Below, one piece after another: positions 1 through 64,000 of a stretch of 64,000 bases of DNA. The stretch lies in contig NC_016894.1 in assembly GCF_000247605.1 (NCBI RefSeq), positions 3,461,732 to 3,525,731 of the forward strand, given 5' to 3'. The first letter of the stretch is position 1; each line of letters starts with the position of its first letter. Under the pieces are notes generated by a model, which was given only the letters and a program-made list of their open reading frames with translations, was not told the DNA's origin and did no database searches. Both the position numbers and the translations under genes were made by a program. This DNA is from Acetobacterium woodii DSM 1030. Lineage in GTDB: Bacteria; Bacillota; Clostridia; Eubacteriales; Eubacteriaceae.

Positions 1-270
1 CAGCTAACCGAATCAACTTTTCTTTTTATTTTAACTCCGGTGTTAATGATCATTCTGATGAAAAATAAAACGCCTGGATTTACGACCGGCTTTTATCTCG
101 TTGCCGCTGGCATTTTTCGTTTTATCAACGAATTTTTTCGATCAGATCCCCGTGGAACAATTGGATTCCTGTCAACCTCACAAGCAATCAGTCTGTTCAT
201 TATTATTTTAGGTTTGCTATTTTTATTTAAAATCCCCCAAATGTTTTATCAAAAATATTTGAAACATTAG
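1..270 (+). CDS. lgt: prolipoprotein diacylglyceryl transferase, C-terminal part
   Basis: The reading frame is open from base 1, so the gene starts before the window and only about 89 C-terminal residues are present. Lgt is an integral membrane enzyme that transfers diacylglyceryl from phosphatidylglycerol to the lipobox cysteine of prelipoproteins. Seen here are a membrane segment, the conserved stretch RFINEFFRSDPRG, then GFLSTSQAISL and a final hydrophobic helix, which is the order found at the end of Lgt proteins. The GTG at 40 is an internal codon, not a start. The lipoproteins at 39373 and 56590 would be substrates of such an enzyme. Confidence 0.85.
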   Translation, partial: QLTESTFLFILTPVLMIILMKNKTPGFTTGFYLVAAGIFRFINEFFRSDPRGTIGFLSTSQAISLFIIILGLLFLFKIPQMFYQKYLKH

Positions 271-527
271 TTATTTATCTGGCTTTGGGGTATAATTAGG
301 GTATTGAAATCAGGTAATTGCAAAAATAATATCCGCTTTATGATCAACTTTATCCCATCTGATCAAGTTTAATCACGGTGCAACGATCTTTACGATCACT
401 GCCTCACCGCTCAAATTCGCCGGACCATTATCGATCTGTTGGTGAAAAATCGATCCAACGCAATCATTATTAATCTTTCCCTTACCTGTTCAATAAATGT
501 TCAATAAAATTTTTAGGAGGTTTTGTT

Positions 528-1379
528 ATGCATATGTATGGAAACTATTTTGAGGATATGTCGCCGTATTCTTCACATTCCGGCTTGTTATTATCAATTA
601 TATCTATTCTTGGTATTCTTTTAGCGATTGCCGCCGTTATTGGCATTGTTTGTTATGTTTTTAATTCCATCGGACTTTACACCATGGCTAAAAACAGAAA
701 CATTGATCACCCCTGGTTGGCTTGGATTCCAATTGCCAACAGCTATCTGATGGGTGAACTTATCAATGATGATGTTTCCATCGGTTCCTGGCATATTCCC
801 TATGCCAAACTTTTTTTACCACTCATGGGTCTGGCCTTAACGCTGGTGATGTCCGTGCTTGGTTTAATTCCTTACTTTGGCGCTTTTCTTGGCATCTTAT
901 TATCATTAGCTTTGGGTTTTTATTATTACACTGCGCTTTTCTGGCTTTTCAGTATCTATGATCAAAACCATCGGGTGCTTTATCTGGTACTCAGTATTGT
1001 TTTTGCTTTTATGGGGCCTATTTTTATCTTCGTTATCCGCAATCGAGATGCCTATGACGAACGCCACCCTGAAGTGATAATTGAATCAAGTTATCATGCC
1101 AAATCAATCCTGGCTCTTTGCCTGGGGATCTTTTCAATTATTAGCTTTGTCACCTTAATGGGCAGTGGCTTACTCACCGGCGCGGTTGGTCTGATTTTTG
1201 GGATCATCGCCACTAAAGAACTAAAGCAGCAAGGAAACCCCACCGGCATGGCGATGGCTGGCTTGATCTGCTCAATTGTTGGGATAGCTTTTACGGTCTT
1301 ACTATTATTTGCCTGTGTCGTTTGTGTTGGTGTCGGTGGCATGGGGATATTAGGTGGTTTGATGAATGGTGGCTACTAA
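528..1379 (+). CDS. multi-pass membrane protein with DUF4190-like C-terminal domain
   Basis: This is a 283-residue protein with about six hydrophobic segments. The N-terminal half has a short loop reading AKNRNIDHPWLAWIPIANSY, resembling uncharacterised Firmicute membrane proteins. The C-terminal part (about residues 190-275) has two helices around GLIFGIIATKELKQQGNPTG, which is the DUF4190 pattern. A strong ribosome binding site (TTAGGAGG) lies 7 bases before the ATG. It is preceded by 257 bases with no visible gene and followed by its own terminator, so it is probably a single-gene unit. No enzymatic residues are apparent and no function is proposed. Confidence 0.8.
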   Translation: MHMYGNYFEDMSPYSSHSGLLLSIISILGILLAIAAVIGIVCYVFNSIGLYTMAKNRNIDHPWLAWIPIANSYLMGELINDDVSIGSWHIPYAKLFLPLMGLALTLVMSVLGLIPYFGAFLGILLSLALGFYYYTALFWLFSIYDQNHRVLYLVLSIVFAFMGPIFIFVIRNRDAYDERHPEVIIESSYHAKSILALCLGIFSIISFVTLMGSGLLTGAVGLIFGIIATKELKQQGNPTGMAMAGLICSIVGIAFTVLLLFACVVCVGVGGMGILGGLMNGGY

Positions 1380-1422
1380 TTAATCTTAATTAATGCCGAC
1401 CTAATTTAAAAAATAATTTGCT

Positions 1423-1455
1423 TTGCTGTCGGCTTTACACCGACAGCAATTATTA
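1423..1455 (+). terminator. intrinsic terminator after the DUF4190 protein
   Basis: A perfect 10-bp stem (TTGCTGTCGG / CCGACAGCAA) with a 7-base loop is followed by an A+T-rich stretch. It lies 44 bases after the stop of the upstream gene and 80 bases before the next start. Confidence 0.7.
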
Positions 1456-1534
1456 TGTAAAGTGCTTCTGATGCTTTGTCGCAAATCGACATCAAAACTG
1501 ATGATATTATTTAATAACAGAGAGGTGAACATCA

Positions 1535-2860
1535 ATGTCGCAACAACAATATGGCCTGGTTCTCAGCGGCGGCGGCGCTAAAGGTGCCTTTGAAATGGGC
1601 GTGTGGAAAGCAATCAGAGAGTGTGACTACTCCCTGGGTGCTGTCATCGGCACCTCCGTGGGCGCCCTCAATGCGGCTATGATTGCCCAGGACGATTATC
1701 AGCTTGCCTTAGAATTCTGGTCTAATTTAACGATTAATCAAGTGCTTGATTTAAATCAAAAAATGACCGATACCTATGTTGATACCTGGTCAAAAGAAAG
1801 TTTTGATAGTTTTCGAAACGGTTTTTTAAATATTCTTTTTTCTGATGGTCTGGACATTTCGCCCTTGCGAAACAATCTTAAGCAATTAGTCTCGGAAGAA
1901 GCCATTCGTCATTCATCGATTCGGTTTGGACTGGTTACGGTTGATATCACCAGCCTTAAACCAAAACAATTAATGATTGAAGATATTCCCGAAGGTCAAC
2001 TGATTGATTATTTGTTGGCCAGTGCCGCGCTTCCGATTTTTCAAAAACAGGAAATCAATGGTAAAACCTACATTGATGGGGGATTCTTTGATAATGTTCC
2101 CATCAATTTCATGTTGGAACAAAACTTTAATCAGATCATTTCAGTTGAATTTCCAGCTCCTGGGATGCGTCAGTGGGTTCGGGATAACAATGCTAATATT
2201 ATCACTATTAATAACTCGGAATTTCTTGGCGGGGTTCTCAATTTTGATACTAAACAGATTGAACAAAACATCCAGCTCGGTTATCTTGATGCGTTAAAAG
2301 TGTTTGGGGTCCTAACTGGCAAACATTTTTATCTGGATGTCAATAAAAGCAGCCGCTTTTTTCAGAAATTCGCCACCACTTTGGGCCAACCGCTTTCAAA
2401 TAAAAAGCAATTGCTCAAAATGTTGGCACTACTGAACCTCCCCCCTGATGCCAGTCAAAGCGATATTCTTAGAGAACTGGACCTGCTCCTCAAAAAAACC
2501 AACTTTAAAAATCAACCCCTTGCCCTCTCGCTACTGGAAGTTACCGCCAAAAACCTCGGCGTAAATCGCCTGGAATATTACTCGATTGATTTTTTTATCC
2601 AGGCCCTGTTAAAACAATTAAATCAACTTCTAAATGACCATCTCAACCTCCTTGATAACCCTAAAATTATCAAAACCTTTTTAACTGCCTCGAACAATAA
2701 TTTTTTGCGTTATAATTTCATTACCTTTTATATCGTTTTTTTGAGTATTCGCAGCGATCTGAGCCCTGAACGGCTGTCAACCTTTCTCAATAAATTCACC
2801 CCCGATATCACCTTATCGATGGTTACTATTTTTTATATTCATGAAATTATCAACTACTAA
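1535..2860 (+). CDS. patatin-like phospholipase family protein
   Basis: This 441-residue protein has the patatin lipase signature at its N-terminus: oxyanion-hole loop SGGGAKG (residues 11-17), nucleophile elbow GTSVG with Ser41, and the catalytic Asp181 in the DGG motif (YIDGGFFDN). Patatins use a Ser-Asp dyad to hydrolyse acyl ester bonds in phospholipids or other lipids. The catalytic domain covers roughly residues 5-225. The remaining 210 residues are helical-looking and match nothing I recognise. There is no signal peptide, so it is probably cytosolic or membrane-associated. The ATG follows AGAGAGGTG. The 3' end runs into a hairpin and a palindromic repeat shared with the convergent SEC-C gene. 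Confidence 0.9.
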   Translation: MSQQQYGLVLSGGGAKGAFEMGVWKAIRECDYSLGAVIGTSVGALNAAMIAQDDYQLALEFWSNLTINQVLDLNQKMTDTYVDTWSKESFDSFRNGFLNILFSDGLDISPLRNNLKQLVSEEAIRHSSIRFGLVTVDITSLKPKQLMIEDIPEGQLIDYLLASAALPIFQKQEINGKTYIDGGFFDNVPINFMLEQNFNQIISVEFPAPGMRQWVRDNNANIITINNSEFLGGVLNFDTKQIEQNIQLGYLDALKVFGVLTGKHFYLDVNKSSRFFQKFATTLGQPLSNKKQLLKMLALLNLPPDASQSDILRELDLLLKKTNFKNQPLALSLLEVTAKNLGVNRLEYYSIDFFIQALLKQLNQLLNDHLNLLDNPKIIKTFLTASNNNFLRYNFITFYIVFLSIRSDLSPERLSTFLNKFTPDITLSMVTIFYIHEIINY

Positions 2861-2862
2861 AA

Positions 2863-2880
2863 AAAGAGCTTTCGCTCTTT
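2863..2880 (-). terminator. left hairpin of a duplicated bidirectional terminator
   Basis: AAAGAGC-TTTC-GCTCTTT, with an A-run on its left that reads as a U-run on the minus strand. It can therefore end the SEC-C transcript coming from the right after that transcript has crossed the palindromic repeat. Confidence 0.6.
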
Positions 2881-2905
2881 GAGAATTCAGGCAAAATACG
2901 CTGAA

Positions 2906-3002
2906 GTACCGACAATGATTAATCGTTTGTTTGCTGCAGAATCGGACAGGCTAAAGCCATGTCCGCTCTGATGCAAACAACCTGATTAATCATTGTCGGT
3001 AC
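2906..3002. repeat. family A palindromic repeat, short copy A1
   Basis: A 97-bp element bounded by a perfect 19-bp inverted repeat: GTACCGACAATGATTAATC at 2906-2924 and its complement at 2984-3002. An inner stem contains CGGACAGG / ATGTCCG. It lies between convergent genes, between two hairpins with the same stem (2863-2880 and 3021-3038). It is shorter than the 167-168 bp copies at 18805, 39128 and 47909. Confidence 0.85.
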
Positions 3003-3020
3003 GGGTTTATCGCAAACCGC

Positions 3021-3041
3021 AAAGAGCTGGTGCTCTTTTTT
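3021..3041 (+). terminator. right hairpin of a duplicated bidirectional terminator
   Basis: AAAGAGC-TGGT-GCTCTTT followed by further T residues. It terminates plus-strand transcription from the patatin gene. The stem is identical to that at 2863-2880; only the loop differs. Confidence 0.75.
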
Positions 3042-3047
3042 AAATGC

Positions 3048-3548
3048 TTAACGGCCGCAACATTTTTTATATTTTTTACCGGAACCACAAGGACAGGGAT
3101 CATTTCGGCCTACTTTGACTTCATTGACAACTGTTTTTGATCGTTTATATTCTTTTTCGAGTTCAATTCGTTCCTCGGCCGAAAAAAAGTTATCCCATTC
3201 TGGCAGCGTATAAAGCCATTCTGCCGGAACCGCGAGCATATTTTTATACAACTTGGCAAAGTCAATCTCCAGTTTCACTTCTGAATCCAACGCAATCGAT
3301 TCAAGATCAATCGGCGTAATCAGACTTTCGCTGATTCCATCGATAAAGCCCATATACTGAGGCGGAATCATTTCACTTTCTTGGGCCAGATCTTCTACCT
3401 TACCTGAGATTACGGTTATTTTTTCACCTAGAATCTTTTGGTATAATGTTTTTTCTTCCGCACAGTATTTTTCCCAAAAATCATTCTGATCTTCCGGGGT
3501 ACCGCAATTCTCTTCTATATAGTTTTTCCACATTTCATATAAACTCAT
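3048..3548 (-). CDS. SEC-C metal-binding motif protein
   Basis: This 166-residue protein ends in a SEC-C motif, [18 protein letters not shown], the zinc-binding C-terminal module first known from SecA. The preceding 140 acidic residues match no domain I can name. The SEC-C motif is often found in small proteins of unknown role and is thought to bind nucleic acid or protein through Zn. The start ATG at 3548 follows GAGGAGAA. It is probably a single gene with its own promoter, convergent with the patatin gene. Confidence 0.8.
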
Positions 3549-3718
3549 TCAATTTCTCCTCGTAGTAAGCTATTGTTATTATATCGTAAAGTCACTGGGA
3601 ATTAAACATATTTCTGAGAATCCGCGATAAATAACTTGGCCTGAATTTATTTAAGCAGATTTAAACCTACGGTTGATTAAAATCGTATTCCAGTTTACAA
3701 TGATTATATAATATAACA

Positions 3719-3831
3719 GTTAATTGCGAAAATGACATGAATTTTGCACTTTTTTGTAAGGATTATCATTTTCAGAACTGATTTCTTGTAAAAACGAAAC
3801 CAGAAAACAACCTTTTCGCAATTGCTTAATA
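3719..3831. repeat. degenerate family B-like inverted-repeat element
   Basis: The ends read TTAATTGCGAAAATG (from 3719) and CCTTTTCGCAATTGC (to about 3825), which are inverted copies of the AATTGCGAAA terminal repeat of family B elements. The roughly 110-bp interior is A+T rich and only weakly similar to the full copies. It sits directly upstream of the histidine kinase start. The rest of the 3549-3860 gap shows no gene. Confidence 0.5.
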
Positions 3832-3860
3832 CCTTTAGACAAAATGAAAGGAGTTCTAAA

Positions 3861-4904
3861 TTGAAAAACACCCTATTAAGACAAGACCAAAATGATATAT
3901 CGTCAGAAAAACTGGTCGCTACGCTTATTAAAATGATCTTTTTTACCTTATCAGGTGGTGTTATTTTAAATCTGGCCCTCAATTTTCTGGTCTTGCCAAT
4001 TTTTAATAACAATCCCTTGCTCAATGTTTTTTTTACTCTTATCTCCAATGTATTCGTTTTTATCATCATCTCTTTATTATTACGTAAAAATTTAGAGTAT
4101 CTAAAACTATTACAAACCGAGGCTAAATTATTGGGCCTGGAAGATCCTGAGGTTTGTATTCCCCTAGAAAATAATAATGAACTCACCGATATCGCTAAAG
4201 ATTTAAATCGCCTTCAAGAATTATATCAAACAAAAGTTAAAGCTGAATCTTTCGCTAAAATGGAAAATCATCGCATTATTACTTCTGTTTCCAATGAAGT
4301 TCATGCCCCGCTAACCAGTATCATTGGTTATCTCGAACGGATTCAAAACCAAACTGAAAATGATGCTGAAAAAAGCGCAGCTTATCTAAAAACAGCCCTC
4401 AAAAAAACATATCTCGTCAAAAAATTTATTGATAATCTCTTTGAACATGCCTTTACCGACAACGGCAAGGGTTATTATCAATTTAAAGTATATAATGGCA
4501 AACCGTTAATCAATCAACTCCTTAAATCGACCACCCAGGCATTAGAAGAAGGGGGTTTTAAGGTAATTCTGGAAGACTGCATCGAACAAGATTTTTCACT
4601 TTGGATTGATCTTGAACAATTGCAGCGAATTTTTGACTATCTGGTTTCTAACATTATTAAATATGCCGATCCGGACAAATCAATTGATTTAGGTCTCATT
4701 CTCAATAAAAATGAACTATGTATGATTCTCCGCAATAAAACCAACTACACTTCCGAAGGTGTCGGCAAAACAGTATTAGCGACTGAAGATTCCAGTTTAG
4801 ATACCTGTCGAAAAATCATTACTCGCCATCAGGGTCGCATTGACTATTATCAACTTAACCAACTTTTTAAAGTCGAACTGATTTTGCCCATTCATCATAA
4901 ATAA
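3861..4904 (+). CDS. orphan sensor histidine kinase, probably degenerate
   Basis: I place the start at the TTG at 3861, because GAAAGGAG lies 7 bases upstream; this gives 347 residues. Two membrane helices (about residues 20-80) are followed by a linker and a dimerisation region with the phospho-acceptor motif EVHAPLTSIIGYLE (His148). The ATP-binding domain is present in outline but its motifs are worn. The N box reads YLVSNIIKYAD, and the expected DxGxG G1 box is replaced by RNKTNYTSEGVGK. No response regulator is adjacent. It may have little kinase activity, or act as a phosphatase or ATP-free sensor; this is inference from the missing motifs. Confidence 0.75.
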   Translation: MKNTLLRQDQNDISSEKLVATLIKMIFFTLSGGVILNLALNFLVLPIFNNNPLLNVFFTLISNVFVFIIISLLLRKNLEYLKLLQTEAKLLGLEDPEVCIPLENNNELTDIAKDLNRLQELYQTKVKAESFAKMENHRIITSVSNEVHAPLTSIIGYLERIQNQTENDAEKSAAYLKTALKKTYLVKKFIDNLFEHAFTDNGKGYYQFKVYNGKPLINQLLKSTTQALEEGGFKVILEDCIEQDFSLWIDLEQLQRIFDYLVSNIIKYADPDKSIDLGLILNKNELCMILRNKTNYTSEGVGKTVLATEDSSLDTCRKIITRHQGRIDYYQLNQLFKVELILPIHHK

Positions 4905-4936
4905 TCGACGTTTTTTTAATCAATCGTTAAAAATTC

Positions 4937-4968
4937 AAGGTTCCCATTTGGGGCCTTTTTTATTTTGT
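4937..4968 (+). terminator. intrinsic terminator after the orphan kinase
   Basis: An imperfect stem AAGG-TTCCC / GGGG-CCTT around ATTT is followed by TTTTTTATTTT, 33 bases beyond the kinase stop. Confidence 0.7.
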
Positions 4969-5085
4969 CAAAAATTCTTAAGAATTTAAGTGACCTGATC
5001 TTAACTTTTATCGTTTATATTTAAACTATTGTTTAAACACCGCCTTCATCCACAAAATAAAATCAAATAAATCTTAACAAATATC

Positions 5086-5147
5086 TTGACTTTTTATTCT
5101 TTCTGTATTATTGTATTATTGTACTACTCATTTAATACAGTAATACA
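5086..5147 (+). promoter_or_regulatory. promoter and probable GntR/YtrA operator
   Basis: A -35-like TTGACT at 5086-5091 is followed 17 bases later by TATTGT. The promoter overlaps tandem TGTATTATTGTA units and an inverted repeat with arms TGTATTATTGTA (5112-5123) and TACAGTAATACA (5136-5147). The symmetric A+T-rich arms directly before a gntR gene suggest autorepression by that gene's product. Confidence 0.55.
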
Positions 5148-5160
5148 AAGGAGGATAGCA

Positions 5161-5550
5161 ATGAAATGGACCATCGATTCTGATCGCCCCATCTATAAAC
5201 AATTAGTCGAACAATTGGAACTACGAATCATCTCTGGTCTTTATTCACCCGGAGATAAGCTTGAATCAGTTAGGGATATGGCGATGGCCGCCGGTGTTAA
5301 TCCCAATACCATGCAAAAATCTTTAACCGAATTGGAACGAATGAACCTTGTTTATTCACAACGAACAAGTGGCAGATTTATTACGGAGGATATTAAAGTG
5401 ATTGAAGACGCAAAAAGAAATTTGGCCTTTCGAGAAATTGAATCATTTTTAGAAAAAATGAAACTATTAGGTTTTGGAAAAAAAGAGATTCTGTTATTAA
5501 TGGAAAAAATTGAGGAAGGGGAAACAAAAGATGACCATTTTAAATGCTAA
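5161..5550 (+). CDS. GntR family transcriptional regulator, YtrA-type
   Basis: The start is the ATG at 5161, preceded by AAAGGAGG; an upstream in-frame ATG at 5086 lies within the promoter and has no binding site. The protein has 129 residues. An N-terminal winged helix-turn-helix has the GntR pattern (IYKQLVEQLELRIISGLY, then GDKLESVRDMA, then VNPNTMQKSLTELE). There is only a short helical tail instead of a large effector domain, which is the mark of the YtrA subfamily. Such regulators usually repress their own operon and an ABC transporter. The next two genes are exactly that, with the ATPase start overlapping this stop by 20 bases. Confidence 0.88.
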   Translation: MKWTIDSDRPIYKQLVEQLELRIISGLYSPGDKLESVRDMAMAAGVNPNTMQKSLTELERMNLVYSQRTSGRFITEDIKVIEDAKRNLAFREIESFLEKMKLLGFGKKEILLLMEKIEEGETKDDHFKC

Positions 5551-6226
5551 AAATTTGACCAAAACATTTGGCAAGAAAATGGCCTTATCACAAATTGATC
5601 TGGATATCGAACGAGGACGGGTTATTGGTCTACTTGGTCCAAACGGCAGTGGGAAAAGCACCTTTATCAAGTTGGCCACTGGTTTACTCGTTCCCACCCA
5701 TGGCGAAATTATGATTGATGGCGCTGCCCCAGGTGTTCGTAGCAAATCCCAAACGTCCTATCTGGCTGAGCGAACCTACCTCAACAATTGGATGCGCGTG
5801 AACGAAATCATCGCCTTTTTTGACGATTTTTACCCTGATTTCAATCGCATCAAAGCTCAACATATGCTCAAGGATTTAGATATCAATTCGTATGACCGGT
5901 TAAAAACGATGTCAAAAGGTACCAAAGAAAAGGTTCAACTAATTTTAGTGATGAGCCGTTCGGCTGAATTATATCTGCTCGATGAACCGATTGGCGGCGT
6001 CGATCCGGCGGCCAGAGATTATATCTTAAATACCATTATTGCCAATTATAAAGAAAATGCCAGTGTTATTATTTCCACTCACCTGATTGCCGATGTTGAA
6101 CAAATCTTAGATGAGGTGGTATTTATCGCTAACGGTACAATAACGCTTCAATCTTCGGTAGACGAAATTCGCGACACTTATCATCAATCACTGGATGGTT
6201 TATTCCGGGAGGTATTCAAATGTTAA
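5531..6226 (+). CDS. ABC transporter ATP-binding protein of the YtrA-type operon
   Basis: The start is the ATG at 5531, after GAGGAAGGGG; it overlaps the end of the regulator gene. The protein has 231 residues with Walker A GPNGSGKS, a signature degraded to MSKGTKEKVQ, and Walker B LYLLDEPIGGVDP. It resembles ATPases of exporters controlled by GntR regulators, which often respond to cell-envelope stress. It should pair with the permease that follows, whose start overlaps this stop by 7 bases. The substrate is unknown. Confidence 0.9.
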   Translation: MTILNAKNLTKTFGKKMALSQIDLDIERGRVIGLLGPNGSGKSTFIKLATGLLVPTHGEIMIDGAAPGVRSKSQTSYLAERTYLNNWMRVNEIIAFFDDFYPDFNRIKAQHMLKDLDINSYDRLKTMSKGTKEKVQLILVMSRSAELYLLDEPIGGVDPAARDYILNTIIANYKENASVIISTHLIADVEQILDEVVFIANGTITLQSSVDEIRDTYHQSLDGLFREVFKC

Positions 6227-7044
6227 TAAAATTGCTTAAACACGAAATAAATGCCACAAGACGGATTTTTTTACCATTATATGGTGCTCTTCTTATTTTG
6301 ACAATTTTCACAAAACTGGTTTTAAGTCTGGGAGCCCCTGATTTTTTTAGCGATAACATCGCAACGCCGACAGCAATTGAAATAATCCTTAGCATCTGTT
6401 TTATGCTGTATCTAATTGCCATCACGGCTTTGTCGATCATAACACTGGTTATGATTATCCAGCGTTTTTACAAAAATCTGTTCACCGATGAAGGTTATTT
6501 AATGTTCAGCCTGCCCGTCAAAACCTGGGAACTGGTATTATCCAAGCTATTGGTTGGGTTGATGTGGACTTTTGTATGTTCGGTGATAATTTTTATAACA
6601 TTTTTTATTTTTTCACTGGGCACTTTTTCAATGATGGAGCTCACCCAAACCATCCAGACGGCATATACTGATTTCTATGCCACCTTTGGCAGCAGTCTTA
6701 ATCTCCTGATTTTTGAATTGATTTTGTCTTTAATTGTTGGTGTCATCGCCTCGATTCTGATGATCTACGTTTCCATTGCCATCGGGCAATTATTCAGCCA
6801 ACATCGCATTGTCGCCTCCTTTGGCGCTTATATCGGTATTACCATTGCCCTCCAGATCATTGTTTCAATTATTATGGCTATTTTTATGATGCTCAACATC
6901 AATATGGTGATCAACCAAAACCAGGAAGTCATGCAATTTTTCCACTGGTTTCTCAATGCCACCACCCTGTTTAATGTTATTTTAAGTATTGGTTTTTATT
7001 TCACAACCCAATATATCATGAAAAACCATTTAAATCTCGAATAA
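6220..7044 (+). CDS. ABC transporter permease of the YtrA-type operon
   Basis: This 274-residue protein has six predicted membrane helices, with an N-terminal stretch MLIKLLKHEINATRRIFLP typical of ABC-2-like permeases. It contains the common motif LFTDEGYLMFSLPV after the second helix, seen in many Firmicute exporter permeases of this sort. The 178 bases after it, before the MacA-like gene, hold only a weak hairpin. Confidence 0.85.
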   Translation: MLIKLLKHEINATRRIFLPLYGALLILTIFTKLVLSLGAPDFFSDNIATPTAIEIILSICFMLYLIAITALSIITLVMIIQRFYKNLFTDEGYLMFSLPVKTWELVLSKLLVGLMWTFVCSVIIFITFFIFSLGTFSMMELTQTIQTAYTDFYATFGSSLNLLIFELILSLIVGVIASILMIYVSIAIGQLFSQHRIVASFGAYIGITIALQIIVSIIMAIFMMLNINMVINQNQEVMQFFHWFLNATTLFNVILSIGFYFTTQYIMKNHLNLE

Positions 7045-7222
7045 AGCACCGCCTTCGATCAACCTTCTACCTGGTTTTAATGCCCCTTGCATCATGAGAA
7101 ATACTTAATCATAAACACTTAACCGATAATAATCTCCGACAAAACTAAAAAACCGGTACTGTCATTGCGGTTCCGGTTAAAATATAAAACTATTTATGAA
7201 TTAAAAAAAGTGAGGAAAAGAC

Positions 7223-8155
7223 ATGAAAAAAAGAGGAATCATTCTATTTATTGTGCTTGGCGTTGCCATTTTAGTTGGCGGCGGAGCCTATGTTTATGCT
7301 AATTCACAAACTAAATCAGCAATCGCGGTGCAAACATCGCCACTTTCTAAAGCAACGTTGCAAAACACTGTTTCCGCAACCGGCGTGGTTGAAAGCTATA
7401 CTAAAGACACCGTCAGCGATTCCAGCAATTTAGAAATTACGAAGCTTTATGTCTCTGTTGGTCAATCGGTCGCCAAAAATGATTGGTTATGCCAACTCTA
7501 CGATAAGTCCGATGAGAGCTATAGTTATGTAAAAGCCCCCAACAGCGGCACTATTACCGAAATGAATGCGGTTAAAGGAAATCTTGCCAATGGTAAACTC
7601 TTTACCATCGAAGATACCAATGATCTTAAAATTCGCGGTAAAGTTAAAGAAGCGGATTTAAATCACATTTATGTTAATATGCCGGTAATCGTCAAGTCTG
7701 ATGCCACCGCTGATAAAGTTTTCCCGGGAAATCTGACTAAAATTGCCCCCACCGCGATCAAAACCGATTCATCTGCGACCAATTCGACGAATAGCAATAA
7801 TAAAGCTGAATTCGAAATCGAAGTTGATCTGCCCAATGATACTACCGGACTAAAAATTGGCATGAACACCCGTTTAAGCATTGTCAGCGAAGAACGCGCT
7901 GATGTTTTCTGTGTCCCTTTTGATGCGTTAATCATTGATGCTTCCGGTCAATCCTGTCTTTATATTGCCAAAGAAAATCCCGTTGAACAAGGGTCCTACA
8001 CCGTTGAATCGATTCCGGTTACAACCGGCCTTGAAACCGATTCTTTAGTTGAAATTGCCGGTGATCAACTGACGCCTGGATTGGCGGTCATTAGTCAGCC
8101 TCAAACCATCGAACCGGGTACTGCTGTAACCCTCGAAACCGAGGTGAGTAAATAA
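7223..8155 (+). CDS. MacA-like periplasmic adaptor / HlyD family efflux subunit
   Basis: This 310-residue protein has one N-terminal membrane anchor (about residues 5-27) and then the split biotinyl-lipoyl domain: an outgoing half near VSATGVVESYTKDTV and a return half near YVKAPNSGTITEM. These are followed by a beta-barrel with GLKIGMNTRLSI. The long helical hairpin of Gram-negative MacA is essentially absent, as usual in monoderm homologues. It links the MacB-type permease and ATPase encoded downstream to form an ABC efflux system. The stop overlaps the next start (TAATG). The ribosome binding site is GTGAGG. Confidence 0.88.
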   Translation: MKKRGIILFIVLGVAILVGGGAYVYANSQTKSAIAVQTSPLSKATLQNTVSATGVVESYTKDTVSDSSNLEITKLYVSVGQSVAKNDWLCQLYDKSDESYSYVKAPNSGTITEMNAVKGNLANGKLFTIEDTNDLKIRGKVKEADLNHIYVNMPVIVKSDATADKVFPGNLTKIAPTAIKTDSSATNSTNSNNKAEFEIEVDLPNDTTGLKIGMNTRLSIVSEERADVFCVPFDALIIDASGQSCLYIAKENPVEQGSYTVESIPVTTGLETDSLVEIAGDQLTPGLAVISQPQTIEPGTAVTLETEVSK

Positions 8156-8886
8156 TGACCCGAAATAAAATTATTGAAATGCAGGGCATTGTTAAATCTT
8201 ATTATCTCGGTACGCCGAATGAACTTGAAATTCTTCACGGCATCGATCTCGATGTTTATGAAGGTGAATTTTTATCGATTGTTGGCGCTTCCGGTTCTGG
8301 CAAATCAACTTTGATGAATATTTTAGGGGCCTTGGATCGACCTACTCAGGGGCATTATTATCTGGACCATTTACCGATGGAACACGTTAAAGATGATGGC
8401 CTATCCGCAATCCGCAATAAAAAAATTGGTTTCGTTTTTCAAACGTTTAATCTGATTCCACGTTCCACGGCTCTAAAAAATGTTGCTCTGCCAATGCTTT
8501 ATGGTGGATTTTCACGAAGCGAACGATCCCGGCGGGCAGCTGAACTGCTGCAACTGGTTGAAATGAGCGGCCGTTCACATCATCGTCCTAACGAACTATC
8601 CGGCGGTCAAAAACAACGCGTCGCCATTGCTCGGGCAATGGCCAACGATCCCGCTATTATTCTTGCCGATGAACCAACCGGCGCGCTCGATACACATACC
8701 GGACGGATGGTAATGGACATTTTCCATCGTCTCCACCAGGAACAGGGTAAAACCATTATCCTGATTACGCATAATAACGAACTCGCCCAAGAAACCCAGC
8801 GAACGATCAAACTCAAGGATGGTTATATTGTTGATAACTCGGTCAACAGCGTTTATCAGTTGGAGGCATATCATGAATCTGTTTGA
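8155..8886 (+). CDS. MacB/LolD-type ABC transporter ATP-binding protein
   Basis: This 243-residue ATPase has Walker A GASGSGKST, Q-loop FVFQTFNL, signature LSGGQKQRVAIARA, Walker [12 protein letters not shown] and H-loop ITHNN, all intact and of the LolD/MacB type. It is translationally coupled to the adaptor gene (TAATG overlap), and its end overlaps the permease start by 14 bases. The likely role is energising mechanotransmission by the FtsX-like permease to export a peptide, lipid or antibiotic; the substrate cannot be told. Confidence 0.92.
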   Translation: MTRNKIIEMQGIVKSYYLGTPNELEILHGIDLDVYEGEFLSIVGASGSGKSTLMNILGALDRPTQGHYYLDHLPMEHVKDDGLSAIRNKKIGFVFQTFNLIPRSTALKNVALPMLYGGFSRSERSRRAAELLQLVEMSGRSHHRPNELSGGQKQRVAIARAMANDPAIILADEPTGALDTHTGRMVMDIFHRLHQEQGKTIILITHNNELAQETQRTIKLKDGYIVDNSVNSVYQLEAYHESV

Positions 8887-10123
8887 AAATATCCGCCTGG
8901 CGTTAGAAGGCTTAAAAGCAAATAAAATGCGGGCGCTACTGACAATGTTAGGGATTATCATTGGGATTGCTTCAGTCATGGCCATTTCCACCCTCGGTTC
9001 GGCAATGACCGGCTCGGTCTCAAAAACGATGGACAAAATTGGCGGCAAAAATATTATGGTCTCGCTGACTCCCAAAAATTACGATACCGTATCGACGCTT
9101 CAAGACGATGACCTGATCACCAAGGATGAACTGGATGCCTTTAAGGCGTCTAATGTCGGACAGGTACGAGCAATCAGCTTTTCCAGCAGTTTGGGTGCCG
9201 GCGAACTTAATAGCGGTTTTACCCATAAAAACGTCAATATCACTGGTGCCAGCCCCGATTACAGTCTGGTCAATAATGTCAATCTGGTTCAAGGTCGGTT
9301 TATCAATGATCGCGATATGAACGGATCACGAAATGTCATCATTATCGATACGACGTTGCGCAATAATTTAGTTGGGGCCAATGGTAATGTAATTGGCAAG
9401 GACATCCAAGTGGACACCAAAACAACAAATGAGACCTACACCGTTATCGGTGTTTATGAAAAAATGGTTGTTGATAACCCCTTATTCAACATGGGCGATG
9501 ATTCTCGGATTGAATGTTTTATCCCTATTACAACCGCCAAAGCCCTTAATCCTGACTCATCTAACCTAAACGGTTATGAAAGTTTTACCATTATGGCGAC
9601 CGCGGATACCGATTCTGCTGTTTTTGCCCAAATCGTCAAGGATTATTTTATTAATACCTTACCTGCTAACTCTGATTACACCATCCAGGCGGAAAGTCTT
9701 GAGGCGATCGCCAGCGAAGCAACCGGAATGCTTAGCACACTATCACTGGGTATTTCCGTTATTGCCGGAATTTCTTTGTTAGTCGGTGGGATCGGGGTGA
9801 TGAATATCATGCTCGTTTCGGTAACCGAACGAACCCGTGAAATCGGCATTCGTAAAGCCCTCGGTGCGCGTAATTCGGCCATTCGCAGTCAGTTTATCAT
9901 TGAGTCGATTATTATTTGTTTAATCGGCGGTCTAATTGGCGTCGCCCTCGGTTCCGGATTGGGAATACTTGGTAGCACGCTCTTAAAATTCCCAACCACA
10001 CCACCATTTTTACCAATGATGATTGCTTTAACCTTCTCAATGTTCATTGGCATCTTCTTTGGTTATTATCCGGCTAATAAAGCCGCCAAACTTGACCCCA
10101 TTGATGCCTTGCGGTATGAATAA
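8873..10123 (+). CDS. MacB-like FtsX-domain ABC permease
   Basis: The start is the ATG at 8873, preceded by TTGGAGG, which gives 416 residues. The architecture is one N-terminal helix (ALLTMLGIIIGIASVMAIS), a large extracellular MacB-type periplasmic core domain of about 220 residues, then three C-terminal helices with the FtsX signature VTERTREIGIRKALGAR. It is the last gene of the macA-like operon. A family A repeat follows within 31 bases of the stop, in place of an obvious terminator. Confidence 0.92.
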   Translation: MNLFENIRLALEGLKANKMRALLTMLGIIIGIASVMAISTLGSAMTGSVSKTMDKIGGKNIMVSLTPKNYDTVSTLQDDDLITKDELDAFKASNVGQVRAISFSSSLGAGELNSGFTHKNVNITGASPDYSLVNNVNLVQGRFINDRDMNGSRNVIIIDTTLRNNLVGANGNVIGKDIQVDTKTTNETYTVIGVYEKMVVDNPLFNMGDDSRIECFIPITTAKALNPDSSNLNGYESFTIMATADTDSAVFAQIVKDYFINTLPANSDYTIQAESLEAIASEATGMLSTLSLGISVIAGISLLVGGIGVMNIMLVSVTERTREIGIRKALGARNSAIRSQFIIESIIICLIGGLIGVALGSGLGILGSTLLKFPTTPPFLPMMIALTFSMFIGIFFGYYPANKAAKLDPIDALRYE

Positions 10124-10153
10124 AAAAGCCATCATCTATTTCACCAAAACCAA

Positions 10154-10249
10154 GTACCGACAATTGTTAATCATGTTGTTTGCATCAAGGCGAACAGGCC
10201 TTAGCCTGTCCGAATTGCAGCATACAACCGATTAACAATTGGTCGGTAC
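10154..10249. repeat. family A palindromic repeat, short copy A2
   Basis: A 96-bp element ending in GTACCGACAATTGTTAATC and a near-perfect complement with one extra base (AACAATTGGTCGGTAC). An inner stem GGCGAACAGGCC / GCCTGTCCG is present. It lies between the convergent macB-like and alkD-like genes. Unlike copies A1, A4 and A5, I do not see a duplicated hairpin on both sides. Confidence 0.85.
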
Positions 10250-10290
10250 GATGTTAAGCAACTTTGTTTATCGTTTCGACGATGTTATTA

Positions 10291-10995
10291 TTAAAACTTA
10301 TTCTTTTTTCGTTTCATACAGCGAATCCGCCCTTTTAAATCGGTTTTAACCCGCCGCGATTCGGTTATTTTCTGCAATGCTTTGTTATAGGTAACATCGT
10401 CTAATGTATTGGCTTTTAAATAAATCATCGTCATTACCGGAAAAACCGTATAACAGCTGGCAATCGCCCAGGCCACAGCCATTTTGACATAATAGTCATC
10501 ACAGTCGATCGCATTAAAATTGCGAAACATCGGTTCCAGGTAATGGTCTTCGACAAAATAATCAATAAACATCACCACGCCAAAACGAATTTCATAGGCT
10601 TTATCGGAATGGAGGTAAGGCTGTAAAAATTGCCATACCGCTTCTTTATGGTTTTTGGTAAATTTTAATCCCGAACAAAAGCTATCGCAGATTGACCAAT
10701 TATCAATCTTTGGCAGATAGTTTTTGATCATGGTTAAACGTTCTTCCAGTCCGACCTCGACATAACCAATCACCATTCCCTGCAGCAGGGTTTCTTCAAA
10801 GCTGTCATCCGTAGCAGTCTCCAGATAAGCTCGCCAATCACTTTTAGCCATTCTTTTGGCGATTTTTCGCAAGGCTGGTAAACGGACTCCCAAAATATTA
10901 TCATCTCCCGGAATCAATCGCTTCGAAAACTCGCGATATTTTTCATCGGCTAACGTCTGCAACTCCTGCTGTAATTTTTTTTGATCTATTTTCAT
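10291..10995 (-). CDS. AlkD-like DNA alkylation repair protein (HEAT-like repeats)
   Basis: The start is the ATG at 10995, with GGGGAG just upstream, giving 234 residues. The sequence shows the alkylpurine glycosylase AlkC/AlkD family pattern: GVRLPALRKIAKRMAKSDW, then ETLLQGMVIGY, KIDNWSICDSFCSGLKF and VKMAVAWAIASCY. These proteins form HEAT-like helical repeats and remove positively charged alkylated bases without base flipping. The gene lies after the terminator of the corrinoid operon, so it is probably expressed separately. Confidence 0.88.
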   Translation of the reverse strand: MKIDQKKLQQELQTLADEKYREFSKRLIPGDDNILGVRLPALRKIAKRMAKSDWRAYLETATDDSFEETLLQGMVIGYVEVGLEERLTMIKNYLPKIDNWSICDSFCSGLKFTKNHKEAVWQFLQPYLHSDKAYEIRFGVVMFIDYFVEDHYLEPMFRNFNAIDCDDYYVKMAVAWAIASCYTVFPVMTMIYLKANTLDDVTYNKALQKITESRRVKTDLKGRIRCMKRKKNKF

Positions 10996-11027
10996 TTTTG
11001 TTCTCCCCGTTATTTTATAAAAGAAAA

Positions 11028-11070
11028 ACCCCCTTTCCAGTATTATTAAAAACACTTGGAAAATGGGGTT
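11028..11070 (-). terminator. terminator of the hem/cbi operon
   Basis: On the minus strand, CCCCATTTTCCAAG pairs with CTGGAAAGGGGG and is followed by TTTTTCTTTT. It stands 10 bases past the cobU stop, marking the end of the long operon that starts at the riboswitch at 27338. Confidence 0.8.
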
Positions 11071-11079
11071 TTGACAGTT

Positions 11080-11634
11080 TTATTTTAATTTCACGGGAAT
11101 ACCGGAAACTAATAAATAAGCTTCGTCTGCACAACTTGCCACCAGTTGATTCATCCGCCCGGCAATATCTCTGAAATAACTGCCTAATTTATAAGCCGGC
11201 ACCAAACCTAAACCCACTTCATTGGATACCACAATCAGGGTTTTATCTTTGCATACTGCCAACAATTTCTCCACCTCCAGTTTAACGCTTGCTTCTATTT
11301 GAGCAATTGTTTCCATTGAGCAGGTGTCATAATCAACTTTAAAATCCAGCATATTATTGGTCGTCATCACGGTGAGGCAGTCAAAAAGAACCACTTCGGA
11401 TGCTTGAAAAATTGGATTATCTGCCAGCGTTTGAAAATTATTATATTGTTCGATGGTGCCCCAGTGAGCTGGCCGTTGGGCCTGATGTTTGGTAATCCGA
11501 TCTTTCATCCCATCATCAAAAGCAATCGCCGTGGCAATGTAAGCCACTGGCTTTGATATTTGCCGGGCGCGATTTTCGGCATAAGTGCTTTTTCCACTTC
11601 TGGCACCGCCTGTAACAAAGATGAGTTGTCCCAT
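11080..11634 (-). CDS. cobU: adenosylcobinamide kinase / adenosylcobinamide-phosphate guanylyltransferase
   Basis: This 184-residue protein has the CobU P-loop FVTGGARSGKST at residues 5-16, followed by the usual AYIATA and FDCLTVM strands. The motif VVSNEVGLGLVP is also diagnostic. CobU phosphorylates adenosylcobinamide and then transfers GMP to give GDP-cobinamide, the activated acceptor for the lower ligand. It is the last gene of the operon, one base after cobD. The next enzyme, cobalamin synthase CobS, is not in the window. Confidence 0.95.
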   Translation of the reverse strand: MGQLIFVTGGARSGKSTYAENRARQISKPVAYIATAIAFDDGMKDRITKHQAQRPAHWGTIEQYNNFQTLADNPIFQASEVVLFDCLTVMTTNNMLDFKVDYDTCSMETIAQIEASVKLEVEKLLAVCKDKTLIVVSNEVGLGLVPAYKLGSYFRDIAGRMNQLVASCADEAYLLVSGIPVKLK

Positions 11635-11635
11635 T

Positions 11636-12679
11636 TTAATTCCTCCAGTTTTTCAAAAAAGTCAACAATTTATTATTATCTTCGGCTTTTTTTATCGCAA
11701 TCCGAAAATATGAACTATCCAGACCGATAAAATCTTCGCAAGTTCGCAGCGCCATTCCGGCTTCTTCTAAATCCACTTGCAATTGATTTACCGTTCCCTG
11801 CAACAAACGGCACAGATGAAAATCGGTATTGCTTTTAAAAACTTTAATGCCATCGATCTGAGCCAGTTCGTGATAAACCCGTTGACGTTCTTTGGTTATA
11901 TATGCTTTCGTTTTTTCTGCATACGCGGTTTCATCATAAACCGCGGTTACGGCAATCAATCCCAATGTATTGATCGTCCATGGTTCTTTAAAGCGTTCCA
12001 TCTTTTTAATGATTGTCGGTTTTGCCACCCCATAACCAATTCGCAACCCCGGCAACGCGTAAAACTTGGTCAGCGATTTTAATATAAAAATTCCCCGATG
12101 CTCCGATTTTAGCAATGATAGACTGCCCATTTCATTGCTGAAATCAAGAAAGGATTCATCCAGAAACCAGGTTATTTCGGGTGCTGCCGCTGCCACCATA
12201 GCACTAATCATAACCTTGGAATAAACCTGACCGGTGGGATTATTGGGATTACATAAAAAAACAGCCTGCGGTTTTTCCTTCTCAATCAGCGCGTTCAAGA
12301 TCTGGGGATTAATCGCAAAATCATCTTCCGCGGTTAAAACATAATGACTCACTTCCCAACCATAAAGTTTAAGCGCGCGTTCATATTCATTAAACGTCGG
12401 CTGAATAATTAACGCTTTTGCCGGACCCATACTTCTGGCAAAAAGATAAATCAATTCAATCGCACCATTGCCAAGAATCACGTTTTCCGGCTCGACATCC
12501 AAATCCGCAGCGATTTTTTTTATTGCCGACGCCCCGCTAATCTCCGGATATTTCACCAGTTCTGTGATCCCCGCAACAAGCTTTTCCCGGATTCCGTCAG
12601 GAATCCCCAAAGGATTAATATTGACGCTAAAATCCCGCATTTTTTGATTTTTTCCCTGATACCCACCATGTTTATTCAT
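11636..12679 (-). CDS. cobD: threonine-phosphate decarboxylase (PLP-dependent, aspartate aminotransferase fold)
   Basis: This 347-residue fold-type I PLP enzyme has FLCNPNNPTGQVYS, WFLDESFLDFS and the lysine motif LKSLTKFYALPGLRIGYG. The position next to cbiB and cobU, and the shortness compared with HisC, identify it as the L-threonine-O-3-phosphate decarboxylase that makes (R)-1-amino-2-propanol phosphate, the linker of the nucleotide loop. The partner threonine kinase is probably the PduX-like gene at 51878. A HisC (histidinol-phosphate aminotransferase) assignment is the alternative but is unlikely here. Confidence 0.9.
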   Translation of the reverse strand: MNKHGGYQGKNQKMRDFSVNINPLGIPDGIREKLVAGITELVKYPEISGASAIKKIAADLDVEPENVILGNGAIELIYLFARSMGPAKALIIQPTFNEYERALKLYGWEVSHYVLTAEDDFAINPQILNALIEKEKPQAVFLCNPNNPTGQVYSKVMISAMVAAAAPEITWFLDESFLDFSNEMGSLSLLKSEHRGIFILKSLTKFYALPGLRIGYGVAKPTIIKKMERFKEPWTINTLGLIAVTAVYDETAYAEKTKAYITKERQRVYHELAQIDGIKVFKSNTDFHLCRLLQGTVNQLQVDLEEAGMALRTCEDFIGLDSSYFRIAIKKAEDNNKLLTFLKNWRN

Positions 12680-12724
12680 CTCACTACTCCAGCTTTCCTG
12701 ATTTTATGATCTGCCAATTGCCAC

Positions 12725-13738
12725 CTAAAAAGAATAAAGTAAAATTACCACTAAAGTACTAACCACCATCACCACGACTTCGCTGCCGTACATAATGCTG
12801 ATGGTTTCTCTGATATCGAGAATTTCCAGCGGTGTTTTGGCATCCCCAATCGTCGGTTTTTCCAACACCTCGCCAAAATACTGGTTGGTTCCCCCCAGCT
12901 GTATTCCCAATAAGCCCGCCACCACCGATTCCGGATGCGCAGAATTGGGACTTTTATGATTGTGTCGATCACGTTTAAAAACCCGACACCCTTCATTATA
13001 GGTATAACCTAAAAACAACCCCGCCACAAGCATAAAGAGACTGCCGATTCGAGCCGGAATCAGGTTAACCAGATCATCAAATTTCGCCGAAGCGTACCCA
13101 AAATCCCGATACGGTTCCTGAATATAACCAACCATTGAATCCAACGTATTAACCGCCTTATAAAGCATCACCAGCATCACGGGATTCAGCCAGGGCACCG
13201 GCAGCAAAGCTCCCAGCAGCATATAAAAAATCGGTGCCAGTACCCCATCGATGGTATTTTCTGCCGTTGTTTCCACCGTCGCACGAATAATTTCGGTTTC
13301 TGAAAGTGCCGAGGTATCGCGCCCTACTAAATAACCGACCTGAACCCGAGATTCTTTAAGATCCCCTCCGATTAAGGCCGTCATCACTTTACGCACTTCA
13401 ACAGCCAGCGTTTTAGCTGCCAGAGCAGTGACAATCAAATACAGATTAAGCAACACGTATAAGTAAATACTGATGGTATAACATAACCATTGCAATCCAA
13501 ATACAATCGCTGCCGTTAAACTCAGCACGAGAATCAACAGCAAAAAACCTTTTGCTTTCCGATGTTTTCCACGATTTAATTTTTTATTTAGAAAGCTAAT
13601 GGTTTTTCCAATCGCGATGATGGGATGCGGCATCCAGGTCGGATCTCCGATCAGCCAATCAATCACCACGCCAATAATAATCAGTAAAAACCAAAAGCCT
13701 CCCCCTAAACCCAGGGGAAGTCCTTCAATTAAATTCAA
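12725..13738 (-). CDS. cbiB: adenosylcobinamide-phosphate synthase
   Basis: This 337-residue membrane protein has the family's start IGVVIDWLIGDPTWMPHPI, the VGRDTS motif and the strongly conserved ATVETTAENTIDGVLAPIF. CbiB condenses adenosylcobyric acid with aminopropanol phosphate in the membrane. It overlaps the end of cbiP by four bases, indicating coupling. Confidence 0.95.
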   Translation of the reverse strand: MNLIEGLPLGLGGGFWFLLIIIGVVIDWLIGDPTWMPHPIIAIGKTISFLNKKLNRGKHRKAKGFLLLILVLSLTAAIVFGLQWLCYTISIYLYVLLNLYLIVTALAAKTLAVEVRKVMTALIGGDLKESRVQVGYLVGRDTSALSETEIIRATVETTAENTIDGVLAPIFYMLLGALLPVPWLNPVMLVMLYKAVNTLDSMVGYIQEPYRDFGYASAKFDDLVNLIPARIGSLFMLVAGLFLGYTYNEGCRVFKRDRHNHKSPNSAHPESVVAGLLGIQLGGTNQYFGEVLEKPTIGDAKTPLEILDIRETISIMYGSEVVVMVVSTLVVILLYSF

Positions 13739-15237
13739 TTTTCTATTTCTCCAATAATTCCCATTATTTTTTTCATATCTAAACTCGCTTCTACCGTTTC
13801 CGCCAGAAGGTCATATTGCTCATTTTTAAAGGCTTTAAAATCAAACGCCGCGGGACCGGCGGCCAGATTCTTTTTACTGCGCAAGGTCTCAATAATTTTT
13901 TCTCTAAACGCATCATTATCAAAAATACCATGCAGATAGGTTCCCATGACAGTGCCATCTTCGGCAATAACCCCATCGACGGTACCATCGGCAAGAATTG
14001 CAAAGGGCTTCGCATTATCCAGTGCTTGACTTTCACCCATATGAATTTCATAACCTTCCACTGCCAGATCAACCAATGCCATTCCCATAAAATCACCCTG
14101 GACTTTGCCAGTGGTCCGAACGGTTCGTTTTTCCGCTCCGATCGTTGTGACAATATTTAATAATCCCAAACCGGCGATACTACCCTTGGTCGATTCAACC
14201 TGCAATGGATCACGAATTTCTTTCCCTAACAGTTGATATCCCCCACAAACGCCTACAATCGGAACGCCACAATCATGAATGCGGCGGATTTCTTCACCCA
14301 TCTTGCTTTCAATCACATGACAGGTGTCATCGATGGTGTTTTTACTGCCGGGAATCACCAATAAATCGGGATTAGCCAGTTGCAGTTCGCGCTGATTCCG
14401 GTAATATTCGACATTAACATCGGGGTGCATCTCAAAAGCGGTACAATCGGTAAAATTAGACAGATGCGGCAAATATACCACCCCAATGGTAATTAACCCT
14501 TCGGTATGTTTGTCAAAACGTTCGGTAACACTATCTTCATCATCGATCACAAATCGTTTGTACGGAATAACCCCCAGACAGGGAATATTAATTTTTTCTT
14601 CAATCATTTTTATGCCCGGTTTTAACAATTCGACATCGCCCCGGAATTTATTAATGATAAATCCCTTGACCCGTTTTTGTTCTTCCGGTTCCAATAACAT
14701 AATTGTACCATAAATCGAAGCAAAAACGCCACCCTTGTCAATATCACCAATCAGAACGACCGGTGCGTCAACCAACTCTGCCAGTCCCATATTGACGATA
14801 TCATTATCCCGCAGATTAATTTCAGCCGGGCTGCCAGCCCCTTCAATCACAATCACATCTTTTTCTTTCGCCAGCGTCTCGTAGGCGGATACAACAATCT
14901 CCACCAGCTTGGGTTTGTGAGCATGATAATCCATCGCATCCATATTGAATTCGGCTTTGCCCATCAAAATCACCTGACACCCAACATCGGAGTTCGGTTT
15001 TAGTAACACCGGATTCATTTCAACCTGAGGTTCGATCCGGGCGCACTCGGCCTGAACAACCTGGGCCCGCCCCATTTCTTTGCCATCTTCAGTGATAAAT
15101 GAATTAAGTGCCATATTCTGCGATTTGTAGGGTGCCACCTGATAACCGTGATTATCTAAAATTCGACACATGGCTGCAGTTACAAGACTTTTTCCAACTG
15201 AAGAACCGGTGCCCATAAACATAATATTTTTTGCCAT
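13735..15237 (-). CDS. cbiP: cobyric acid synthase
   Basis: The start is the ATG at 15237, preceded by AGAAGGAG, giving 500 residues. The N-terminal dethiobiotin-synthetase-like domain has the P-loop FMGTGSSVGKS and VIEGAGSPAEINL. The C-terminal class I glutamine amidotransferase-like domain has GVCGGYQLLG with its Cys, and YLHGIFDN with its His. CbiP amidates carboxylates b, d, e and g of adenosylcobyrinic acid a,c-diamide. It needs an adenosylated substrate, yet no adenosyltransferase gene is visible in this window. Confidence 0.96.
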   Translation of the reverse strand: MAKNIMFMGTGSSVGKSLVTAAMCRILDNHGYQVAPYKSQNMALNSFITEDGKEMGRAQVVQAECARIEPQVEMNPVLLKPNSDVGCQVILMGKAEFNMDAMDYHAHKPKLVEIVVSAYETLAKEKDVIVIEGAGSPAEINLRDNDIVNMGLAELVDAPVVLIGDIDKGGVFASIYGTIMLLEPEEQKRVKGFIINKFRGDVELLKPGIKMIEEKINIPCLGVIPYKRFVIDDEDSVTERFDKHTEGLITIGVVYLPHLSNFTDCTAFEMHPDVNVEYYRNQRELQLANPDLLVIPGSKNTIDDTCHVIESKMGEEIRRIHDCGVPIVGVCGGYQLLGKEIRDPLQVESTKGSIAGLGLLNIVTTIGAEKRTVRTTGKVQGDFMGMALVDLAVEGYEIHMGESQALDNAKPFAILADGTVDGVIAEDGTVMGTYLHGIFDNDAFREKIIETLRSKKNLAAGPAAFDFKAFKNEQYDLLAETVEASLDMKKIMGIIGEIEN

Positions 15238-15305
15238 GTTTGCTCCTTCTTGTCTTAACTTTCTATGGTAAATTATTTTTAGACCGTTTTTACTTTGTTT
15301 AACAA

Positions 15306-16085
15306 CTAACAAATCACCTTGCTCGTCTTTTTTAAGGCATAGATGATCACGTCTTCGACCGCTGACACAACTTTGGGATAAGCGATAACCGGTCTTTTAA
15401 TAAACAAAATTTTGGCATTAACTTGTCGTGCTGCTGCGACTTTTTCTTTAATCCCACCGACATCACCGCTATCCTTGGTTACTATAAAACCAATTTTGTA
15501 TTCTTTCATGGTCGCGACATTCATCGCGACTGAAAACGGCCCCTGAAGGGCCAAAATATGCCGCGGTTTATAACCCAACGTTTCGCATTTTGATAACACC
15601 CCGGCGGTCGGAAGGACCCGGATATATGTGCGCTCTTTAGGCAAACCTTCAAAAGCCTCCAATTGTCGGCTGCCGGTTGTGAGTAAAATATTGCGATCAC
15701 TTTTACCCATGGCGCCAATCAAATAATCTCTGGCTTCTTCGTAGGTCTGATAGGCCATAATATCTTCACCATCATCAATATGCGAGGGCCGTTCGAGACG
15801 AATATAATCGATATTAAGCGCCTCGCAGGCCCAAATAGCATTTTCTGAAATTTCACGGGCATAAGGATGGGTAGCGTCAATACATAAACTGATATTATAA
15901 ATGGTCAGATTTTCGCGCAGCGTACTGGCATCCAACTGACCTGAAATTTTTGTCAACAAGGGATTTTCGGACATCTGATCGGTAGCGATATTGGTAACTG
16001 ATGAATAACAGACAGCTCGCCCTTCTTCAAGCAAAAGATCTGTTAATATTCGACTGTCAAGGGTTCCTCCCAATACAAGAATCAA
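15306..16085 (-). CDS. cbiJ: precorrin-6A / cobalt-precorrin-6A reductase
   Basis: This 259-residue protein belongs to the CobK/CbiJ family: start ILVLGGTLDSRILTDLL, then CIDATHPYAREISENA, YIRLERPS and ILLTTGSRQLEAF, with a C-terminal VTKDSGDVGGIKEKV. It reduces the macrocycle at C18-C19 using a reduced nicotinamide. Its start overlaps the cbiH stop by four bases. Confidence 0.94.
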   Translation of the reverse strand: MILVLGGTLDSRILTDLLLEEGRAVCYSSVTNIATDQMSENPLLTKISGQLDASTLRENLTIYNISLCIDATHPYAREISENAIWACEALNIDYIRLERPSHIDDGEDIMAYQTYEEARDYLIGAMGKSDRNILLTTGSRQLEAFEGLPKERTYIRVLPTAGVLSKCETLGYKPRHILALQGPFSVAMNVATMKEYKIGFIVTKDSGDVGGIKEKVAAARQVNAKILFIKRPVIAYPKVVSAVEDVIIYALKKTSKVIC

Positions 16086-16819
16086 AGCTGATACCCTCTT
16101 GGCGTGATCATTTTAAGTTGGTCCCGGGTAACATAGGATTTTGAATTGCCGATAATGACCATCGAAAACATATCAATATCCGCCTCATGCAATTTTTTAA
16201 GCGTTGTAATTACGTAGGATTCGTCTTTACGTTTGGCATTCCGAACAATTCCCACCGGTGTTTCCGGCGCTTTATATTCCAGCAGAATCTTTTGAGCACT
16301 TTCGATATTGTGCGGCCGACCTTTACTTTTAGGGTTATAAAGACTGACAATAAAATCACCTTGACCGGCGCAATGAAGCCGTTTTTCAATCACGGCCCAA
16401 TCTGTCAGCAGATCACTGAGACTGATCACTGCATAGTCATGCATTAACGGCGCCCCAAGCGTTGCTGCCGCCGCGTTGGCCGCTGAAATACCAGGGATGA
16501 TCTCGACTTCCACATCACTGTTTTTCGCTTCCACAATTTCTAACATGATTCCGGCCATCCCAAATACCCCGGCATCACCACTGCTAACCAAACAGATTTT
16601 TTTTCCTTGTTCAGCCAGTTCCAAGGCCTTTTCGCAACGGTCAATTTCTCGCCGCATCCCCGACGACAACACTTCTTTATCGCCAATTAAATCGGCAATA
16701 ATATCAATATACGTTTTGTAGCCGACAATAATATCCGCATCTGCCAGGCTGGCTTTCGCCGCCTCGGTCATGTGTTCATACAATCCGGGACCAATCCCGG
16801 TGACATAAATTTTGCTCAT
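16082..16819 (-). CDS. cbiH: cobalt-precorrin-3 C17-methyltransferase
   Basis: This 245-residue SAM-dependent tetrapyrrole methylase has the GIGPGLYEHMT start loop, VSSGDAGVFGMAG, IPGISAANAAAATLGAPL and SLYNPKSKGRPHN, the last being typical of CbiH/CobJ. It methylates C17 and drives ring contraction. A gap of about 90 bases to cbiG contains no other gene. The ribosome binding site is AAAGGAG. Confidence 0.94.
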   Translation of the reverse strand: MSKIYVTGIGPGLYEHMTEAAKASLADADIIVGYKTYIDIIADLIGDKEVLSSGMRREIDRCEKALELAEQGKKICLVSSGDAGVFGMAGIMLEIVEAKNSDVEVEIIPGISAANAAAATLGAPLMHDYAVISLSDLLTDWAVIEKRLHCAGQGDFIVSLYNPKSKGRPHNIESAQKILLEYKAPETPVGIVRNAKRKDESYVITTLKKLHEADIDMFSMVIIGNSKSYVTRDQLKMITPRGYQL

Positions 16820-16912
16820 TCTTTTCTCCTTTTTTTAGCAAGGTTTTGTTATTGCAATCTTATTGTGTGCTTTGTTACCCCTTTGCCCGGGCCAATTTTC
16901 ACTGCTAATTTT

Positions 16913-17968
16913 TTAATTTTGATCCTGCCATACAGACAGCGTAATGCCATTTAGTTTCTGTTTTTCCAACAAACATTTTCCAAATTGTGAAGCCACATAT
17001 CCACACGGTTCGGAAACGGCATATAATCCCGTTGTTTTAAAAACAAACTCCGACGCGGCAAAACGACTTTGCACCATCTGCACCATTTCATTTGGAATGA
17101 TAACTTTTTTAGCCCCGAAAAAAGCGCACGCGGCAATAATTCCTGGTTCCTCGGCTTTTAATCCAATGGTTGCCAGCGACTTAATTGCTTTTTGATCAAA
17201 GTCCAGCGTTGTCAAGGTCTTCTGAATTGCCTGAATGATTCGTTCGGCTGGCATATCGCGGCGACAGCCAATCCCCAAAACCAATTTTCGCGGCACTAAC
17301 TTAACGCTGGGAATTGGTAATTCCGGCTTTTTTATCGCCTGACTGGTAATAATTACCCCAGCATACCGATTGAGATTGCTTAATCCCGTCACCAATTCAA
17401 TATTTTTAGGTAAAATAACCGCCTCTAAATCGCAGTTTTCCTGATTATCTAAGGCGATTAAGTCATCGTTTAAAATCAATGCGGTAATATCCTTGGCATC
17501 GGTATAATTGTCAATGGCACATTTTATTTTCTGGGCCAATATATCGACAGCCATGGTCCCTTTAACATCGGTGCCGGTGGTAATAACCGCCTGCGCTTTA
17601 AGTCGCTCCGCCAGCAATCGGGCTGCGTCATTGGCTCCTCCTAAATGCCCCGACAAAAGGCTGATGACAAATTCACCTTTAGTATCCATCACCAGAATCC
17701 CCGGGTCGGATGATTTATGCTGCAGGTAGGGGGCAATGGCACGGACGACGATGCCGGTTGCCATAATGCAGCAGATCATCTGATATTCGTTCATCAGACT
17801 TCCCATAAAAGTAGTAATATCGGTCGTAATGATCGTTGCCGTTTCATTGGCATATTTTTCCTTGGTATAAAGCTGACACTTTTTATCTTCAAGGTGTTCG
17901 AGTATTCGTTGTGCCAAAACCATCCCGTCCTGTGACAGCGTGACAATGGCCCACTTTTCCGTTTTCAC
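16913..17968 (-). CDS. cbiG: cobalt-precorrin-5A hydrolase
   Basis: I place the start at the GTG at 17968, four bases after the cbiF stop, giving 352 residues. An upstream in-frame ATG lies inside cbiF. The N-terminal part includes QMICCIMATGIVVRAIAPYL and VISLLSGHLGGANDAARLLA, and the C-terminal domain has LGIGCRRDMPAERI, both signatures of CbiG. The enzyme opens the delta-lactone and releases the C20 fragment as acetaldehyde in the anaerobic pathway. Confidence 0.93.
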   Translation of the reverse strand: MKTEKWAIVTLSQDGMVLAQRILEHLEDKKCQLYTKEKYANETATIITTDITTFMGSLMNEYQMICCIMATGIVVRAIAPYLQHKSSDPGILVMDTKGEFVISLLSGHLGGANDAARLLAERLKAQAVITTGTDVKGTMAVDILAQKIKCAIDNYTDAKDITALILNDDLIALDNQENCDLEAVILPKNIELVTGLSNLNRYAGVIITSQAIKKPELPIPSVKLVPRKLVLGIGCRRDMPAERIIQAIQKTLTTLDFDQKAIKSLATIGLKAEEPGIIAACAFFGAKKVIIPNEMVQMVQSRFAASEFVFKTTGLYAVSEPCGYVASQFGKCLLEKQKLNGITLSVWQDQN

Positions 17969-17972
17969 CAGT

Positions 17973-18731
17973 TTATTCAACCCCTTGACGATATTCGTGG
18001 GTAAAACTGGGATCATAAAGTTTTGATAAACTGTATTCATCACCAAGGAAATCGCCAACTAAAATTTGGGCGGTTTTGGTGATTCCTTCGTCTTTGACTT
18101 TTTGAGCGATGGTTTCCAGCGTTCCCATCACAATTTTTTGATCTTCCCAGGTTGCTCGCTGAATGATTGCAATCGGCGTTGTCGGCGGATAATGTTTCAT
18201 TAAACGACTAACGACATCATCAATCATCTGAACCGACAAAAAGATGCACATGGAAGCTTGATGCGAAGCCAAATCTTCCAGTTTTTCTTTTTCCGGCACT
18301 GGTGTTCGGCCTTCTAAACGAGTTAAAATAACTGTTTGCGATACATCCGGCAAAGTAAACTCTTTTTTTAACGCTGCCGCCGAAGCCACAAAGGAGCTGA
18401 CCCCCGGGATCACATCAAAAGGAATTCCCAGTTCGTCCAAACGATCCATCTGTTCGCGAATGGCCCCGTAAATGGAGGGATCTCCCGTGTGGACCCGAGC
18501 AATTTTTTTACCTTCTGCGGTGCCCCGTTTGATCACCTCAATGACGTCATCCAAGGTCATTGACGCTGAATTAAAAATCTCGGCGTCGGGTTTATGACCG
18601 CCAATAATCGCTTTGTTAACCAGGGAACCGGCATAAATAATGATATCCGCTTCATTGACAATCCGTTGACCTTTGACGGTAATCAGTTCCGGATCTCCTG
18701 GGCCTGCACCCACCATGTACACTGTATTCAT
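17973..18731 (-). CDS. cbiF: cobalt-precorrin-4 C11-methyltransferase
   Basis: This 252-residue tetrapyrrole methylase has VYMVGAGPGDPELITVKG, IIYAGSLVN, RVHTGDPSIYGAIREQMD and VIPGVSSFVASAAAL, with LTRLEGRTPVPEKE typical of CbiF/CobM. It methylates C11. The segment upstream of it, between cbiK and cbiF, carries family A repeat copy A3. Confidence 0.95.
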   Translation of the reverse strand: MNTVYMVGAGPGDPELITVKGQRIVNEADIIIYAGSLVNKAIIGGHKPDAEIFNSASMTLDDVIEVIKRGTAEGKKIARVHTGDPSIYGAIREQMDRLDELGIPFDVIPGVSSFVASAAALKKEFTLPDVSQTVILTRLEGRTPVPEKEKLEDLASHQASMCIFLSVQMIDDVVSRLMKHYPPTTPIAIIQRATWEDQKIVMGTLETIAQKVKDEGITKTAQILVGDFLGDEYSLSKLYDPSFTHEYRQGVE

Positions 18732-18804
18732 AAATTAATTCTCCTATCACTTTTCATATTTTTAAATAACTACCCTATTAAAACTAGCAACGCCATTGGT
18801 CAGG

Positions 18805-18972
18805 TTGTCAAAAAAGATAACGTCGTACCGACAATTGTTCGATCATGTTGTGTGCCTCAAGGCGAACAGTTGTCACGAAAAGACTATTTTCAACTAAAGC
18901 CTTGCTTGCAACTGTCCGAATTGCGTGCATACAACAGATTAACAATTGGTCGGTACAGTCGTTTATTGACAA
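18805..18972. repeat. family A palindromic repeat, full-length copy A3
   Basis: A 168-bp element with outer end TTGTCAAAAAAGATAACGTC on the left and AGTCGTTTATTGACAA on the right; the inner boundaries are GTACCGACAATTGTT (18825) and AACAATTGGTCGGTAC (18956). Beyond these, GCCATTG-(3)-AGGTTGTCAA and its complement extend the inverted repeat to 18792-18985. It lies within the operon between cbiK and cbiF, so the mRNA would carry a long hairpin. It is inverted relative to A4 and A5. Confidence 0.9.
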
Positions 18973-19007
18973 CCTCGTCAATGGCCAACAATGACCCTTG
19001 GTTTTTC

Positions 19008-19799
19008 CTACATTTCAGCAACTGCCTGCGCTTTTTTCAAGTGGTCTAAAAACATATCCTGAATGCCAGCGTATTCGCCCAGCCCTTCAAGGATACACTC
19101 AACCTTAAATCGTTCATCTTCTAACACGGTTTTCCAGGACTCTTCTTCATCACTGGCCATGTCATTGATGGCATGATCCCCGGCAACCAACATAAAGGGT
19201 GCCAAATAGATTTTTTTATATTTTTTTTCCTGTAATAAAGGAACAATATTTTCCAATTCCGGGAAACCTTCAACGGTTCCCACATAAACATCCTCATGTC
19301 CCTTCATTTTAAACATATAATCGAGGCAGGGATAAGTCGAGTTGGCATGATGATCACTGCCGTGACCCATATAAACCAAGGCCTCACCTTTTTTTAGTTT
19401 GGGCATTTGCTTCATCACGATATCAACGGTTTCTTCATAATCTTCGACCGTTGTTAACAATGGTCGCCCCAAGGTCAGGGATTCAAAATCTTTTTCAAAA
19501 GCCTTTAATTCTTTGAGGGTAATATCATATTCGTGGCCATTAATAATATGGGTGGTTTGACATAAAACGTGGGTGTATCCCGCTTCTTTTAGTTTTTTTA
19601 ATACGTCCCGGGGAATATCCACCTGTTCATTGTCTCTTTTTTTCAGTTTATTAATGATCATCCGGGATGTAAAGGCCCGATAGAAATCATGGTCCGGAAA
19701 CGCCTTTTTTAGTCGCATTTCCGTGGCCTCAATGGTTTTTTTGCGGGTCTCAGGGTAAGATGTACCAAAGCTGATAACCAATAATGCTTTTTTTTCCAT
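19008..19799 (-). CDS. cbiK: sirohydrochlorin cobaltochelatase, CbiK type
   Basis: This 263-residue class II chelatase starts with LLVISFGTSYPETRKKTIEA and has YMGHGSDHHANSTY (His146) and APFMLVAGDHAINDM (His209), the two metal-handling histidines of CbiK. It inserts cobalt into sirohydrochlorin early, the commitment to the anaerobic branch. The length fits CbiK rather than the short CbiX form. It follows hemL by 30 bases. Confidence 0.95.
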   Translation of the reverse strand: MEKKALLVISFGTSYPETRKKTIEATEMRLKKAFPDHDFYRAFTSRMIINKLKKRDNEQVDIPRDVLKKLKEAGYTHVLCQTTHIINGHEYDITLKELKAFEKDFESLTLGRPLLTTVEDYEETVDIVMKQMPKLKKGEALVYMGHGSDHHANSTYPCLDYMFKMKGHEDVYVGTVEGFPELENIVPLLQEKKYKKIYLAPFMLVAGDHAINDMASDEEESWKTVLEDERFKVECILEGLGEYAGIQDMFLDHLKKAQAVAEM

Positions 19800-19829
19800 T
19801 AAAAACTTCTCCTATTGTTATCTAATTTA

Positions 19830-21122
19830 TTATTTTACTAATTCTTTTAATGCCTGATAGTGATCGGCGATCGTTTTTTCAATATCCGCTTTGGTATGAG
19901 CGGCGGAAAGGAAAATTCCTTCGAATTGGGCGGGTGGCATCAGGTTGCCGGCATCGAGCATCGATTTAAAATATTTGGTATAAGCCTTGGTATCTGCTGT
20001 CATAACCGCTGCATAACCATCAATCGGAACATCGGTAAAAAAGCAGCAGGTCATCCCTTTAAAACGGACCATCTGCGCTTTAACCCCGGTTTTTTCGATA
20101 TTCGCTTTAAACCCGGCTTCTAAAAGTTTGGCTTTTTCTTCCATTTCTTGATAAACTTCGGGATGATCGCGCAAATAGGTCAGGGTGTTTAAACCCATTT
20201 TCATCGCAATTGGATTTCCCGATAAGGTTCCGGCCTGATAAACGCCACCAAGCGGAGCTACGGTTTCCATGATATCGCGACGGCCACCATAAGCCCCCAC
20301 CGGCATACCACCGCCAATGATCTTACCTAAGGTGGTCATATCCGGTGTGATTTCCAACACTTCCTGAGCTCCGCCATAAGCTAAGCGAAATCCGGTGATA
20401 ACTTCATCAAAAATCAGAACGGTTCCTGCCGCTTTGGTGATTTCCCGCAAACCTTTCATAAAATCCAGATCTGGTGGTACAACACCCATGTTGCCGGCAA
20501 CCGGTTCAACAATCACGGCGGCAATTTCGCCGGGATTCTCGTTAAAAAGTGCTTTGACACTGTCGAGATCATTATAAGTCGCTACTAAGGTATCCTGGGC
20601 GGTTCCCGGTGTCACTCCGGAACTGGTCGGCACACCAAAAGTTAATGTCCCGGAACCTGATTTAACCAGCAGTCCATCCGCATGACCATGGTAACAGCCT
20701 TCAAATTTAATAATTTTATTGCGCCCGGTAAAGCCGCGGGCGACTCGTAGCGCACTCATTGTCGCTTCGGTCCCGGAGCTGACCATGCGGACCAGTTCCA
20801 TCGACGGATAAGCTTCGGTAATCAGCTTGGCAACCTCGACTTCGATCGCGGTTGGCGCACCAAAGCTGGTGCCTTTTTGCAGGGCTTCCTGAATTCCGTC
20901 AAAATAAACCGGGGAAGCGTGGCCTAAAATAAGTGGTCCCCAGGAACAGATATAATCGGTATATTCGTTGCCATCAACATCATAAATTTTAGCGCCTTTG
21001 CCGTGATCAATAAAAACCGGTGCCATCTCTACCGACTTAAACGCCCGCACCGGACTGTTGACCCCACCGGGTATATATTTTTCGGCTTCTATAAATAGTT
21101 GTTCTGATTTTTCTCGCTTCAT
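19830..21122 (-). CDS. hemL: glutamate-1-semialdehyde 2,1-aminomutase
   Basis: This 430-residue PLP enzyme has PGGVNSPVRAFKSV, KFEGCYHGHADGLLVKSGSG and the cofactor lysine Lys267 in TTLGKIIGGGMPVGAYGG. It converts glutamate-1-semialdehyde to 5-aminolevulinate, the second step of the C5 route begun by HemA. A family B element separates it from hemB; otherwise it reads on in the same operon. Confidence 0.97.
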   Translation of the reverse strand: MKREKSEQLFIEAEKYIPGGVNSPVRAFKSVEMAPVFIDHGKGAKIYDVDGNEYTDYICSWGPLILGHASPVYFDGIQEALQKGTSFGAPTAIEVEVAKLITEAYPSMELVRMVSSGTEATMSALRVARGFTGRNKIIKFEGCYHGHADGLLVKSGSGTLTFGVPTSSGVTPGTAQDTLVATYNDLDSVKALFNENPGEIAAVIVEPVAGNMGVVPPDLDFMKGLREITKAAGTVLIFDEVITGFRLAYGGAQEVLEITPDMTTLGKIIGGGMPVGAYGGRRDIMETVAPLGGVYQAGTLSGNPIAMKMGLNTLTYLRDHPEVYQEMEEKAKLLEAGFKANIEKTGVKAQMVRFKGMTCCFFTDVPIDGYAAVMTADTKAYTKYFKSMLDAGNLMPPAQFEGIFLSAAHTKADIEKTIADHYQALKELVK

Positions 21123-21147
21123 AATATCTCCTATAATAATTCATTTA

Positions 21148-21317
21148 TAAGCAATTGCGAAAGTACCATGAGCTTTGAGTTCAGTTTCGCACGAAACAAT
21201 TTCTACACTGTACAGCGGACAGTTCAAAGAACTGTTCGCCTACACGTTACGAAATTGTTTGTGGAAACTGTGCACAAAGCAACCGTTGTTCGATGTTTTT
21301 TAATTTCGCAATTACCT
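21148..21317. repeat. family B MITE-like element, copy B1
   Basis: About 170 bp with terminal inverted repeats GCAATTGCGAAA and its partner TTTCGCAATTACC. Flanking direct repeats ATAATTCATTTA (21136-21147) and ATAATTTATTTA (21318-21329) look like a 12-bp target duplication. The interior carries CGGACAGTTCAAAGAACTGTTCG as a central hairpin. No coding capacity is apparent. It is inserted between hemB and hemL inside the operon. Confidence 0.85.
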
Positions 21318-21364
21318 ATAATTTATTTACGTTACCTCATCCCGCGGTATTAGCCCGTTGCGGT

Positions 21365-22330
21365 TTACTGATATTCTTTTAGCATGACCTGGAGTTCTTT
21401 GGCAAAATAAGTGATGATGATATCGGCACCCGCGCGTTTGATACAAATCAAGCTTTCAAAAATCGCCCGGCGATCCATCAAACCCGAATCAACGGCATTT
21501 TTTATCATCGCATATTCGCCGCTGACCTGATATGCCGCCATCGGCAAATAGGAAAGTTCTTTGCCTTTGACAATAATATCCAGATAAGGCATCGCCGGTT
21601 TAACCATCACAATGTCGGCCCCTTCTTCAATGTCCAAAACGGTCTCTTTTAAGGCTTCGCGGGCATTGGCCGGGTCCATCTGATAACTGCGGCGATCGCC
21701 AAAAGCAGGAGCCGAGTTGGCTGCATCCCGGAAAGGGCCATAAAAACTGGAAGCAAACTTGGCTGAATAAGCCATAATCGGGATCGCTTCATAACCGGCC
21801 TGATTAAGCGTTTCGCGCATATGACCAATTCGACCGTCCATCATATCCGAAGGCGCGACCATATCAGCGCCGGCTTTTACATGGCTTAACGCTGTTTTAC
21901 TTAAGGTTTCCAATGATTTCTGTCGCTGGATTTCGCCATTTTCTTCAAAGAAACAGCAATGTCCGTCACTTTTGTATTCACACAAACAAACATCGGTAAT
22001 GACATACATCTCCGGATCAACTTTTTTAATCACCCGGATCGCTTCCTGCACCAATCCGGTTTCAACAAACGCTGGCGTTGCTTCTGAATCTTTTTCATCG
22101 GGAACGCCAAACAAAATCACATAACGGATGCCTAATTCTTTCAGTGCCTGGGTTTCAGCTCCCAGCATATCCAATGACAAATGGTATTGCTCTTTCATCG
22201 AACCGATTTCCCGGCGCACGCCTTGTCCATCAACGATAAACAGCGGATAAACCACATCATTCATTGACAACTGCGTTTCTCTAATCAGATTTCTAATGGC
22301 TGTATTTTTTCGTAATCGTGTTGGTAGCAT
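21365..22330 (-). CDS. hemB: porphobilinogen synthase (5-aminolevulinate dehydratase)
   Basis: This 321-residue enzyme has the catalytic lysines Lys191 (AYSAKFASSFYGPFRDA) and Lys244 (DIVMVKPAMPYLD). It also has the zinc-type cysteine cluster TDVCLCEYKSDGHC (Cys115, 117, 125). It condenses two 5-aminolevulinates to porphobilinogen. The Cys cluster marks it as Zn-dependent. It follows the triple fusion gene by 17 bases. Confidence 0.97.
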   Translation of the reverse strand: MLPTRLRKNTAIRNLIRETQLSMNDVVYPLFIVDGQGVRREIGSMKEQYHLSLDMLGAETQALKELGIRYVILFGVPDEKDSEATPAFVETGLVQEAIRVIKKVDPEMYVITDVCLCEYKSDGHCCFFEENGEIQRQKSLETLSKTALSHVKAGADMVAPSDMMDGRIGHMRETLNQAGYEAIPIMAYSAKFASSFYGPFRDAANSAPAFGDRRSYQMDPANAREALKETVLDIEEGADIVMVKPAMPYLDIIVKGKELSYLPMAAYQVSGEYAMIKNAVDSGLMDRRAIFESLICIKRAGADIIITYFAKELQVMLKEYQ

Positions 22331-22347
22331 CTCGCTTACCTCCTCAT

Positions 22348-24765
22348 TTATTTCTGGCTATCCTTCAAAATGGCATCTACGATACCTTGAATCGTATAGG
22401 GTTCGGCTTCGATATTGACATTAATGCCCAATTCGCGACATTTTTTTGAGGTTTGAGGCCCGATCGAAACCGCTTTTGCGGTATTAATCGCATCGATATG
22501 CTCGGCACCGATTTTGTCGACAAAAAATTGTACCGTCGTCGAACTGGTAAAGGTAATATAGTCAATCTTTTGGGCTTCAAGCATTTCTAACGGATTCTCT
22601 GTCGCATGATCTTCACGAACGGTTTCATAGGTTTGAACCTCATCGACCGGACAAATTTTAGATAATTCTTCAACCACATAAATTCGGGCATTTTTAGACC
22701 GCGGAATCAGCACCCGCGAATTTTTATTCAGTAGTGGTGCTAAACCGTTAACCAATTCTTCCCCGACGTATTTATCGGGTACAAAATCGGCCCGAAGACA
22801 CCGTTGCTGCAATGCCTTTTTAGTTCCTTCGCCGATTGCCGTAATATGGAGCTTGCCAAAAGCTCTGGCATCCTTACCGCAGCGAGTTAAAGAATCAAAA
22901 AATATTTCCACCCCATTGATGCTGGTAAAAATAATATGACTATAATCCGAAAGAACGTCTACCTTTTGATCACAGGCGGCTTCATTAATCGGGATGATTC
23001 GAATGGTCGGAAATTCAATCGCGTTGCCGCCCAGTTCATTGATTTTTTCAACCATCTGAGAACTTTGTTCCCGTGAACGCGTGACGATGATGTTTTTTCC
23101 GAACAATGGTTTTTGATCAAAGAACCGCAGTTTTTGACGTTTATTAACGACTTCCCCAACCACAATCAGGCTCGGTGCGGTAATTTTTTCATTTGTTGCG
23201 ATCTCATAAATGGTTTTTAAATTACCCGTGACTACCCGTTGATAGGGGGTTGACGCACGATGCACCACGGCTACCGGCATGTCTGGGTTCATTCCATTTT
23301 TTACCAGTTCCGCGCAAATCTTTTCGAGGTTTTTGACACCCATTAAAAATACGATCGTACCTTTAAGTTTGCCCAAAACCGGCCAATCCAAATCAGATGA
23401 GCCGTCATAGGCATTGGATTTTAAATGCCCGGTGATGACATGAAACGAGGATACACAATCACGATGCGTAATCGGAATTCCGGCATAAGCTAACCCGCCG
23501 ATAACCGAGGTAATTCCGGGAATCACTTCAAAAGGTACGCCGGCATCATAGAGATCTTCGCCTTCTTCACCGCCGCGACCAAAGACATAAGGGTCGCCGC
23601 CTTTTAACCGCAACACCAGCTTGCCCTCCTGCCCTTTTTTGACCAACAGGGCATTAATATCTTCCTGACGCATGGCATGGTTTCCAGCCCGTTTACCAAC
23701 GTAGATAATTTCAGCATCAGCTCTGGCATCATTAATAAATCGTTCGTTTACCAAGGCATCGTAAACCACCACATCCGCTTTTTCTAAGATTTCTCTGGCT
23801 TTAACCGTTAACAAGCCGGGATCGCCGCAACCGCCGCCGGCCAGATAAACTTTTCCCGTTTGTTGATGGACTGCTGCATAACATTTTTTTGCTAATTGTT
23901 TCCCCAAATTTTCTGCCTCCTCCGGCGAGCCTTCAATTGACTGGGTGACCACTCGACTGCCATCTTCTAATCCGTATAATCCATATAAAACAATGGTTTG
24001 ATCTTTAATTTCACAAAACGCCCCCACCGGGATATGACAACTGCCATTCAAGGTTTCTAAAAAACTGCGTTCTGCTTGCATTTGAATGCGCGTATTCTTG
24101 TCACTGATTGCTGCCATTAATTCTTTTACCTGTTGATTATCAGCCCGAATTTCGACTGCCAAAATCCCCTGAGCCGGGGCCGGAACAAACATGTTTTCTG
24201 GTAAACTGACAGTCTGATAAGCGCTATCCTCGAAACGCCCGATGCGTTTTAAACCGGCCGCCGCCAGCACAATGCCATCTAATTTCTGTTCTTGCATTTT
24301 TCGAATCCGGGTATCGATATTACCCCGAATTCCGATCAATTCGATATCTGGTCTTAATTTTTTAATCTGACAAATTCGTCGTTTGCTACCCGTCGCCACC
24401 ACTGCTCCTTCGGGTAACTCCTCCAGTGAGCTAATATGATGGGGGGTCAGCAGGACATCTCGGGGATCTTCCCGAATCGTCGGAACCGTCAGGACTAAAC
24501 CTTCCGGTAATTTTGACGGCATATCCTTCATACTATGAATAGCCATATGAATCTCACCTGATAACAACGCATCTTCCAACTCTTTGGTGAATAATCCTTT
24601 ATCGCCAATTTTATCGAGTGGTTTATCCTGAACCAGATCGCCTTTAGTTTTGATAATCACCATTTCGAAATTTATCTGCGGATGTGCTTTAGCCAATACG
24701 TCAATTAACCACTGGCTTTGGGTTCGGGCCAGCATGCTGCCCCTGGTTCCAACTTTAATCTTCAT
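22348..24765 (-). CDS. hemC-cobA-hemD: trifunctional HemC-CobA-HemD fusion
   Basis: This single 805-residue frame holds three enzymes. Residues 1-300 are hydroxymethylbilane synthase (TRGSMLARTQS, GDKGLFTKELE, and the dipyrromethane-binding Cys243 in NGSCHIPVGAF). Residues 301-545 are uroporphyrinogen-III C-methyltransferase (VYLAGGGCGDPGLLT, LRLKGGDPYVFGRGGEE, VIPGITSVIGGLAYAGIP). Residues 550-805 are uroporphyrinogen-III synthase (IIVTRSREQSSQM, ITFTSSTTVQFF). Together they take porphobilinogen to precorrin-2 in one chain. CobA-HemD fusions are known in clostridia; joining HemC in front is less usual. No internal stop or frameshift is seen. Confidence 0.95.
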   Translation of the reverse strand: MKIKVGTRGSMLARTQSQWLIDVLAKAHPQINFEMVIIKTKGDLVQDKPLDKIGDKGLFTKELEDALLSGEIHMAIHSMKDMPSKLPEGLVLTVPTIREDPRDVLLTPHHISSLEELPEGAVVATGSKRRICQIKKLRPDIELIGIRGNIDTRIRKMQEQKLDGIVLAAAGLKRIGRFEDSAYQTVSLPENMFVPAPAQGILAVEIRADNQQVKELMAAISDKNTRIQMQAERSFLETLNGSCHIPVGAFCEIKDQTIVLYGLYGLEDGSRVVTQSIEGSPEEAENLGKQLAKKCYAAVHQQTGKVYLAGGGCGDPGLLTVKAREILEKADVVVYDALVNERFINDARADAEIIYVGKRAGNHAMRQEDINALLVKKGQEGKLVLRLKGGDPYVFGRGGEEGEDLYDAGVPFEVIPGITSVIGGLAYAGIPITHRDCVSSFHVITGHLKSNAYDGSSDLDWPVLGKLKGTIVFLMGVKNLEKICAELVKNGMNPDMPVAVVHRASTPYQRVVTGNLKTIYEIATNEKITAPSLIVVGEVVNKRQKLRFFDQKPLFGKNIIVTRSREQSSQMVEKINELGGNAIEFPTIRIIPINEAACDQKVDVLSDYSHIIFTSINGVEIFFDSLTRCGKDARAFGKLHITAIGEGTKKALQQRCLRADFVPDKYVGEELVNGLAPLLNKNSRVLIPRSKNARIYVVEELSKICPVDEVQTYETVREDHATENPLEMLEAQKIDYITFTSSTTVQFFVDKIGAEHIDAINTAKAVSIGPQTSKKCRELGINVNIEAEPYTIQGIVDAILKDSQK

Positions 24766-24836
24766 TTATTGTCTCTCCCATTCATCTCATGTCCTGGTTT
24801 TGCAGAATTTTTCCACAAAACGTTCTGCTCTCATTT

Positions 24837-25475
24837 TTAGCTATCACAATTTCCGGTAACGTCTTTGTTTATTTCTGGAATCGGAAATTTAATTGCTTCA
24901 AGTTTTTCTTTTAGGGTTGCGTTGGAATCGCCAGCTATTGCTTTCAGCCGTTCCGTTTTTTCAAAACCGGATCCCTCGCCCGCTAAAATGGCTTCGCGCA
25001 GCAATCGCAATAACGCCGTTTTTTCGGTATAACTGTGGTCGTAACGATCACTTAATTCCGCCATAATACTTTTCGTTAAAAACGGGCTGGCCCCTTCGGT
25101 GCATACTGATAGGGTTAAATCGCCGCGGCGAATGACACTGGGAAAAATGAAATCGGAATGATCCGGATCATCAACCCGATTGCACACTATCTTGAGCGTT
25201 TCACAATCCCTTTTAATCTGTTCGTTGACCACTCGACTATCGGTAGCCGCAACCACCAGATCGATGCCCTTGAGATAATCAATTTGATAAACCGCCTGAA
25301 TCCGGGTTAATCGCTTGTCTTCAGCACGTATCAACGCCGCTGAAAAATCAGGGCTCACTGACGTCACCCACATCCCGCTTTCCAGTAGTTTTAAAATTCG
25401 ACGATAAGCAACCTTGCCACCTCCGACAACCAGCGCTTTCTGATCCTGCAAATTAAACAGCAGAGGTGTCATCAT
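24837..25475 (-). CDS. precorrin-2 dehydrogenase (siroheme synthase N-terminal type)
   Basis: This 212-residue protein matches the CysG N-terminal / Met8 / SirC family: MTPLLFNLQDQKALVVGGGKVAYRR (NAD-binding GGGKVA), VVAATDSRVVNEQI, CNRVDDPDHSDFIFPSVI and GDLTLSVCTEGASP. It oxidises precorrin-2 to sirohydrochlorin, the CbiK substrate. A second activity, metal insertion, exists in some homologues but is made unnecessary here by cbiK. The start lies 23 bases inside the end of hemA, implying translational coupling. Confidence 0.92.
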   Translation of the reverse strand: MMTPLLFNLQDQKALVVGGGKVAYRRILKLLESGMWVTSVSPDFSAALIRAEDKRLTRIQAVYQIDYLKGIDLVVAATDSRVVNEQIKRDCETLKIVCNRVDDPDHSDFIFPSVIRRGDLTLSVCTEGASPFLTKSIMAELSDRYDHSYTEKTALLRLLREAILAGEGSGFEKTERLKAIAGDSNATLKEKLEAIKFPIPEINKDVTGNCDS

Positions 25476-26745
25476 TTTTTTGTTCTCCCACGATCACTTT
25501 TTCATTGATTCTCGGGAACAGGTAGGTCACGGTTTTTTCGATCCCAATGATTTCCGCTTCATTATCCAATGATTTTAATTGTTTGATCGGCGGCATCACC
25601 ATTTCTCTAAATTTAGATCGGATCACCTTGCTTAAATAAAGTTCTTCTTTTTCATTCAAATTTAAATGACCGCAGAGGTTTTCGATGGTTTCTTCCGCCA
25701 AATGTCGGGAGGTTTCGTTTAAATCCCGAACCATGTTATCAACCTTGGCATGGGTAATCCAGGCGAGCAGTCCATCGATTTCATGCTGAATTTCGAGGGC
25801 TATTTTCTTGGCCACCTTCATTCGATAAGCCATTTTTTCGTCCATTATATCTTTAAAATGATCAATCGTTAACAGTTCCACCATGGGCAAATCGCCAACG
25901 GCTTCTTCAACATCTCTTGGTAATGCCAAGTCAATGATGGTCAGCGGTTTCGTTAATGGTTTCATTTCCTCGGCTTTTAAAATAACATGCGGCGAGGCCG
26001 TCGCGGTAATAATGACATCCATTTGAGGAATCACTTGATACCGATTTTCATAATGAATCATTTGGACGTTCTCGTGAATTGCTTGACATTCATGCATATT
26101 ATGAAAGGTCCGGTTAGTCATAAAGGGATTTTGAAAACCTTCGGCCTTCATATACCGTAGCGCCAGGATGCCCATTTTCCCAGAGCCAATAATGAGGATT
26201 TTTTTATCGCCATAATCGTCGGGATATTTACGTTTAATATATTTCACCGCCGTTGAGCTGAGTGACAACGGGGTTTCTGAAATTTTATATTCGGTTTTAA
26301 CTTTTTTGGTAAAGGTAATCGCTTCCCGAAACATTTTTGTCAGATATTTTCCGCAGCCATTAATGGCCTGGGATTTTTCCAGGGCATCTTTTACCTGCCC
26401 CAAGATCTGATCTTCCCCTAAAATCATCGAATCAAGTCCGGTCACTACCTCATAGAGATGAACCATCGCATCGCGTTCTTTTTTAAGAAAAAGATACGGT
26501 GCCAGTTCCGCTGATTTCTCGTTGAGATAAAACTCAACTAAAATTTCCCCGGCCGCATCTTGATTTCGAGTCGATACGTAAATCTCACTGCGGTTACAGG
26601 TTGACAAAATAATCACTTCGGCGATATCATCTTCTTTTAATAACCGCTGAATGCCTTCATTTAACGTCCGATGAATAAAAGCCCCTTTCTCTCTAATTTC
26701 CAGGGGTGTATCTTTATGGTTAATTCCCACTACAACGAGTTTCAT
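25453..26745 (-). CDS. hemA: glutamyl-tRNA reductase
   Basis: This 430-residue protein has the conserved start VVGINHKDTPLEIREK, catalytic Cys in ILSTCNRSEIYV (about residue 50), ITGLDSMILGEDQILGQ-like sequence (VVTGLDSMILGEDQI) and the NADPH site LIIGSGKMGILALRYMKAEG. It reduces glutamyl-tRNA to glutamate-1-semialdehyde and commits the cell to tetrapyrrole synthesis. AAAGGAGG precedes the ATG. A 440-base leader containing a cobalamin riboswitch, two terminator hairpins and a small ORF lies upstream. Confidence 0.97.
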   Translation of the reverse strand: MKLVVVGINHKDTPLEIREKGAFIHRTLNEGIQRLLKEDDIAEVIILSTCNRSEIYVSTRNQDAAGEILVEFYLNEKSAELAPYLFLKKERDAMVHLYEVVTGLDSMILGEDQILGQVKDALEKSQAINGCGKYLTKMFREAITFTKKVKTEYKISETPLSLSSTAVKYIKRKYPDDYGDKKILIIGSGKMGILALRYMKAEGFQNPFMTNRTFHNMHECQAIHENVQMIHYENRYQVIPQMDVIITATASPHVILKAEEMKPLTKPLTIIDLALPRDVEEAVGDLPMVELLTIDHFKDIMDEKMAYRMKVAKKIALEIQHEIDGLLAWITHAKVDNMVRDLNETSRHLAEETIENLCGHLNLNEKEELYLSKVIRSKFREMVMPPIKQLKSLDNEAEIIGIEKTVTYLFPRINEKVIVGEQKNDDTSAV

Positions 26746-26871
26746 TCGTCTATAACCTCCTTTTTCCGATTCCGAACCACTTTTTCTCAGACCATAACAC
26801 TTCGGAACCCTTTAATCTCAGGCATTGTTCCCATCCAAACAGAAATTTTTGCCGCCACCTATCATAACACC

Positions 26872-26897
26872 AAAAACCCCTGTTATATACAGGGGTT
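26872..26897 (-). terminator. second terminator in the hemA leader
   Basis: On the minus strand, AACCCCTGT-(5)-ACAGGGGTT is followed by TTT. The hairpin begins at the stop codon of the 33-codon ORF. It lies 127 bases before hemA, so transcripts must read through it or restart beyond it to express the operon. Confidence 0.7.
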
Positions 26898-26998
26898 CAT
26901 TTAGATAAAACAGAAATAAACATACTCAATGAAACCACTACCGTTCCCGTAAGATTAACATTGCAAAGTCTATTTGAATAGGGAAAACGATCAATCAT
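26897..26998 (-). CDS. 33-residue ORF in the riboswitch-hemA leader
   Basis: The ATG at 26998 has AAGGAGA seven bases upstream, and the frame runs 33 codons to TGA. The product starts MIDRFPYSN and carries a hydrophobic stretch LTGTVVVSLSMFISVL that could form one membrane helix. It lies after the riboswitch terminator and its stop abuts a second terminator, so it looks like an independent cistron made when the riboswitch permits read-through. It could be a leader peptide that controls the second terminator, or a small membrane protein. I recognise no homologue. Confidence 0.5.
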   Translation of the reverse strand: MIDRFPYSNRLCNVNLTGTVVVSLSMFISVLSK

Positions 26999-27037
26999 CC
27001 TGGTCTCCTTGTAACCTCCGTTTATTATCACAATTTC

Positions 27038-27083
27038 TCGAAAAAAAACCTTCTCCCCACATTACGATGGGAAAAAGGTTAAA
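27038..27083 (-). terminator. expression-platform terminator of the hemA riboswitch
   Basis: On the minus strand, AACCTTTTTCCCA pairs with TGGGGAGAAGGTT and is followed by a run of eight T. It lies about 100 bases after the aptamer, the expected place for B12-dependent transcription termination. Confidence 0.8.
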
Positions 27084-27183
27084 GCACTATATGTATCCAA
27101 CAATTCTTACGATATCAACATGAGAATCAATTTTTTTATGTTACTAACTTCCCTTTTCCCTGGAAGGACATTTTAGCACATCA

Positions 27184-27338
27184 TTCTAGTAGGTTTCCTG
27201 ACTTATAGCTGATATTCTCCTAGCCTTCCCAAGCATAACACCCAGTGACATAATAAGGAGACTTAACTAATTACAGTGACCGGATCGTTCTGGATTCTAA
27301 CCAGATTCCCTCAATGAAATTATTCATCCTAAATGATT
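27184..27338 (-). promoter_or_regulatory. cobalamin riboswitch of the hem/cbi operon
   Basis: Read on the minus strand, the segment has the order of a cobalamin aptamer: GATCCGGTCACTGTAATT, then GTCACTGGGTG, then GGGAAGGCTAGGAG, and finally the B12 box AAGTCAGGAAACCTA (27189-27207). Ends TTAGG / CCTA pair as P1. A TATAAT-like -10 (27368-27373) lies just upstream, with no clear -35. It controls the operon beginning with the small ORF and hemA. The gap 27374-27662 shows no other gene. Confidence 0.92.
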
Positions 27339-27662
27339 TTTTACATTTCGTATTTAATTGTGTTTATATTATAACACTTATACGATAAAAGTACAGGTTT
27401 TTTTGAATGCTTTTAATGTTATTAATCTTCTTTTTCATTTTTGAATTTACCAATTTCGAAATCAAAACTTTCCGTCTGGACAACCACCTTTTTATTTTAT
27501 TAAACCGTTCAAACCGCAATCATTCTTTTTTTGGTCCGCTTATTTTTGATTTGTTTTACTAATTTATCTTGGTAACTATCGCAATCTTTTACATAAAATG
27601 CTACAATAAAGTAAGCTAATTTAATCGCGTAACCATTATGAATTGAAGAAGAGGTATCACTA

Positions 27663-29696
27663 TTGAACGACCTTAAATTCAAACGAACGTTGCCGGCTGT
27701 TTTTAGGTTATTAAAAGCAGCGGATGAACCGGCCCAGATCTTGTATTATCAAAATATTATTACCTGTCTGTTTATCTCCCCGCTGTTATTTTTAAGCGCC
27801 ATTGCCAATGTCGTGATCTGCTACTTTTTAGGAAACGGCATTTTAAATGAATTCCTGATCAACAGCGGAATCCTTTTCTTGTTAGGCTTAGGTTTCGAAC
27901 TGATTTCCCGAATAAAATTGAGCGGCCATTTGTTTGACCAGCTGATTTCCTTCGGACTATCCTTTTGCCTGACTTTTTTTGTCGTTCGTTATTATCATCT
28001 TATCGGTCCGGCCGTATGGACAATTGCTTTTATCATGATCATCCTTTCCTTGACCCGGCTGAAAATTACCATGCTTTATTATCTTGCTGTTGCCACTTTT
28101 TTGTGTGGTTTGTATGTCACTTTTTTGTTACCAATTGATAACTTTCAATTTGCACCGGTTTATTTTGTTTTCCAGAACATTTTTTTTGCTTTTGTTTTTA
28201 TTCTGGCTACCGCTATCTATCGCCTCAATTTAAACCGCTATGACAAAGCAATCGAGCGCCTGAACGCCGTTATTTCCCAAAACGAAAAAATTTCAGCCCT
28301 TTATAAAAAACTTCATTTTGCCCAAAAAAAACTGATCTCCCAAAACAAAGAACTAAAAACCTCCAACCTGGAAATTAAAGAAAACGAAAAACGGCTTCAT
28401 TTTCTGGCTTATTATGATAGTTTAACCGAACTCCCCAATCGCAAAATGATCCTTGAACGTTTGCAGTTACTTGTCAAATTATCACAACAAAAAAAGTCCA
28501 TTTTTTATATTGTTTTTATCGATCTCGATAATTTCAAAAAAATCAATGACAGTATGGGCCATCTTTATGGTGATGATTATTTAAAATACACCGCTAAACG
28601 TCTGCAGGAACTTGTTCATGAAGATGATTTATTAGGTCGCTTAGGCGGCGATGAGTTTGCCTTAATCATTCAACGAAACATCAAAGAAGCGGCGGCCTTT
28701 AATTATGTTGAATCGCTACGAAATCAGCTCTGTGATAAAATAAAAACCAATTGTTCCGAATTTAAGGTCAGCGCCAGCTTTGGGATCTCGATCTTTCCTC
28801 AGGATGGCACCGACCCCATCGAGCTACTTAAAAGTGCCGACACCTCGATGTATAAAGCCAAAGAACTGGGACGAAATAATATCCAGTTTTTTAAAAAAGA
28901 TATGAAAGAAGCGATTCTCAATAAAATCGAAATGGAATCACAACTTTTTAAAGCCTATGAAAACGAGGAGTTTTTTTTGGAATACCAACCGCAATTTAAT
29001 ACGATCGACGATAGTATTCGCGGTTTTGAGGCGCTGATCCGTTGGAACTCCCCCCATTATGGATGTGTCGCCCCGATGAATTTCATCTCGCTAGCCGAAG
29101 AAACCGGTTTGATTATCAACATTGGCGAATGGGTCCTGTTAACCGCCTGCCGAGAATTTAATGAATTACAACAACGTTTTAATCGAAATCTCTGCTTGTC
29201 GGTAAATGTTTCCGCCATCCAAATCCGCGATAAAAATTTTGTCGGGATTATAAAAAATGTGCTTGCCAAAACCAACATCAATCCTCAACAATTGGAGTTA
29301 GAAATAACTGAATCACTTTTTATTGACAACATGGACGAAACCATTAAAATGCTCAATGAAATAAAATCGTTAGACATCCGGATTTCCCTGGATGATTTTG
29401 GCACCGGCTTTTCATCGCTTAGTTATCTAAGACGACTCCCCATTGATACCTTAAAAATTGATAAATCGTTTATTGATGATCTCTCCGACAAAGATGTTTC
29501 GATTCGCATCGTTGGTGATATTATTTCACTGGGACATAACCTTGATGCGGATATTGTTGCCGAAGGTATTGAAAACAGTACCCAACTGGAATATTTAAAA
29601 ACCAACAACTGTGATTGTATCCAGGGGTTTTTATTTGCCAAACCGATGGGCGTAAAAGACGTCGAGAAATTATTGCAAAACACCCCCTCCAACTAA
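27663..29696 (+). CDS. membrane GGDEF-EAL protein (c-di-GMP synthesis/breakdown)
   Basis: The start is a TTG at 27663 after GAAGAAGAGG, giving 677 residues. About six membrane helices (residues 40-190) and a coiled coil lead into a GGDEF domain (LGRLGGDEFALI intact). This is followed by an EAL domain (GFEALIRWNSP, ELEITESLF, SLDDFGTGFSSLSYL, IVAEGIEN), with the usual metal-binding residues present. No RxxD inhibitory site is seen before GGDEF. Both activities may be possible; which dominates cannot be told. It diverges from the riboswitch operon and has no obvious operon partner. Confidence 0.92.
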   Translation: MNDLKFKRTLPAVFRLLKAADEPAQILYYQNIITCLFISPLLFLSAIANVVICYFLGNGILNEFLINSGILFLLGLGFELISRIKLSGHLFDQLISFGLSFCLTFFVVRYYHLIGPAVWTIAFIMIILSLTRLKITMLYYLAVATFLCGLYVTFLLPIDNFQFAPVYFVFQNIFFAFVFILATAIYRLNLNRYDKAIERLNAVISQNEKISALYKKLHFAQKKLISQNKELKTSNLEIKENEKRLHFLAYYDSLTELPNRKMILERLQLLVKLSQQKKSIFYIVFIDLDNFKKINDSMGHLYGDDYLKYTAKRLQELVHEDDLLGRLGGDEFALIIQRNIKEAAAFNYVESLRNQLCDKIKTNCSEFKVSASFGISIFPQDGTDPIELLKSADTSMYKAKELGRNNIQFFKKDMKEAILNKIEMESQLFKAYENEEFFLEYQPQFNTIDDSIRGFEALIRWNSPHYGCVAPMNFISLAEETGLIINIGEWVLLTACREFNELQQRFNRNLCLSVNVSAIQIRDKNFVGIIKNVLAKTNINPQQLELEITESLFIDNMDETIKMLNEIKSLDIRISLDDFGTGFSSLSYLRRLPIDTLKIDKSFIDDLSDKDVSIRIVGDIISLGHNLDADIVAEGIENSTQLEYLKTNNCDCIQGFLFAKPMGVKDVEKLLQNTPSN

Positions 29697-29728
29697 AAGC
29701 GCAACGCCTTGACAAAATTATCCCGTGA

Positions 29729-31450
29729 TTAATTTTTTATCTCTTGATGATCCTTTTTTTCATTTTCTGATTTTAATTGATTTAAAATAACTTTAGATAA
29801 TTTCCCCGGGTTTTGTGCTTTGATGATTGCATGGGCATAATGCAGCGAAAAAGGTTTGGGATAATAAGCCAGATAGCGACTCTCCCAATCGGTTGGCGCA
29901 TACTTTTCTTTGGCATGGTGTAAAGCTTTAAAATCAAAAGCTTCATTCATATTGTCATAAATATAGGCAAATAACTTTTCGTTAAATCCACTCTCTGAAT
30001 CGATATTATATAGCGGCGAAAGCCCCATATTAACAAACTGAACCCCTTCCTCCTTCATAATCTGAAATGCTTCATAAATTATTTTTTCCATCACTCCCTG
30101 AGGGGCATCACTTTTTCTTCGCGTGACTTCGGCCAGATAACTTGAACCGTTCAAATATGGCAAAAAAACGACAAACCCCAACATTTGATCATCACTATTT
30201 TTAGCATAAAAATAACGCCGATCCAGTGGATTTTCAAGCCCAATGCTCCCCAGCATAAAACGCATTTCCGGATTCTTTTTATTTTGCAACCAATTTTCCG
30301 AGATTTCCATAATTTCTTTTTCGATCGCTAAATCCCGTAAAATTAACGGCTGGTATTCTTTTACAAAAATTCCCTTTCGATTGGCATGATTGATGGCAGC
30401 TCTTACTTTCGCCACCTTCCCGCCGGAAAGATTATATTCGGAGAGTTTAAAGCAGGCATCTTCACCATATTTTAGAATTCCAAACTGCGCCACCTGATAT
30501 AAGTCAAGAAAATAATTAGTTACATTAAGTAATAAAATATCCCAACCATTTTGTTTGGCAAATTCGATCAATTCTGTCAAAAAAATAAAACCATCCTTGC
30601 GATCACAAATAATATCACCACAACAGACTAAAACCTTTCCGACAATGGTGTATGAACAAACCGCTTCGCTTTTTTTGCTGAAAAAATAGCGTTTATCATT
30701 TTCCAGAGAAAGATAAGACATCGGGTTTTGTCCATATTTTAAGACGATATTTCGCACCTTTTCCTTGTCATGCTTATCATGGATATAGTCAAAAACAAGC
30801 GGTTTCATCAGCAACACCACTGAAGCAAAAATACAAATCCAATTGATGATAATCAATGAATCGGCATAGATTTGACCCAAATTGTTTTTTATATCCAAAA
30901 CACTGGTATCCATAAAGATCAACAGATTGATCGAACCGAGCAGCGCATTATAAATTGTATGCACGTCGTTGATCTGTGCCCTCATGATATATAACCCGAA
31001 CGAAGCATTGGCAAGCAGTAAGGCAAATGAAACGCCGATAAATATAAATGCCCATTTCAAAGTAACCCGGTTCGACAATCTGAGGAAATCTTTATAAGAA
31101 ACCAACAAAACCACTAAAACAAACAATTCAACCATCACAATCGGCACTGTAAAACGGTGCAGCCGAACAACCTGTAAAACCAGCGTCGCAACCAATACAA
31201 TGACTTCCACAAACCATGCATTACGAACCCTTTGGTACAAGCTGTAGGCCAGCAAAAGCATCAGCAGCCCCAACATAAACGATAATACCCCATGAGTAAT
31301 CACAACATTAGGATCAAGCACGTTGATATAAACACGTTCAAACGCTTTGGCAAATTTTAGCGGTAATGCCGCAAATAGATTGCCAAATCCAATGATTACC
31401 ACCAGCAAAATAGCAAAATTCTGAACCTGTCTTTTTAAAAATATATTCAC
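29729..31450 (-). CDS. MprF-like protein with C-terminal DUF2156 (phosphatidylglycerol aminoacyltransferase-type) domain
   Basis: This 573-residue protein has about six membrane helices in the first 230 residues and a soluble C-terminal domain with a GNAT-like fold: SKKSEAVCSYTIVGKVLVCCGD, LKYGEDACFKLSEYNLSGGK, KVRAAINHANRKG and FVNMGLSPLYNIDS. These match the MprF C-terminal catalytic domain that transfers an amino acid from aminoacyl-tRNA to phosphatidylglycerol. The membrane part is shorter than in canonical MprF, so a flippase role is doubtful. It is probably envelope modification relevant to cationic peptide resistance; a BceAB-type module lies next to it. Confidence 0.8.
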   Translation of the reverse strand: MNIFLKRQVQNFAILLVVIIGFGNLFAALPLKFAKAFERVYINVLDPNVVITHGVLSFMLGLLMLLLAYSLYQRVRNAWFVEVIVLVATLVLQVVRLHRFTVPIVMVELFVLVVLLVSYKDFLRLSNRVTLKWAFIFIGVSFALLLANASFGLYIMRAQINDVHTIYNALLGSINLLIFMDTSVLDIKNNLGQIYADSLIIINWICIFASVVLLMKPLVFDYIHDKHDKEKVRNIVLKYGQNPMSYLSLENDKRYFFSKKSEAVCSYTIVGKVLVCCGDIICDRKDGFIFLTELIEFAKQNGWDILLLNVTNYFLDLYQVAQFGILKYGEDACFKLSEYNLSGGKVAKVRAAINHANRKGIFVKEYQPLILRDLAIEKEIMEISENWLQNKKNPEMRFMLGSIGLENPLDRRYFYAKNSDDQMLGFVVFLPYLNGSSYLAEVTRRKSDAPQGVMEKIIYEAFQIMKEEGVQFVNMGLSPLYNIDSESGFNEKLFAYIYDNMNEAFDFKALHHAKEKYAPTDWESRYLAYYPKPFSLHYAHAIIKAQNPGKLSKVILNQLKSENEKKDHQEIKN

Positions 31451-31497
31451 TTGTAAATCCCTTTCAATCAGTTTTTTAAGCGATAATTATGAAAATC

Positions 31498-31529
31498 ACA
31501 AAGCTCACGGCCGTTTCGTAATTGGCTAA
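31498..31529. repeat. solo end fragment of a family B element
   Basis: CAAAGCTCACGGCCGTTTCG followed by TAATTGGCTAA closely matches the right end of copy B3 (CAAAGCTCACGGCACTTTCG, then CAATTACCTAA). No partner end is visible nearby. It sits about 50 bases upstream of the MprF-like gene start. Confidence 0.6.
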
Positions 31530-31665
31530 GTTTTTTACCTCGGTTTAAATGAAGTTTTTAATTTCCGCTTAAAATAATACCACAATTAACTGGTAAAAGC
31601 TGTAAAACTGATTTCCCCCCTAAAAATTACCATCTCAAGCTTTGTCGAGGACTCAATAAAATAAA

Positions 31666-31741
31666 CAAAGCGATCCTCCATCTTTTGCCAATGGACACCC
31701 AACTGGTTCCATTTTCAAAAACATTCCGGCGGATCGCTTTG
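31666..31741 (-). terminator. terminator of the bceAB-type operon with long loop
   Basis: CAAAGCGATCC (31666-31676) and GGATCGCTTTG (31731-31741) form an 11-bp stem. On the minus strand it is followed by TTTATTTTATT. The 54-base loop contains a nested pair AATGGA / TCCATT. It lies 32 bases after the permease stop. The rest of 31451-31772 holds only the family B fragment. Confidence 0.7.
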
Positions 31742-31772
31742 CCATTATTTTTTACATCTCTTGACTTTTAAC

Positions 31773-33758
31773 TTAATGAATCATCTTATAATAAGATCTG
31801 GCCGTAAGCAGATAAACAACGGTATAGACCAAGGCATAAATTACCACGACCGTCAGGGTACAGCCCAAAATAAGCCAAACGTTGGTCAACCTGAAAGCGG
31901 CCAGCATTTTGGTAATCACCGGGAAAGCAAAAGCCACGTGGATAATCGCGCCTACCAGAGGAAGAAAAAATACCATCAATATCTGCTTGCCAATGGTTTT
32001 TTTAACTTCGGTTTTATCCATGCCGACCTTTTGCATAATTTCAAACCGCCCGCTGTCTTCATAACCTTCGGAAATCTGTTTAAAGTAGATAATCAAAACC
32101 GTCGCCATCATAAACATTGCTCCCAGAAACACCCCTAAAAACAAAAATCCTCCAAATATTCCATAAAGCTCAGCCAATGATTCATAAATATTTCCGACTT
32201 TAATCGCCGGATTGATCTCGTTAATTGAAGTTTTCATGTTGTCCGAGAAAAGATTGATATCCGCCTCATTGCCTTCTAAATTAAACATTAGCGCATGGCT
32301 AATCACCGGCGTGTTATCCTCTTTATTTTCATTCATGGTATTATAAATGGCTGTCATGATTTGTTGATCCTTGACGATCAGATAATAACCATTCCCCGTA
32401 ATCAACTTCTTTTTAAAATCCATCGGGATCGTTTCTAATTGTTCAACAACCAAAAACTGACTTTCTCCAAACACCACCATCGATTCTTGATAATTTTCGC
32501 CTTCCGAAAAAATCATCACTTCATTTTCGGCCAAGGTTTTGTTTTGATTCGTCATCCGATTATAATCTGCCAGTGGTATCGTTGTGATCTTACTAATGGT
32601 ATTATAATATTGGAGATCCGTGTTTTCCTCCATATCCGGCAGAAAATGGCTCCCTTCCTGAAATGCCGTAAAGGTACTCATATCAAATGATAATTCATCA
32701 AACATTTCGATATTTGCTTTTGTTTTTGCGGCTGTCACCATTTGTTCAATATCCGAAAAATTGGTACTTTCCGGATCACCGATAATACTGATATCCATCG
32801 GGTAATAGTCCCGCCGCATACTTTCCTGACCAATGTATAAAGATACCGTGGTAGTGATCGTCACCAAAACCATCGTACTGAGAATACAGATGTTTGCCAA
32901 ACCCACCGCATTTTGTTTCATCCGGTAAATCATCCCGGAAACCGAAATGAAATTTCGCGACTGATAATAAAACTTTTTATTTTTTTTCAAAGCTTTTAAA
33001 AGTGTCACACTCCCGGATGTAAACAACGCATAGGTGCCGACAATTACAAATAACACCGCTACAAAGAACAGTAATATCGCTTCAATCGGGTCTTTAACCG
33101 TTAACGCAATCGTATATCCGATTCCTAAAGAAACCACCCCAATAAGCGTCATCACCCATGATGATTTTGGTTCTTTTTCGCCATGTTCCCCGCCTCTTAA
33201 TAAATCGATGGGATTACTGAGTTTCACCTGCAAAAAATTAGTCACCAGAGTCAATCCAAAAATCCCTAAAAAAACTACCGTTGTATAAAATAAACTCATC
33301 CAATCAATATTAAAAGCAAGCGGGCTTTTAATATGAGCCAGGTTCAAAAGAATCAGAAACATCAGTTTGCCAATCAGAATACCACCAAGGAGTCCCAAAC
33401 TCAAACTGACTACCGTTACAAAAAGCGTTTCATAAAACAGCACTCTGGCAATATGTTTTTTTTCCATTCCCAAAATACTATATAATCCCAATTCCTTTTT
33501 TCGACGTTTAATTAAAAAACTATTGGTATAAAAAAGAAAAATCACAGCAAAGATCCCAATGACAATAATCCCCAGGAATAAGAGCATTTTTAAACTATCG
33601 GCACCTTGCATTGCATCCAGCCCTTTATTACTTTGGATCGAAACGATGCTATAAAAAGCAATGATTGATCCGATGCAGGTCAGGATATAGGGAATATAGG
33701 TGTTCCCATTTTTTTTGAGATTGACCAATGCCAGCTTAGGATAAAATAGTTTATTCAA
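31773..33758 (-). CDS. BceB-type ABC transporter permease
   Basis: I place the start at the TTG at 33758 after GGGGGTG, overlapping the ATPase stop by 8 bases and giving 661 residues. The layout is ten predicted helices with a large extracellular domain of roughly 220 residues between helices 7 and 8, plus two FtsX-type segments (NSFLIKRRKKELGLYSILGM, and GRFEIMQKVGMDKTEVK). This is the architecture of bacitracin/peptide-sensing BceB permeases, which both export or release the peptide and signal to a partner kinase. The cognate kinase and regulator are at 34803 and 35821. Confidence 0.9.
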   Translation of the reverse strand: MNKLFYPKLALVNLKKNGNTYIPYILTCIGSIIAFYSIVSIQSNKGLDAMQGADSLKMLLFLGIIVIGIFAVIFLFYTNSFLIKRRKKELGLYSILGMEKKHIARVLFYETLFVTVVSLSLGLLGGILIGKLMFLILLNLAHIKSPLAFNIDWMSLFYTTVVFLGIFGLTLVTNFLQVKLSNPIDLLRGGEHGEKEPKSSWVMTLIGVVSLGIGYTIALTVKDPIEAILLFFVAVLFVIVGTYALFTSGSVTLLKALKKNKKFYYQSRNFISVSGMIYRMKQNAVGLANICILSTMVLVTITTTVSLYIGQESMRRDYYPMDISIIGDPESTNFSDIEQMVTAAKTKANIEMFDELSFDMSTFTAFQEGSHFLPDMEENTDLQYYNTISKITTIPLADYNRMTNQNKTLAENEVMIFSEGENYQESMVVFGESQFLVVEQLETIPMDFKKKLITGNGYYLIVKDQQIMTAIYNTMNENKEDNTPVISHALMFNLEGNEADINLFSDNMKTSINEINPAIKVGNIYESLAELYGIFGGFLFLGVFLGAMFMMATVLIIYFKQISEGYEDSGRFEIMQKVGMDKTEVKKTIGKQILMVFFLPLVGAIIHVAFAFPVITKMLAAFRLTNVWLILGCTLTVVVIYALVYTVVYLLTARSYYKMIH

Positions 33759-34518
33759 GATTTTCACCCCCGGAAGCCAACACTGATAAGGTGTAAGAGA
33801 TTTTTTGATACATATCGTCATTACTCATGGAACCCCGATAGATCTGATTGAAAATCTCACCGTCCTTGATAAACAAAACCCGGTTGGCATGACTGGCTGC
33901 CAAAACGGAATGCGTTACCATCAAAATCGTTTGGCCCAGGTCATTAATTGCTGAAAACATCTTCAGTAAATTCATGGCCGCCTTGGAATCCAAGGCGCCG
34001 GTAGGTTCATCGGCCAGAACCAGTTTAGGATTGGTAATTAGCGCTCTGGCTACCGCCGCCCGCTGCTTTTGTCCCCCGGATATCTCGTAAGGGAATTTTG
34101 CTAAAATCGCTTCAATTTCCAGCCGTTTGGCCAGAGGTTGCAGCCGCTGATTCATTTCCTGATAATTTTTTTGCGCCAGCACCAACGGCAAAAAGATATT
34201 ATCCTGAATCGAAAAGGTCTCCAATAAATTAAAATCCTGAAAAACAAAACCCAGATTATCACGCCGGAAAGCTGATATTTCACTTTCCTTAATGGTGACA
34301 ATGTTTTTGCCATTTAACAATACCTCACCACTGGTCGGTTTATCCAATGAGGCCAAAATGTTAAGGAGCGTTGTTTTTCCCGATCCGGATTCGCCCATGA
34401 TCGCCAGGTATTCACCTTGTTCGACAGAAAAATTAACATTCGATAAAGCCTGAACCTGGTTTCCGCCGAACCGGGTCGTATAAATCTTTTTTAAATTTTT
34501 CACTTCAAGTAATTGCAT
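33751..34518 (-). CDS. BceA-type ABC transporter ATP-binding protein
   Basis: This 255-residue ATPase has Walker A GESGSGKTT, Q-loop FVFQDFNLLETFS, signature ISGGQKQRAAVARA, Walker B VLADEPTGALD and H-loop MVTHS, all intact. The FNLLETFS wording after the Q-loop is common in BceA proteins. It is the first gene of the two-gene transporter operon, 284 bases from the kinase stop, with a BceR-type box in the gap. Confidence 0.92.
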   Translation of the reverse strand: MQLLEVKNLKKIYTTRFGGNQVQALSNVNFSVEQGEYLAIMGESGSGKTTLLNILASLDKPTSGEVLLNGKNIVTIKESEISAFRRDNLGFVFQDFNLLETFSIQDNIFLPLVLAQKNYQEMNQRLQPLAKRLEIEAILAKFPYEISGGQKQRAAVARALITNPKLVLADEPTGALDSKAAMNLLKMFSAINDLGQTILMVTHSVLAASHANRVLFIKDGEIFNQIYRGSMSNDDMYQKISYTLSVLASGGENLE

Positions 34519-34780
34519 TTTTTCTCCCTTTATGATCTGAAATTTTATTTAATTACAAAATCCTAAAGAACCACTCGCTGTTTATTTTGATATCATGCTG
34601 GTCAACAGGCAATCGCCACGCCGCCGTACCGTATCAAAATTGTCTCAAAAAAAACTGACAACAAAGCGCTTAGTCTTTCTTTAATAAGCGATTTAGAATT
34701 TCATAATTTTAACTACCACCAAAGTATAACGAAAAAAAACATGTCCAGCCATCGCTTTGCCTTACATATCTTTTTTTAAT

Positions 34781-34796
34781 CTTACACTTTTGTAAG
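34781..34796. promoter_or_regulatory. BceR-type operator
   Basis: CTTACACTTTTGTAAG fits the TNACA-N4-TGTAA pattern known for BceR-like regulators. It lies upstream of the transporter genes and just after the kinase stop. A further TGTAAG half-site follows on the minus strand about 18 bases on. The same palindrome with a different centre occurs at 45785-45800 in front of the other ABC module. Confidence 0.6.
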
Positions 34797-34802
34797 GTTG
34801 TC

Positions 34803-35819
34803 TTAAAAAGCTTCAAACCGTTGGGTTTCCAGGTTAATCCTAACTTGTGTTCCTTTCCCTACTTGAGATGTTACCATGATCGAATGGGATAACTTATTTA
34901 ATACTTGTCGGCACAGATAAAGACCAATTCCTGTCGATTTTTTATCCATCCGACCATTATAGCCCGTAAAACCACGATCAAAAATACGCTGAATATCTTC
35001 AGCGTGAATACCTACCCCAGTATCTTCAATAATCAACGTTTTTTCTTTTTGGGTGTCCATATAAATAAGAATTTTTCCCTGATTTGTATATTTTAGCGCA
35101 TTTGAAATAATTTGCTCCAGCACAAAAACCAGCCATTTTTCGTCGGTGACCACCCGACAGTTTTCCACCTTCAAGTCGAGTGAAATTTTTTTATTGATGA
35201 AAATAATGCTATATTTTTTGACCGCTTGCTTGACCAGATCCGCTAAATCATATTCGATTAACGTCAAATCAGACGACATGCTTTCAAGCCGCAAATATTG
35301 CAACACCATTTCGACATATTGCTCAATTTTAAAAAGCTCCTGCTGATAAGCGCGATTCTGCTGGTTGTTTTCCTCATCCGCTTGAAGTAATAACCCCATC
35401 GCGGAAATCGGCGTTTTTATCTGATGAGCCCATAAAGTATAATAATCAATCATCTCCGTTTGCCGATTATCAAATTGAGAAATAAGTTCGGCCCGATTTT
35501 CAGCCAAATCTTTGATAATTGTCTGGTAATCAGATTCCAACAGATCGCCGGATTTTGGTAATTGATTGACATCAATACTGATGATCTTTTCCAGATCAGA
35601 AAGAACCTGATGTTTTTTATAAAAGCGGATAAAATCCAGACTTGAAAATATTACCGTCAAAGTAATAATCAGTTCCATGCTATAAACGATTGGCTCCAAC
35701 GGCAAATGATACAATCCATGTACCACTATAAAGATCATCATAAATAAACCAAAGACGATAATAACCCTGATCCGACTTTTCAGGTAAGCCTTAACAATCA
35801 ATTTAACGGATGTTTTCAT
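34803..35819 (-). CDS. BceS-type intramembrane-sensing histidine kinase
   Basis: This 338-residue kinase has two membrane helices (about 16-36 and 42-62) with almost no extracellular loop, so it cannot sense ligand by itself. It has His132 in WAHQIKTPISAMGLLLQ, N box QIISNALKYTN, and G boxes IIEDTGVGIHAEDI and KSTGIGLYLCR, all intact. BceS kinases are switched on through the flux of their BceAB transporter, encoded next door. The gene is one base after the regulator gene stop. Confidence 0.9.
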   Translation of the reverse strand: MKTSVKLIVKAYLKSRIRVIIVFGLFMMIFIVVHGLYHLPLEPIVYSMELIITLTVIFSSLDFIRFYKKHQVLSDLEKIISIDVNQLPKSGDLLESDYQTIIKDLAENRAELISQFDNRQTEMIDYYTLWAHQIKTPISAMGLLLQADEENNQQNRAYQQELFKIEQYVEMVLQYLRLESMSSDLTLIEYDLADLVKQAVKKYSIIFINKKISLDLKVENCRVVTDEKWLVFVLEQIISNALKYTNQGKILIYMDTQKEKTLIIEDTGVGIHAEDIQRIFDRGFTGYNGRMDKKSTGIGLYLCRQVLNKLSHSIMVTSQVGKGTQVRINLETQRFEAF

Positions 35820-35820
35820 T

Positions 35821-36495
35821 TTAGTCTCCTATTAAATAACCAATCCCTTTTTTAGTGACAATAAATTCATTCAGTCCCATCTCATCCAGCTTTTTTCGAA
35901 GTCGTGCGATATTTACCGTTAAGGTATTATCATCGACAAAAAAATCACTGTCCCAGAGTCGTTTCATAATGACATCCCGGGATACTACCTTGCCCTTATT
36001 TTCCAACAAAATCTGCAACATTTTAAATTCATTTTTACTAAGCTCGACCTTTTGATCTTGATAGATCATACTCGCATCGTTGAGGTTCAAAATTGCTCCC
36101 CGGTGTTCTAAATGATTGACCTGCCCCTGAAAAGAATAGGTCCGTCTAAGCAAGGCTTGAATTTTGGCAACCATAACTGATAAATCAAAGGGTTTGGCAA
36201 TAAAATCATCGCCCCCCATATTCATCGCCATAACAATATTCATGTTATCACTGCTTGATGAAATAAAAACAATCGGTACTTTTGATATCTTGCGGATTTC
36301 ATTACACCAATGATAACCATTAAAAAAAGGTAACGAGATATCAAGTAAAACAAGTTGCGGCTCATAATCGACAAACACTTCTAAAATATGTTGGAAATCT
36401 TCAATTGTTCGAGCTTCAAGCTCCCATTTCTCAAAATGTCTTTTAAGGGCGTTCGCAATCACCTGATCATCTTCTACAATTAGTATTTTATACAT
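35821..36495 (-). CDS. BceR-type OmpR family response regulator
   Basis: This 224-residue protein has an N-terminal receiver with phospho-acceptor Asp52 (LVLLDISLP) and Lys near FIAKPF, and a C-terminal winged helix (ILNLNDASMIYQD through RDVIMKRLWDSDFFVDDNTLTVNIARLRKKL), as in OmpR/PhoB regulators. It is the first gene of a regulator-kinase pair. Its expected targets are the transporter genes downstream through the box at 34781. Confidence 0.93.
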   Translation of the reverse strand: MYKILIVEDDQVIANALKRHFEKWELEARTIEDFQHILEVFVDYEPQLVLLDISLPFFNGYHWCNEIRKISKVPIVFISSSSDNMNIVMAMNMGGDDFIAKPFDLSVMVAKIQALLRRTYSFQGQVNHLEHRGAILNLNDASMIYQDQKVELSKNEFKMLQILLENKGKVVSRDVIMKRLWDSDFFVDDNTLTVNIARLRKKLDEMGLNEFIVTKKGIGYLIGD

Positions 36496-36735
36496 CCTAA
36501 ACCATCCTATCCGTTGCTGCTACTCGGGCAATCCAAACATATCTTCGTTGTTGCCACCTGAACACCATTATAAATCAAATCATCACAATTTCAAAATTGA
36601 TTAATCATTAATCAAAACATTCTAAACTATCGGTTTCTGCTACTCAATAAAATTCTGATTTATGGGTATAGATTAGTAATAAACGCTGTCATTATTACGT
36701 TGAATTAGATTATTGCATTTGACCTCTACGATACA

Positions 36736-36764
36736 TTGAATAAATACTATTCATCACGTATAAT
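36736..36764 (+). promoter_or_regulatory. sigma-A-type promoter for the PAS-GGDEF-HD-GYP gene
   Basis: TTGAAT (36736-36741), a 17-base spacer and TATAAT (36759-36764). A start near 36771 would give a leader of about 65 bases. The remainder of 36496-36835 shows no gene. Confidence 0.65.
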
Positions 36765-36835
36765 AAAAAGAACAGCTGATTTATACTATGAATACCATAA
36801 CCTTTACAAAAAAAACGAATTACAGGTGAGCTGAT

Positions 36836-39022
36836 ATGATAGAAAACTTCTTTAAGATAGATACTAAACAGGTTTCCGTTGGTTATTCAAACCATGAAAT
36901 CATTTGTGATGATCAGGGTAATCCCAAGGACTATAAATTTATCAATATGAATAATTTCTATGAACGTCTATTGAACCGAAAAAAGGAAGAACTCCTGGGT
37001 AAAACGGCAGTTTCGTTATTTCCTGAAATTACTCAAGAATGGCTTAATGTCTGTGGAAACGTTGCCTTAAACGGAGAACCTGTTCATTTTCAGAACTATT
37101 TAGGGCGACTGAAAAAATACTTTGATATAACAATATATTCACCACAACCGAGACAATTTGTAATTATTGCGGTCGATATCACTGATCAAAAGAATTTGGA
37201 AAATGCTTTAAAAGAAAGTGAAACACGCATGCACGCAGTCGCAACTTCTGCCAATGATGCCATATTAATAATGGATTCAATGGGCTTGATTACATTTTGG
37301 AATCCCGCCGCAAAAAATATTTTTGGTTATTCTGCTGCTGAAGCGATCGGTCAAAACCTCCATAATTTAATTGCTCCAGCCAAATATCACAAGTCCTACA
37401 ATTCCGCTTTTTCAATCTTTAAAAAAACCGGCAAAGGCCCGGCAATTGGCAAAGCACTTGACTTTGAATCTTGCCGAAAAGATAAAACTAAAATTTATGT
37501 TCAATTATCACTTTCCGCTATTCGCATAAATAATGAATGGCATTCGGTTGGGCTGATTCGCGATATTACGGTCCAAAAACATTCAGCTGATTTATTAAAG
37601 CAAAGCGAAATGCGCTTAATCGCCGCCCAAAAAATGGCCCATGTCGGGAATTGGGAGCTGGATCTTTCCACAAATAAAATGTGGGCTTCGGAAGAAGCTT
37701 GCAACATCTATGGTATTGCTTATCATGATACCTATCTTCCGCAAGATTTGACTCGTAAATATACACTTCCTGAATATCATTCTAAACTAGATACCGCATG
37801 GACCAATCTAATATTTAACAACGCCGCTTATGATATTGAGTTTCAAATCAAGAACCAGAAAAACGGTGAAATTCGTTATGTTCATTCAATTGGCAATTTA
37901 ATCCGGGATGACTATGGCAACCCCAGCAAAGTTCTCGGTACCATACAAGACGTAACCAACATTAAACTAAAGGAAGCAAAAATATTAGATCTCAGCTTTC
38001 ATGATCAATTAACCGGTTTATATAATCGCAGATTTTATAAAGAAGAACTCAAACGAATGGACCTAAAAAGAAATCTACCATTAACAATATTAATGGGCGA
38101 TATCAATGGCTTAAAACTGATCAATGATTCTTTTGGACATGATGTGGGCGATACGCTTCTTAAAAAAGCGGCCACAATCCTAACAAAATGTTGCCGTACA
38201 AACGATATTATTTCTAGAATCGGCGGCGATGAATTTGTCATTTTACTACCTCAAACCGATCGTTTTGAAACCGAACAACTCATCAAACGCATCAAAATCC
38301 GAGCGTCTCAAGAAAAAGTTGCGTCAATCGATATTTCAATTTCCTTTGGTTATGAAACAATGGTTTATGAAACGGAAAATGTCAAAGATGTCTTTAAAAA
38401 AGCTGAAGATCATATGTATCATAACAAACTTTTTGAAAGTCCCAGCCTTAGAAGCAAAACGATTGATACCATTATGAAAACCCTTTATGAAAAAAACATC
38501 CGCGAAGAACAACATTCCCATCGCGTTTCAACCCTATGCCAAAGCATGGGAGAGACGCTGGGATTTCCCGAACATAAAATTAAAGAACTCAAAACGGTTG
38601 GTTTATTACATGATATCGGGAAAATAGCGATTGACGAAAAAATACTCAATAAGCCAGATAAACTAACAAACGATGAATGGTTGGAAATCAAACGTCACTC
38701 AGAAATTGGTTATCGTATTCTGAGTACCGTTAATGAAATGTCCGAAATCGCTGAGTATGTCCTGGCGCACCATGAAAAATGGGATGGCAATGGTTATCCA
38801 AAAGGCTTAAAAGGTAATGAGATCCCTTTGGAATCGCGGATCATCACCATCTCCGATGCCTATGATGCGATGACCTCCAAAAGAACGTATCAACGTAAAA
38901 TGCAAGTCACCGAAGCAATCACGGAATTACAAAAAAATGCTGGTATTCAATTTGATCCAGGCTTGGTAATGCTATTTATTGAAAAAGTCATTAAAACTGA
39001 GGTACCTGTTACTCCCGAGTAA
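36836..39022 (+). CDS. PAS-PAS-PAS-GGDEF-HD-GYP cyclic-di-GMP protein
   Basis: This 728-residue soluble protein has three PAS-like regions (about 10-115; 125-245 with ANDAILIMDSMGLITFWNPA; 255-380 with AHVGNWELDLSTNKMW). A GGDEF domain (SRIGGDEFVILL) covers about 385-540. An HD-GYP domain has HSHRVSTLC, LLHDIGKIAI, HHEKWDGNGYPKGL and SDAYDAMTS. HD-GYP domains hydrolyse c-di-GMP and GGDEF domains make it. With multiple PAS inputs and no membrane anchor, this looks like a cytosolic redox/ligand-sensing switch. It is alone in its transcription unit. Confidence 0.93.
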   Translation: MIENFFKIDTKQVSVGYSNHEIICDDQGNPKDYKFINMNNFYERLLNRKKEELLGKTAVSLFPEITQEWLNVCGNVALNGEPVHFQNYLGRLKKYFDITIYSPQPRQFVIIAVDITDQKNLENALKESETRMHAVATSANDAILIMDSMGLITFWNPAAKNIFGYSAAEAIGQNLHNLIAPAKYHKSYNSAFSIFKKTGKGPAIGKALDFESCRKDKTKIYVQLSLSAIRINNEWHSVGLIRDITVQKHSADLLKQSEMRLIAAQKMAHVGNWELDLSTNKMWASEEACNIYGIAYHDTYLPQDLTRKYTLPEYHSKLDTAWTNLIFNNAAYDIEFQIKNQKNGEIRYVHSIGNLIRDDYGNPSKVLGTIQDVTNIKLKEAKILDLSFHDQLTGLYNRRFYKEELKRMDLKRNLPLTILMGDINGLKLINDSFGHDVGDTLLKKAATILTKCCRTNDIISRIGGDEFVILLPQTDRFETEQLIKRIKIRASQEKVASIDISISFGYETMVYETENVKDVFKKAEDHMYHNKLFESPSLRSKTIDTIMKTLYEKNIREEQHSHRVSTLCQSMGETLGFPEHKIKELKTVGLLHDIGKIAIDEKILNKPDKLTNDEWLEIKRHSEIGYRILSTVNEMSEIAEYVLAHHEKWDGNGYPKGLKGNEIPLESRIITISDAYDAMTSKRTYQRKMQVTEAITELQKNAGIQFDPGLVMLFIEKVIKTEVPVTPE

Positions 39023-39101
39023 AAAGTCATGGCGTCTTTAATCAGTCAATTTGCCACGCGTTAGCATTTTCAACCTTAAGCTTCATTTTCCACCTAAAAA
39101 A

Positions 39102-39124
39102 CTCCGGTCATCATTGACCGGGAG
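39102..39124 (-). terminator. left copy of a duplicated terminator hairpin
   Basis: CTCCGGTCA / TGACCGGGAG stem-loop preceded by a run of A, which reads as a U-run on the minus strand. It could end minus-strand transcripts from the MORN lipoprotein gene. It is a 23-bp direct repeat (one mismatch) of 39300-39322. Confidence 0.65.
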
Positions 39125-39127
39125 AGA

Positions 39128-39294
39128 TTGTCGATAACCGACCGTACCGATCAATTGTTAATCTGTTGTATGCACGCAATTCGTACAGTTGTAATCAAAG
39201 TTTTAGCTAAAGACAACCTTTTCGCTACAACTGTTCGCCTTGAGGCACACAACATGATCGAACAATTGTCGGTTCGACGTTATCTTTTTTGACA
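39128..39294. repeat. family A palindromic repeat, full-length copy A4
   Basis: A 167-bp element with ends TTGTCGATAACCGACC and GACGTTATCTTTTTTGACA, and inner arms GTACCGATCAATTGTTAATC (39144) and AACAATTGTCGGTTC (39275). It sits between two direct copies of a 23-bp terminator hairpin (39102-39124 and 39300-39322), between the convergent HD-GYP and MORN genes. Confidence 0.9.
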
Positions 39295-39299
39295 GTCTG

Positions 39300-39329
39300 C
39301 TCCGGTCATCACTGACCGGGAGTTTTTTA
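39300..39329 (+). terminator. right copy of a duplicated terminator hairpin
   Basis: CTCCGGTCATCACTGACCGG, then GAG and TTTTTT. This copy terminates plus-strand transcription from the PAS-GGDEF-HD-GYP gene after read-through of repeat A4. Confidence 0.75.
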
Positions 39330-39372
39330 GTATCTGATCCTGGTGATTTACAAACTGCTTGTTTGTCAGCAG

Positions 39373-40227
39373 TTAACCTTCATTGCCTTCCACGCTCCAC
39401 GCTTCCACATTGGGAATCGAATTTTGCGCCCCCCCTTCGGAGCTGTACGTATACAGGTATTCAACCGTTCCCCAGACAGTTACCATTTGGCCTTCAACAA
39501 AGGGGTTTTCACCGGTATTTAAGCGATAATAAACTTGAACCATCTGATTGGGATCATCATTTACATCCATAATAAAGTCACAAAAATACTGCTGATTTTC
39601 ATAATTTTCGTATACTTGATAAATCCGACCCGTCATTTTTATTTTTTCACCGGTTTTATTTGTCGCTTCTTCAACTATTTTTGTATAAGGCATTTCTGTG
39701 GCTTGAGCTTTAAACGGATTCAATCGAGCTTCTCGTTGATTGGCGGTTTCATTGTAATAACCCATATCAAAATCGCCATCATAAATCACTTCTCCATTAT
39801 AATTATAAAGGATACCCTGACCATCATAACGATTGTCGGTATAGTTTCCGGCATACAAGAGCTTGCCATTCAAAGATTCTTCCCCTTGACCGTTTAGCAG
39901 ATCATCCTGATAATTTCCTTTTTGAGCAAATCCATCTTCCCAGGTTGTTTCTCCAAATCCTTTAAAATGCCCCTTATCCCAAGCTCCCTGATAGGTCCAA
40001 GCACCTTCATTATCATCTGTCACGGTAAAACTACCCGTTCCTTGTGGTAAATCTTTAACCAAATCACCGGAATAAGTTCCGCTTTCTTCACCAAATGCCA
40101 ACGACAATGTCAACTTCTGATTTTTTACCGCTTCTGTTTTATCCCCAAAAATTCCCGGTATCAACGAACATCCTGTCAGCATTAAAGCCAACCCCACCGT
40201 AATAATTGTTAACAGTATCTTTTTCAT
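39373..40227 (-). CDS. MORN-repeat lipoprotein
   Basis: This 284-residue protein has a signal peptide and lipobox (ALMLTGCS, Cys20), so it is likely anchored outside the membrane. Residues 50-155 carry about five MORN-type repeats (GTYSGDLVKDLPQGTGSF, YQGAWDKGHFKGFG, KGNYQDDLLNGQGEE, YAGNYTDNRYDGQG, YDGDFDMGYY). The C-terminal 120 residues form a separate domain with TGRIYQVYENYENQQYF and VEGQMVTVWGTVEY, resembling an OB-fold type module. Extracellular MORN proteins are common in Firmicutes with no clear role. The ribosome binding site is GAGGTGG. Confidence 0.85.
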   Translation of the reverse strand: MKKILLTIITVGLALMLTGCSLIPGIFGDKTEAVKNQKLTLSLAFGEESGTYSGDLVKDLPQGTGSFTVTDDNEGAWTYQGAWDKGHFKGFGETTWEDGFAQKGNYQDDLLNGQGEESLNGKLLYAGNYTDNRYDGQGILYNYNGEVIYDGDFDMGYYNETANQREARLNPFKAQATEMPYTKIVEEATNKTGEKIKMTGRIYQVYENYENQQYFCDFIMDVNDDPNQMVQVYYRLNTGENPFVEGQMVTVWGTVEYLYTYSSEGGAQNSIPNVEAWSVEGNEG

Positions 40228-40339
40228 AATTAACCACCTCTTTTCACGCTTCCGGATTATATTTGCCTTTTTATTATAGCTCCGACTGTTTTTATATTTA
40301 CCCTGATTTCAATCATTCATGTCTTCAATCAATAATTTT

Positions 40340-41053
40340 TTAAATTATGCCATTCTCCGTCAATTGCTGCAACTGATTCAGAAATGCTGCCATCCAGCGA
40401 TTATCTTGTGTTATGTATTCCGGATGCGCTAAAACCGCTTCCGGGGATTGAACATAATCTCCGGGGATCATTTCATCACTACAATTTTTGATCAGATCAT
40501 TAATAATCGATCCGTTATTTTCTAAATGAAACTGAAATCCAAAAACCCTTTTTTTGTAGATAAACGCCTGATTTTGACACGCTTTACTTGCGGCAATCAT
40601 GACCGCTTCGGCTGGCAGATCGATAAAGGTATCACCATGCCAGTGAAAAACCATCGGATTTTCCGGAAAAAAAGCAAATAATGGTAATGCTTTGGCCTTT
40701 TCAGAAAAAGTGATCGGAAACCAGCCAATTTCCTTTTGCGTATTTTGAACAACTTTTCCGCCGATGACAGCAGCAATCAATTGGCTCCCCAAACACATCC
40801 CGATGACGACTTTACCGCTGTCAATGGCTTTTTTAAGGAATTGTTTTTCGGCCTTCAACCAGGGGTAATCTGACTCTTCATCGATATTCATGGGACCGCC
40901 CATAACAATCAGCCAATCAAATTCATTTAATTCCGGCAGCGCTTCATTTTTATATAATAACGTTGCTGTCACCGGAAAGCGATGACTCTCGGCCCACTCC
41001 AAAATACTGCCCGGATTCTCAAAAGATACATGCTGCAAATAATGAATTCTCAT
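40340..41053 (-). CDS. class I glutamine amidotransferase-like protein
   Basis: This 237-residue single-domain protein has the nucleophile Cys87 in VIGMCLGSQLIA, LIVMGGPMNIDEE upstream, and the His in GFQFHLEN with a downstream Glu. It resembles GMP-synthase-like free amidotransferases (YfeJ-type). Several members act on gamma-glutamyl compounds; the substrate here is unknown. The ATG follows GGAGGAAAT. A family B end fragment lies 30 bases upstream. Confidence 0.88.
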   Translation of the reverse strand: MRIHYLQHVSFENPGSILEWAESHRFPVTATLLYKNEALPELNEFDWLIVMGGPMNIDEESDYPWLKAEKQFLKKAIDSGKVVIGMCLGSQLIAAVIGGKVVQNTQKEIGWFPITFSEKAKALPLFAFFPENPMVFHWHGDTFIDLPAEAVMIAASKACQNQAFIYKKRVFGFQFHLENNGSIINDLIKNCSDEMIPGDYVQSPEAVLAHPEYITQDNRWMAAFLNQLQQLTENGII

Positions 41054-41081
41054 TTATTTCCTCCATCGTTTTTATTTATTA

Positions 41082-41098
41082 GGTAATTGCGAAAGTGC
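41082..41098. repeat. solo end of a family B element
   Basis: GGTAATTGCGAAAGTGC exactly matches the end of the family B consensus. Weak similarity (GGTTTCGC) continues to about 41126 and then ends; no second terminus is seen before the complete copy B2 at 41250. Confidence 0.6.
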
Positions 41099-41249
41099 TA
41101 TCCGTTTTGCAATCGCCGGTTTCGCCAATAAGTACCCTCAGTTTAACGTATTTTCGTTTAAAATTCAATGCGTCAGTTTTCTAAGTAAATTTCAAACACC
41201 GCCAATATTATCCATGCAAATGGGTATAAAATAAATAATTAACTATATT

Positions 41250-41417
41250 AGCTAATTGCGAAATTAAAAAACATCGAACAAGGGTTGCTTTGGGTGCAGT
41301 TTTCACAAACAATTTCGTAACATGTCGGCGAACAGTTCATCGAGCTGTCCGCCGTACCGTGTAGAAATTGTTTCGTGCGAAACTGAGCTCAAAGCTCATG
41401 GCACTTTCGCAATGACC
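41250..41417. repeat. family B MITE-like element, copy B2
   Basis: A 168-bp element with ends AGCTAATTGCGAAA and TTTCGCAATGACC, flanked by the 14-bp direct repeat TAATTAACTATATT at 41236-41249 and 41418-41431. This is the clearest target-site duplication in the window. A central GGCGAACAGTT / AGCTGTCCGCC hairpin is present. It has no coding capacity and lies just upstream of the ADP-ribosylglycohydrolase gene, so it may affect that gene's promoter. Confidence 0.9.
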
Positions 41418-41447
41418 TAATTAACTATATTTTTAGGAGATAAACAA

Positions 41448-42329
41448 ATGAATCGATTAAAAGGATTACTTTATGGCGCGTTTTTAGGTGATGGTTTTGC
41501 GTTAGGTCCCCATTGGATTTACGATACCGCACTCATTGAAAGTCAATTTGGGCGGATTGATTCAATTGTCGAACCGCTTCCTTCAACCTATCATAAAACG
41601 AAAAAAAAAGGAGATTTCACCCACTATGGCGATCAAAGTTTATTAATCCTGAAATCCGTCTCAGAAATGGATGGTTTTTATCTGGAAAAATTAAAAAACG
41701 ACTGGCTCACTTACATGTCAAATTATGATGGTTACATGGACAAAGCCTCAACAGAGAGTTTAGAACTCCTTTCCGGGCAAAACAATCTCGGCTCAAGCTC
41801 AGATGAACTTGCCGGTTTTTCGGTTGTTATTCCAATTATTGCTAAATATCATCGTGACCCGCGCTTAAAAGACTATCTTGAAGCGGCTATTCGGTTGACG
41901 CATAACAATGACCAGATCATTGAAATGGCTAATTTTTTTACCGATGTTTTGTTGATGGTCTTGCAGGATACCCGTCCGTCCGACGCCATCGAACATTTAG
42001 CACCTCAGGCCGGCAAACGCATCCATCATTATTTTAAAACTGCAACTAAAAACATCGATGCGCCGGCGGTGGATTTCATCTTAAAAAATGGTCAATCCTG
42101 TCACAGTCACAACGCTTTCCCCAGTTCTCTTTTTCTGATCCTGAAACATCAAGATAACATTCGTGATGCGATGATTGATAATGTTATGGCTGGCGGCGAC
42201 TCGGCTGGCCGAGGAATGATTATCGGTATGATCTTAGGTGCCTATTTAGGTTATGAAGCCTTACCTAAAGCGTGGCTAAATGATTTAAATCATCTGAAAA
42301 TGATTGATCAATATGCAGCATTATTATAA
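41448..42329 (+). CDS. ADP-ribosylglycohydrolase family protein
   Basis: This 293-residue protein has the family's fold and landmarks: GLLYGAFLGDGFALGPHWIYD at the start, THYGDQSL, LTHNNDQIIEM, and a C-terminal NVMAGGDSAGRGMIIGMILGAYLG. Canonical enzymes have metal ligands in GDxxG and GGDTDT motifs. Here the last reads GGDSAGRG, so metal binding and activity may differ. Members remove ADP-ribose from proteins, DNA or small molecules; some control nitrogenase. AGGAGATAAACAA precedes the ATG. It is followed by a bidirectional terminator shared with the minus-strand riboswitch unit. Confidence 0.88.
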   Translation: MNRLKGLLYGAFLGDGFALGPHWIYDTALIESQFGRIDSIVEPLPSTYHKTKKKGDFTHYGDQSLLILKSVSEMDGFYLEKLKNDWLTYMSNYDGYMDKASTESLELLSGQNNLGSSSDELAGFSVVIPIIAKYHRDPRLKDYLEAAIRLTHNNDQIIEMANFFTDVLLMVLQDTRPSDAIEHLAPQAGKRIHHYFKTATKNIDAPAVDFILKNGQSCHSHNAFPSSLFLILKHQDNIRDAMIDNVMAGGDSAGRGMIIGMILGAYLGYEALPKAWLNDLNHLKMIDQYAALL

Positions 42330-42380
42330 TTAGCACTAACAACCTGCTGCTATCTTTAACCCTTTTCCAACCAATTAAAA

Positions 42381-42408
42381 AAGCGTATCACCATCGATAC
42401 GCTTTTTT
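42381..42408. terminator. bidirectional terminator
   Basis: AAGCGTATC / GATACGCTT stem around a 6-base loop, with an A-run on the left and TTTT on the right. It serves the ADP-ribosylglycohydrolase gene on the plus strand and the orphan riboswitch transcript on the minus strand. Confidence 0.8.
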
Positions 42409-42411
42409 AAT

Positions 42412-42680
42412 GTTGCTTAAATTTTTGGCCAGAAAAATTTAAGCGAAGGAATAATGTTTGTCAAAAATGTAAATTAATGAAAGCAAGTAAATTTCGGGGA
42501 TGTCACACACCATCCCCGAGGAAGGGTATTAAATACTGACTTGGAGATGTCCTTGTATTCGAAGAGATTCTACTATTGGCTAGGAGAAAGTAACCAACCC
42601 CAAAAATCACACACTTTTCTTGGGTTCGCAAGCAGTTACCAATGACAAATTAACTTGTGATCGGATTATGCAATACGAAA
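42412..42680 (-). ncRNA. candidate structured RNA under a cobalamin riboswitch
   Basis: This minus-strand segment lies between the riboswitch terminator and the next terminator and contains no ORF with a credible ribosome binding site. It shows three hairpins. H1 (42590-42639) has an outer stem GTAAC/GTTAC and an inner AACCC/GGGTT stem. H2 (42495-42518) is a perfect 8-bp stem CGGGGATG/CATCCCCG. H3 (42415-42444) is a perfect 12-bp stem with a 6-base loop. H1 and H2 carry the identical 8-base loop GTGTGTGA on the minus strand. It may be a B12-regulated small RNA or antisense RNA. A decayed gene is the alternative. Confidence 0.4.
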
Positions 42681-42707
42681 AAAAATCCTTCTCCAACGGA
42701 GAAGGAT
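42678..42707 (-). terminator. expression-platform terminator of the orphan riboswitch
   Basis: On the minus strand, ATCCTTCTCC-GTT-GGAGAAGGAT is followed by a run of eight T, about 75 bases after the aptamer. Confidence 0.85.
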
Positions 42708-42779
42708 AAAAGAATCATACTTACAAACTTAAATATAATGCTCTTACAGTCCTCTAAATCGGAGGTTTGATAAGAAATC

Positions 42780-42935
42780 ACTACAAACAGGTCTTCTGGC
42801 TCTACAATCAACTTTCTATCTCCCTTCCCATTAAAACCTTAACAGTGGTTACGAGATAGTCATCATGTATTACAGCTGCGATTACAGCAAAGGATTTACA
42901 CCTTTTTCCCTTGAATATAGGACAAGTTCACTATT
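42780..42935 (-). promoter_or_regulatory. cobalamin riboswitch without a downstream protein gene
   Basis: On the minus strand the order is GGTGTAAATCCTTTGCTGTA, CGCAGCTGTAATACATG, GTAACCACTGTTAAGG, GGGAAGGGAGATAG and the B12 box GAGCCAGAAGACCTG. It has a consensus promoter just upstream and a terminator downstream. The only gene below it for over a kilobase is on the opposite strand. It is therefore intact but orphaned, apart from the RNA segment at 42412-42680. Confidence 0.9.
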
Positions 42936-42946
42936 TAATTGACTTT

Positions 42947-42975
42947 ATTTTACACTAATAATGGGCTTTTGTCAA
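42947..42975 (-). promoter_or_regulatory. consensus promoter of the orphan riboswitch
   Basis: On the minus strand, TTGACA (42975-42970), a 17-base spacer and TAAAAT (42952-42947). Transcription would start near 42940, right at the aptamer. Confidence 0.75.
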
Positions 42976-43064
42976 TGCATTATTATACAAATATTATTTA
43001 TTTATAAAACCCCGTTGATGATCATTCTCCCTATCATCTCTTCCTCATATAAAACGTTCGCCAG

Positions 43065-45041
43065 TCACATTGATCCTGTCGTCGCCATTGTTTCTGAAAT
43101 ACCCGTCTGTTTAATTTTTTTCAGTGGCCCAATCACTGATAAAGCTCCGGTCATGACACAAATAATTACTATTCCAACTATCTGGGATAGCGGAAACGAC
43201 CAATTTGCAGCAAGAAAATCAAGTAATTTCTTTTGTAACAGCAACCCGCCCATACAGCCCATGATACAACCAGTCAAACTATAGGTAATTGCCTGTGTCA
43301 AAACCATTTTATCAAGCTGTTTGTCTGACATCCCCACGGCTCGCAACAGCGCCAGATATTTAGCGCTGGAGACAACACTGGCATTCATCGTATTGATCAT
43401 GTTTAAAATACTAATCAAAGCAATAACTGCCACAAAGCCATAAATAAAAACAGCGACGGTCATAAAGGCATTTTGGGCTTCAGCGTTCATCTGGCGTTTA
43501 TCGTGTAGCGTGATGGTCTCATCAATCATGGTCTTAACCCTAGCGACGGTCTGCTCACCATTTTTGCCATTTAGTTGCAGATCAATCAAATGCTCAGTTG
43601 GCTGCCCCAGAATTTGGATATTTTCAATTTGAGCCAATTTTTGCAATAACTCGGGTGTCATGGGCTGATCAGATGTTAAGGTCAGATCCTCGGTATACGG
43701 TTTGTCTGTTTTCATCCCTAAAAAAATAGGATTAACCAAAACACTAAATCCTAAAAATAAAATAATGCTGATGGCAATCGAGCTAGTCATGAGAACCATC
43801 GTCCGCTTTTTGTTGACGGCGCTATTTATCCCCATCGCAATTTCAACCGGAAATAGCCGAGTCAGAAAACCCCGTTTGGGCTTGAGCGAAATTTTTACTT
43901 CTGTAATCGCATTAACCGCATGAACCGGTGATACCTTTGCGGCCTTGTTAGCTGGCAACATCGAAGCTATAAAAACCGTCATAAAACCAGTCAGTAAACC
44001 GGCACCAATACCAATTGCACTGAAATTTAGAATTGCAATGTCTCCAAAAAGCTGCGGGTTATAAATTTTTAATACCACCGAACAAACTAAGCTTATCAAA
44101 ATTCCCGCCAGTATTCCCAAGGGGATCGCTTTAAGTGAAATGATCAAACTTTCTCGTCTTACTATTCGCCGGATTTGTTTTTTCGAAGTACCAATACAAC
44201 GCAACATTCCAAATTGTCTAATCCGATCCATAACTGATATATTAAAAGTATTATAGATCATCACCACCCCAGTGACCAATACCAACGCAAAAAGCACGCT
44301 CCCGATAAGATAAAAGGTTAAGACACGATTATTTTTGGTTTGTAACATCAATGCCAAAAGTCCTTCATTGTAACCAATCCGATCTTCGGAAATATTTAAA
44401 ACGTTTGCTATCTCATTTTCTGCATTTTTAATATTTACACCCTTTTTAAATAATACAAAATATTGACTGGCAACTGTAGTCAATCTCTCAGACGTTTCCT
44501 TTGATACAAAAACAAAAGGAATCGCAGCCGCCTTAGTCGCCCCCCAATCGTTAATAACACCGCTAATCATATAATTTCCTGCGCTCCCATTTGATCGGAT
44601 GATATTGATTGTGTCTCCAATATTTAAGTCCTGCTGATCCAGATACCATTTTTCAAGAACGATTTCCTGATCATTCGTTGGTCTCTTCCCTTCAATAAGA
44701 ATGATATTTAAATTGTCGGCAAACCCTGCATCGATATATCCCAAGGCACATGTATCATCATTAATTTTACCCTCACCCAAGTCTTTCAACACTCCTGAGT
44801 TCGCCACGTCAATCCGGCTTATAACCGTGTCGATCTCATTTTGCGTAGGATTTCGAATCAGCAGATGATAATTTCCTTCACTCTTCAATACCTGATTTTT
44901 TTCAAATTTCACCAACGCATCCAACATCGAGAATATGCCAACCACCAGCGCCACCGCCATTACGACACTAAATATTGTCAATCTCGTTTTGTTTTTATGC
45001 CCAGACAAATATTTTGGTGCTAAATCGAGATAATTTTTCAT
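43065..45041 (-). CDS. FtsX-domain ABC transporter permease
   Basis: This 658-residue protein has an N-terminal helix (RLTIFSVVMAVALVVGIFS), an extracellular domain of about 200 residues, then two FtsX blocks (VMDRIRQFGMLRCIGTSKKQ near 275, and YLALLRAVGMSDKQLDKM near 575), each with three or four helices. This duplicated layout is typical of lipoprotein- or peptide-handling exporters in Firmicutes. The gene overlaps the ATPase stop by four bases and is controlled with a kinase-regulator pair directly upstream, which suggests defence against envelope-active compounds. The substrate is unknown. Confidence 0.88.
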   Translation of the reverse strand: MKNYLDLAPKYLSGHKNKTRLTIFSVVMAVALVVGIFSMLDALVKFEKNQVLKSEGNYHLLIRNPTQNEIDTVISRIDVANSGVLKDLGEGKINDDTCALGYIDAGFADNLNIILIEGKRPTNDQEIVLEKWYLDQQDLNIGDTINIIRSNGSAGNYMISGVINDWGATKAAAIPFVFVSKETSERLTTVASQYFVLFKKGVNIKNAENEIANVLNISEDRIGYNEGLLALMLQTKNNRVLTFYLIGSVLFALVLVTGVVMIYNTFNISVMDRIRQFGMLRCIGTSKKQIRRIVRRESLIISLKAIPLGILAGILISLVCSVVLKIYNPQLFGDIAILNFSAIGIGAGLLTGFMTVFIASMLPANKAAKVSPVHAVNAITEVKISLKPKRGFLTRLFPVEIAMGINSAVNKKRTMVLMTSSIAISIILFLGFSVLVNPIFLGMKTDKPYTEDLTLTSDQPMTPELLQKLAQIENIQILGQPTEHLIDLQLNGKNGEQTVARVKTMIDETITLHDKRQMNAEAQNAFMTVAVFIYGFVAVIALISILNMINTMNASVVSSAKYLALLRAVGMSDKQLDKMVLTQAITYSLTGCIMGCMGGLLLQKKLLDFLAANWSFPLSQIVGIVIICVMTGALSVIGPLKKIKQTGISETMATTGSM

Positions 45042-45721
45042 CTTTTGACATCTCCAATTTCGCTTACCATTCCATCATTTACCTGAAATACCCGGTCTGC
45101 CAACGATGCATAATGATGATTATGGGTAATCATCATTATCGTCTGGTGATATTGATCTACCGATAACTTAAGTAGCTTCATTACCTCCTGACTATTTTTG
45201 CTGTCAAGGTTACCGGTTGGTTCATCAGCAAGAATAATTGCGGGCTTGGTGGCCAATGCTCTGCCAATAGCCACGCGTTGTTGCTGCCCGCCTGATAATT
45301 GACCGGGGAGATGATTTTTCCGTTTTGTCAACCCCAGAATTTCCATCAAATCCCTGATATAATAATTGTCGGGTTTTTGATAATCCAATAATATCGGGAG
45401 GACAATATTTTCTTCAACATTTAATTCTGGAATCAGATTAAACCCCTGAAAAATAAAACCGATATTTCGACGCCGAAAAACAGACAGTTCCTCTTCTTTC
45501 ATTTTCTGGATTGCTCTGCCATCAATCATCACGGTCCCGGATGTTGCTTGATCCAGCGCTCCAACCATGTTAAGAAGGGTACTTTTACCTGAACCCGAAG
45601 GTCCAATGACCGATACGAATTCCCCTTTTGATACGGAAATAGACACATTATTTAATGCGACTACCTTTGCCTCGCCTTTACCATATGTTTTGCACAAATT
45701 ATGCGTTGACAAAATATTCAC
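45038..45721 (-). CDS. LolD/MacB-type ABC transporter ATP-binding protein
   Basis: This 227-residue protein starts with a GTG after GTGAGGTG. It has Walker [11 protein letters not shown]-loop [12 protein letters not shown], signature [14 protein letters not shown], Walker [12 protein letters not shown] and H-loop MITHN, all intact. It pairs with the permease downstream. The start is 65 bases from the kinase stop, with a BceR-type palindrome and a possible promoter in between, so the transporter can be induced separately from the kinase pair. Confidence 0.92.
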
Positions 45722-45784
45722 TGTTCACACCTCACTTTTTATTGAAATGATAACATGCTCTGATGACTTTCAAATGAATCCTTT

Positions 45785-45800
45785 CTTACAAATTTGTAAG
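45785..45800. promoter_or_regulatory. BceR-type operator
   Basis: CTTACAAATTTGTAAG is a perfect palindrome fitting TNACA-N4-TGTAA. It overlaps the kinase stop codon. On the minus strand a -35-like TTGAAA begins 11 bases after it, followed by a TATCAT-like -10: the usual position for an activator site. Confidence 0.6.
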
Positions 45801-47036
45801 CTTCGGAAAAATCAAATGAAACGTTGTCCCTTCACCCAATTCACTTTGAACTGTAATGGTGCCGCCATGTTTTTCAATAATAGCTTTTGAAAGGGCTAGC
45901 CCGATCCCAATCCCTTCTCGATCTTTTGAATAACAGCTTCGATAAAACCGTTCAAAAATATGATGAATATCCGCCGGATCTATTCCCAAACCGTTATCTT
46001 TAATGATGATTTCAATTAACAGGCTGTTCTCCCTCCCGGATATTTCAATTTGATCGGTCGCTTTTGTGTGGTCAAGAGCATTCTTAACGATATTCTGCAC
46101 TGCTTCCCCCAGCCATATTTCATCACAACACAAGCTGATTAAATTATCACAGTCCAGCTTGATTTTTTTGTTTTCAAACGCTGCCCGAGTTATAAAACAG
46201 GCCTGACATTTTTCCAGAAATTCACGTAATTGATGTCTGCTTTTTTCCAGATCGATGGTGCCTGCATCAAGTTTTGCAAGCTTCAATAGATTCTGAATCA
46301 GATTTTCCATTCGTAACAGTTCACGCTGGCTTTTTTGCGAAAAAGATTCAACGACCGGATTGTCAATTTTTTCATCAAGAATAATTTCATTGTACATTTG
46401 TAATGCCGTCAGGGGTGTTTTTAATTGATGGAAGATATCCGAAATCGTCGTTTTTAAAAAAAGCCGATTGTTTTTTTCTTTTTCTAAATGGGCGGTTAAA
46501 GCTGTTGCCATTATATTAACTTTTGCAAAAAACATCGAGAGGCTATCGTCGTTGCTGTCTTCCAGACGAATGGCGATGTCCCCATCCATAAAACGTTGTA
46601 TTTTCCCCCCCGCATCGCGATACTGTTTCTCACGTTGCGATGCAAAAAAAGAAAATACAATCAATAAAAAAATCGAAAAGCCACTCGAAAAAAATAAATT
46701 AACAAGCGCAAATTTTCGATAAAAATGCTTAACACTGGGCACTAAACCAGTATTCATGCTTTCCCGGTAACCTACATTTTTTAATAATACCGCTCCCATT
46801 TGTGTTTCATTATCGCTTTTATCGTCAGTAAAAGCCATCGCAATTTGATGCGCATCCATTCCTTGATTAAGTAAGTAACCCGCAATTTCAGTGTCATGCA
46901 CAACCATATTTTTTTTATAAGTTTCAGTCATCCAGACCACTGTAAGCTGCGTTATAATGATCATACCCACTAATATTAATGTCATTATCAGCACCTGTAA
47001 GCTCAGCTTTTTATCGTTAATTACAAACATTTTCAT
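45786..47036 (-). CDS. sensor histidine kinase
   Basis: This 416-residue kinase has two membrane helices (about 13-36 and 108-132) flanking a small extracellular domain of roughly 70 residues, and a HAMP-like linker. His203 lies in IFHQLKTPLTALQMYNEII, with N box QNIVKNALDHTK and G boxes IIKDNGLGIDPADIHHIFERFYR and GIGIGLALSKAI. All catalytic motifs are intact. Unlike the BceS-type kinase at 34803 it has a real sensor domain. It follows the regulator gene by three bases. Confidence 0.92.
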   Translation of the reverse strand: MKMFVINDKKLSLQVLIMTLILVGMIIITQLTVVWMTETYKKNMVVHDTEIAGYLLNQGMDAHQIAMAFTDDKSDNETQMGAVLLKNVGYRESMNTGLVPSVKHFYRKFALVNLFFSSGFSIFLLIVFSFFASQREKQYRDAGGKIQRFMDGDIAIRLEDSNDDSLSMFFAKVNIMATALTAHLEKEKNNRLFLKTTISDIFHQLKTPLTALQMYNEIILDEKIDNPVVESFSQKSQRELLRMENLIQNLLKLAKLDAGTIDLEKSRHQLREFLEKCQACFITRAAFENKKIKLDCDNLISLCCDEIWLGEAVQNIVKNALDHTKATDQIEISGRENSLLIEIIIKDNGLGIDPADIHHIFERFYRSCYSKDREGIGIGLALSKAIIEKHGGTITVQSELGEGTTFHLIFPKLTNL

Positions 47037-47039
47037 CCC

Positions 47040-47732
47040 TCATTTCGGATCTTTTTCGTTCCATCGATAACCAACCCCTCTGACCGTTAAAATACTGGAT
47101 GGTTTTTGAGGATCATCTTCGACTTTGCTTCGTAATCTTCGAACATATACGGATAATGTGTTATCATCAACAAAACTCCCATTTTCATCCCAAAGCCGAT
47201 CCAATATAAGCATTCTTGTCAAAATCTGATTCGGATTTTGCATCAATAAACATAAAAGCCGATATTCAGCCCCAGTGAGTTCAAGTACATTGTTATTCTT
47301 AATTACCCGATTTTCATCCAGCTTAATAATGATTCCATTTGATTTTAATTCGCTAGTTGATCTGTTCGCCATCCCAGCGCGTCTCAATAAGGCCTTAATT
47401 CGGGACATAAGTTCATTGAGCCTAAAGGGTTTTGTGATGTAATCATCGCCGCCCATATCAAGGCCCATGACAATATTTACTTCTTCGTCTGATGCTGTTA
47501 AAAAAATAATGGGCATCATCGAATATTCCCTTACGTGCTTACAGATATCAAACCCCGTTCCATCTGGCAACGTAAGATCAAGCAGCAATAAATCATATTC
47601 TACTTTTGATAATTGCCCAAACGCTGCTTTTATCGTCCTCACTGTATCCACCTGAAAGCCATTTTTATTTAGCGAGAATTCAAGCCCATCAATGAGACTC
47701 AAATCGTCTTCAACCAAAAGTATTCGATTCAT
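47040..47732 (-). CDS. OmpR family response regulator
   Basis: I choose the ATG at 47732, eight bases after GAGGAGG; a GTG one codon earlier is possible. The 230-residue protein has a receiver with Asp52 (LLLLDLTLPDG) and the Lys in YITKPFRLNEL, then a winged helix with LTGAEYRLLCLLMQNPNQI and FVDDNTLSVYVRRLRSKVEDD. It is the first gene of a four-gene kinase/ABC transporter module. Repeat A5 separates it from the upstream cbiT terminator. Confidence 0.93.
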   Translation of the reverse strand: MNRILLVEDDLSLIDGLEFSLNKNGFQVDTVRTIKAAFGQLSKVEYDLLLLDLTLPDGTGFDICKHVREYSMMPIIFLTASDEEVNIVMGLDMGGDDYITKPFRLNELMSRIKALLRRAGMANRSTSELKSNGIIIKLDENRVIKNNNVLELTGAEYRLLCLLMQNPNQILTRMLILDRLWDENGSFVDDNTLSVYVRRLRSKVEDDPQKPSSILTVRGVGYRWNEKDPK

Positions 47733-47876
47733 CACTTTTTCCTCCTCGCAATATTTTTTATCTCATGATCCTATTTTTAGCAAACGAATTTCTTCTCTTA
47801 AGTATATTTTGCCCTTGTTGTGGATGCAAGTTTTTCTTTCTGAATATGTTTTTCTCTGTAGGATCGACATTGCATA

Positions 47877-47901
47877 AAAAAAACACCTTCTTTCGAAGGT
47901 G
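47877..47901 (-). terminator. terminator of the second corrinoid operon, distal hairpin
   Basis: On the minus strand, CACCTTC-GAAA-GAAGGTG is followed by TTTTTTTT. A worn copy of the same hairpin stands at 48084-48102 on the other side of repeat A5, closer to cbiT. Confidence 0.8.
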
Positions 47902-47908
47902 ATCAAGG

Positions 47909-48075
47909 TTATCAATAAACGACCGTACCGACCAATTGTTAATCTGTTGCATGCACGCAATTCGGACAGTTGCAATCAAAGTCTTGGCTAAAAATAGCCT
48001 TTTGACTGCAACTGTTCGCCTTGAGGCACACAACATGATCTAACAATTGTCGGTACTACGTTATCTTTTTTAACA
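47909..48075. repeat. family A palindromic repeat, full-length copy A5
   Basis: A 167-bp element with ends TTATCAATAAACGACC and TACGTTATCTTTTTTAACA, and inner arms GTACCGACCAATTGTTAATC (47925) and AACAATTGTCGGTAC (48056). It has the same orientation as A4. It lies between two versions of the terminator hairpin downstream of cbiT (47884-47901 and 48084-48102). Confidence 0.9.
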
Positions 48076-48108
48076 GTTTATAGCCACTTCTTTTGAAGGT
48101 ATTTCTTT

Positions 48109-48687
48109 TTATTTTAAATCGCCGGTGATAATAAAAATCGGGTTAGCGGCCTTTAACATCGTTAAACTGCCAATCCCTTCACCGCGACTAATCCCCACCT
48201 GAATCAATTCGACATTATCAAAATACTGATTCATCAGCGTGGTTGCCTGAGCGGCATTCTCCAGGGTAACAAAGTTGGCAATCACCCGTCCGCCGGAACG
48301 AACATTTTTTGCACACCATTGAAAAAGACCTTCCATATTGCCACCCGAACCGCCAATAATAACCCGGTCCACCGGTGTTTCGATTTCCTGTAACACCTCA
48401 GGAGCTTTACCTGCGATCATAACAACATTATCCGCTTTAAAATGGTCTTTGTTTTTTTGCACCAGTTCCAACGCCTTTTGTTTGGCTTCGACCGCATAAA
48501 CGGTTCCGGTTTCGGTCGCATATGCAGCTTCCATGGTTAATCCGCCGGTTCCGGCGCCAATATCAACAACCACATCGCCGGGTTCAATGCCAAGCAGCGA
48601 GATCGTAAGAATCCGAATCTCCCGTTTGGTCATTGGGGCTTTACCGCGAATATAATCCGCGTCACGATATCCTGCAATTCTACTCAT
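48109..48687 (-). CDS. cbiT: cobalt-precorrin-6B C15-methyltransferase (decarboxylating)
   Basis: This 192-residue SAM-dependent methyltransferase has DYIRGKAPMTKREIRILTIS, the SAM motif VVDIGAGTGGLTMEAA and VIIGGSGGNMEGLF, all matching CbiT. It methylates C15 and decarboxylates the C12 acetate side chain. Its start overlaps the cbiE stop by eight bases, and it is the last gene of the operon. Confidence 0.95.
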   Translation of the reverse strand: MSRIAGYRDADYIRGKAPMTKREIRILTISLLGIEPGDVVVDIGAGTGGLTMEAAYATETGTVYAVEAKQKALELVQKNKDHFKADNVVMIAGKAPEVLQEIETPVDRVIIGGSGGNMEGLFQWCAKNVRSGGRVIANFVTLENAAQATTLMNQYFDNVELIQVGISRGEGIGSLTMLKAANPIFIITGDLK

Positions 48688-49306
48688 TCATAACCACCAC
48701 TACTGCCAGCCCTTCCTCTTTAAATGTTAATGCTTCTTGAACTGTTAACGGGGTTATTTTTTCATTGGGATAAGACAGTTCTTCGCCCACATAAAGTTTA
48801 CTGTTAAAACAACCTGCCGCTTCCAGCGTTTTGGCAATAAAAGCGGTATTGTTATTTTTATCGGTCAGGATTCCTAATTTTTTGTGTTCGCTCAGTGCCG
48901 TTTTTAAATCCTGATCACGGCCGTGAAGACTGATAAGCTTGGCATCCTCCCAGGTTTCTCCCAATTTAGCAAAGAAATATTGCAATGAACTAATCCCTGG
49001 AATACAAACAATATCCTTTTCCGGCACCACTTTTTTAGCATAGGTCAACAGGCTATAAAAGCCGCAGTCCCCCGATACTACTAAAGCCGTGCGCTGAGTC
49101 CGGTAATTTTTCGCAACTTCGTTCATCAGCTCGCTAAGTGGTGTTCCTTTACCAATAAAAAGCATTTTCTTCCCACTGCTATCAAAGCTTTCGGCATGGC
49201 GAGTCCCACATAAAATAACTTCGGCGGCTTCAATTTCTTTTTTGGCAAGGGGTAATATATAATCCGGGTGTCCGGGTCCAAGTCCGATAATTTTTAATGG
49301 ATACAT
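48680..49306 (-). CDS. cbiE: cobalt-precorrin-7 C5-methyltransferase
   Basis: This 208-residue tetrapyrrole methylase has IIGLGPGHPDYILPLAKKEI, VSGDCGFYSLLTYAKK, CIPGISSLQYFFAKLG and SLHGRDQDLKTAL, characteristic of CbiE. In many organisms it is fused to CbiT (CobL); here the two are separate but overlapping genes. It also overlaps the end of cbiD by 13 bases. Confidence 0.94.
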   Translation of the reverse strand: MYPLKIIGLGPGHPDYILPLAKKEIEAAEVILCGTRHAESFDSSGKKMLFIGKGTPLSELMNEVAKNYRTQRTALVVSGDCGFYSLLTYAKKVVPEKDIVCIPGISSLQYFFAKLGETWEDAKLISLHGRDQDLKTALSEHKKLGILTDKNNNTAFIAKTLEAAGCFNSKLYVGEELSYPNEKITPLTVQEALTFKEEGLAVVVVMNE

Positions 49307-50439
49307 AATTGCTCCCTCATTTTTTCTGCTGCTTGACTTTGTCCTAAAAAACCATGAATTTTAGAAAACAGCACCACTTCCATGTCAATATTTTGATAAA
49401 CCCGATCCATTACCTTTTTGCGGATCACCTCCGCCAGATAATCGAAGTAACCGGTAAGATTTTCCGCTAAAATAATATCCGTGGCTTCGTCGGTAGTTTT
49501 GGAAGCCATAATTTTGGCCATTGTTTTCTGATCAGCGCCCAGCAAACCGGCGTAAGCCGTCAGAATTTCCATCCGCCCATCGGCAACACTGCTGTGGGTA
49601 TTAAAAATACCGCCGGCCAGTTTCACCATTTTGCCCAAATGACCAATAATCAGAATTTTCTCAAAATTCATCCGCTCCGCTTCATCCAACATAAAACCGA
49701 TAAAATTGCTGGTCTTTACCAGCACTGCCTCAGAAAGTCCCAGTTCTTCGGAAAAGTTTTTGCCATAATTACCAGGGACAAAAATAATTTCTTTGTAACC
49801 GCGAGCATTCAGCACCGACAATTCGAGTTTTAATGACGCTTTTAAGGCCTCTTCGCTCATCGGTTCGACGATTCCCGACGTTCCAATAATCGATAAACCA
49901 CCTTCAATTCCCAGTTTGGGATTAAAGGTCCGTTTAGCCAACTCAATTCCCTGCGGAATCGACAACTCGACTTGCCAGCCCTTTGGCAACTCATTGTTTT
50001 GATTAATTTGGGAATCTGCCATGATCGTTTCGATTTCGCGGGTAATCATTTCGCGGGGCGTCGGATTAATCGCCGGTTGTCCGGGTGGAATACTTAAGCC
50101 CACCGAGGTTACCGTTCCCACTCCGATTCCTGCCACAAACTCAATCCCGGCTTTTTCGGCCGGACTGATCTTTGCAAAAATTTTAATCCCGTTTGTAACA
50201 TCCGGATCATCCCCGGAATCTTTGATCACCGAACAGGAGGCTGATTTTTCAGAAAACGTCTGATCATGCAGGACCAAATCCAGCGCCCAGCCTTTCGGGG
50301 TCATAATTTCAACGGTATCCTGCCGCTGCTGCTGTAAATACATTAACAACGCTGCCTTGGTTGCGGCTGTTGCACACGAACCGGTGGTATAACCATAACG
50401 CAGTTCTTTGCCGTTTTTTTCAATGGTTTTATTAAACAT
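49294..50439 (-). CDS. cbiD: cobalt-precorrin-5B C1-methyltransferase
   Basis: The ATG at 50439 follows GGAGG at the right distance, giving 381 residues. The sequence has RYGYTTGSCATAATKAA, GDDPDVTNG, GVGTVTSVGLSIPPGQPAINPTPR and GGLSIIGTSGIVEPMSEEAL, all diagnostic of CbiD, which has its own fold unrelated to the other methyltransferases. It is specific to the anaerobic pathway. Confidence 0.96.
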   Translation of the reverse strand: MFNKTIEKNGKELRYGYTTGSCATAATKAALLMYLQQQRQDTVEIMTPKGWALDLVLHDQTFSEKSASCSVIKDSGDDPDVTNGIKIFAKISPAEKAGIEFVAGIGVGTVTSVGLSIPPGQPAINPTPREMITREIETIMADSQINQNNELPKGWQVELSIPQGIELAKRTFNPKLGIEGGLSIIGTSGIVEPMSEEALKASLKLELSVLNARGYKEIIFVPGNYGKNFSEELGLSEAVLVKTSNFIGFMLDEAERMNFEKILIIGHLGKMVKLAGGIFNTHSSVADGRMEILTAYAGLLGADQKTMAKIMASKTTDEATDIILAENLTGYFDYLAEVIRKKVMDRVYQNIDMEVVLFSKIHGFLGQSQAAEKMREQLCIH

Positions 50440-50451
50440 CAATAACCTCCA

Positions 50452-51192
50452 TTACAGAAGCGGATAATTTTTTTTAATCAGCAACGTCGATAGATACGGA
50501 ATCTTGCCTTTCAATACGTCAATATCCCGAACAATCTGTTGGGTTTCCATTCCGATGTTGGATACCAGCACAAAACTTTTTTCCAGCCCGCGAGCTTCCA
50601 GTTCCGCAGCCATCCAGGCATTATTAGCCGATATTTTCATGACAATAATATTTTGATGCACGTCTAAAATCGCTTTTATTTCGTCTTCCGGTTGGGTCAT
50701 TGCCACAATCCCCAATGATTCTTCGCCCTGCGTCAAGGGAATATTAAGTTGTGCTCCCAAATTGCAAAAAGACGGCACGCCGGACAAAGTAACCACTTCA
50801 ATATGACGTTTTAGCAAATATTCCATCACATAAGAATAGGTACTAAAAACCATTGGGTCGCCCAAAGTAATAAAAGCCACCGTTTTTCCCTGGTTTAAAA
50901 GCAATTCAATCTCGTCAGCATTTTCTTGCCATTGCTTTTCCAATGCTTCGCGTTCCTGAGACAACGAAATCATCGGAAAGTTCATTTCCAAAACCTTTGT
51001 TAAATCGGTAATATGGCTTTTGACAATTTCAAAAGCCACACTGGTACTACCCCTTTTTTTTACCGGCGTAATCACCACATCACAGGCATCCAATACCTTG
51101 GCAGCTTTAACGGTCAATAGATCCGGATCACCGGGGCCAACCCCAATCCCATAAAAAATTCCTTTTGCTACTGTTGTCATCATTTTTACCAT
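50452..51192 (-). CDS. cbiL: cobalt-precorrin-2 C20-methyltransferase
   Basis: This protein of up to 246 residues has GIFYGIGVGPGDPDLLTVKA, FITLGDPMVFSTYSYVMEYL and TLSGVPSFCNLGAQLNIPL, typical of CbiL. It performs the first methylation after cobalt insertion. The ATG at 51192 overlaps the cbiC stop; in-frame ATGs at 51183 and 51180 are also possible because the binding site (GGGA) is weak and close. Confidence 0.94.
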   Translation of the reverse strand: MVKMMTTVAKGIFYGIGVGPGDPDLLTVKAAKVLDACDVVITPVKKRGSTSVAFEIVKSHITDLTKVLEMNFPMISLSQEREALEKQWQENADEIELLLNQGKTVAFITLGDPMVFSTYSYVMEYLLKRHIEVVTLSGVPSFCNLGAQLNIPLTQGEESLGIVAMTQPEDEIKAILDVHQNIIVMKISANNAWMAAELEARGLEKSFVLVSNIGMETQQIVRDIDVLKGKIPYLSTLLIKKNYPLL

Positions 51193-51815
51193 TCCCGTCC
51201 CAATTGATACAGCATCGCATTAAGAATTGCCGCTACCACCGGGCTCCCGCCTTTTCGTCCATTAATCCGAATGATCGGACTGTCAATCTGATCCAACGCT
51301 TCCTTCGATTCGGCCGCCCCGACAAAACCGATCGGAGCACCAATAATCAAGGCCGGTTTAGCATTGCCAAGTTTCACTTGTTCAATTAACGTATACAGTG
51401 CGGTGGGGGCATTGCCGATGGCAAAAATACCAACACTATCGTCTTTTAAAGCTTTTTCCATGCTGATGGTCGATCGGGTTACGCCGCGTTCTTTGGCAGC
51501 TGCCGCAACATCGGCATCATGAACGTAATTGACAATTTCAATCCCTTGATCAGCCAATGCTTTTTTATTGACCGCAACTTGAATCATTCGGGTATCAGCA
51601 TAAATTTTCTTGCCTTGTTTGAGCGCTTCGATACCACTTTCATAACCGTTGTTTAAAATTTCCAGTAAATCGGCATATTCAAAATCAGCGGTGGTATGGA
51701 TAATCCGTTTAACCATTGGTGCAATCGTCGCGGGGAAAACCTTGTCGCCCAGCTCTTCAGTAATGATCTCAAAACTACGTTCTTCGATTTCTTTCGGGTT
51801 GTTAATATATTCCAT
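51186..51815 (-). CDS. cbiC: cobalt-precorrin-8 methylmutase
   Basis: This 209-residue protein has NPKEIEERSFEIITEELG, RIIHTTADFEYADLL with the catalytic His, IYADTRMIQVAVNK, FAIGNAPTALYTLIE and IGAPIGFVGAAESKEAL, all CbiC/CobH hallmarks. It moves a methyl from C11 to C12 to give cobyrinic acid. Confidence 0.96.
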   Translation of the reverse strand: MEYINNPKEIEERSFEIITEELGDKVFPATIAPMVKRIIHTTADFEYADLLEILNNGYESGIEALKQGKKIYADTRMIQVAVNKKALADQGIEIVNYVHDADVAAAAKERGVTRSTISMEKALKDDSVGIFAIGNAPTALYTLIEQVKLGNAKPALIIGAPIGFVGAAESKEALDQIDSPIIRINGRKGGSPVVAAILNAMLYQLGREW

Positions 51816-51877
51816 ATTGTCTCACTTTCAAGATTTAATTTTTATTTTAATGGACCTTTATTTCAAACGATGTTTAT

Positions 51878-52762
51878 TCAAACTTCGTCAATGGTAATTT
51901 TGATGCCACCTGAAATCAGATGATTTTTATAAATATCGGTATAAGAAGATTCCGGCACTGCTCGTTTTAGAGCTTTTCTGAAGGCCTCTTCCTGAAAAAC
52001 ACCCTCGTTATACATAATTCCAATCACGGTGCCGCTATGCCCAATGATGGTTCCCAAACCGCCAAAATCACGAGACAAATGATGCAAACATTCAAGATAG
52101 TTTTTATTTAACCGTTTCTGATTGAGAAAAGCACTTTTGGTACAGGCTTCCCCAATCGCTTGCAGATTATTGCTTTGAACTCCGTTTTCAAATTGGATGA
52201 TTATTTCGGCAAAACTCTCTAAATCTTCAGGCCCATAATCGTCCTGAGTTTCATTAAACGACATTGTATCAATCCCGCCTTTAAAATCAATGATCATTAA
52301 ATCGGCTTCGACCGTTCCATTAAACTCCTTTAACACCGAGCCGTCGATATGATTAAATAGATTTAGTTTCTCAAACATCAGATTATCCGAAGGTTCAATC
52401 CCAGTACAAAGTCTTCCAATCTCGGCCGCCGTTAGTTCCAGTCCAAAATAAGCAGAAAGTCCGGCCGCCATCCCGGCGATATCAGCAGTACTGCTGGCCA
52501 TCCCTTTTTCCAGCGGGATGTCACTGCTCATGGTAAAATGCAAGTGTTCTTTTTCTTTTTGTGAAAGCTGGTATTTTTGAAAAATCGCTTCCACCTGTTT
52601 TACCGTTTTCGGTCTCAGGGTCGCCAGATTTCCACGTCCTTCCTCAATGATGATGCGGGAATAACGATCGATCGGACTCGATACCAGACAAGGACTGCCC
52701 TCATACCAGCCTTGGATAAACTCACCGCAGGTTCCCGGTGTTTCAACCTTGACCCGCCTCAT
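51878..52762 (-). CDS. pduX: L-threonine kinase-like GHMP kinase (PduX-type)
   Basis: This 294-residue GHMP-fold protein has the start VETPGTCGEFIQGW, a phosphate loop PLEKGMASSTADIAGMAAGL (related to PxxxGLGSSAA) and a C-terminal GGLGTIIGHSGTVIGIMY. The sequence and location fit PduX, which phosphorylates L-threonine for CobD to decarboxylate. The CobD homologue is encoded in the other riboswitch operon at 11636, so the two operons must be expressed together for this step. The start overlaps the cbiA stop by four bases. Confidence 0.88.
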   Translation of the reverse strand: MRRVKVETPGTCGEFIQGWYEGSPCLVSSPIDRYSRIIIEEGRGNLATLRPKTVKQVEAIFQKYQLSQKEKEHLHFTMSSDIPLEKGMASSTADIAGMAAGLSAYFGLELTAAEIGRLCTGIEPSDNLMFEKLNLFNHIDGSVLKEFNGTVEADLMIIDFKGGIDTMSFNETQDDYGPEDLESFAEIIIQFENGVQSNNLQAIGEACTKSAFLNQKRLNKNYLECLHHLSRDFGGLGTIIGHSGTVIGIMYNEGVFQEEAFRKALKRAVPESSYTDIYKNHLISGGIKITIDEV

Positions 52763-54123
52763 ACTTGCCCCACCTTATGTTCCAGTGCGACATTTAAAAG
52801 CCGCATTAAAAACAGCGGATTACTATAAAAATGAATGTGCGGATAACCCGCCAAAACATTTTTCTGCCGATAACCACAGGTCCAGGTTTTTCCTTTTTTG
52901 GTTATCACATAAGCCGTTGGCAGTTTCGCTGCCGTTTTTACCAAACTGTGATGAAATTCATGACCCCGAACTTCAATTGTTTTTTCCGCCAGGTAAGCCG
53001 TGATGTTAACATAACCAAACCGTTGCAGCCGTTTTGTCATTTCGGAATCAGCATCTAAAAATCCCACTGCCGCATTTGTTTCGCCACTGTTTAAAGTCAT
53101 CGATTTGGTCAAGTACATCAAACCTCCGCATTCAGCATAACAGGGCAGTCCGGCCTCGAGTTTATTTTTTATCGCCGTCAGCATTGACGTATTTGCCGCT
53201 AGTTCAGCTCCGAACACTTCCGGAAACCCGCCGCCGATATAAAGACCATCGATATTCTCCGGCAGCTTTTCATCGGTTAAAGGGCTAAAGGTCACGATTT
53301 CCACGCCCGCATTTTCCAGCGCTTTAAAATTATCTTCATAATAAAAGTTAAACGCCCGATCTTTCGGAACTCCAATGCGCAAACCCTGATATTTGTCTCC
53401 ATAACCCGAAAAAGGATCGACAAATATATTTTTAGGCTGCTGATGTTTACTGATTTCAAATAATCGGTCCAAATCAATATAAGTTTCGGCCAGTTCTCCA
53501 GCCTTATCGACCTTTTCTCTGAAGTCAGCAATTTCTTCCACCGGAACCAAACCCAAATGGCGGCTATCCATAACAATATCAGGATTATTGGGGAAATAAC
53601 CCAAACAAGTGACATCGTTATATGCTTCAATCATTTCTTTTAATAACTGATAATGCGAAGCTGACGAAATCCGATTGATAATTACCCCGACAATATTGGT
53701 CTGGGGATCAAAATCAATATACCCTTTGACCAACGCTGCTGCACTTTTGGCCATTCCGCGGCCATCAATAATCAAAATTACCGGGGCCCCAATGGTTTTT
53801 GCCAGATAGGCACTGCTCCCCACATCTGATTCCAGACTATGGCCATCATAAAGACCCATCACGCCTTCGGCAATCCCCAGATCATTTTCATCCAGACGCC
53901 GGAAAAACAGGCCTTGAATTGTTTCTTCATTCAACATCCAGGTATCCAGATTAATTGATGGTTCGCCAGTTACAAAACGGTGAAACATGGGATCAATATA
54001 ATCCGGCCCGGTTTTAAAAGGTTTAACCCGAAGCCCTCTTTTTTTAAAGGCTGCCATAATTCCCATGGTGACAGTTGTTTTTCCAACATTGCTACTGGCA
54101 CCCGCTAACATAAAATAATTCAC
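52759..54123 (-). CDS. cbiA: cobyrinic acid a,c-diamide synthase
   Basis: This 454-residue protein has an N-terminal P-loop domain (MLAGASSNVGKTTVTMGIMA, EGVMGLYDG) and a C-terminal glutamine amidotransferase domain with YIGGGFPEVFG and the nucleophile Cys in YAECGGLMYL, plus RGHEFHHS. It amidates carboxylates a and c using glutamine and ATP. Confidence 0.96.
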   Translation of the reverse strand: MNYFMLAGASSNVGKTTVTMGIMAAFKKRGLRVKPFKTGPDYIDPMFHRFVTGEPSINLDTWMLNEETIQGLFFRRLDENDLGIAEGVMGLYDGHSLESDVGSSAYLAKTIGAPVILIIDGRGMAKSAAALVKGYIDFDPQTNIVGVIINRISSASHYQLLKEMIEAYNDVTCLGYFPNNPDIVMDSRHLGLVPVEEIADFREKVDKAGELAETYIDLDRLFEISKHQQPKNIFVDPFSGYGDKYQGLRIGVPKDRAFNFYYEDNFKALENAGVEIVTFSPLTDEKLPENIDGLYIGGGFPEVFGAELAANTSMLTAIKNKLEAGLPCYAECGGLMYLTKSMTLNSGETNAAVGFLDADSEMTKRLQRFGYVNITAYLAEKTIEVRGHEFHHSLVKTAAKLPTAYVITKKGKTWTCGYRQKNVLAGYPHIHFYSNPLFLMRLLNVALEHKVGQV

Positions 54124-54164
54124 ACTAAGGCCTCCCTTTCAAATGACAATATTATCTTAAAGCG

Positions 54165-55439
54165 CTACTTTTTAACATGCGACAAATTTTTTATTTTTTC
54201 GACAAATTCCTGATGGTCATTGATTTCATTAACCGTTTTATGGGTTTTGATTTCGGTTAACCGTTTTTGCAACAAACCTTCGGTAAAATCATTATTAAGA
54301 CAGTTCTGGTGAAAATAAATCTCCCCGTTGATATCTTCCAGCCCCATCAGGTTATTAATATTGCCATAACCAAAGGGCAGATCTGAAATCAGCACGAAAT
54401 CGCAGTCTTGCATCATTACCAGATTTTCCTGCTGTTTTTCGATACTGATAGTATTAAACGGTGTCTCTACCACCATCGGAATTCCCAACACATCACAGAT
54501 TGTCCAATCATCGCTCCCCTGATTCACCACACCCGCACTTAACCGATGTCCCATGGCGTCCAGCTCTTCTAAAACCTGAGCCGCCCGGTTCCCGCCGCAA
54601 ATAACATGAATTCGCAAACTCCGGTAATCTTCCGACTCCTTAATGACCCGCAGCGGAATGATTTCCGGTTTTCCAAACAGCTTATTTTCTTTAATAAACA
54701 TCTTCATTTCATAAACTTTTTTGAGATTGGCTTCGGTGATGACTTCCTTGGGTGTCCCGTCAACAATCACTTTGCCCTCGTTCATCAGGATCAGCCGGTT
54801 ACAATAGCGGGCCGCCAGATTAATATCATGAAGAACTGCCACCACGGTCATCGATTTTTCCTGATTTAAGTTGCGAATCAACTCCATGACTTCAATCTGA
54901 TGGTGAATATCCAAGGCCGAAGTTGGTTCATCGAGAAGAATAATATCCGGTTCCTGAGCAATCGCCCGGGCAATAATAACCCGTTGTTTTTCACCCCCGC
55001 TAAGATTATTGTATAAGCGTTTTCGAAAACCCAGGGTTTTTGTCGCCCGCATCGCTTCAGTAACAATATCATAATCATTTTTGCTTTCTTTGCTCCGATA
55101 GCTAAGGTAGGGATTTCGGCCCATCAAGACGATATCCTCGACCGTAAAGTCATAGTCAATATCAAAGGACTGCGGAACCACTGCCACCATTCTGGCCCGT
55201 TCTCTTTGAGTATAACTGAGATTATTTTTTTCTTCCAGAGTAATCACTCCAGATTTTACCGGCAGCAATCCCGACAAACATTTTAACAGGGTAGATTTTC
55301 CGGTGCCATTGGGGCCAATCAGACCAACAAATTCGCCTTGACAAATGGTGGCATTAAACCCCTGTAAAACATTAGTTTCGCCGTAACCGGAGACAATATC
55401 TTTAAAATCCAACATAATTTTGGGCATTAACCGTTCCAT
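54165..55439 (-). CDS. btuD: BtuD-like ABC ATPase with a C-terminal extension
   Basis: This 424-residue protein has residues 1-255 as a FecE/BtuD-type ATPase: Walker A GPNGTGKSTL, Q-loop VVPQSF, signature NLSGGEKQRVIIARA, Walker B ILLDEPTSALD and H-loop VLHDINLAARYC. Residues 270-424 are an added domain with RIHVICGGNRAAQVLEELD, SAGVVNQGSDDW and DFVLISDLPFGYGNINNL. I recall comparable extensions on some corrinoid/heme-type ATPases but know no function. It might sense or bind a ligand. The ATG at 55439 follows AAGGAGG. Confidence 0.88.
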   Translation of the reverse strand: MERLMPKIMLDFKDIVSGYGETNVLQGFNATICQGEFVGLIGPNGTGKSTLLKCLSGLLPVKSGVITLEEKNNLSYTQRERARMVAVVPQSFDIDYDFTVEDIVLMGRNPYLSYRSKESKNDYDIVTEAMRATKTLGFRKRLYNNLSGGEKQRVIIARAIAQEPDIILLDEPTSALDIHHQIEVMELIRNLNQEKSMTVVAVLHDINLAARYCNRLILMNEGKVIVDGTPKEVITEANLKKVYEMKMFIKENKLFGKPEIIPLRVIKESEDYRSLRIHVICGGNRAAQVLEELDAMGHRLSAGVVNQGSDDWTICDVLGIPMVVETPFNTISIEKQQENLVMMQDCDFVLISDLPFGYGNINNLMGLEDINGEIYFHQNCLNNDFTEGLLQKRLTEIKTHKTVNEINDHQEFVEKIKNLSHVKK

Positions 55440-55440
55440 C

Positions 55441-56469
55441 TCAAGCCCCTCCTTTCTTTCGTTTTCTCAAAAGATAGACAAAGAAAGGTCCCCCAAAGGC
55501 TGCTGTAATCACACCCACCGGAATCTCCTGTGATGTCACCGAGCGTGCCAGGGTATCGCATAAAATTAGAAAGGCACCGCCAAACAATACCGAAAATGGT
55601 ACCAATGTACGGTGTTTTGGCCCTGTGACCATTCGAACAATATGCGGAACAATCAATCCAACAAAACCGATAATCCCGGTAACCGCCACAACTGCCGCCG
55701 TGATCAGCGACGAGGAAAAAAGGATTTTCTTTTTTAACGCCTCAGTATTCACGCCCAATTGGGTGGCGGTTTCTTCACCCAACAGCATAATATCCAACTC
55801 CCGAACCGAAGTTAACATAATCACACAGCCAATCAGCAGATATGGCAATATGATTAACACCTGATCCCACCCTTTACCATTAAGACTACCCATGATCCAA
55901 AAAATAATTTGATTCATACTGTCATTATTAAAAATCATTAACAGCGACATAAACGCACCCAGCGATTGCCCAATCGCGATCCCGCTAAGTAACAAGGTCG
56001 CCACCGGCACCTTGCGCCCAACTCGGGAAATATTATAAACCAGCAAAATAGTTAAAAAGGAACCTGCAAAAGCTAACAGGGCAATCCCATTACGGCCTAA
56101 AAAATTACTGGACAAATTCATTACAATACCAATCGATGCCCCTAACGCGGCCCCGGAAGACACCCCCAATATATACGGATCAGCCATTGGATTTTTAAAA
56201 ATCCCCTGATACGCCGCCCCGCATAATGCCAACGCGCCACCTGTCAGAAATGCTAAGATTACCCTTGGCAGCCGAACATTCCAAATAATCGCGATCGCTC
56301 CGTCGCTGATGTTTTCCATCCCCAAATTAATATGAGCGATCTGCTTTAATAAAATTTTATTCGCGTCCCAAAATGAAATGGACGCAATCCCAATTAAAGT
56401 ACACAGATATATAATTGCCAAACATATTATAATCGATAATGGCAAGGCATATTTTTTCAATTTTCTCAT
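55441..56469 (-). CDS. btuC: BtuC/FecCD-type permease for corrinoid uptake
   Basis: This 342-residue protein has about ten helices and the family motifs RLPRVILAFLTGGALALCGAAYQ, NPMADPYILGVSSGAALGAS and GFVGLIVPHIVRMVTGPKHR. It forms the membrane channel with BtuD and receives cargo from BtuF. Riboswitch control upstream supports B12 or corrinoids rather than siderophores. Confidence 0.92.
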   Translation of the reverse strand: MRKLKKYALPLSIIICLAIIYLCTLIGIASISFWDANKILLKQIAHINLGMENISDGAIAIIWNVRLPRVILAFLTGGALALCGAAYQGIFKNPMADPYILGVSSGAALGASIGIVMNLSSNFLGRNGIALLAFAGSFLTILLVYNISRVGRKVPVATLLLSGIAIGQSLGAFMSLLMIFNNDSMNQIIFWIMGSLNGKGWDQVLIILPYLLIGCVIMLTSVRELDIMLLGEETATQLGVNTEALKKKILFSSSLITAAVVAVTGIIGFVGLIVPHIVRMVTGPKHRTLVPFSVLFGGAFLILCDTLARSVTSQEIPVGVITAAFGGPFFVYLLRKRKKGGA

Positions 56470-56537
56470 CGTTGCTCCATCTTATCAATTTTATCTGTTC
56501 ACTTCTGACTTCTCTCGCTTTGACCAAAGAAAAACCA

Positions 56538-56589
56538 GAGGCGAACAGATTTCGCCTCATTCAGATCTGAGTGAATCGTCATGATTCAC
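56538..56589 (-). other. two hairpins between btuF and btuC
   Basis: GAGGCGAA-(5)-TTCGCCTC (56538-56558) and GTGAATC-(5)-GATTCAC (56571-56589) lie directly after the btuF stop. On the minus strand the former is followed by TGGTTTTTC, so it may act as a partial terminator or protect the btuF message, giving more binding protein than permease. Confidence 0.5.
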
Positions 56590-57546
56590 TTATTTTGAAA
56601 ACATTTCCGGATAAACATCTTCTGCCAACAAAGCCAATCCTTCGACAATCCGGGGACCAGGTCTTTGAATCTGGTTACTTTCCGGATCTAAAAATTTATA
56701 ATATATAATATCATCGTTTTTAATCGCCGTGATTTTATCAAAACCCGGCGTTGCCTTGATTTGGTCCGGGGTGCTGTATAACGAAATATAGACATCCGGA
56801 TTACTGGTAATAATCTGTTCGGTACTAAGCTGTGGCCACGGGGTTGCGGCATCGGCAGCAATATTTTTAGCATTGATATCGGTCAGCATTGAATCCATCA
56901 TCGAACCGGGGCCGGCACTAAAAAAGTCGCCGACATCAACAAATACCGATTTCTGAGTCGTGGCTGTTTTCACTTTATCGATGATGACCTGACGGTCCGC
57001 AATCATTTTTTTAACGACTGTTGTCGCCTGATCATTGGCGTTTGTCACTTCACCGGTCATGATAATATTATTCATGATTCCATCAATACTTGTTGGACTG
57101 AACACCACTACTTTTGCTCCGGTTGCTTCTAATTGTTTTCGCACATCATCGGAAATAAAGTCTGAAGCCAATACTAAATCGGGCGACAAGGTCATAATTT
57201 TTTCTATATTAGGTGCATTAAAGTCGCCAATGCTGGTCACTGCTAAAGCTTCTTGAGGATAATCATCATAATCCGTCCGACCAACAACCTTGTCGCCTTG
57301 ATCGATCGCGAACAAAATTTCCGTCGATGACGGTGATAGTGAGACAATTTTTTGAGGCTCTTTTTCAATCGTAACGGCATTTCCCAGATCATCCGTTACT
57401 GTTACCGGATAGGTCGTCGCGCCGCTTTTTGTTTCAACACCCGAAACAGCGGTTGTCGTTTTGCTTTGTTGGCATCCGGTAAAGGATATCATTAAAGTCA
57501 AAACGACAAAAACAATCCATAAACTTCGCATCCATTTCTTTTTCAT
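56590..57546 (-). CDS. btuF: BtuF-like corrinoid-binding lipoprotein
   Basis: The start is the ATG at 57546, after AGAAGG. The 318-residue protein has a signal peptide ending in the lipobox MISFTGCQQ. The mature part is a class III periplasmic-binding-type protein: PQKIVSLSPSSTEILFAI, VVGRTDYDDYPQEALAVTSIGDFNAPNIEKI, SPDLVLASDFI and GPRIVEGLALLAEDVYPE. It captures vitamin B12 or other corrinoids outside the membrane for BtuCD. It is the first gene after the riboswitch. Confidence 0.9.
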   Translation of the reverse strand: MKKKWMRSLWIVFVVLTLMISFTGCQQSKTTTAVSGVETKSGATTYPVTVTDDLGNAVTIEKEPQKIVSLSPSSTEILFAIDQGDKVVGRTDYDDYPQEALAVTSIGDFNAPNIEKIMTLSPDLVLASDFISDDVRKQLEATGAKVVVFSPTSIDGIMNNIIMTGEVTNANDQATTVVKKMIADRQVIIDKVKTATTQKSVFVDVGDFFSAGPGSMMDSMLTDINAKNIAADAATPWPQLSTEQIITSNPDVYISLYSTPDQIKATPGFDKITAIKNDDIIYYKFLDPESNQIQRPGPRIVEGLALLAEDVYPEMFSK

Positions 57547-57590
57547 TTTCTGCCTTCTTCTTTTTTTATTTTTTTGCAATTTTTTGCAAA

Positions 57591-57620
57591 AATAAATCCA
57601 GCTTCCTGTGGAGGCTGGAT
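57591..57620 (-). terminator. expression-platform terminator of the btuF riboswitch
   Basis: On the minus strand, ATCCAGCCTCC-ACA-GGAAGCTGGAT is followed by TTATTTTTGC, directly before the btuF ribosome binding site. An alternative hairpin TTCTTC / GAAGAA (57638-57660 region) between it and the aptamer could take part in switching. Confidence 0.7.
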
Positions 57621-57671
57621 ACTAAACAAAAGGTTTAATTCGCTTCTTCCCACCGAAGAATTTCTATGATT

Positions 57672-57800
57672 TATGAGTGTCCTGACTTTTACTTCATCCT
57701 TGGTTCTTCCTTCCCATCAGTTAGACAGTGGTTTAAGAACATTGTCAGTAATTACAGTAGCGGGGGCTGTAGGGGGCTTCCACCCCTTTCCTCATCACTT
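57672..57800 (-). promoter_or_regulatory. cobalamin riboswitch of the btu/cbi operon
   Basis: On the minus strand: GGTGGAAGCCCCCTACAGCC, CCCGCTACTGTAATTACTG, AACCACTGTC, GGGAAGGAAGAACC and the B12 box AAAGTCAGGACACTCA. A TATAAT -10 lies at 57805-57810. It controls btuF-C-D and cbiA through cbiT. The remaining gap to 57937 holds nothing recognisable. Confidence 0.92.
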
Positions 57801-57937
57801 TTCTATTATATTAGTGGAAGTGTATCATAGAACGCGAAATTTTTCAATTGATTATTTTATGAGTGGGATTGTAAAAATGACTAAACTTAAAAAAAGCCGA
57901 GACCTCACAACAAATTTCTCCACTGTTTTTTAGTTAT

Positions 57938-58756
57938 TTATACGGATCCGTAATCCGTTCGAAATTCTCGTGCTTGACAATAATCATCAACATTCGAACC
58001 CTTAATACAGCGAATAACGGTATCATTTTTATTAATAATCCAGTCCCCAATAAAATCAACATCATGTAAAATTGTTAGATATTTTAACCGCGAGCAGCCA
58101 TGAAAAATCCATTTTCCAAGCCGTTTCACACTCTTTGGGATGACTACCTCAGTAAGATTCTTGCAGCGATAAAAAGCACTTTCTTCAATTTCGGTCACCC
58201 CTTCAGGAATACTCAGTTTCCCTTCCAATCCCGAAAAATAAAAGGCCTCTTTGCCAATAAACTTTAGTTCTTGTGGAAAGCTGAACGTCTTCAGATTTTT
58301 AGTCCGATAAAAAGTACGCTTTTCAATTCGTTTAATGGTCGTCGGTAAGACCAGTCCTTTTAATTCTTCACATGATTCGAAGGCACTTTCACCAATGACA
58401 CTTAAAGCGCTGTTATTTGATATTTCGACCTGCGAAAGAGCAATACAGTTTTTAAAAGTACGCGCCGGAATAATCCGAATCCCATCGGGAATTTCAATCA
58501 TCAACAAATTCGCACAGCCCATGCAAGCCGCTTCCCCAATTTCTTTTAATGTCACCGGTACTTTAAGTGTTCTCAGCGCCGCACAGCCTTTAAAGGCATT
58601 TTTATCAATTTTAGTCAATCCCATGGGTAGGGTCAGCTTTTTCAGACCTGTTTTATTTTCAAACGCACCAAAGCCAATGCTATCATAATTTTCGTTAATC
58701 ACTATTTTTCCCTGTGTATAGATTTTCACCTTGTCCTTTTCGAGTGTTCTGATCAT
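57938..58756 (-). CDS. BspA-type leucine-rich repeat protein (LRR_5), distal paralogue
   Basis: I choose the ATG at 58756, after TAGGAG, giving 272 residues; the 58777 start would overlap the previous gene. It consists of about eight LRR_5 units of the form FKGCAALRTLKVPVTLKEIG and FYRCKNLTEVVIPKSVKRLG. There is no signal peptide or wall anchor, unlike most BspA-type surface proteins, so it is apparently cytosolic. The C-terminal part, FHGCSRLKYLTI then CIKGSNVDDYCQ, matches its neighbour, showing a tandem duplication. The function is unknown. Confidence 0.82.
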   Translation of the reverse strand: MIRTLEKDKVKIYTQGKIVINENYDSIGFGAFENKTGLKKLTLPMGLTKIDKNAFKGCAALRTLKVPVTLKEIGEAACMGCANLLMIEIPDGIRIIPARTFKNCIALSQVEISNNSALSVIGESAFESCEELKGLVLPTTIKRIEKRTFYRTKNLKTFSFPQELKFIGKEAFYFSGLEGKLSIPEGVTEIEESAFYRCKNLTEVVIPKSVKRLGKWIFHGCSRLKYLTILHDVDFIGDWIINKNDTVIRCIKGSNVDDYCQAREFRTDYGSV

Positions 58757-58766
58757 TTCATAACTC

Positions 58767-59648
58767 CTACGCATCAATTAAATATTCAGTCTGATATTCA
58801 TATCTTTGACAATACTGATCCACTTGCGACCCTTGTTTGCATTGTACCCTAATGTTTTTTCGATTAAAAAGCCATTCTCCCAAATATTCCGGATCATGAT
58901 GAAAAACCACTTTTTCCAATCGGGTGCAACCATGAAACGCCCATTTCCCAATCCGTTTAACATTTGGGGGAATCTCAATCTCACACAAATTTTTGCATTT
59001 GAGAAAAGCACTTTCATCAATGATTTCCAACTGCTCATTAAAATCAATTGTCAAAAGTCCGCAATTGTAAAATGCTTCGCGGCCTATTTTTTTCAAATTC
59101 ATTGGTAATTTCACCGTTTCTAAATTCTTGCACCCACAAAAAGTTCTAAAATTTATTTCTTCCAATTGATCCGGCAATACCATCATCGTTAAGGATTCGC
59201 ATTCTAAAAAAGCACTATCACCAATATAACTGATATTATCATGCAAAACAATTTCATCCAAAGAACGGCATTTTTTAAATGTTTTTTCTTCAATCCTTTT
59301 TACTCGCCAGGGAAGATTGATCGTTTTCAATCGCAGACAATCATAAAAGGCCCCTTTTCCAATACGCCATACCTGTTTCGACATTTCAATCTTATTCAAC
59401 ATCGTGCACCCGCGAAATGCTTCATTTCCAATCACGGTCACACTGTTTGCTAAAACAACTCTTCTGACCTTGGTAATATTTCTAAATGCCCCCGCCCCAA
59501 CTTGATTAAACGGTTCCGTTACATCAATTTGTTTATTTTTCAGTTTTCTGACTTCCCGGTAATCAAAGATTTTCTTCTGGTCTTCGGTATCATTAACATG
59601 CCATACCAGCGTTTGCGGTCGCTCCGCCATTTTGCTATAATTTTCCAT
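58767..59648 (-). CDS. BspA-type leucine-rich repeat protein (LRR_5), proximal paralogue
   Basis: This protein of about 293 residues (ATG at 59648; a GTG at 59654 is an alternative) has eight LRR_5 repeats such as FRGCTMLNKIEMSKQVWRIG and FYDCLRLKTINLPWRVKRIE. There is no signal peptide. The N-terminal 40 residues (PQTLVWHVNDTEDQKKIFDY) are not repeats. It shares the tail FHGCTRLEKVVFHHDPEYLG with the downstream copy. It lies 75 bases after the ECF S-component gene in the same direction and may be cotranscribed. Confidence 0.82.
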   Translation of the reverse strand: MENYSKMAERPQTLVWHVNDTEDQKKIFDYREVRKLKNKQIDVTEPFNQVGAGAFRNITKVRRVVLANSVTVIGNEAFRGCTMLNKIEMSKQVWRIGKGAFYDCLRLKTINLPWRVKRIEEKTFKKCRSLDEIVLHDNISYIGDSAFLECESLTMMVLPDQLEEINFRTFCGCKNLETVKLPMNLKKIGREAFYNCGLLTIDFNEQLEIIDESAFLKCKNLCEIEIPPNVKRIGKWAFHGCTRLEKVVFHHDPEYLGEWLFNRKNIRVQCKQGSQVDQYCQRYEYQTEYLIDA

Positions 59649-59723
59649 CGCCACTACTCTCCATCTTCACTTTATCCTAAATTACCATGTTATTCCAAAA
59701 TGTTTTGCTCTGCAATCAATTCA

Positions 59724-60596
59724 TCATGATTCAAGCAGTCCATACTTTTTCTTAATCCGTTCAAGCTTTTCAATCATTGGTTTTGCTGCAATTAACAGAA
59801 AAAAAACAGTTGCGCAGGCATGAATCAAATCAAAGGGCGCACCCGAGATATAAACAACCAAAATTGATTTCCAGTTAATAATACTGGACCACATCAGCAG
59901 CGAAGCCATATTCATAATCCCGCCATAAATAAAAAAGGTTGCCAGAAAGCCATACAAACATAACGGACCGCGACTTTTTTTCAGAGCTCCTTTACGCACC
60001 AGAATTCCGGCTAAAAAACCAATAATCCCAAATGCAAACATCTGCCATGGCGTCCATGGGCCCTGACCAAAAAAGAAATTGGAAATGAAACTGGTCATTG
60101 CTCCCACCAGAAAACCGGACTCGGCGCCAAAACAAATCCCGGCAATAATTACAATAGCCACCACCGGTTTAAACTGTGGCAACATAAAAAAAGCAGCTCG
60201 CCCGGCGACCCCAATCCCCGCCAGGACAGCAATAATAATCAACTCACGGGCCTGCGGTTTACGTCCTTCGAAAACCATAAAAAAAGGAATAACGGTATAA
60301 CAAACGATAACCAGACTGATAAAATAATACTTGCGATCACCCATAAAAGAAATCCCAAACCAGATCGTGAGGGGGATCATCACCAGAATCATAAATAACG
60401 CCGTCCAGGTCCGTTTACTTAATTTTCTTTTGCTGCCCTGATCAATCGCTTCGTCCTGAACCATCACGTTTTCTTCCTGTCGCTTTATGGGAATTGGGAT
60501 ATTCAGCGAATCATCAATTCGTTTCTTGGGTTTGTTTTGGTCTGATTTTTCCAAAAACAAATCGAGAAAATCGTCTAATGATTTATCCTGCAACAT
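59724..60596 (-). CDS. ECF transporter S component
   Basis: This 290-residue protein has an unusual hydrophilic N-terminal extension of about 68 residues rich in charged residues, followed by six to seven membrane helices. The S-component pattern is seen at AVLAGIGVAGRAAFFMLPQF, GICFGAESGFLVGAMTSFIS and NFFFGQGPWTPWQMFAFGIIGFLAG. S components bind the vitamin; the fused ATPase and T component upstream provide energy coupling. Location next to a DUF4430 protein makes a corrinoid-related cargo plausible, but the substrate cannot be read from sequence. It overlaps the ATPase stop by 22 bases. Confidence 0.85.
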   Translation of the reverse strand: MLQDKSLDDFLDLFLEKSDQNKPKKRIDDSLNIPIPIKRQEENVMVQDEAIDQGSKRKLSKRTWTALFMILVMIPLTIWFGISFMGDRKYYFISLVIVCYTVIPFFMVFEGRKPQARELIIIAVLAGIGVAGRAAFFMLPQFKPVVAIVIIAGICFGAESGFLVGAMTSFISNFFFGQGPWTPWQMFAFGIIGFLAGILVRKGALKKSRGPLCLYGFLATFFIYGGIMNMASLLMWSSIINWKSILVVYISGAPFDLIHACATVFFLLIAAKPMIEKLERIKKKYGLLES

Positions 60597-62269
60597 CTAA
60601 TCACATCCTTTACCGTAATTGCATTTTCAAAAATATGCCGGGACATGCGGTTTGCCGCCGTCGTGTAAAAACTATTACCCGAAAAAAAGGCCCGCGGGGT
60701 ATTGCTGGTGACAATATTGCCATCAAAAAACAATCCACAGACATCCCCGAATAATGCACAAAACTCAATATCATGGGACACCATTACAATGGTCACTCCA
60801 TGTTCCTGAAGTTTTTTCAAAATCTGGCCTAATTCTTGTTTAAAGTGATTATCCAAGCCTTTTGTCGGCTCATCCAATAACAGGATTTGCGGTTTCATCA
60901 ACATAATTTTGGCCAATGCCAGACGTTGTTGTTCACCGCCGCTAAGATCATATGGATGTTGATCGAATAGTTGTGTTATCTGCATCAGTTCCGCAATTTT
61001 ATGCACTGCTGTTTTTTTGTCGATCTCACTATCATAAGCGCTGCTCTTTTTTTCTTTGGTTCCTCCAATTATCTCGTATAAATCCAATTCAACCGTTTTT
61101 TTTACAAAAAGGCTCTGCGGATTTTGCGGCAAAACTCCCAACATCCCCTGAAACAGCTCTTTATCCGATAATTTCCGGACATCTTTACCGTTAAGCAGCA
61201 CTTTCCCGCGATAAGGTTTATTGAGTCCGGAAATCAACGACAATGAGGTTGTTTTTCCGGTTCCGTTACCGCCAACCAGACAATAAAATTCACCTTTTTT
61301 GACCTTTAGTGATAGATCTTTTACTACGTCCGGTAAATTTTTATCATACCGAAACCAGACATCTTTTAGCTCAACGACCGTTTCGTTTAATTCAGAGGCT
61401 CTTGTTTCAATCGGAATGGTGGTTTTTTGAGCCGGATGCTCCTGAAACAACACACTCATCCACTTTCGCCCTTCCCTTACCGTAATCGGGCACACTTGCT
61501 GCGAATCCACTTCGGCAAAAATCTGCATCGGGGTCGGCATTGATAAAAACATATCATGACCAATTATGTGTAGCTGTTTGCCGATATCCGCTGGGGTTCC
61601 GCTGGCGATTATTTCGCCCTCATCCATTACTAATACCTGATCCGCCACCGGTAAAATATCTTCCAGGCGATGTTCCGTCATAATAATGGTCGTTCCCAGA
61701 TCGCGATTGATTTTTTTAACGGTCTCCAGAAAATCGGAAGCGGCAATCGGATCTAACTGCGAGGTTGGTTCATCGAGAATCAGTACCAAAGGGTGCATCG
61801 CCATAATTGAGGCCAGATTCAGCAACTGTTTTTGCCCCCCCGATAATTCGACAACATTTCGTTTGAACCAGTTCTGAATTCCAAAATAGGAGGCCATTTC
61901 CGCGACTCTCAAGCGGATTGTCGGGGTATCATAACCCAAACTTTCCAGTCCAAACGCCAATTCATGCCAAACCTTATCGGTTACAATCTGATTTTCCGGA
62001 CTTTGAAGTACGTAACCAATTTCCTGACTTTGGGTTCTTAAATCAGCGTCTTCGAGTTTCTTTCCCTGGTACAAGATTTCCCCGGTGCGCTGACCATGCG
62101 GTGTCAATACCGATTTAAAATGCCTCAGCAAGGTACTTTTGCCACAACCACTTTTACCACAAAGCACGACAAAATTGCCTTCTTCAATGGTTAAATCGAT
62201 GTTTTTTAAAGCTGGTTTTTTTATTTCGGGATAATTGAAAGATAAGTTATTCACTTTTATTATTGTCAT
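60575..62269 (-). CDS. ECF transporter fused double ATPase (EcfA-EcfA)
   Basis: This 564-residue protein holds two ABC domains. The first (1-240) has GKSGCGKST, SGGQKQLLNLASIMA, LILDEPTSQLD and MTEHRLEDI. The second (295-540) has GGNGTGKTTS, LSGGEQQRLALAKIM, ILLLDEPTKGLD and VSHDIEF. Fusion of both ECF ATPases in one chain is found in several Firmicutes. The ATG at 62269 has no ribosome binding site of its own. A 16-codon ORF with a strong site overlaps it (62247-62297), suggesting translational coupling. Confidence 0.92.
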   Translation of the reverse strand: MTIIKVNNLSFNYPEIKKPALKNIDLTIEEGNFVVLCGKSGCGKSTLLRHFKSVLTPHGQRTGEILYQGKKLEDADLRTQSQEIGYVLQSPENQIVTDKVWHELAFGLESLGYDTPTIRLRVAEMASYFGIQNWFKRNVVELSGGQKQLLNLASIMAMHPLVLILDEPTSQLDPIAASDFLETVKKINRDLGTTIIMTEHRLEDILPVADQVLVMDEGEIIASGTPADIGKQLHIIGHDMFLSMPTPMQIFAEVDSQQVCPITVREGRKWMSVLFQEHPAQKTTIPIETRASELNETVVELKDVWFRYDKNLPDVVKDLSLKVKKGEFYCLVGGNGTGKTTSLSLISGLNKPYRGKVLLNGKDVRKLSDKELFQGMLGVLPQNPQSLFVKKTVELDLYEIIGGTKEKKSSAYDSEIDKKTAVHKIAELMQITQLFDQHPYDLSGGEQQRLALAKIMLMKPQILLLDEPTKGLDNHFKQELGQILKKLQEHGVTIVMVSHDIEFCALFGDVCGLFFDGNIVTSNTPRAFFSGNSFYTTAANRMSRHIFENAITVKDVIRCCRINH

Positions 62270-62297
62270 TTGATAGTTGATGATTAAAATAAACCAT
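62247..62297 (-). CDS. 16-codon upstream ORF overlapping the ecfA start
   Basis: The ATG at 62297 has GAAGGAGG at the ideal spacing and reads 16 codons (MVYFNHQLSNDN...) to a TAA at 62247, in a different frame from the ATPase. Ribosomes ending here would be placed to restart at the ATPase ATG 20 bases upstream of the stop. It is probably a translational coupling device rather than a functional peptide. Confidence 0.4.
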   Translation of the reverse strand: MVYFNHQLSNDNNKSE

Positions 62298-62333
62298 CAA
62301 GGCCTCCTTCTTAAATAATCTTTCGAATCGATC

Positions 62334-63284
62334 TTATGACATTTCCACGCCAACACGTATTTCAGTATTTATTTTTTTTTCGGGAATCACTGCTTTTAGT
62401 TTTTTCCATTTTAAAAATGACAAACCATCAACCCACACCGGGATTAAGCAGAAGACGAAAAAAATAAAATACGTCAAAAAGCTGGCTAAAGTTAAAGGAC
62501 TAATTCCATTAATCACAATGATCGGGTTATACTGAACAAAAGTATTGCCCATGGATACTCCGGTTATAAACAGAATTAACAATAACGCCATAATTATTAA
62601 CATCATTTTGTCCCGTTTATCAAAACGGTAAATCGAAAAGGCTGTTCGACCTCTTAAGCCATAACCTCTGGCCTTCATGCTATCGGCCGTTTCAATGGCA
62701 TTTTCAAGGGCCCAGGTCACCATAATCGACAGGATTGTCACCCCATGGCGGGCCCGCATCAGAATATTCCCATTACTAATATCTCTGCCGATACATTTCT
62801 GACCCTCGCTGATCACCTTCAGTTGCGCTTTAAACTTGGGCACAAACCGTAACACCATCGAAAATATCAGCGACAAGGCCGGAATAATTTTTCCAAACAG
62901 ATAAATAAACTTGTCTGACGTCATAATAATGTTGTAACAGGAAAACCAGATTATTACCTGGATTAATATGACCGCCATCACCCATCCGTAGATAATTGAT
63001 TCAAAGGTAATGGGGTTGCCATTTTTTAAATAAAAAAGAATCGTCACCCCCGCATGATTAAACAATGGATTGATTAGTGCCACAATAATAAGCATCGGGA
63101 ACATAAATAATAAATTGAATTTCAGCACCTTCTTCCAGCCCTGAAGCACAAAAGCATAAACAATGGCTGAAATCAGTGATATCCCTAAAACCACCGGATG
63201 ATTAAAAAACATACTAATGATCAGAACAACCGCAAAATATAAAAAATTAATAATCGGATGATAAGTCGAAAAAGCATCCTCCAT
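62334..63284 (-). CDS. ECF transporter T component (CbiQ/EcfT family)
   Basis: This 316-residue membrane protein has the EcfT coupling signature: an AxxxRG helix in ETADSMKARGYGLRGR, and upstream MVLRFVPKFKAQLKVISEGQ. About seven helices are predicted. It connects the fused ATPase to the S component. AGGAGG precedes the ATG. The gene is separated from the DUF4430 gene by repeat B3. Confidence 0.9.
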   Translation of the reverse strand: MEDAFSTYHPIINFLYFAVVLIISMFFNHPVVLGISLISAIVYAFVLQGWKKVLKFNLLFMFPMLIIVALINPLFNHAGVTILFYLKNGNPITFESIIYGWVMAVILIQVIIWFSCYNIIMTSDKFIYLFGKIIPALSLIFSMVLRFVPKFKAQLKVISEGQKCIGRDISNGNILMRARHGVTILSIMVTWALENAIETADSMKARGYGLRGRTAFSIYRFDKRDKMMLIIMALLLILFITGVSMGNTFVQYNPIIVINGISPLTLASFLTYFIFFVFCLIPVWVDGLSFLKWKKLKAVIPEKKINTEIRVGVEMS

Positions 63285-63312
63285 TGGTATCCTCCTTAAT
63301 AGTTTAATTATT

Positions 63313-63484
63313 AGACAATTGCGAAATTAAAAAACATCGAACAATGATTGCTTTGGGTGCAGTTTCCACAAACAATTTTGTAACGTGTAGGCGAACAGTT
63401 CATCGAACTGTCCGCCGTACAGTGTAGAAATTGTTTCGTGCGAAACCGGGCCCAAAGCTCACGGCACTTTCGCAATTACCTAAT
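63313..63484. repeat. family B MITE-like element, copy B3
   Basis: About 168 bp with ends ACAATTGCGAAA and TTTCGCAATTACC, about 90 percent like B2 by eye. Flanking direct repeat TTTAATTATT occurs at 63303-63312 and 63485-63494. The central hairpin GGCGAACAGTTCATCGAACTGTCCGCC-like segment is at about 63390-63416. It lies between the DUF4430 gene and the ECF T gene. Confidence 0.88.
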
Positions 63485-63498
63485 TTTAATTATTTAAT

Positions 63499-64000
63499 CT
63501 ACCACATGCTATTATCGCCAACATCTTTTCCGAGATCGCAAGTATAAACCCAGTTAATAACATCCCCATTTTTAACCGTATATTGACTACATCCATAATT
63601 CGGAAACCAGCCATTGACATTGTACATCCAGCCCGAAAGCTCGCCGCCATCTTTCTCATAAAGCTGATTAATGCCTTCGACATAAGCAGAATTATAAGCC
63701 GGAGTAAAGCTTGATTCCATATGAATATCATTCTCCCGACAGACTCGCTGTAAGACATCGTGAACGGTATCGCCTTCTTTAAAAGCAACCTCCGACGGAT
63801 ATAAAATCCAGCCATTGGCCGGAACAAATCCCGCTTTTCCCGATGGCAGCCGATCCATATGATCAAGTAACGTTGCGCAATTAATCGACACTGTACAGAC
63901 ATTACCGGTTGCACTGTTCCCGGTCGCTCCTTCTCCCGTTGTGGTACTGCCTCCGGTGGTGCCAGTGTCTCCAGCGCCGGCACTTTCCGATGCCATAGTT
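63499..64000 (-). CDS. DUF4430-type (transcobalamin beta-domain-like) protein, C-terminal part
   Basis: The minus-strand frame is open to the window edge, so the 5' end is missing; the ATG at 63996 lies within a Gly/Thr/Ser linker and has no visible binding site. Visible are a low-complexity linker (GTTGGSTTTGEGATGNSATG) and a C-terminal domain of about 110 residues. That domain has FKEGDTVHDVLQRVCRENDI, EKDGGELSGWMYNVNGWFPN and YTVKNGDVINWVYTCDLGKD. This pattern is DUF4430, the fold also found as the beta-domain of transcobalamin and intrinsic factor. Its place at the head of an ECF operon suggests a surface ligand-binding partner. The second overlapping frame is a shadow. Confidence 0.75.
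   Translation of the reverse strand, partial: TMASESAGAGDTGTTGGSTTTGEGATGNSATGNVCTVSINCATLLDHMDRLPSGKAGFVPANGWILYPSEVAFKEGDTVHDVLQRVCRENDIHMESSFTPAYNSAYVEGINQLYEKDGGELSGWMYNVNGWFPNYGCSQYTVKNGDVINWVYTCDLGKDVGDNSMW

Follow-up and report, generated by a model that had tools for sequence, protein, structure and literature searches.

A conserved cobalamin riboswitch unit in Acetobacterium woodii that probably encodes a B12-gated antisense sRNA directed at the start of pduB

A cobalamin riboswitch unit on the minus strand of the Acetobacterium woodii DSM 1030 genome is probably the gene for a B12-gated, trans-acting antisense sRNA that pairs with the start of pduB and holds back the propanediol-utilisation (pdu) genes. 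In order, the unit comprises a promoter, a cobalamin aptamer, a first terminator, a stretch of about 300 nt in which no protein gene lies, and a second terminator (Table 1). The sequence itself shows what these parts are and that they are conserved, that no ORF is present, that a helix with pduB mRNA can form and where it falls, and that the operon concerned is pdu. The stretch analysed, referred to here as the window, is 64,000 nt long and corresponds to positions 3,461,732-3,525,731 of the genome (4.04 Mb, single contig); positions are given below in window coordinates. G000 denotes the A. woodii genome itself, and other genomes and loci are cited by handle (G###, L###).

Table 1. Features of the riboswitch unit in window coordinates.
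Feature	Position	Strand	Basis or remark
Promoter TTGACA-17-TAAAAT	42947-42975	-	11/12 consensus matches
Cobalamin riboswitch aptamer, RF00174	42769-42953	-	77.5 bits, E 2e-17, model positions 1-189/189
B12 box GAGCCAGAAGACCTG	42788-42802	-	inside aptamer
P13 hairpin CCTC-CGATTTA-GAGG	42751-42765	-	core CCTCCGATTTAGAG invariant in 18/18 loci
Terminator 1, riboswitch-controlled, stem and eight T	42678-42708	-	kept in 18/18 loci
sRNA body	42377-42677	-	fold, conserved core, no conserved ORF
Unpaired conserved motif CTTTCTCCTAGCCAAT (CUCCU, anti-Shine-Dalgarno-like)	42575-42590	-	CTCCT invariant, both genera
Unpaired conserved core GAATCTCTTCG...GACATCTCCAAGTCAGTATTTAAT	42528-42570	-	TCTCCAA and TATTT invariant, both genera
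Motif ACATCTCCAA	42541-42550	-	its ACAUCUCC can pair with pduB Shine-Dalgarno GGAGGUGU
Covarying hairpin CGGGGATG-GTGTGTGA-CATCCCCG	42495-42518	-	both-sided changes in 3/8 pairs; 99% of cells paired
Antisense element CTTTCATTAATTTACATTTTTG	42462-42483	-	complementary to pduB mRNA -15..+7 (Shine-Dalgarno and start codon)
A+T-rich hairpin, loop CTGGCC	42419-42440	-	fold and alignment
Terminator 2 (GCGTATC..GATACGC and T6), sRNA end	42377-42408	-	fold
pduB-pairing sequence in sRNA			CUUUCAUUAAUUUACA

The initial annotation had listed a promoter, a full aptamer with B12 box, an eight-U terminator and a second terminator, and every one of these parts was found on the minus strand. The aptamer scores well above the RF00174 gathering score (77.5 against 31.5 bits) and holds the B12 box, which places it among the cobalamin riboswitches; a low-threshold Rfam search of the unit returned, besides the aptamer, weak matches only, all below gathering score. 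Across 18 aligned loci from two genera the TTGACA element is identical and the aptamer sequence is very highly conserved. Read from the sequence, complementarity links the P13 loop to the aptamer's UAAUCG loop at 42884-42879, and this pairing of L5 (UAAUCG) with L13 (CGAUUUA) makes a kissing loop. The expression platform belongs to the common terminator type. Folding indicated an alternative to the P13 hairpin that competes with it: with the 3′ arm of terminator 1 absent, GAGGA from the 3′ side of P13 pairs with that terminator's 5′ arm, and GAGG of the same strand is the predicted antiterminator. As in known cobalamin riboswitches, B12 would be expected to favour termination at terminator 1.

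The A. woodii genome contains 14 cobalamin riboswitches above the Rfam threshold, and the remaining ones are close to protein genes that in many cases serve B12 synthesis or transport. Two more lie within the window, at 27171-27347 (minus strand) and 57655-57840 (minus strand), where they precede a hemA-like gene and a gene for a lipoprotein resembling a transporter binding protein, respectively; both are apparently ordinary cis arrangements. Another, at G000:C1:512669-512850 (L068), precedes genes resembling the activase and the reductase of an anaerobic, B12-independent ribonucleotide reductase system and appears to be another B12-sparing switch.

The segment that follows terminator 1 folds 6 standard deviations better than its shuffled versions (z-score -6). 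Its conserved sequence is mostly unpaired and consists of CUCCU, ACAUCUCCAA and UCARUAUUURA, with CUUUCAUURAUUUA in addition in Acetobacterium. The hairpin with the UGUGUG loop is conserved with compensatory changes, and a counterpart of terminator 2 (hairpin and T run) is seen in relatives from both genera. Between the two terminators there is no ORF with a ribosome binding site conserved in relatives, in agreement with the original description of this segment as lacking a credible ORF, and the sRNA core is conserved in 22 genomes. With its own promoter and terminator and no conserved ORF, the unit has the make-up of a trans-encoded sRNA gene. That the segment is instead the remnant of a degraded gene, or a gene for a small peptide, behind the riboswitch is scarcely credible. 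Most Acetobacterium sequences do contain a short frame from the ATG of the hairpin (MVCDIP...), but this frame ranges from 8 to 52 aa, in several species stops interrupt it, and it lacks a Shine-Dalgarno sequence and starts within a stable stem. Conservation tracks RNA pairing rather than codons, and none of the relatives, which were checked for the intact gene that a degraded remnant would imply, has a gene in that place.

A covariance model built on the 121-nt sRNA core detected it in 22 of 40 family genomes, one copy in each, namely in 18 of the 19 genomes of the Acetobacterium genus and four of the five genomes of a second genus, which is probably the Eubacterium limosum group. This is the type of search that had been suggested for the downstream segment, and among the 67 genomes of the order the model found no core in any other genus. 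By blastn, the post-terminator segment had matches in 20 of the 61 genomes searched. Named carriers include Acetobacterium paludosum, A. tundrae, A. dehalogenans and A. wieringae, plus an A. woodii bin. The neighbours of the unit are wholly different in the second genus (a LysR-type regulator upstream and a convergent gene downstream), which indicates that the unit stands alone.

The earlier description of the nearest downstream gene as lying on the opposite strand applies to A. woodii and G015, the only genomes in which an ADP-ribosylglycohydrolase gene is interposed, and does not extend to most relatives, where a glutamine amidotransferase gene on the same strand comes next. Because the ADP-ribosylglycohydrolase gene occurs at these two loci only and terminator 2 precedes it, the proposed antisense read-through into its message finds no support. 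The amidotransferase gene, which in most Acetobacterium species begins shortly past terminator 2, would fit a cis-acting leader disrupted in A. woodii by an insertion, but we consider this very improbable: the RNA is closed by a terminator, the amidotransferase gene is preceded by a separate promoter-like sequence, and, apart from the opposite-strand gene of A. woodii and G015, other genes follow the unit in G009, G006 and the second genus.

Several features of individual loci were recorded. In several species the unit adjoins cobalamin synthesis or transport genes (L014, L016, L017 and L018): CbiE/CbiT-like genes stand upstream of it, and in G009 it is preceded by an ABC transporter and followed by a CbiJ-like gene that has a B12 box of its own. 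At L019 (G007:C203:532-638, minus strand) the promoter and the first aptamer nucleotides are fused to the sRNA core; in this genome (2.2 Mb, Acetobacterium genus) the aptamer and terminator 1 are gone and the antisense element is retained, and the locus may represent either a natural riboswitch-less version or a version in decay. Elsewhere in the window, near-identical hypothetical peptides (MLCASRRTV...) are encoded at 39128-39292 and 47758-48046, about 8.7 kb apart and on both strands, which points to a repeated DNA element.

Patterns and chosen stretches of DNA were used to search for targets of the sRNA. When the seed complement, TAAATYAATGAAAGC, was searched with one mismatch allowed in six genomes, it matched one orthologous place in all six, ACGGAGG[T/C]GTAAATTAATGAAAGATG, where the gene for a 261-aa protein has its ribosome binding site and start, and the same site is present in every other sRNA-bearing genome of the Acetobacterium genus. 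The protein has two BMC domains and is the product of the second gene of a pdu operon that encodes, in order, a histidine kinase, an AraC-type response regulator, pduA, pduB, the diol dehydratase large subunit (PF02286, E 2e-293), further subunits and, later, a cobalamin adenosyltransferase (PF01923), where pduB is the name suggested for the 261-aa protein by its position, BMC domains and similarity. As a shell gene, pduB immediately precedes the AdoCbl-dependent diol dehydratase. The published pdu cluster of A. woodii has the kinase, the regulator, pduA and pduB in the same order (PMC7593272). The pduB gene (G000:C1:3033555-3034337) lies about 470 kb from the sRNA core (3504199-3504319).

In A. 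woodii, CUUUCAUUAAUUUACAUUUUUG (42462-42483, minus strand) and CGGAGGUGUAAAUUAAUGAAAG (the pduB Shine-Dalgarno sequence and start codon) form 22 uninterrupted pairs, 18 of which are Watson-Crick, 16 of these in one run. This helix is the longest in 725 kb of A. woodii DNA on both strands, where, the opposite strand of the sRNA itself apart, no other exceeds 19, and the longest helix at 181 other gene starts is 15. The duplex energy of -24.3 kcal/mol compares with -10.5 +/- 2.4 kcal/mol for shuffled elements (0/400), a statistic uncorrected for the screen of segments and genes that came first, and none of the 181 other gene starts matched it. After opening costs, the net energy was about -10.5 to -15 kcal/mol in most species tested and was lower, and modest, in G014 (-3.3) and G006 (-5.5). 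The seed has an average unpaired probability of 0.53; it is a conserved seed of moderate accessibility that matches the translation start of its proposed target, with the pairing kept in evolution. In A. woodii the pdu operon has none of the genome's other cobalamin riboswitches, and its B12 input could therefore be the sRNA.

Two further candidate routes to a target were tried and rejected. A long complement of the central core TACTGACTTGGAGATGTCC (up to three mismatches) occurred at the sRNA locus itself only, and matches for TTGGAGATGT fell mostly within coding regions. Upstream of the unit, the ribosome binding site of an FtsX-type permease gene (45041-45057, minus strand) holds TTGGAGATGTC, an exact 11-nt complement to the sRNA motif GACATCTCCAA; since none of the hits in G011 and G014 corresponds to it, this match was taken as chance.

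The start region of pduB is near-invariant, also in genera that do not carry the sRNA, so conservation of the target is not in itself evidence and the informative changes lie in the sRNA. Among 18 Acetobacterium-genus sequences, the 16-nt seed has changed from C to T at position 15 and from A to G at positions 9 and 14, and each of these changes converts a Watson-Crick pair to G.U. Only two changes break a pair, A16T in G014 and A10C in G006, and G006 has gained two G-C pairs adjoining the seed; outside the seed the antisense element drifts. In the second genus pduB reads TGGAGGTGTAG and the Acetobacterium seed is absent; there, the other conserved motif, the one at 42541-42550 in A. woodii, reads CUACAUCUCCA and is an 11-bp complement to the same pduB site, a length often reached by chance, with a high energy rank (1 of 181 starts and 7 of 400 shuffles as good). 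All 22 sRNA-bearing genomes have pduB, and the sole member of the Acetobacterium genus without the sRNA (G004, 87% complete) is also without pduB. Seven family genera have pduB and no sRNA, so the sRNA is not required for pdu. The case for pduB as the target rests on a long helix at a precise position, found in every sRNA-bearing genome of the genus, and on the target's biology.

An alternative, which appears doubtful and is kept as a rival or secondary regulon, is that the B12-gated base-pairing sRNA has other targets or more of them: it would repress corrinoid proteins from methyltransferase (O-demethylase-type) systems, either together with pduB or in its place. A single-genome duplex ranking initially pointed to corrinoid proteins, before pduB was found, and in A. 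woodii the post-hairpin segment pairs with nine corrinoid-protein starts, the energies averaging -24.9 kcal/mol against -16.1 +/- 2.2 for shuffles (0/200). Similar pairing occurs in G011, G001 and G017, and the signal along the whole unit peaks at the post-hairpin segment. However, it is missing in G010, G005 and G014 and weak in G016 despite identical gene starts, it uses the less conserved half of the antisense element, and the hits are not independent because the genes are paralogues. In four of the nine genomes tested, the starts of MSKIEEVK-type corrinoid proteins (L137-L149) pair with 42443-42495 (minus strand) at energies between about -17 and -33 kcal/mol. Corrinoid proteins are possible further targets.

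It is improbable that the RNA works by binding a protein through the UGUGUG-loop hairpin, in the manner of EutX and Rli55 on EutV, with the pduB match secondary. In favour of this, one hairpin of the RNA is strongly conserved, its loop invariant and its stem covarying. A EutV-type ANTAR site, however, consists of two hairpins whose hexaloops have A1 and G4; such a pair is absent from the conserved RNA, and the loops UGUGUG and CUGGCC ruled out an ANTAR/EutV sponge under this rule. Protein binding would also leave the 22-bp antisense match unexplained.

An antisense sRNA acting on pduB, the reading preferred here, would operate as follows. With ample cobalamin the aptamer would stabilise P13, terminator 1 would form and only a leader of about 260 nt would be made. 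When cobalamin is scarce, the P13 3′ strand would serve as antiterminator and polymerase would reach terminator 2, yielding an RNA of about 560 nt. Its element at 42462-42483 would then pair with the Shine-Dalgarno sequence and start codon of pduB mRNA and block translation, and ACAUCUCC could pair with that Shine-Dalgarno sequence as well. The propanediol microcompartment, and probably also the B12-dependent diol dehydratase encoded just behind pduB, would be held back until the cofactor is available. From the sequence we infer that the unit is transcribed, that it responds to B12 in this direction and that the effect of the pairing on pduB is repression and not another effect. Seven cobalamin riboswitches of E. 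limosum have intergenic transcription start sites (PMC5651825), which is consistent with transcription and is no proof for the sRNA copy.

In Listeria monocytogenes, a B12 riboswitch with a terminator controls AspocR, a 1,400-nt cis-antisense RNA to pocR (PMC8079631). AspocR resembles the RNA described here as a riboswitch-governed noncoding RNA that lowers propanediol-utilisation genes without B12, an effect that is presumed in A. woodii. AspocR lies opposite pocR and hits the regulator, whereas the RNA of about 560 nt predicted here is encoded about 470 kb from its target, with no pdu genes beside the unit, and would cover the pduB ribosome binding site. EutX of Enterococcus faecalis and Rli55 of Listeria are noncoding RNAs controlled by B12 riboswitches that sequester EutV (PMC5821096). 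They share with the A. woodii unit a free-standing arrangement of promoter, cobalamin aptamer, B12-dependent terminator and noncoding tail, with no downstream gene, in which the tail acts, presumably so in A. woodii, against a B12-dependent microcompartment operon; their tail carries protein-binding ANTAR hairpins and their target is eut, whereas here the two-hairpin site is lacking, the tail holds an antisense element and the target would be pdu. These precedents, which the initial annotation had cited, hold for the general logic, but the mechanisms known from them (sequestering of EutV, cis-antisense to pocR) cannot simply be carried over. The terminated SAM riboswitches SreA and SreB of Listeria, mentioned in PMC8079631, reportedly act in trans on prfA (Loh, 2009). 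In that case as well the RNA comes from a riboswitch locus and base-pairs close to where translation of an mRNA encoded elsewhere begins; the acting form there is the short, ligand-terminated one, whereas here the element lies behind the terminator and would be made without the ligand. C/U-rich sRNAs of Gram-positive bacteria, such as LhrC in Listeria and RsaE in Staphylococcus, cover Shine-Dalgarno sequences. Unpaired CU-rich stretches able to cover ribosome binding sites are found here as well; those sRNAs differ in that their transcripts lack a ligand sensor and carry several short motifs instead of one long specific antisense element.

The initial suggestion of a B12-controlled regulatory RNA in an acetogen, independent of EutX/Rli55 and AspocR, is borne out by an RNA conserved in two genera, by its different neighbours in the second genus and by the specific antisense match to pduB, with transcription presumed. 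No paper describing this RNA was found in the literature searched, whose coverage left most subscription papers outside. It seems likely that a riboswitch-driven, trans-encoded sRNA silencing a distant B12-dependent microcompartment operon represents, after AspocR and EutX/Rli55, a third and independently evolved form of such gating, found in two acetogen genera and possibly extending to corrinoid methyltransferase proteins.

Riboswitches governing a regulatory RNA in place of a gene are known in few cases, mostly from Enterococcus and Listeria, and the present unit would add one that is conserved among free-living acetogens and whose named target can be tested directly. It suggests that B12 gating of microcompartments has evolved repeatedly through RNA, by different mechanisms. 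For the reading of genomes, a gene-less riboswitch can be an sRNA gene, and its target can be recovered through a comparative antisense search. The control of pdu described in Acetobacterium consists of the histidine kinase and response regulator only (PMC7593272). The sRNA may add a further layer to that control, one relevant to the use of diols and ethanol and to the engineering of acetogens.
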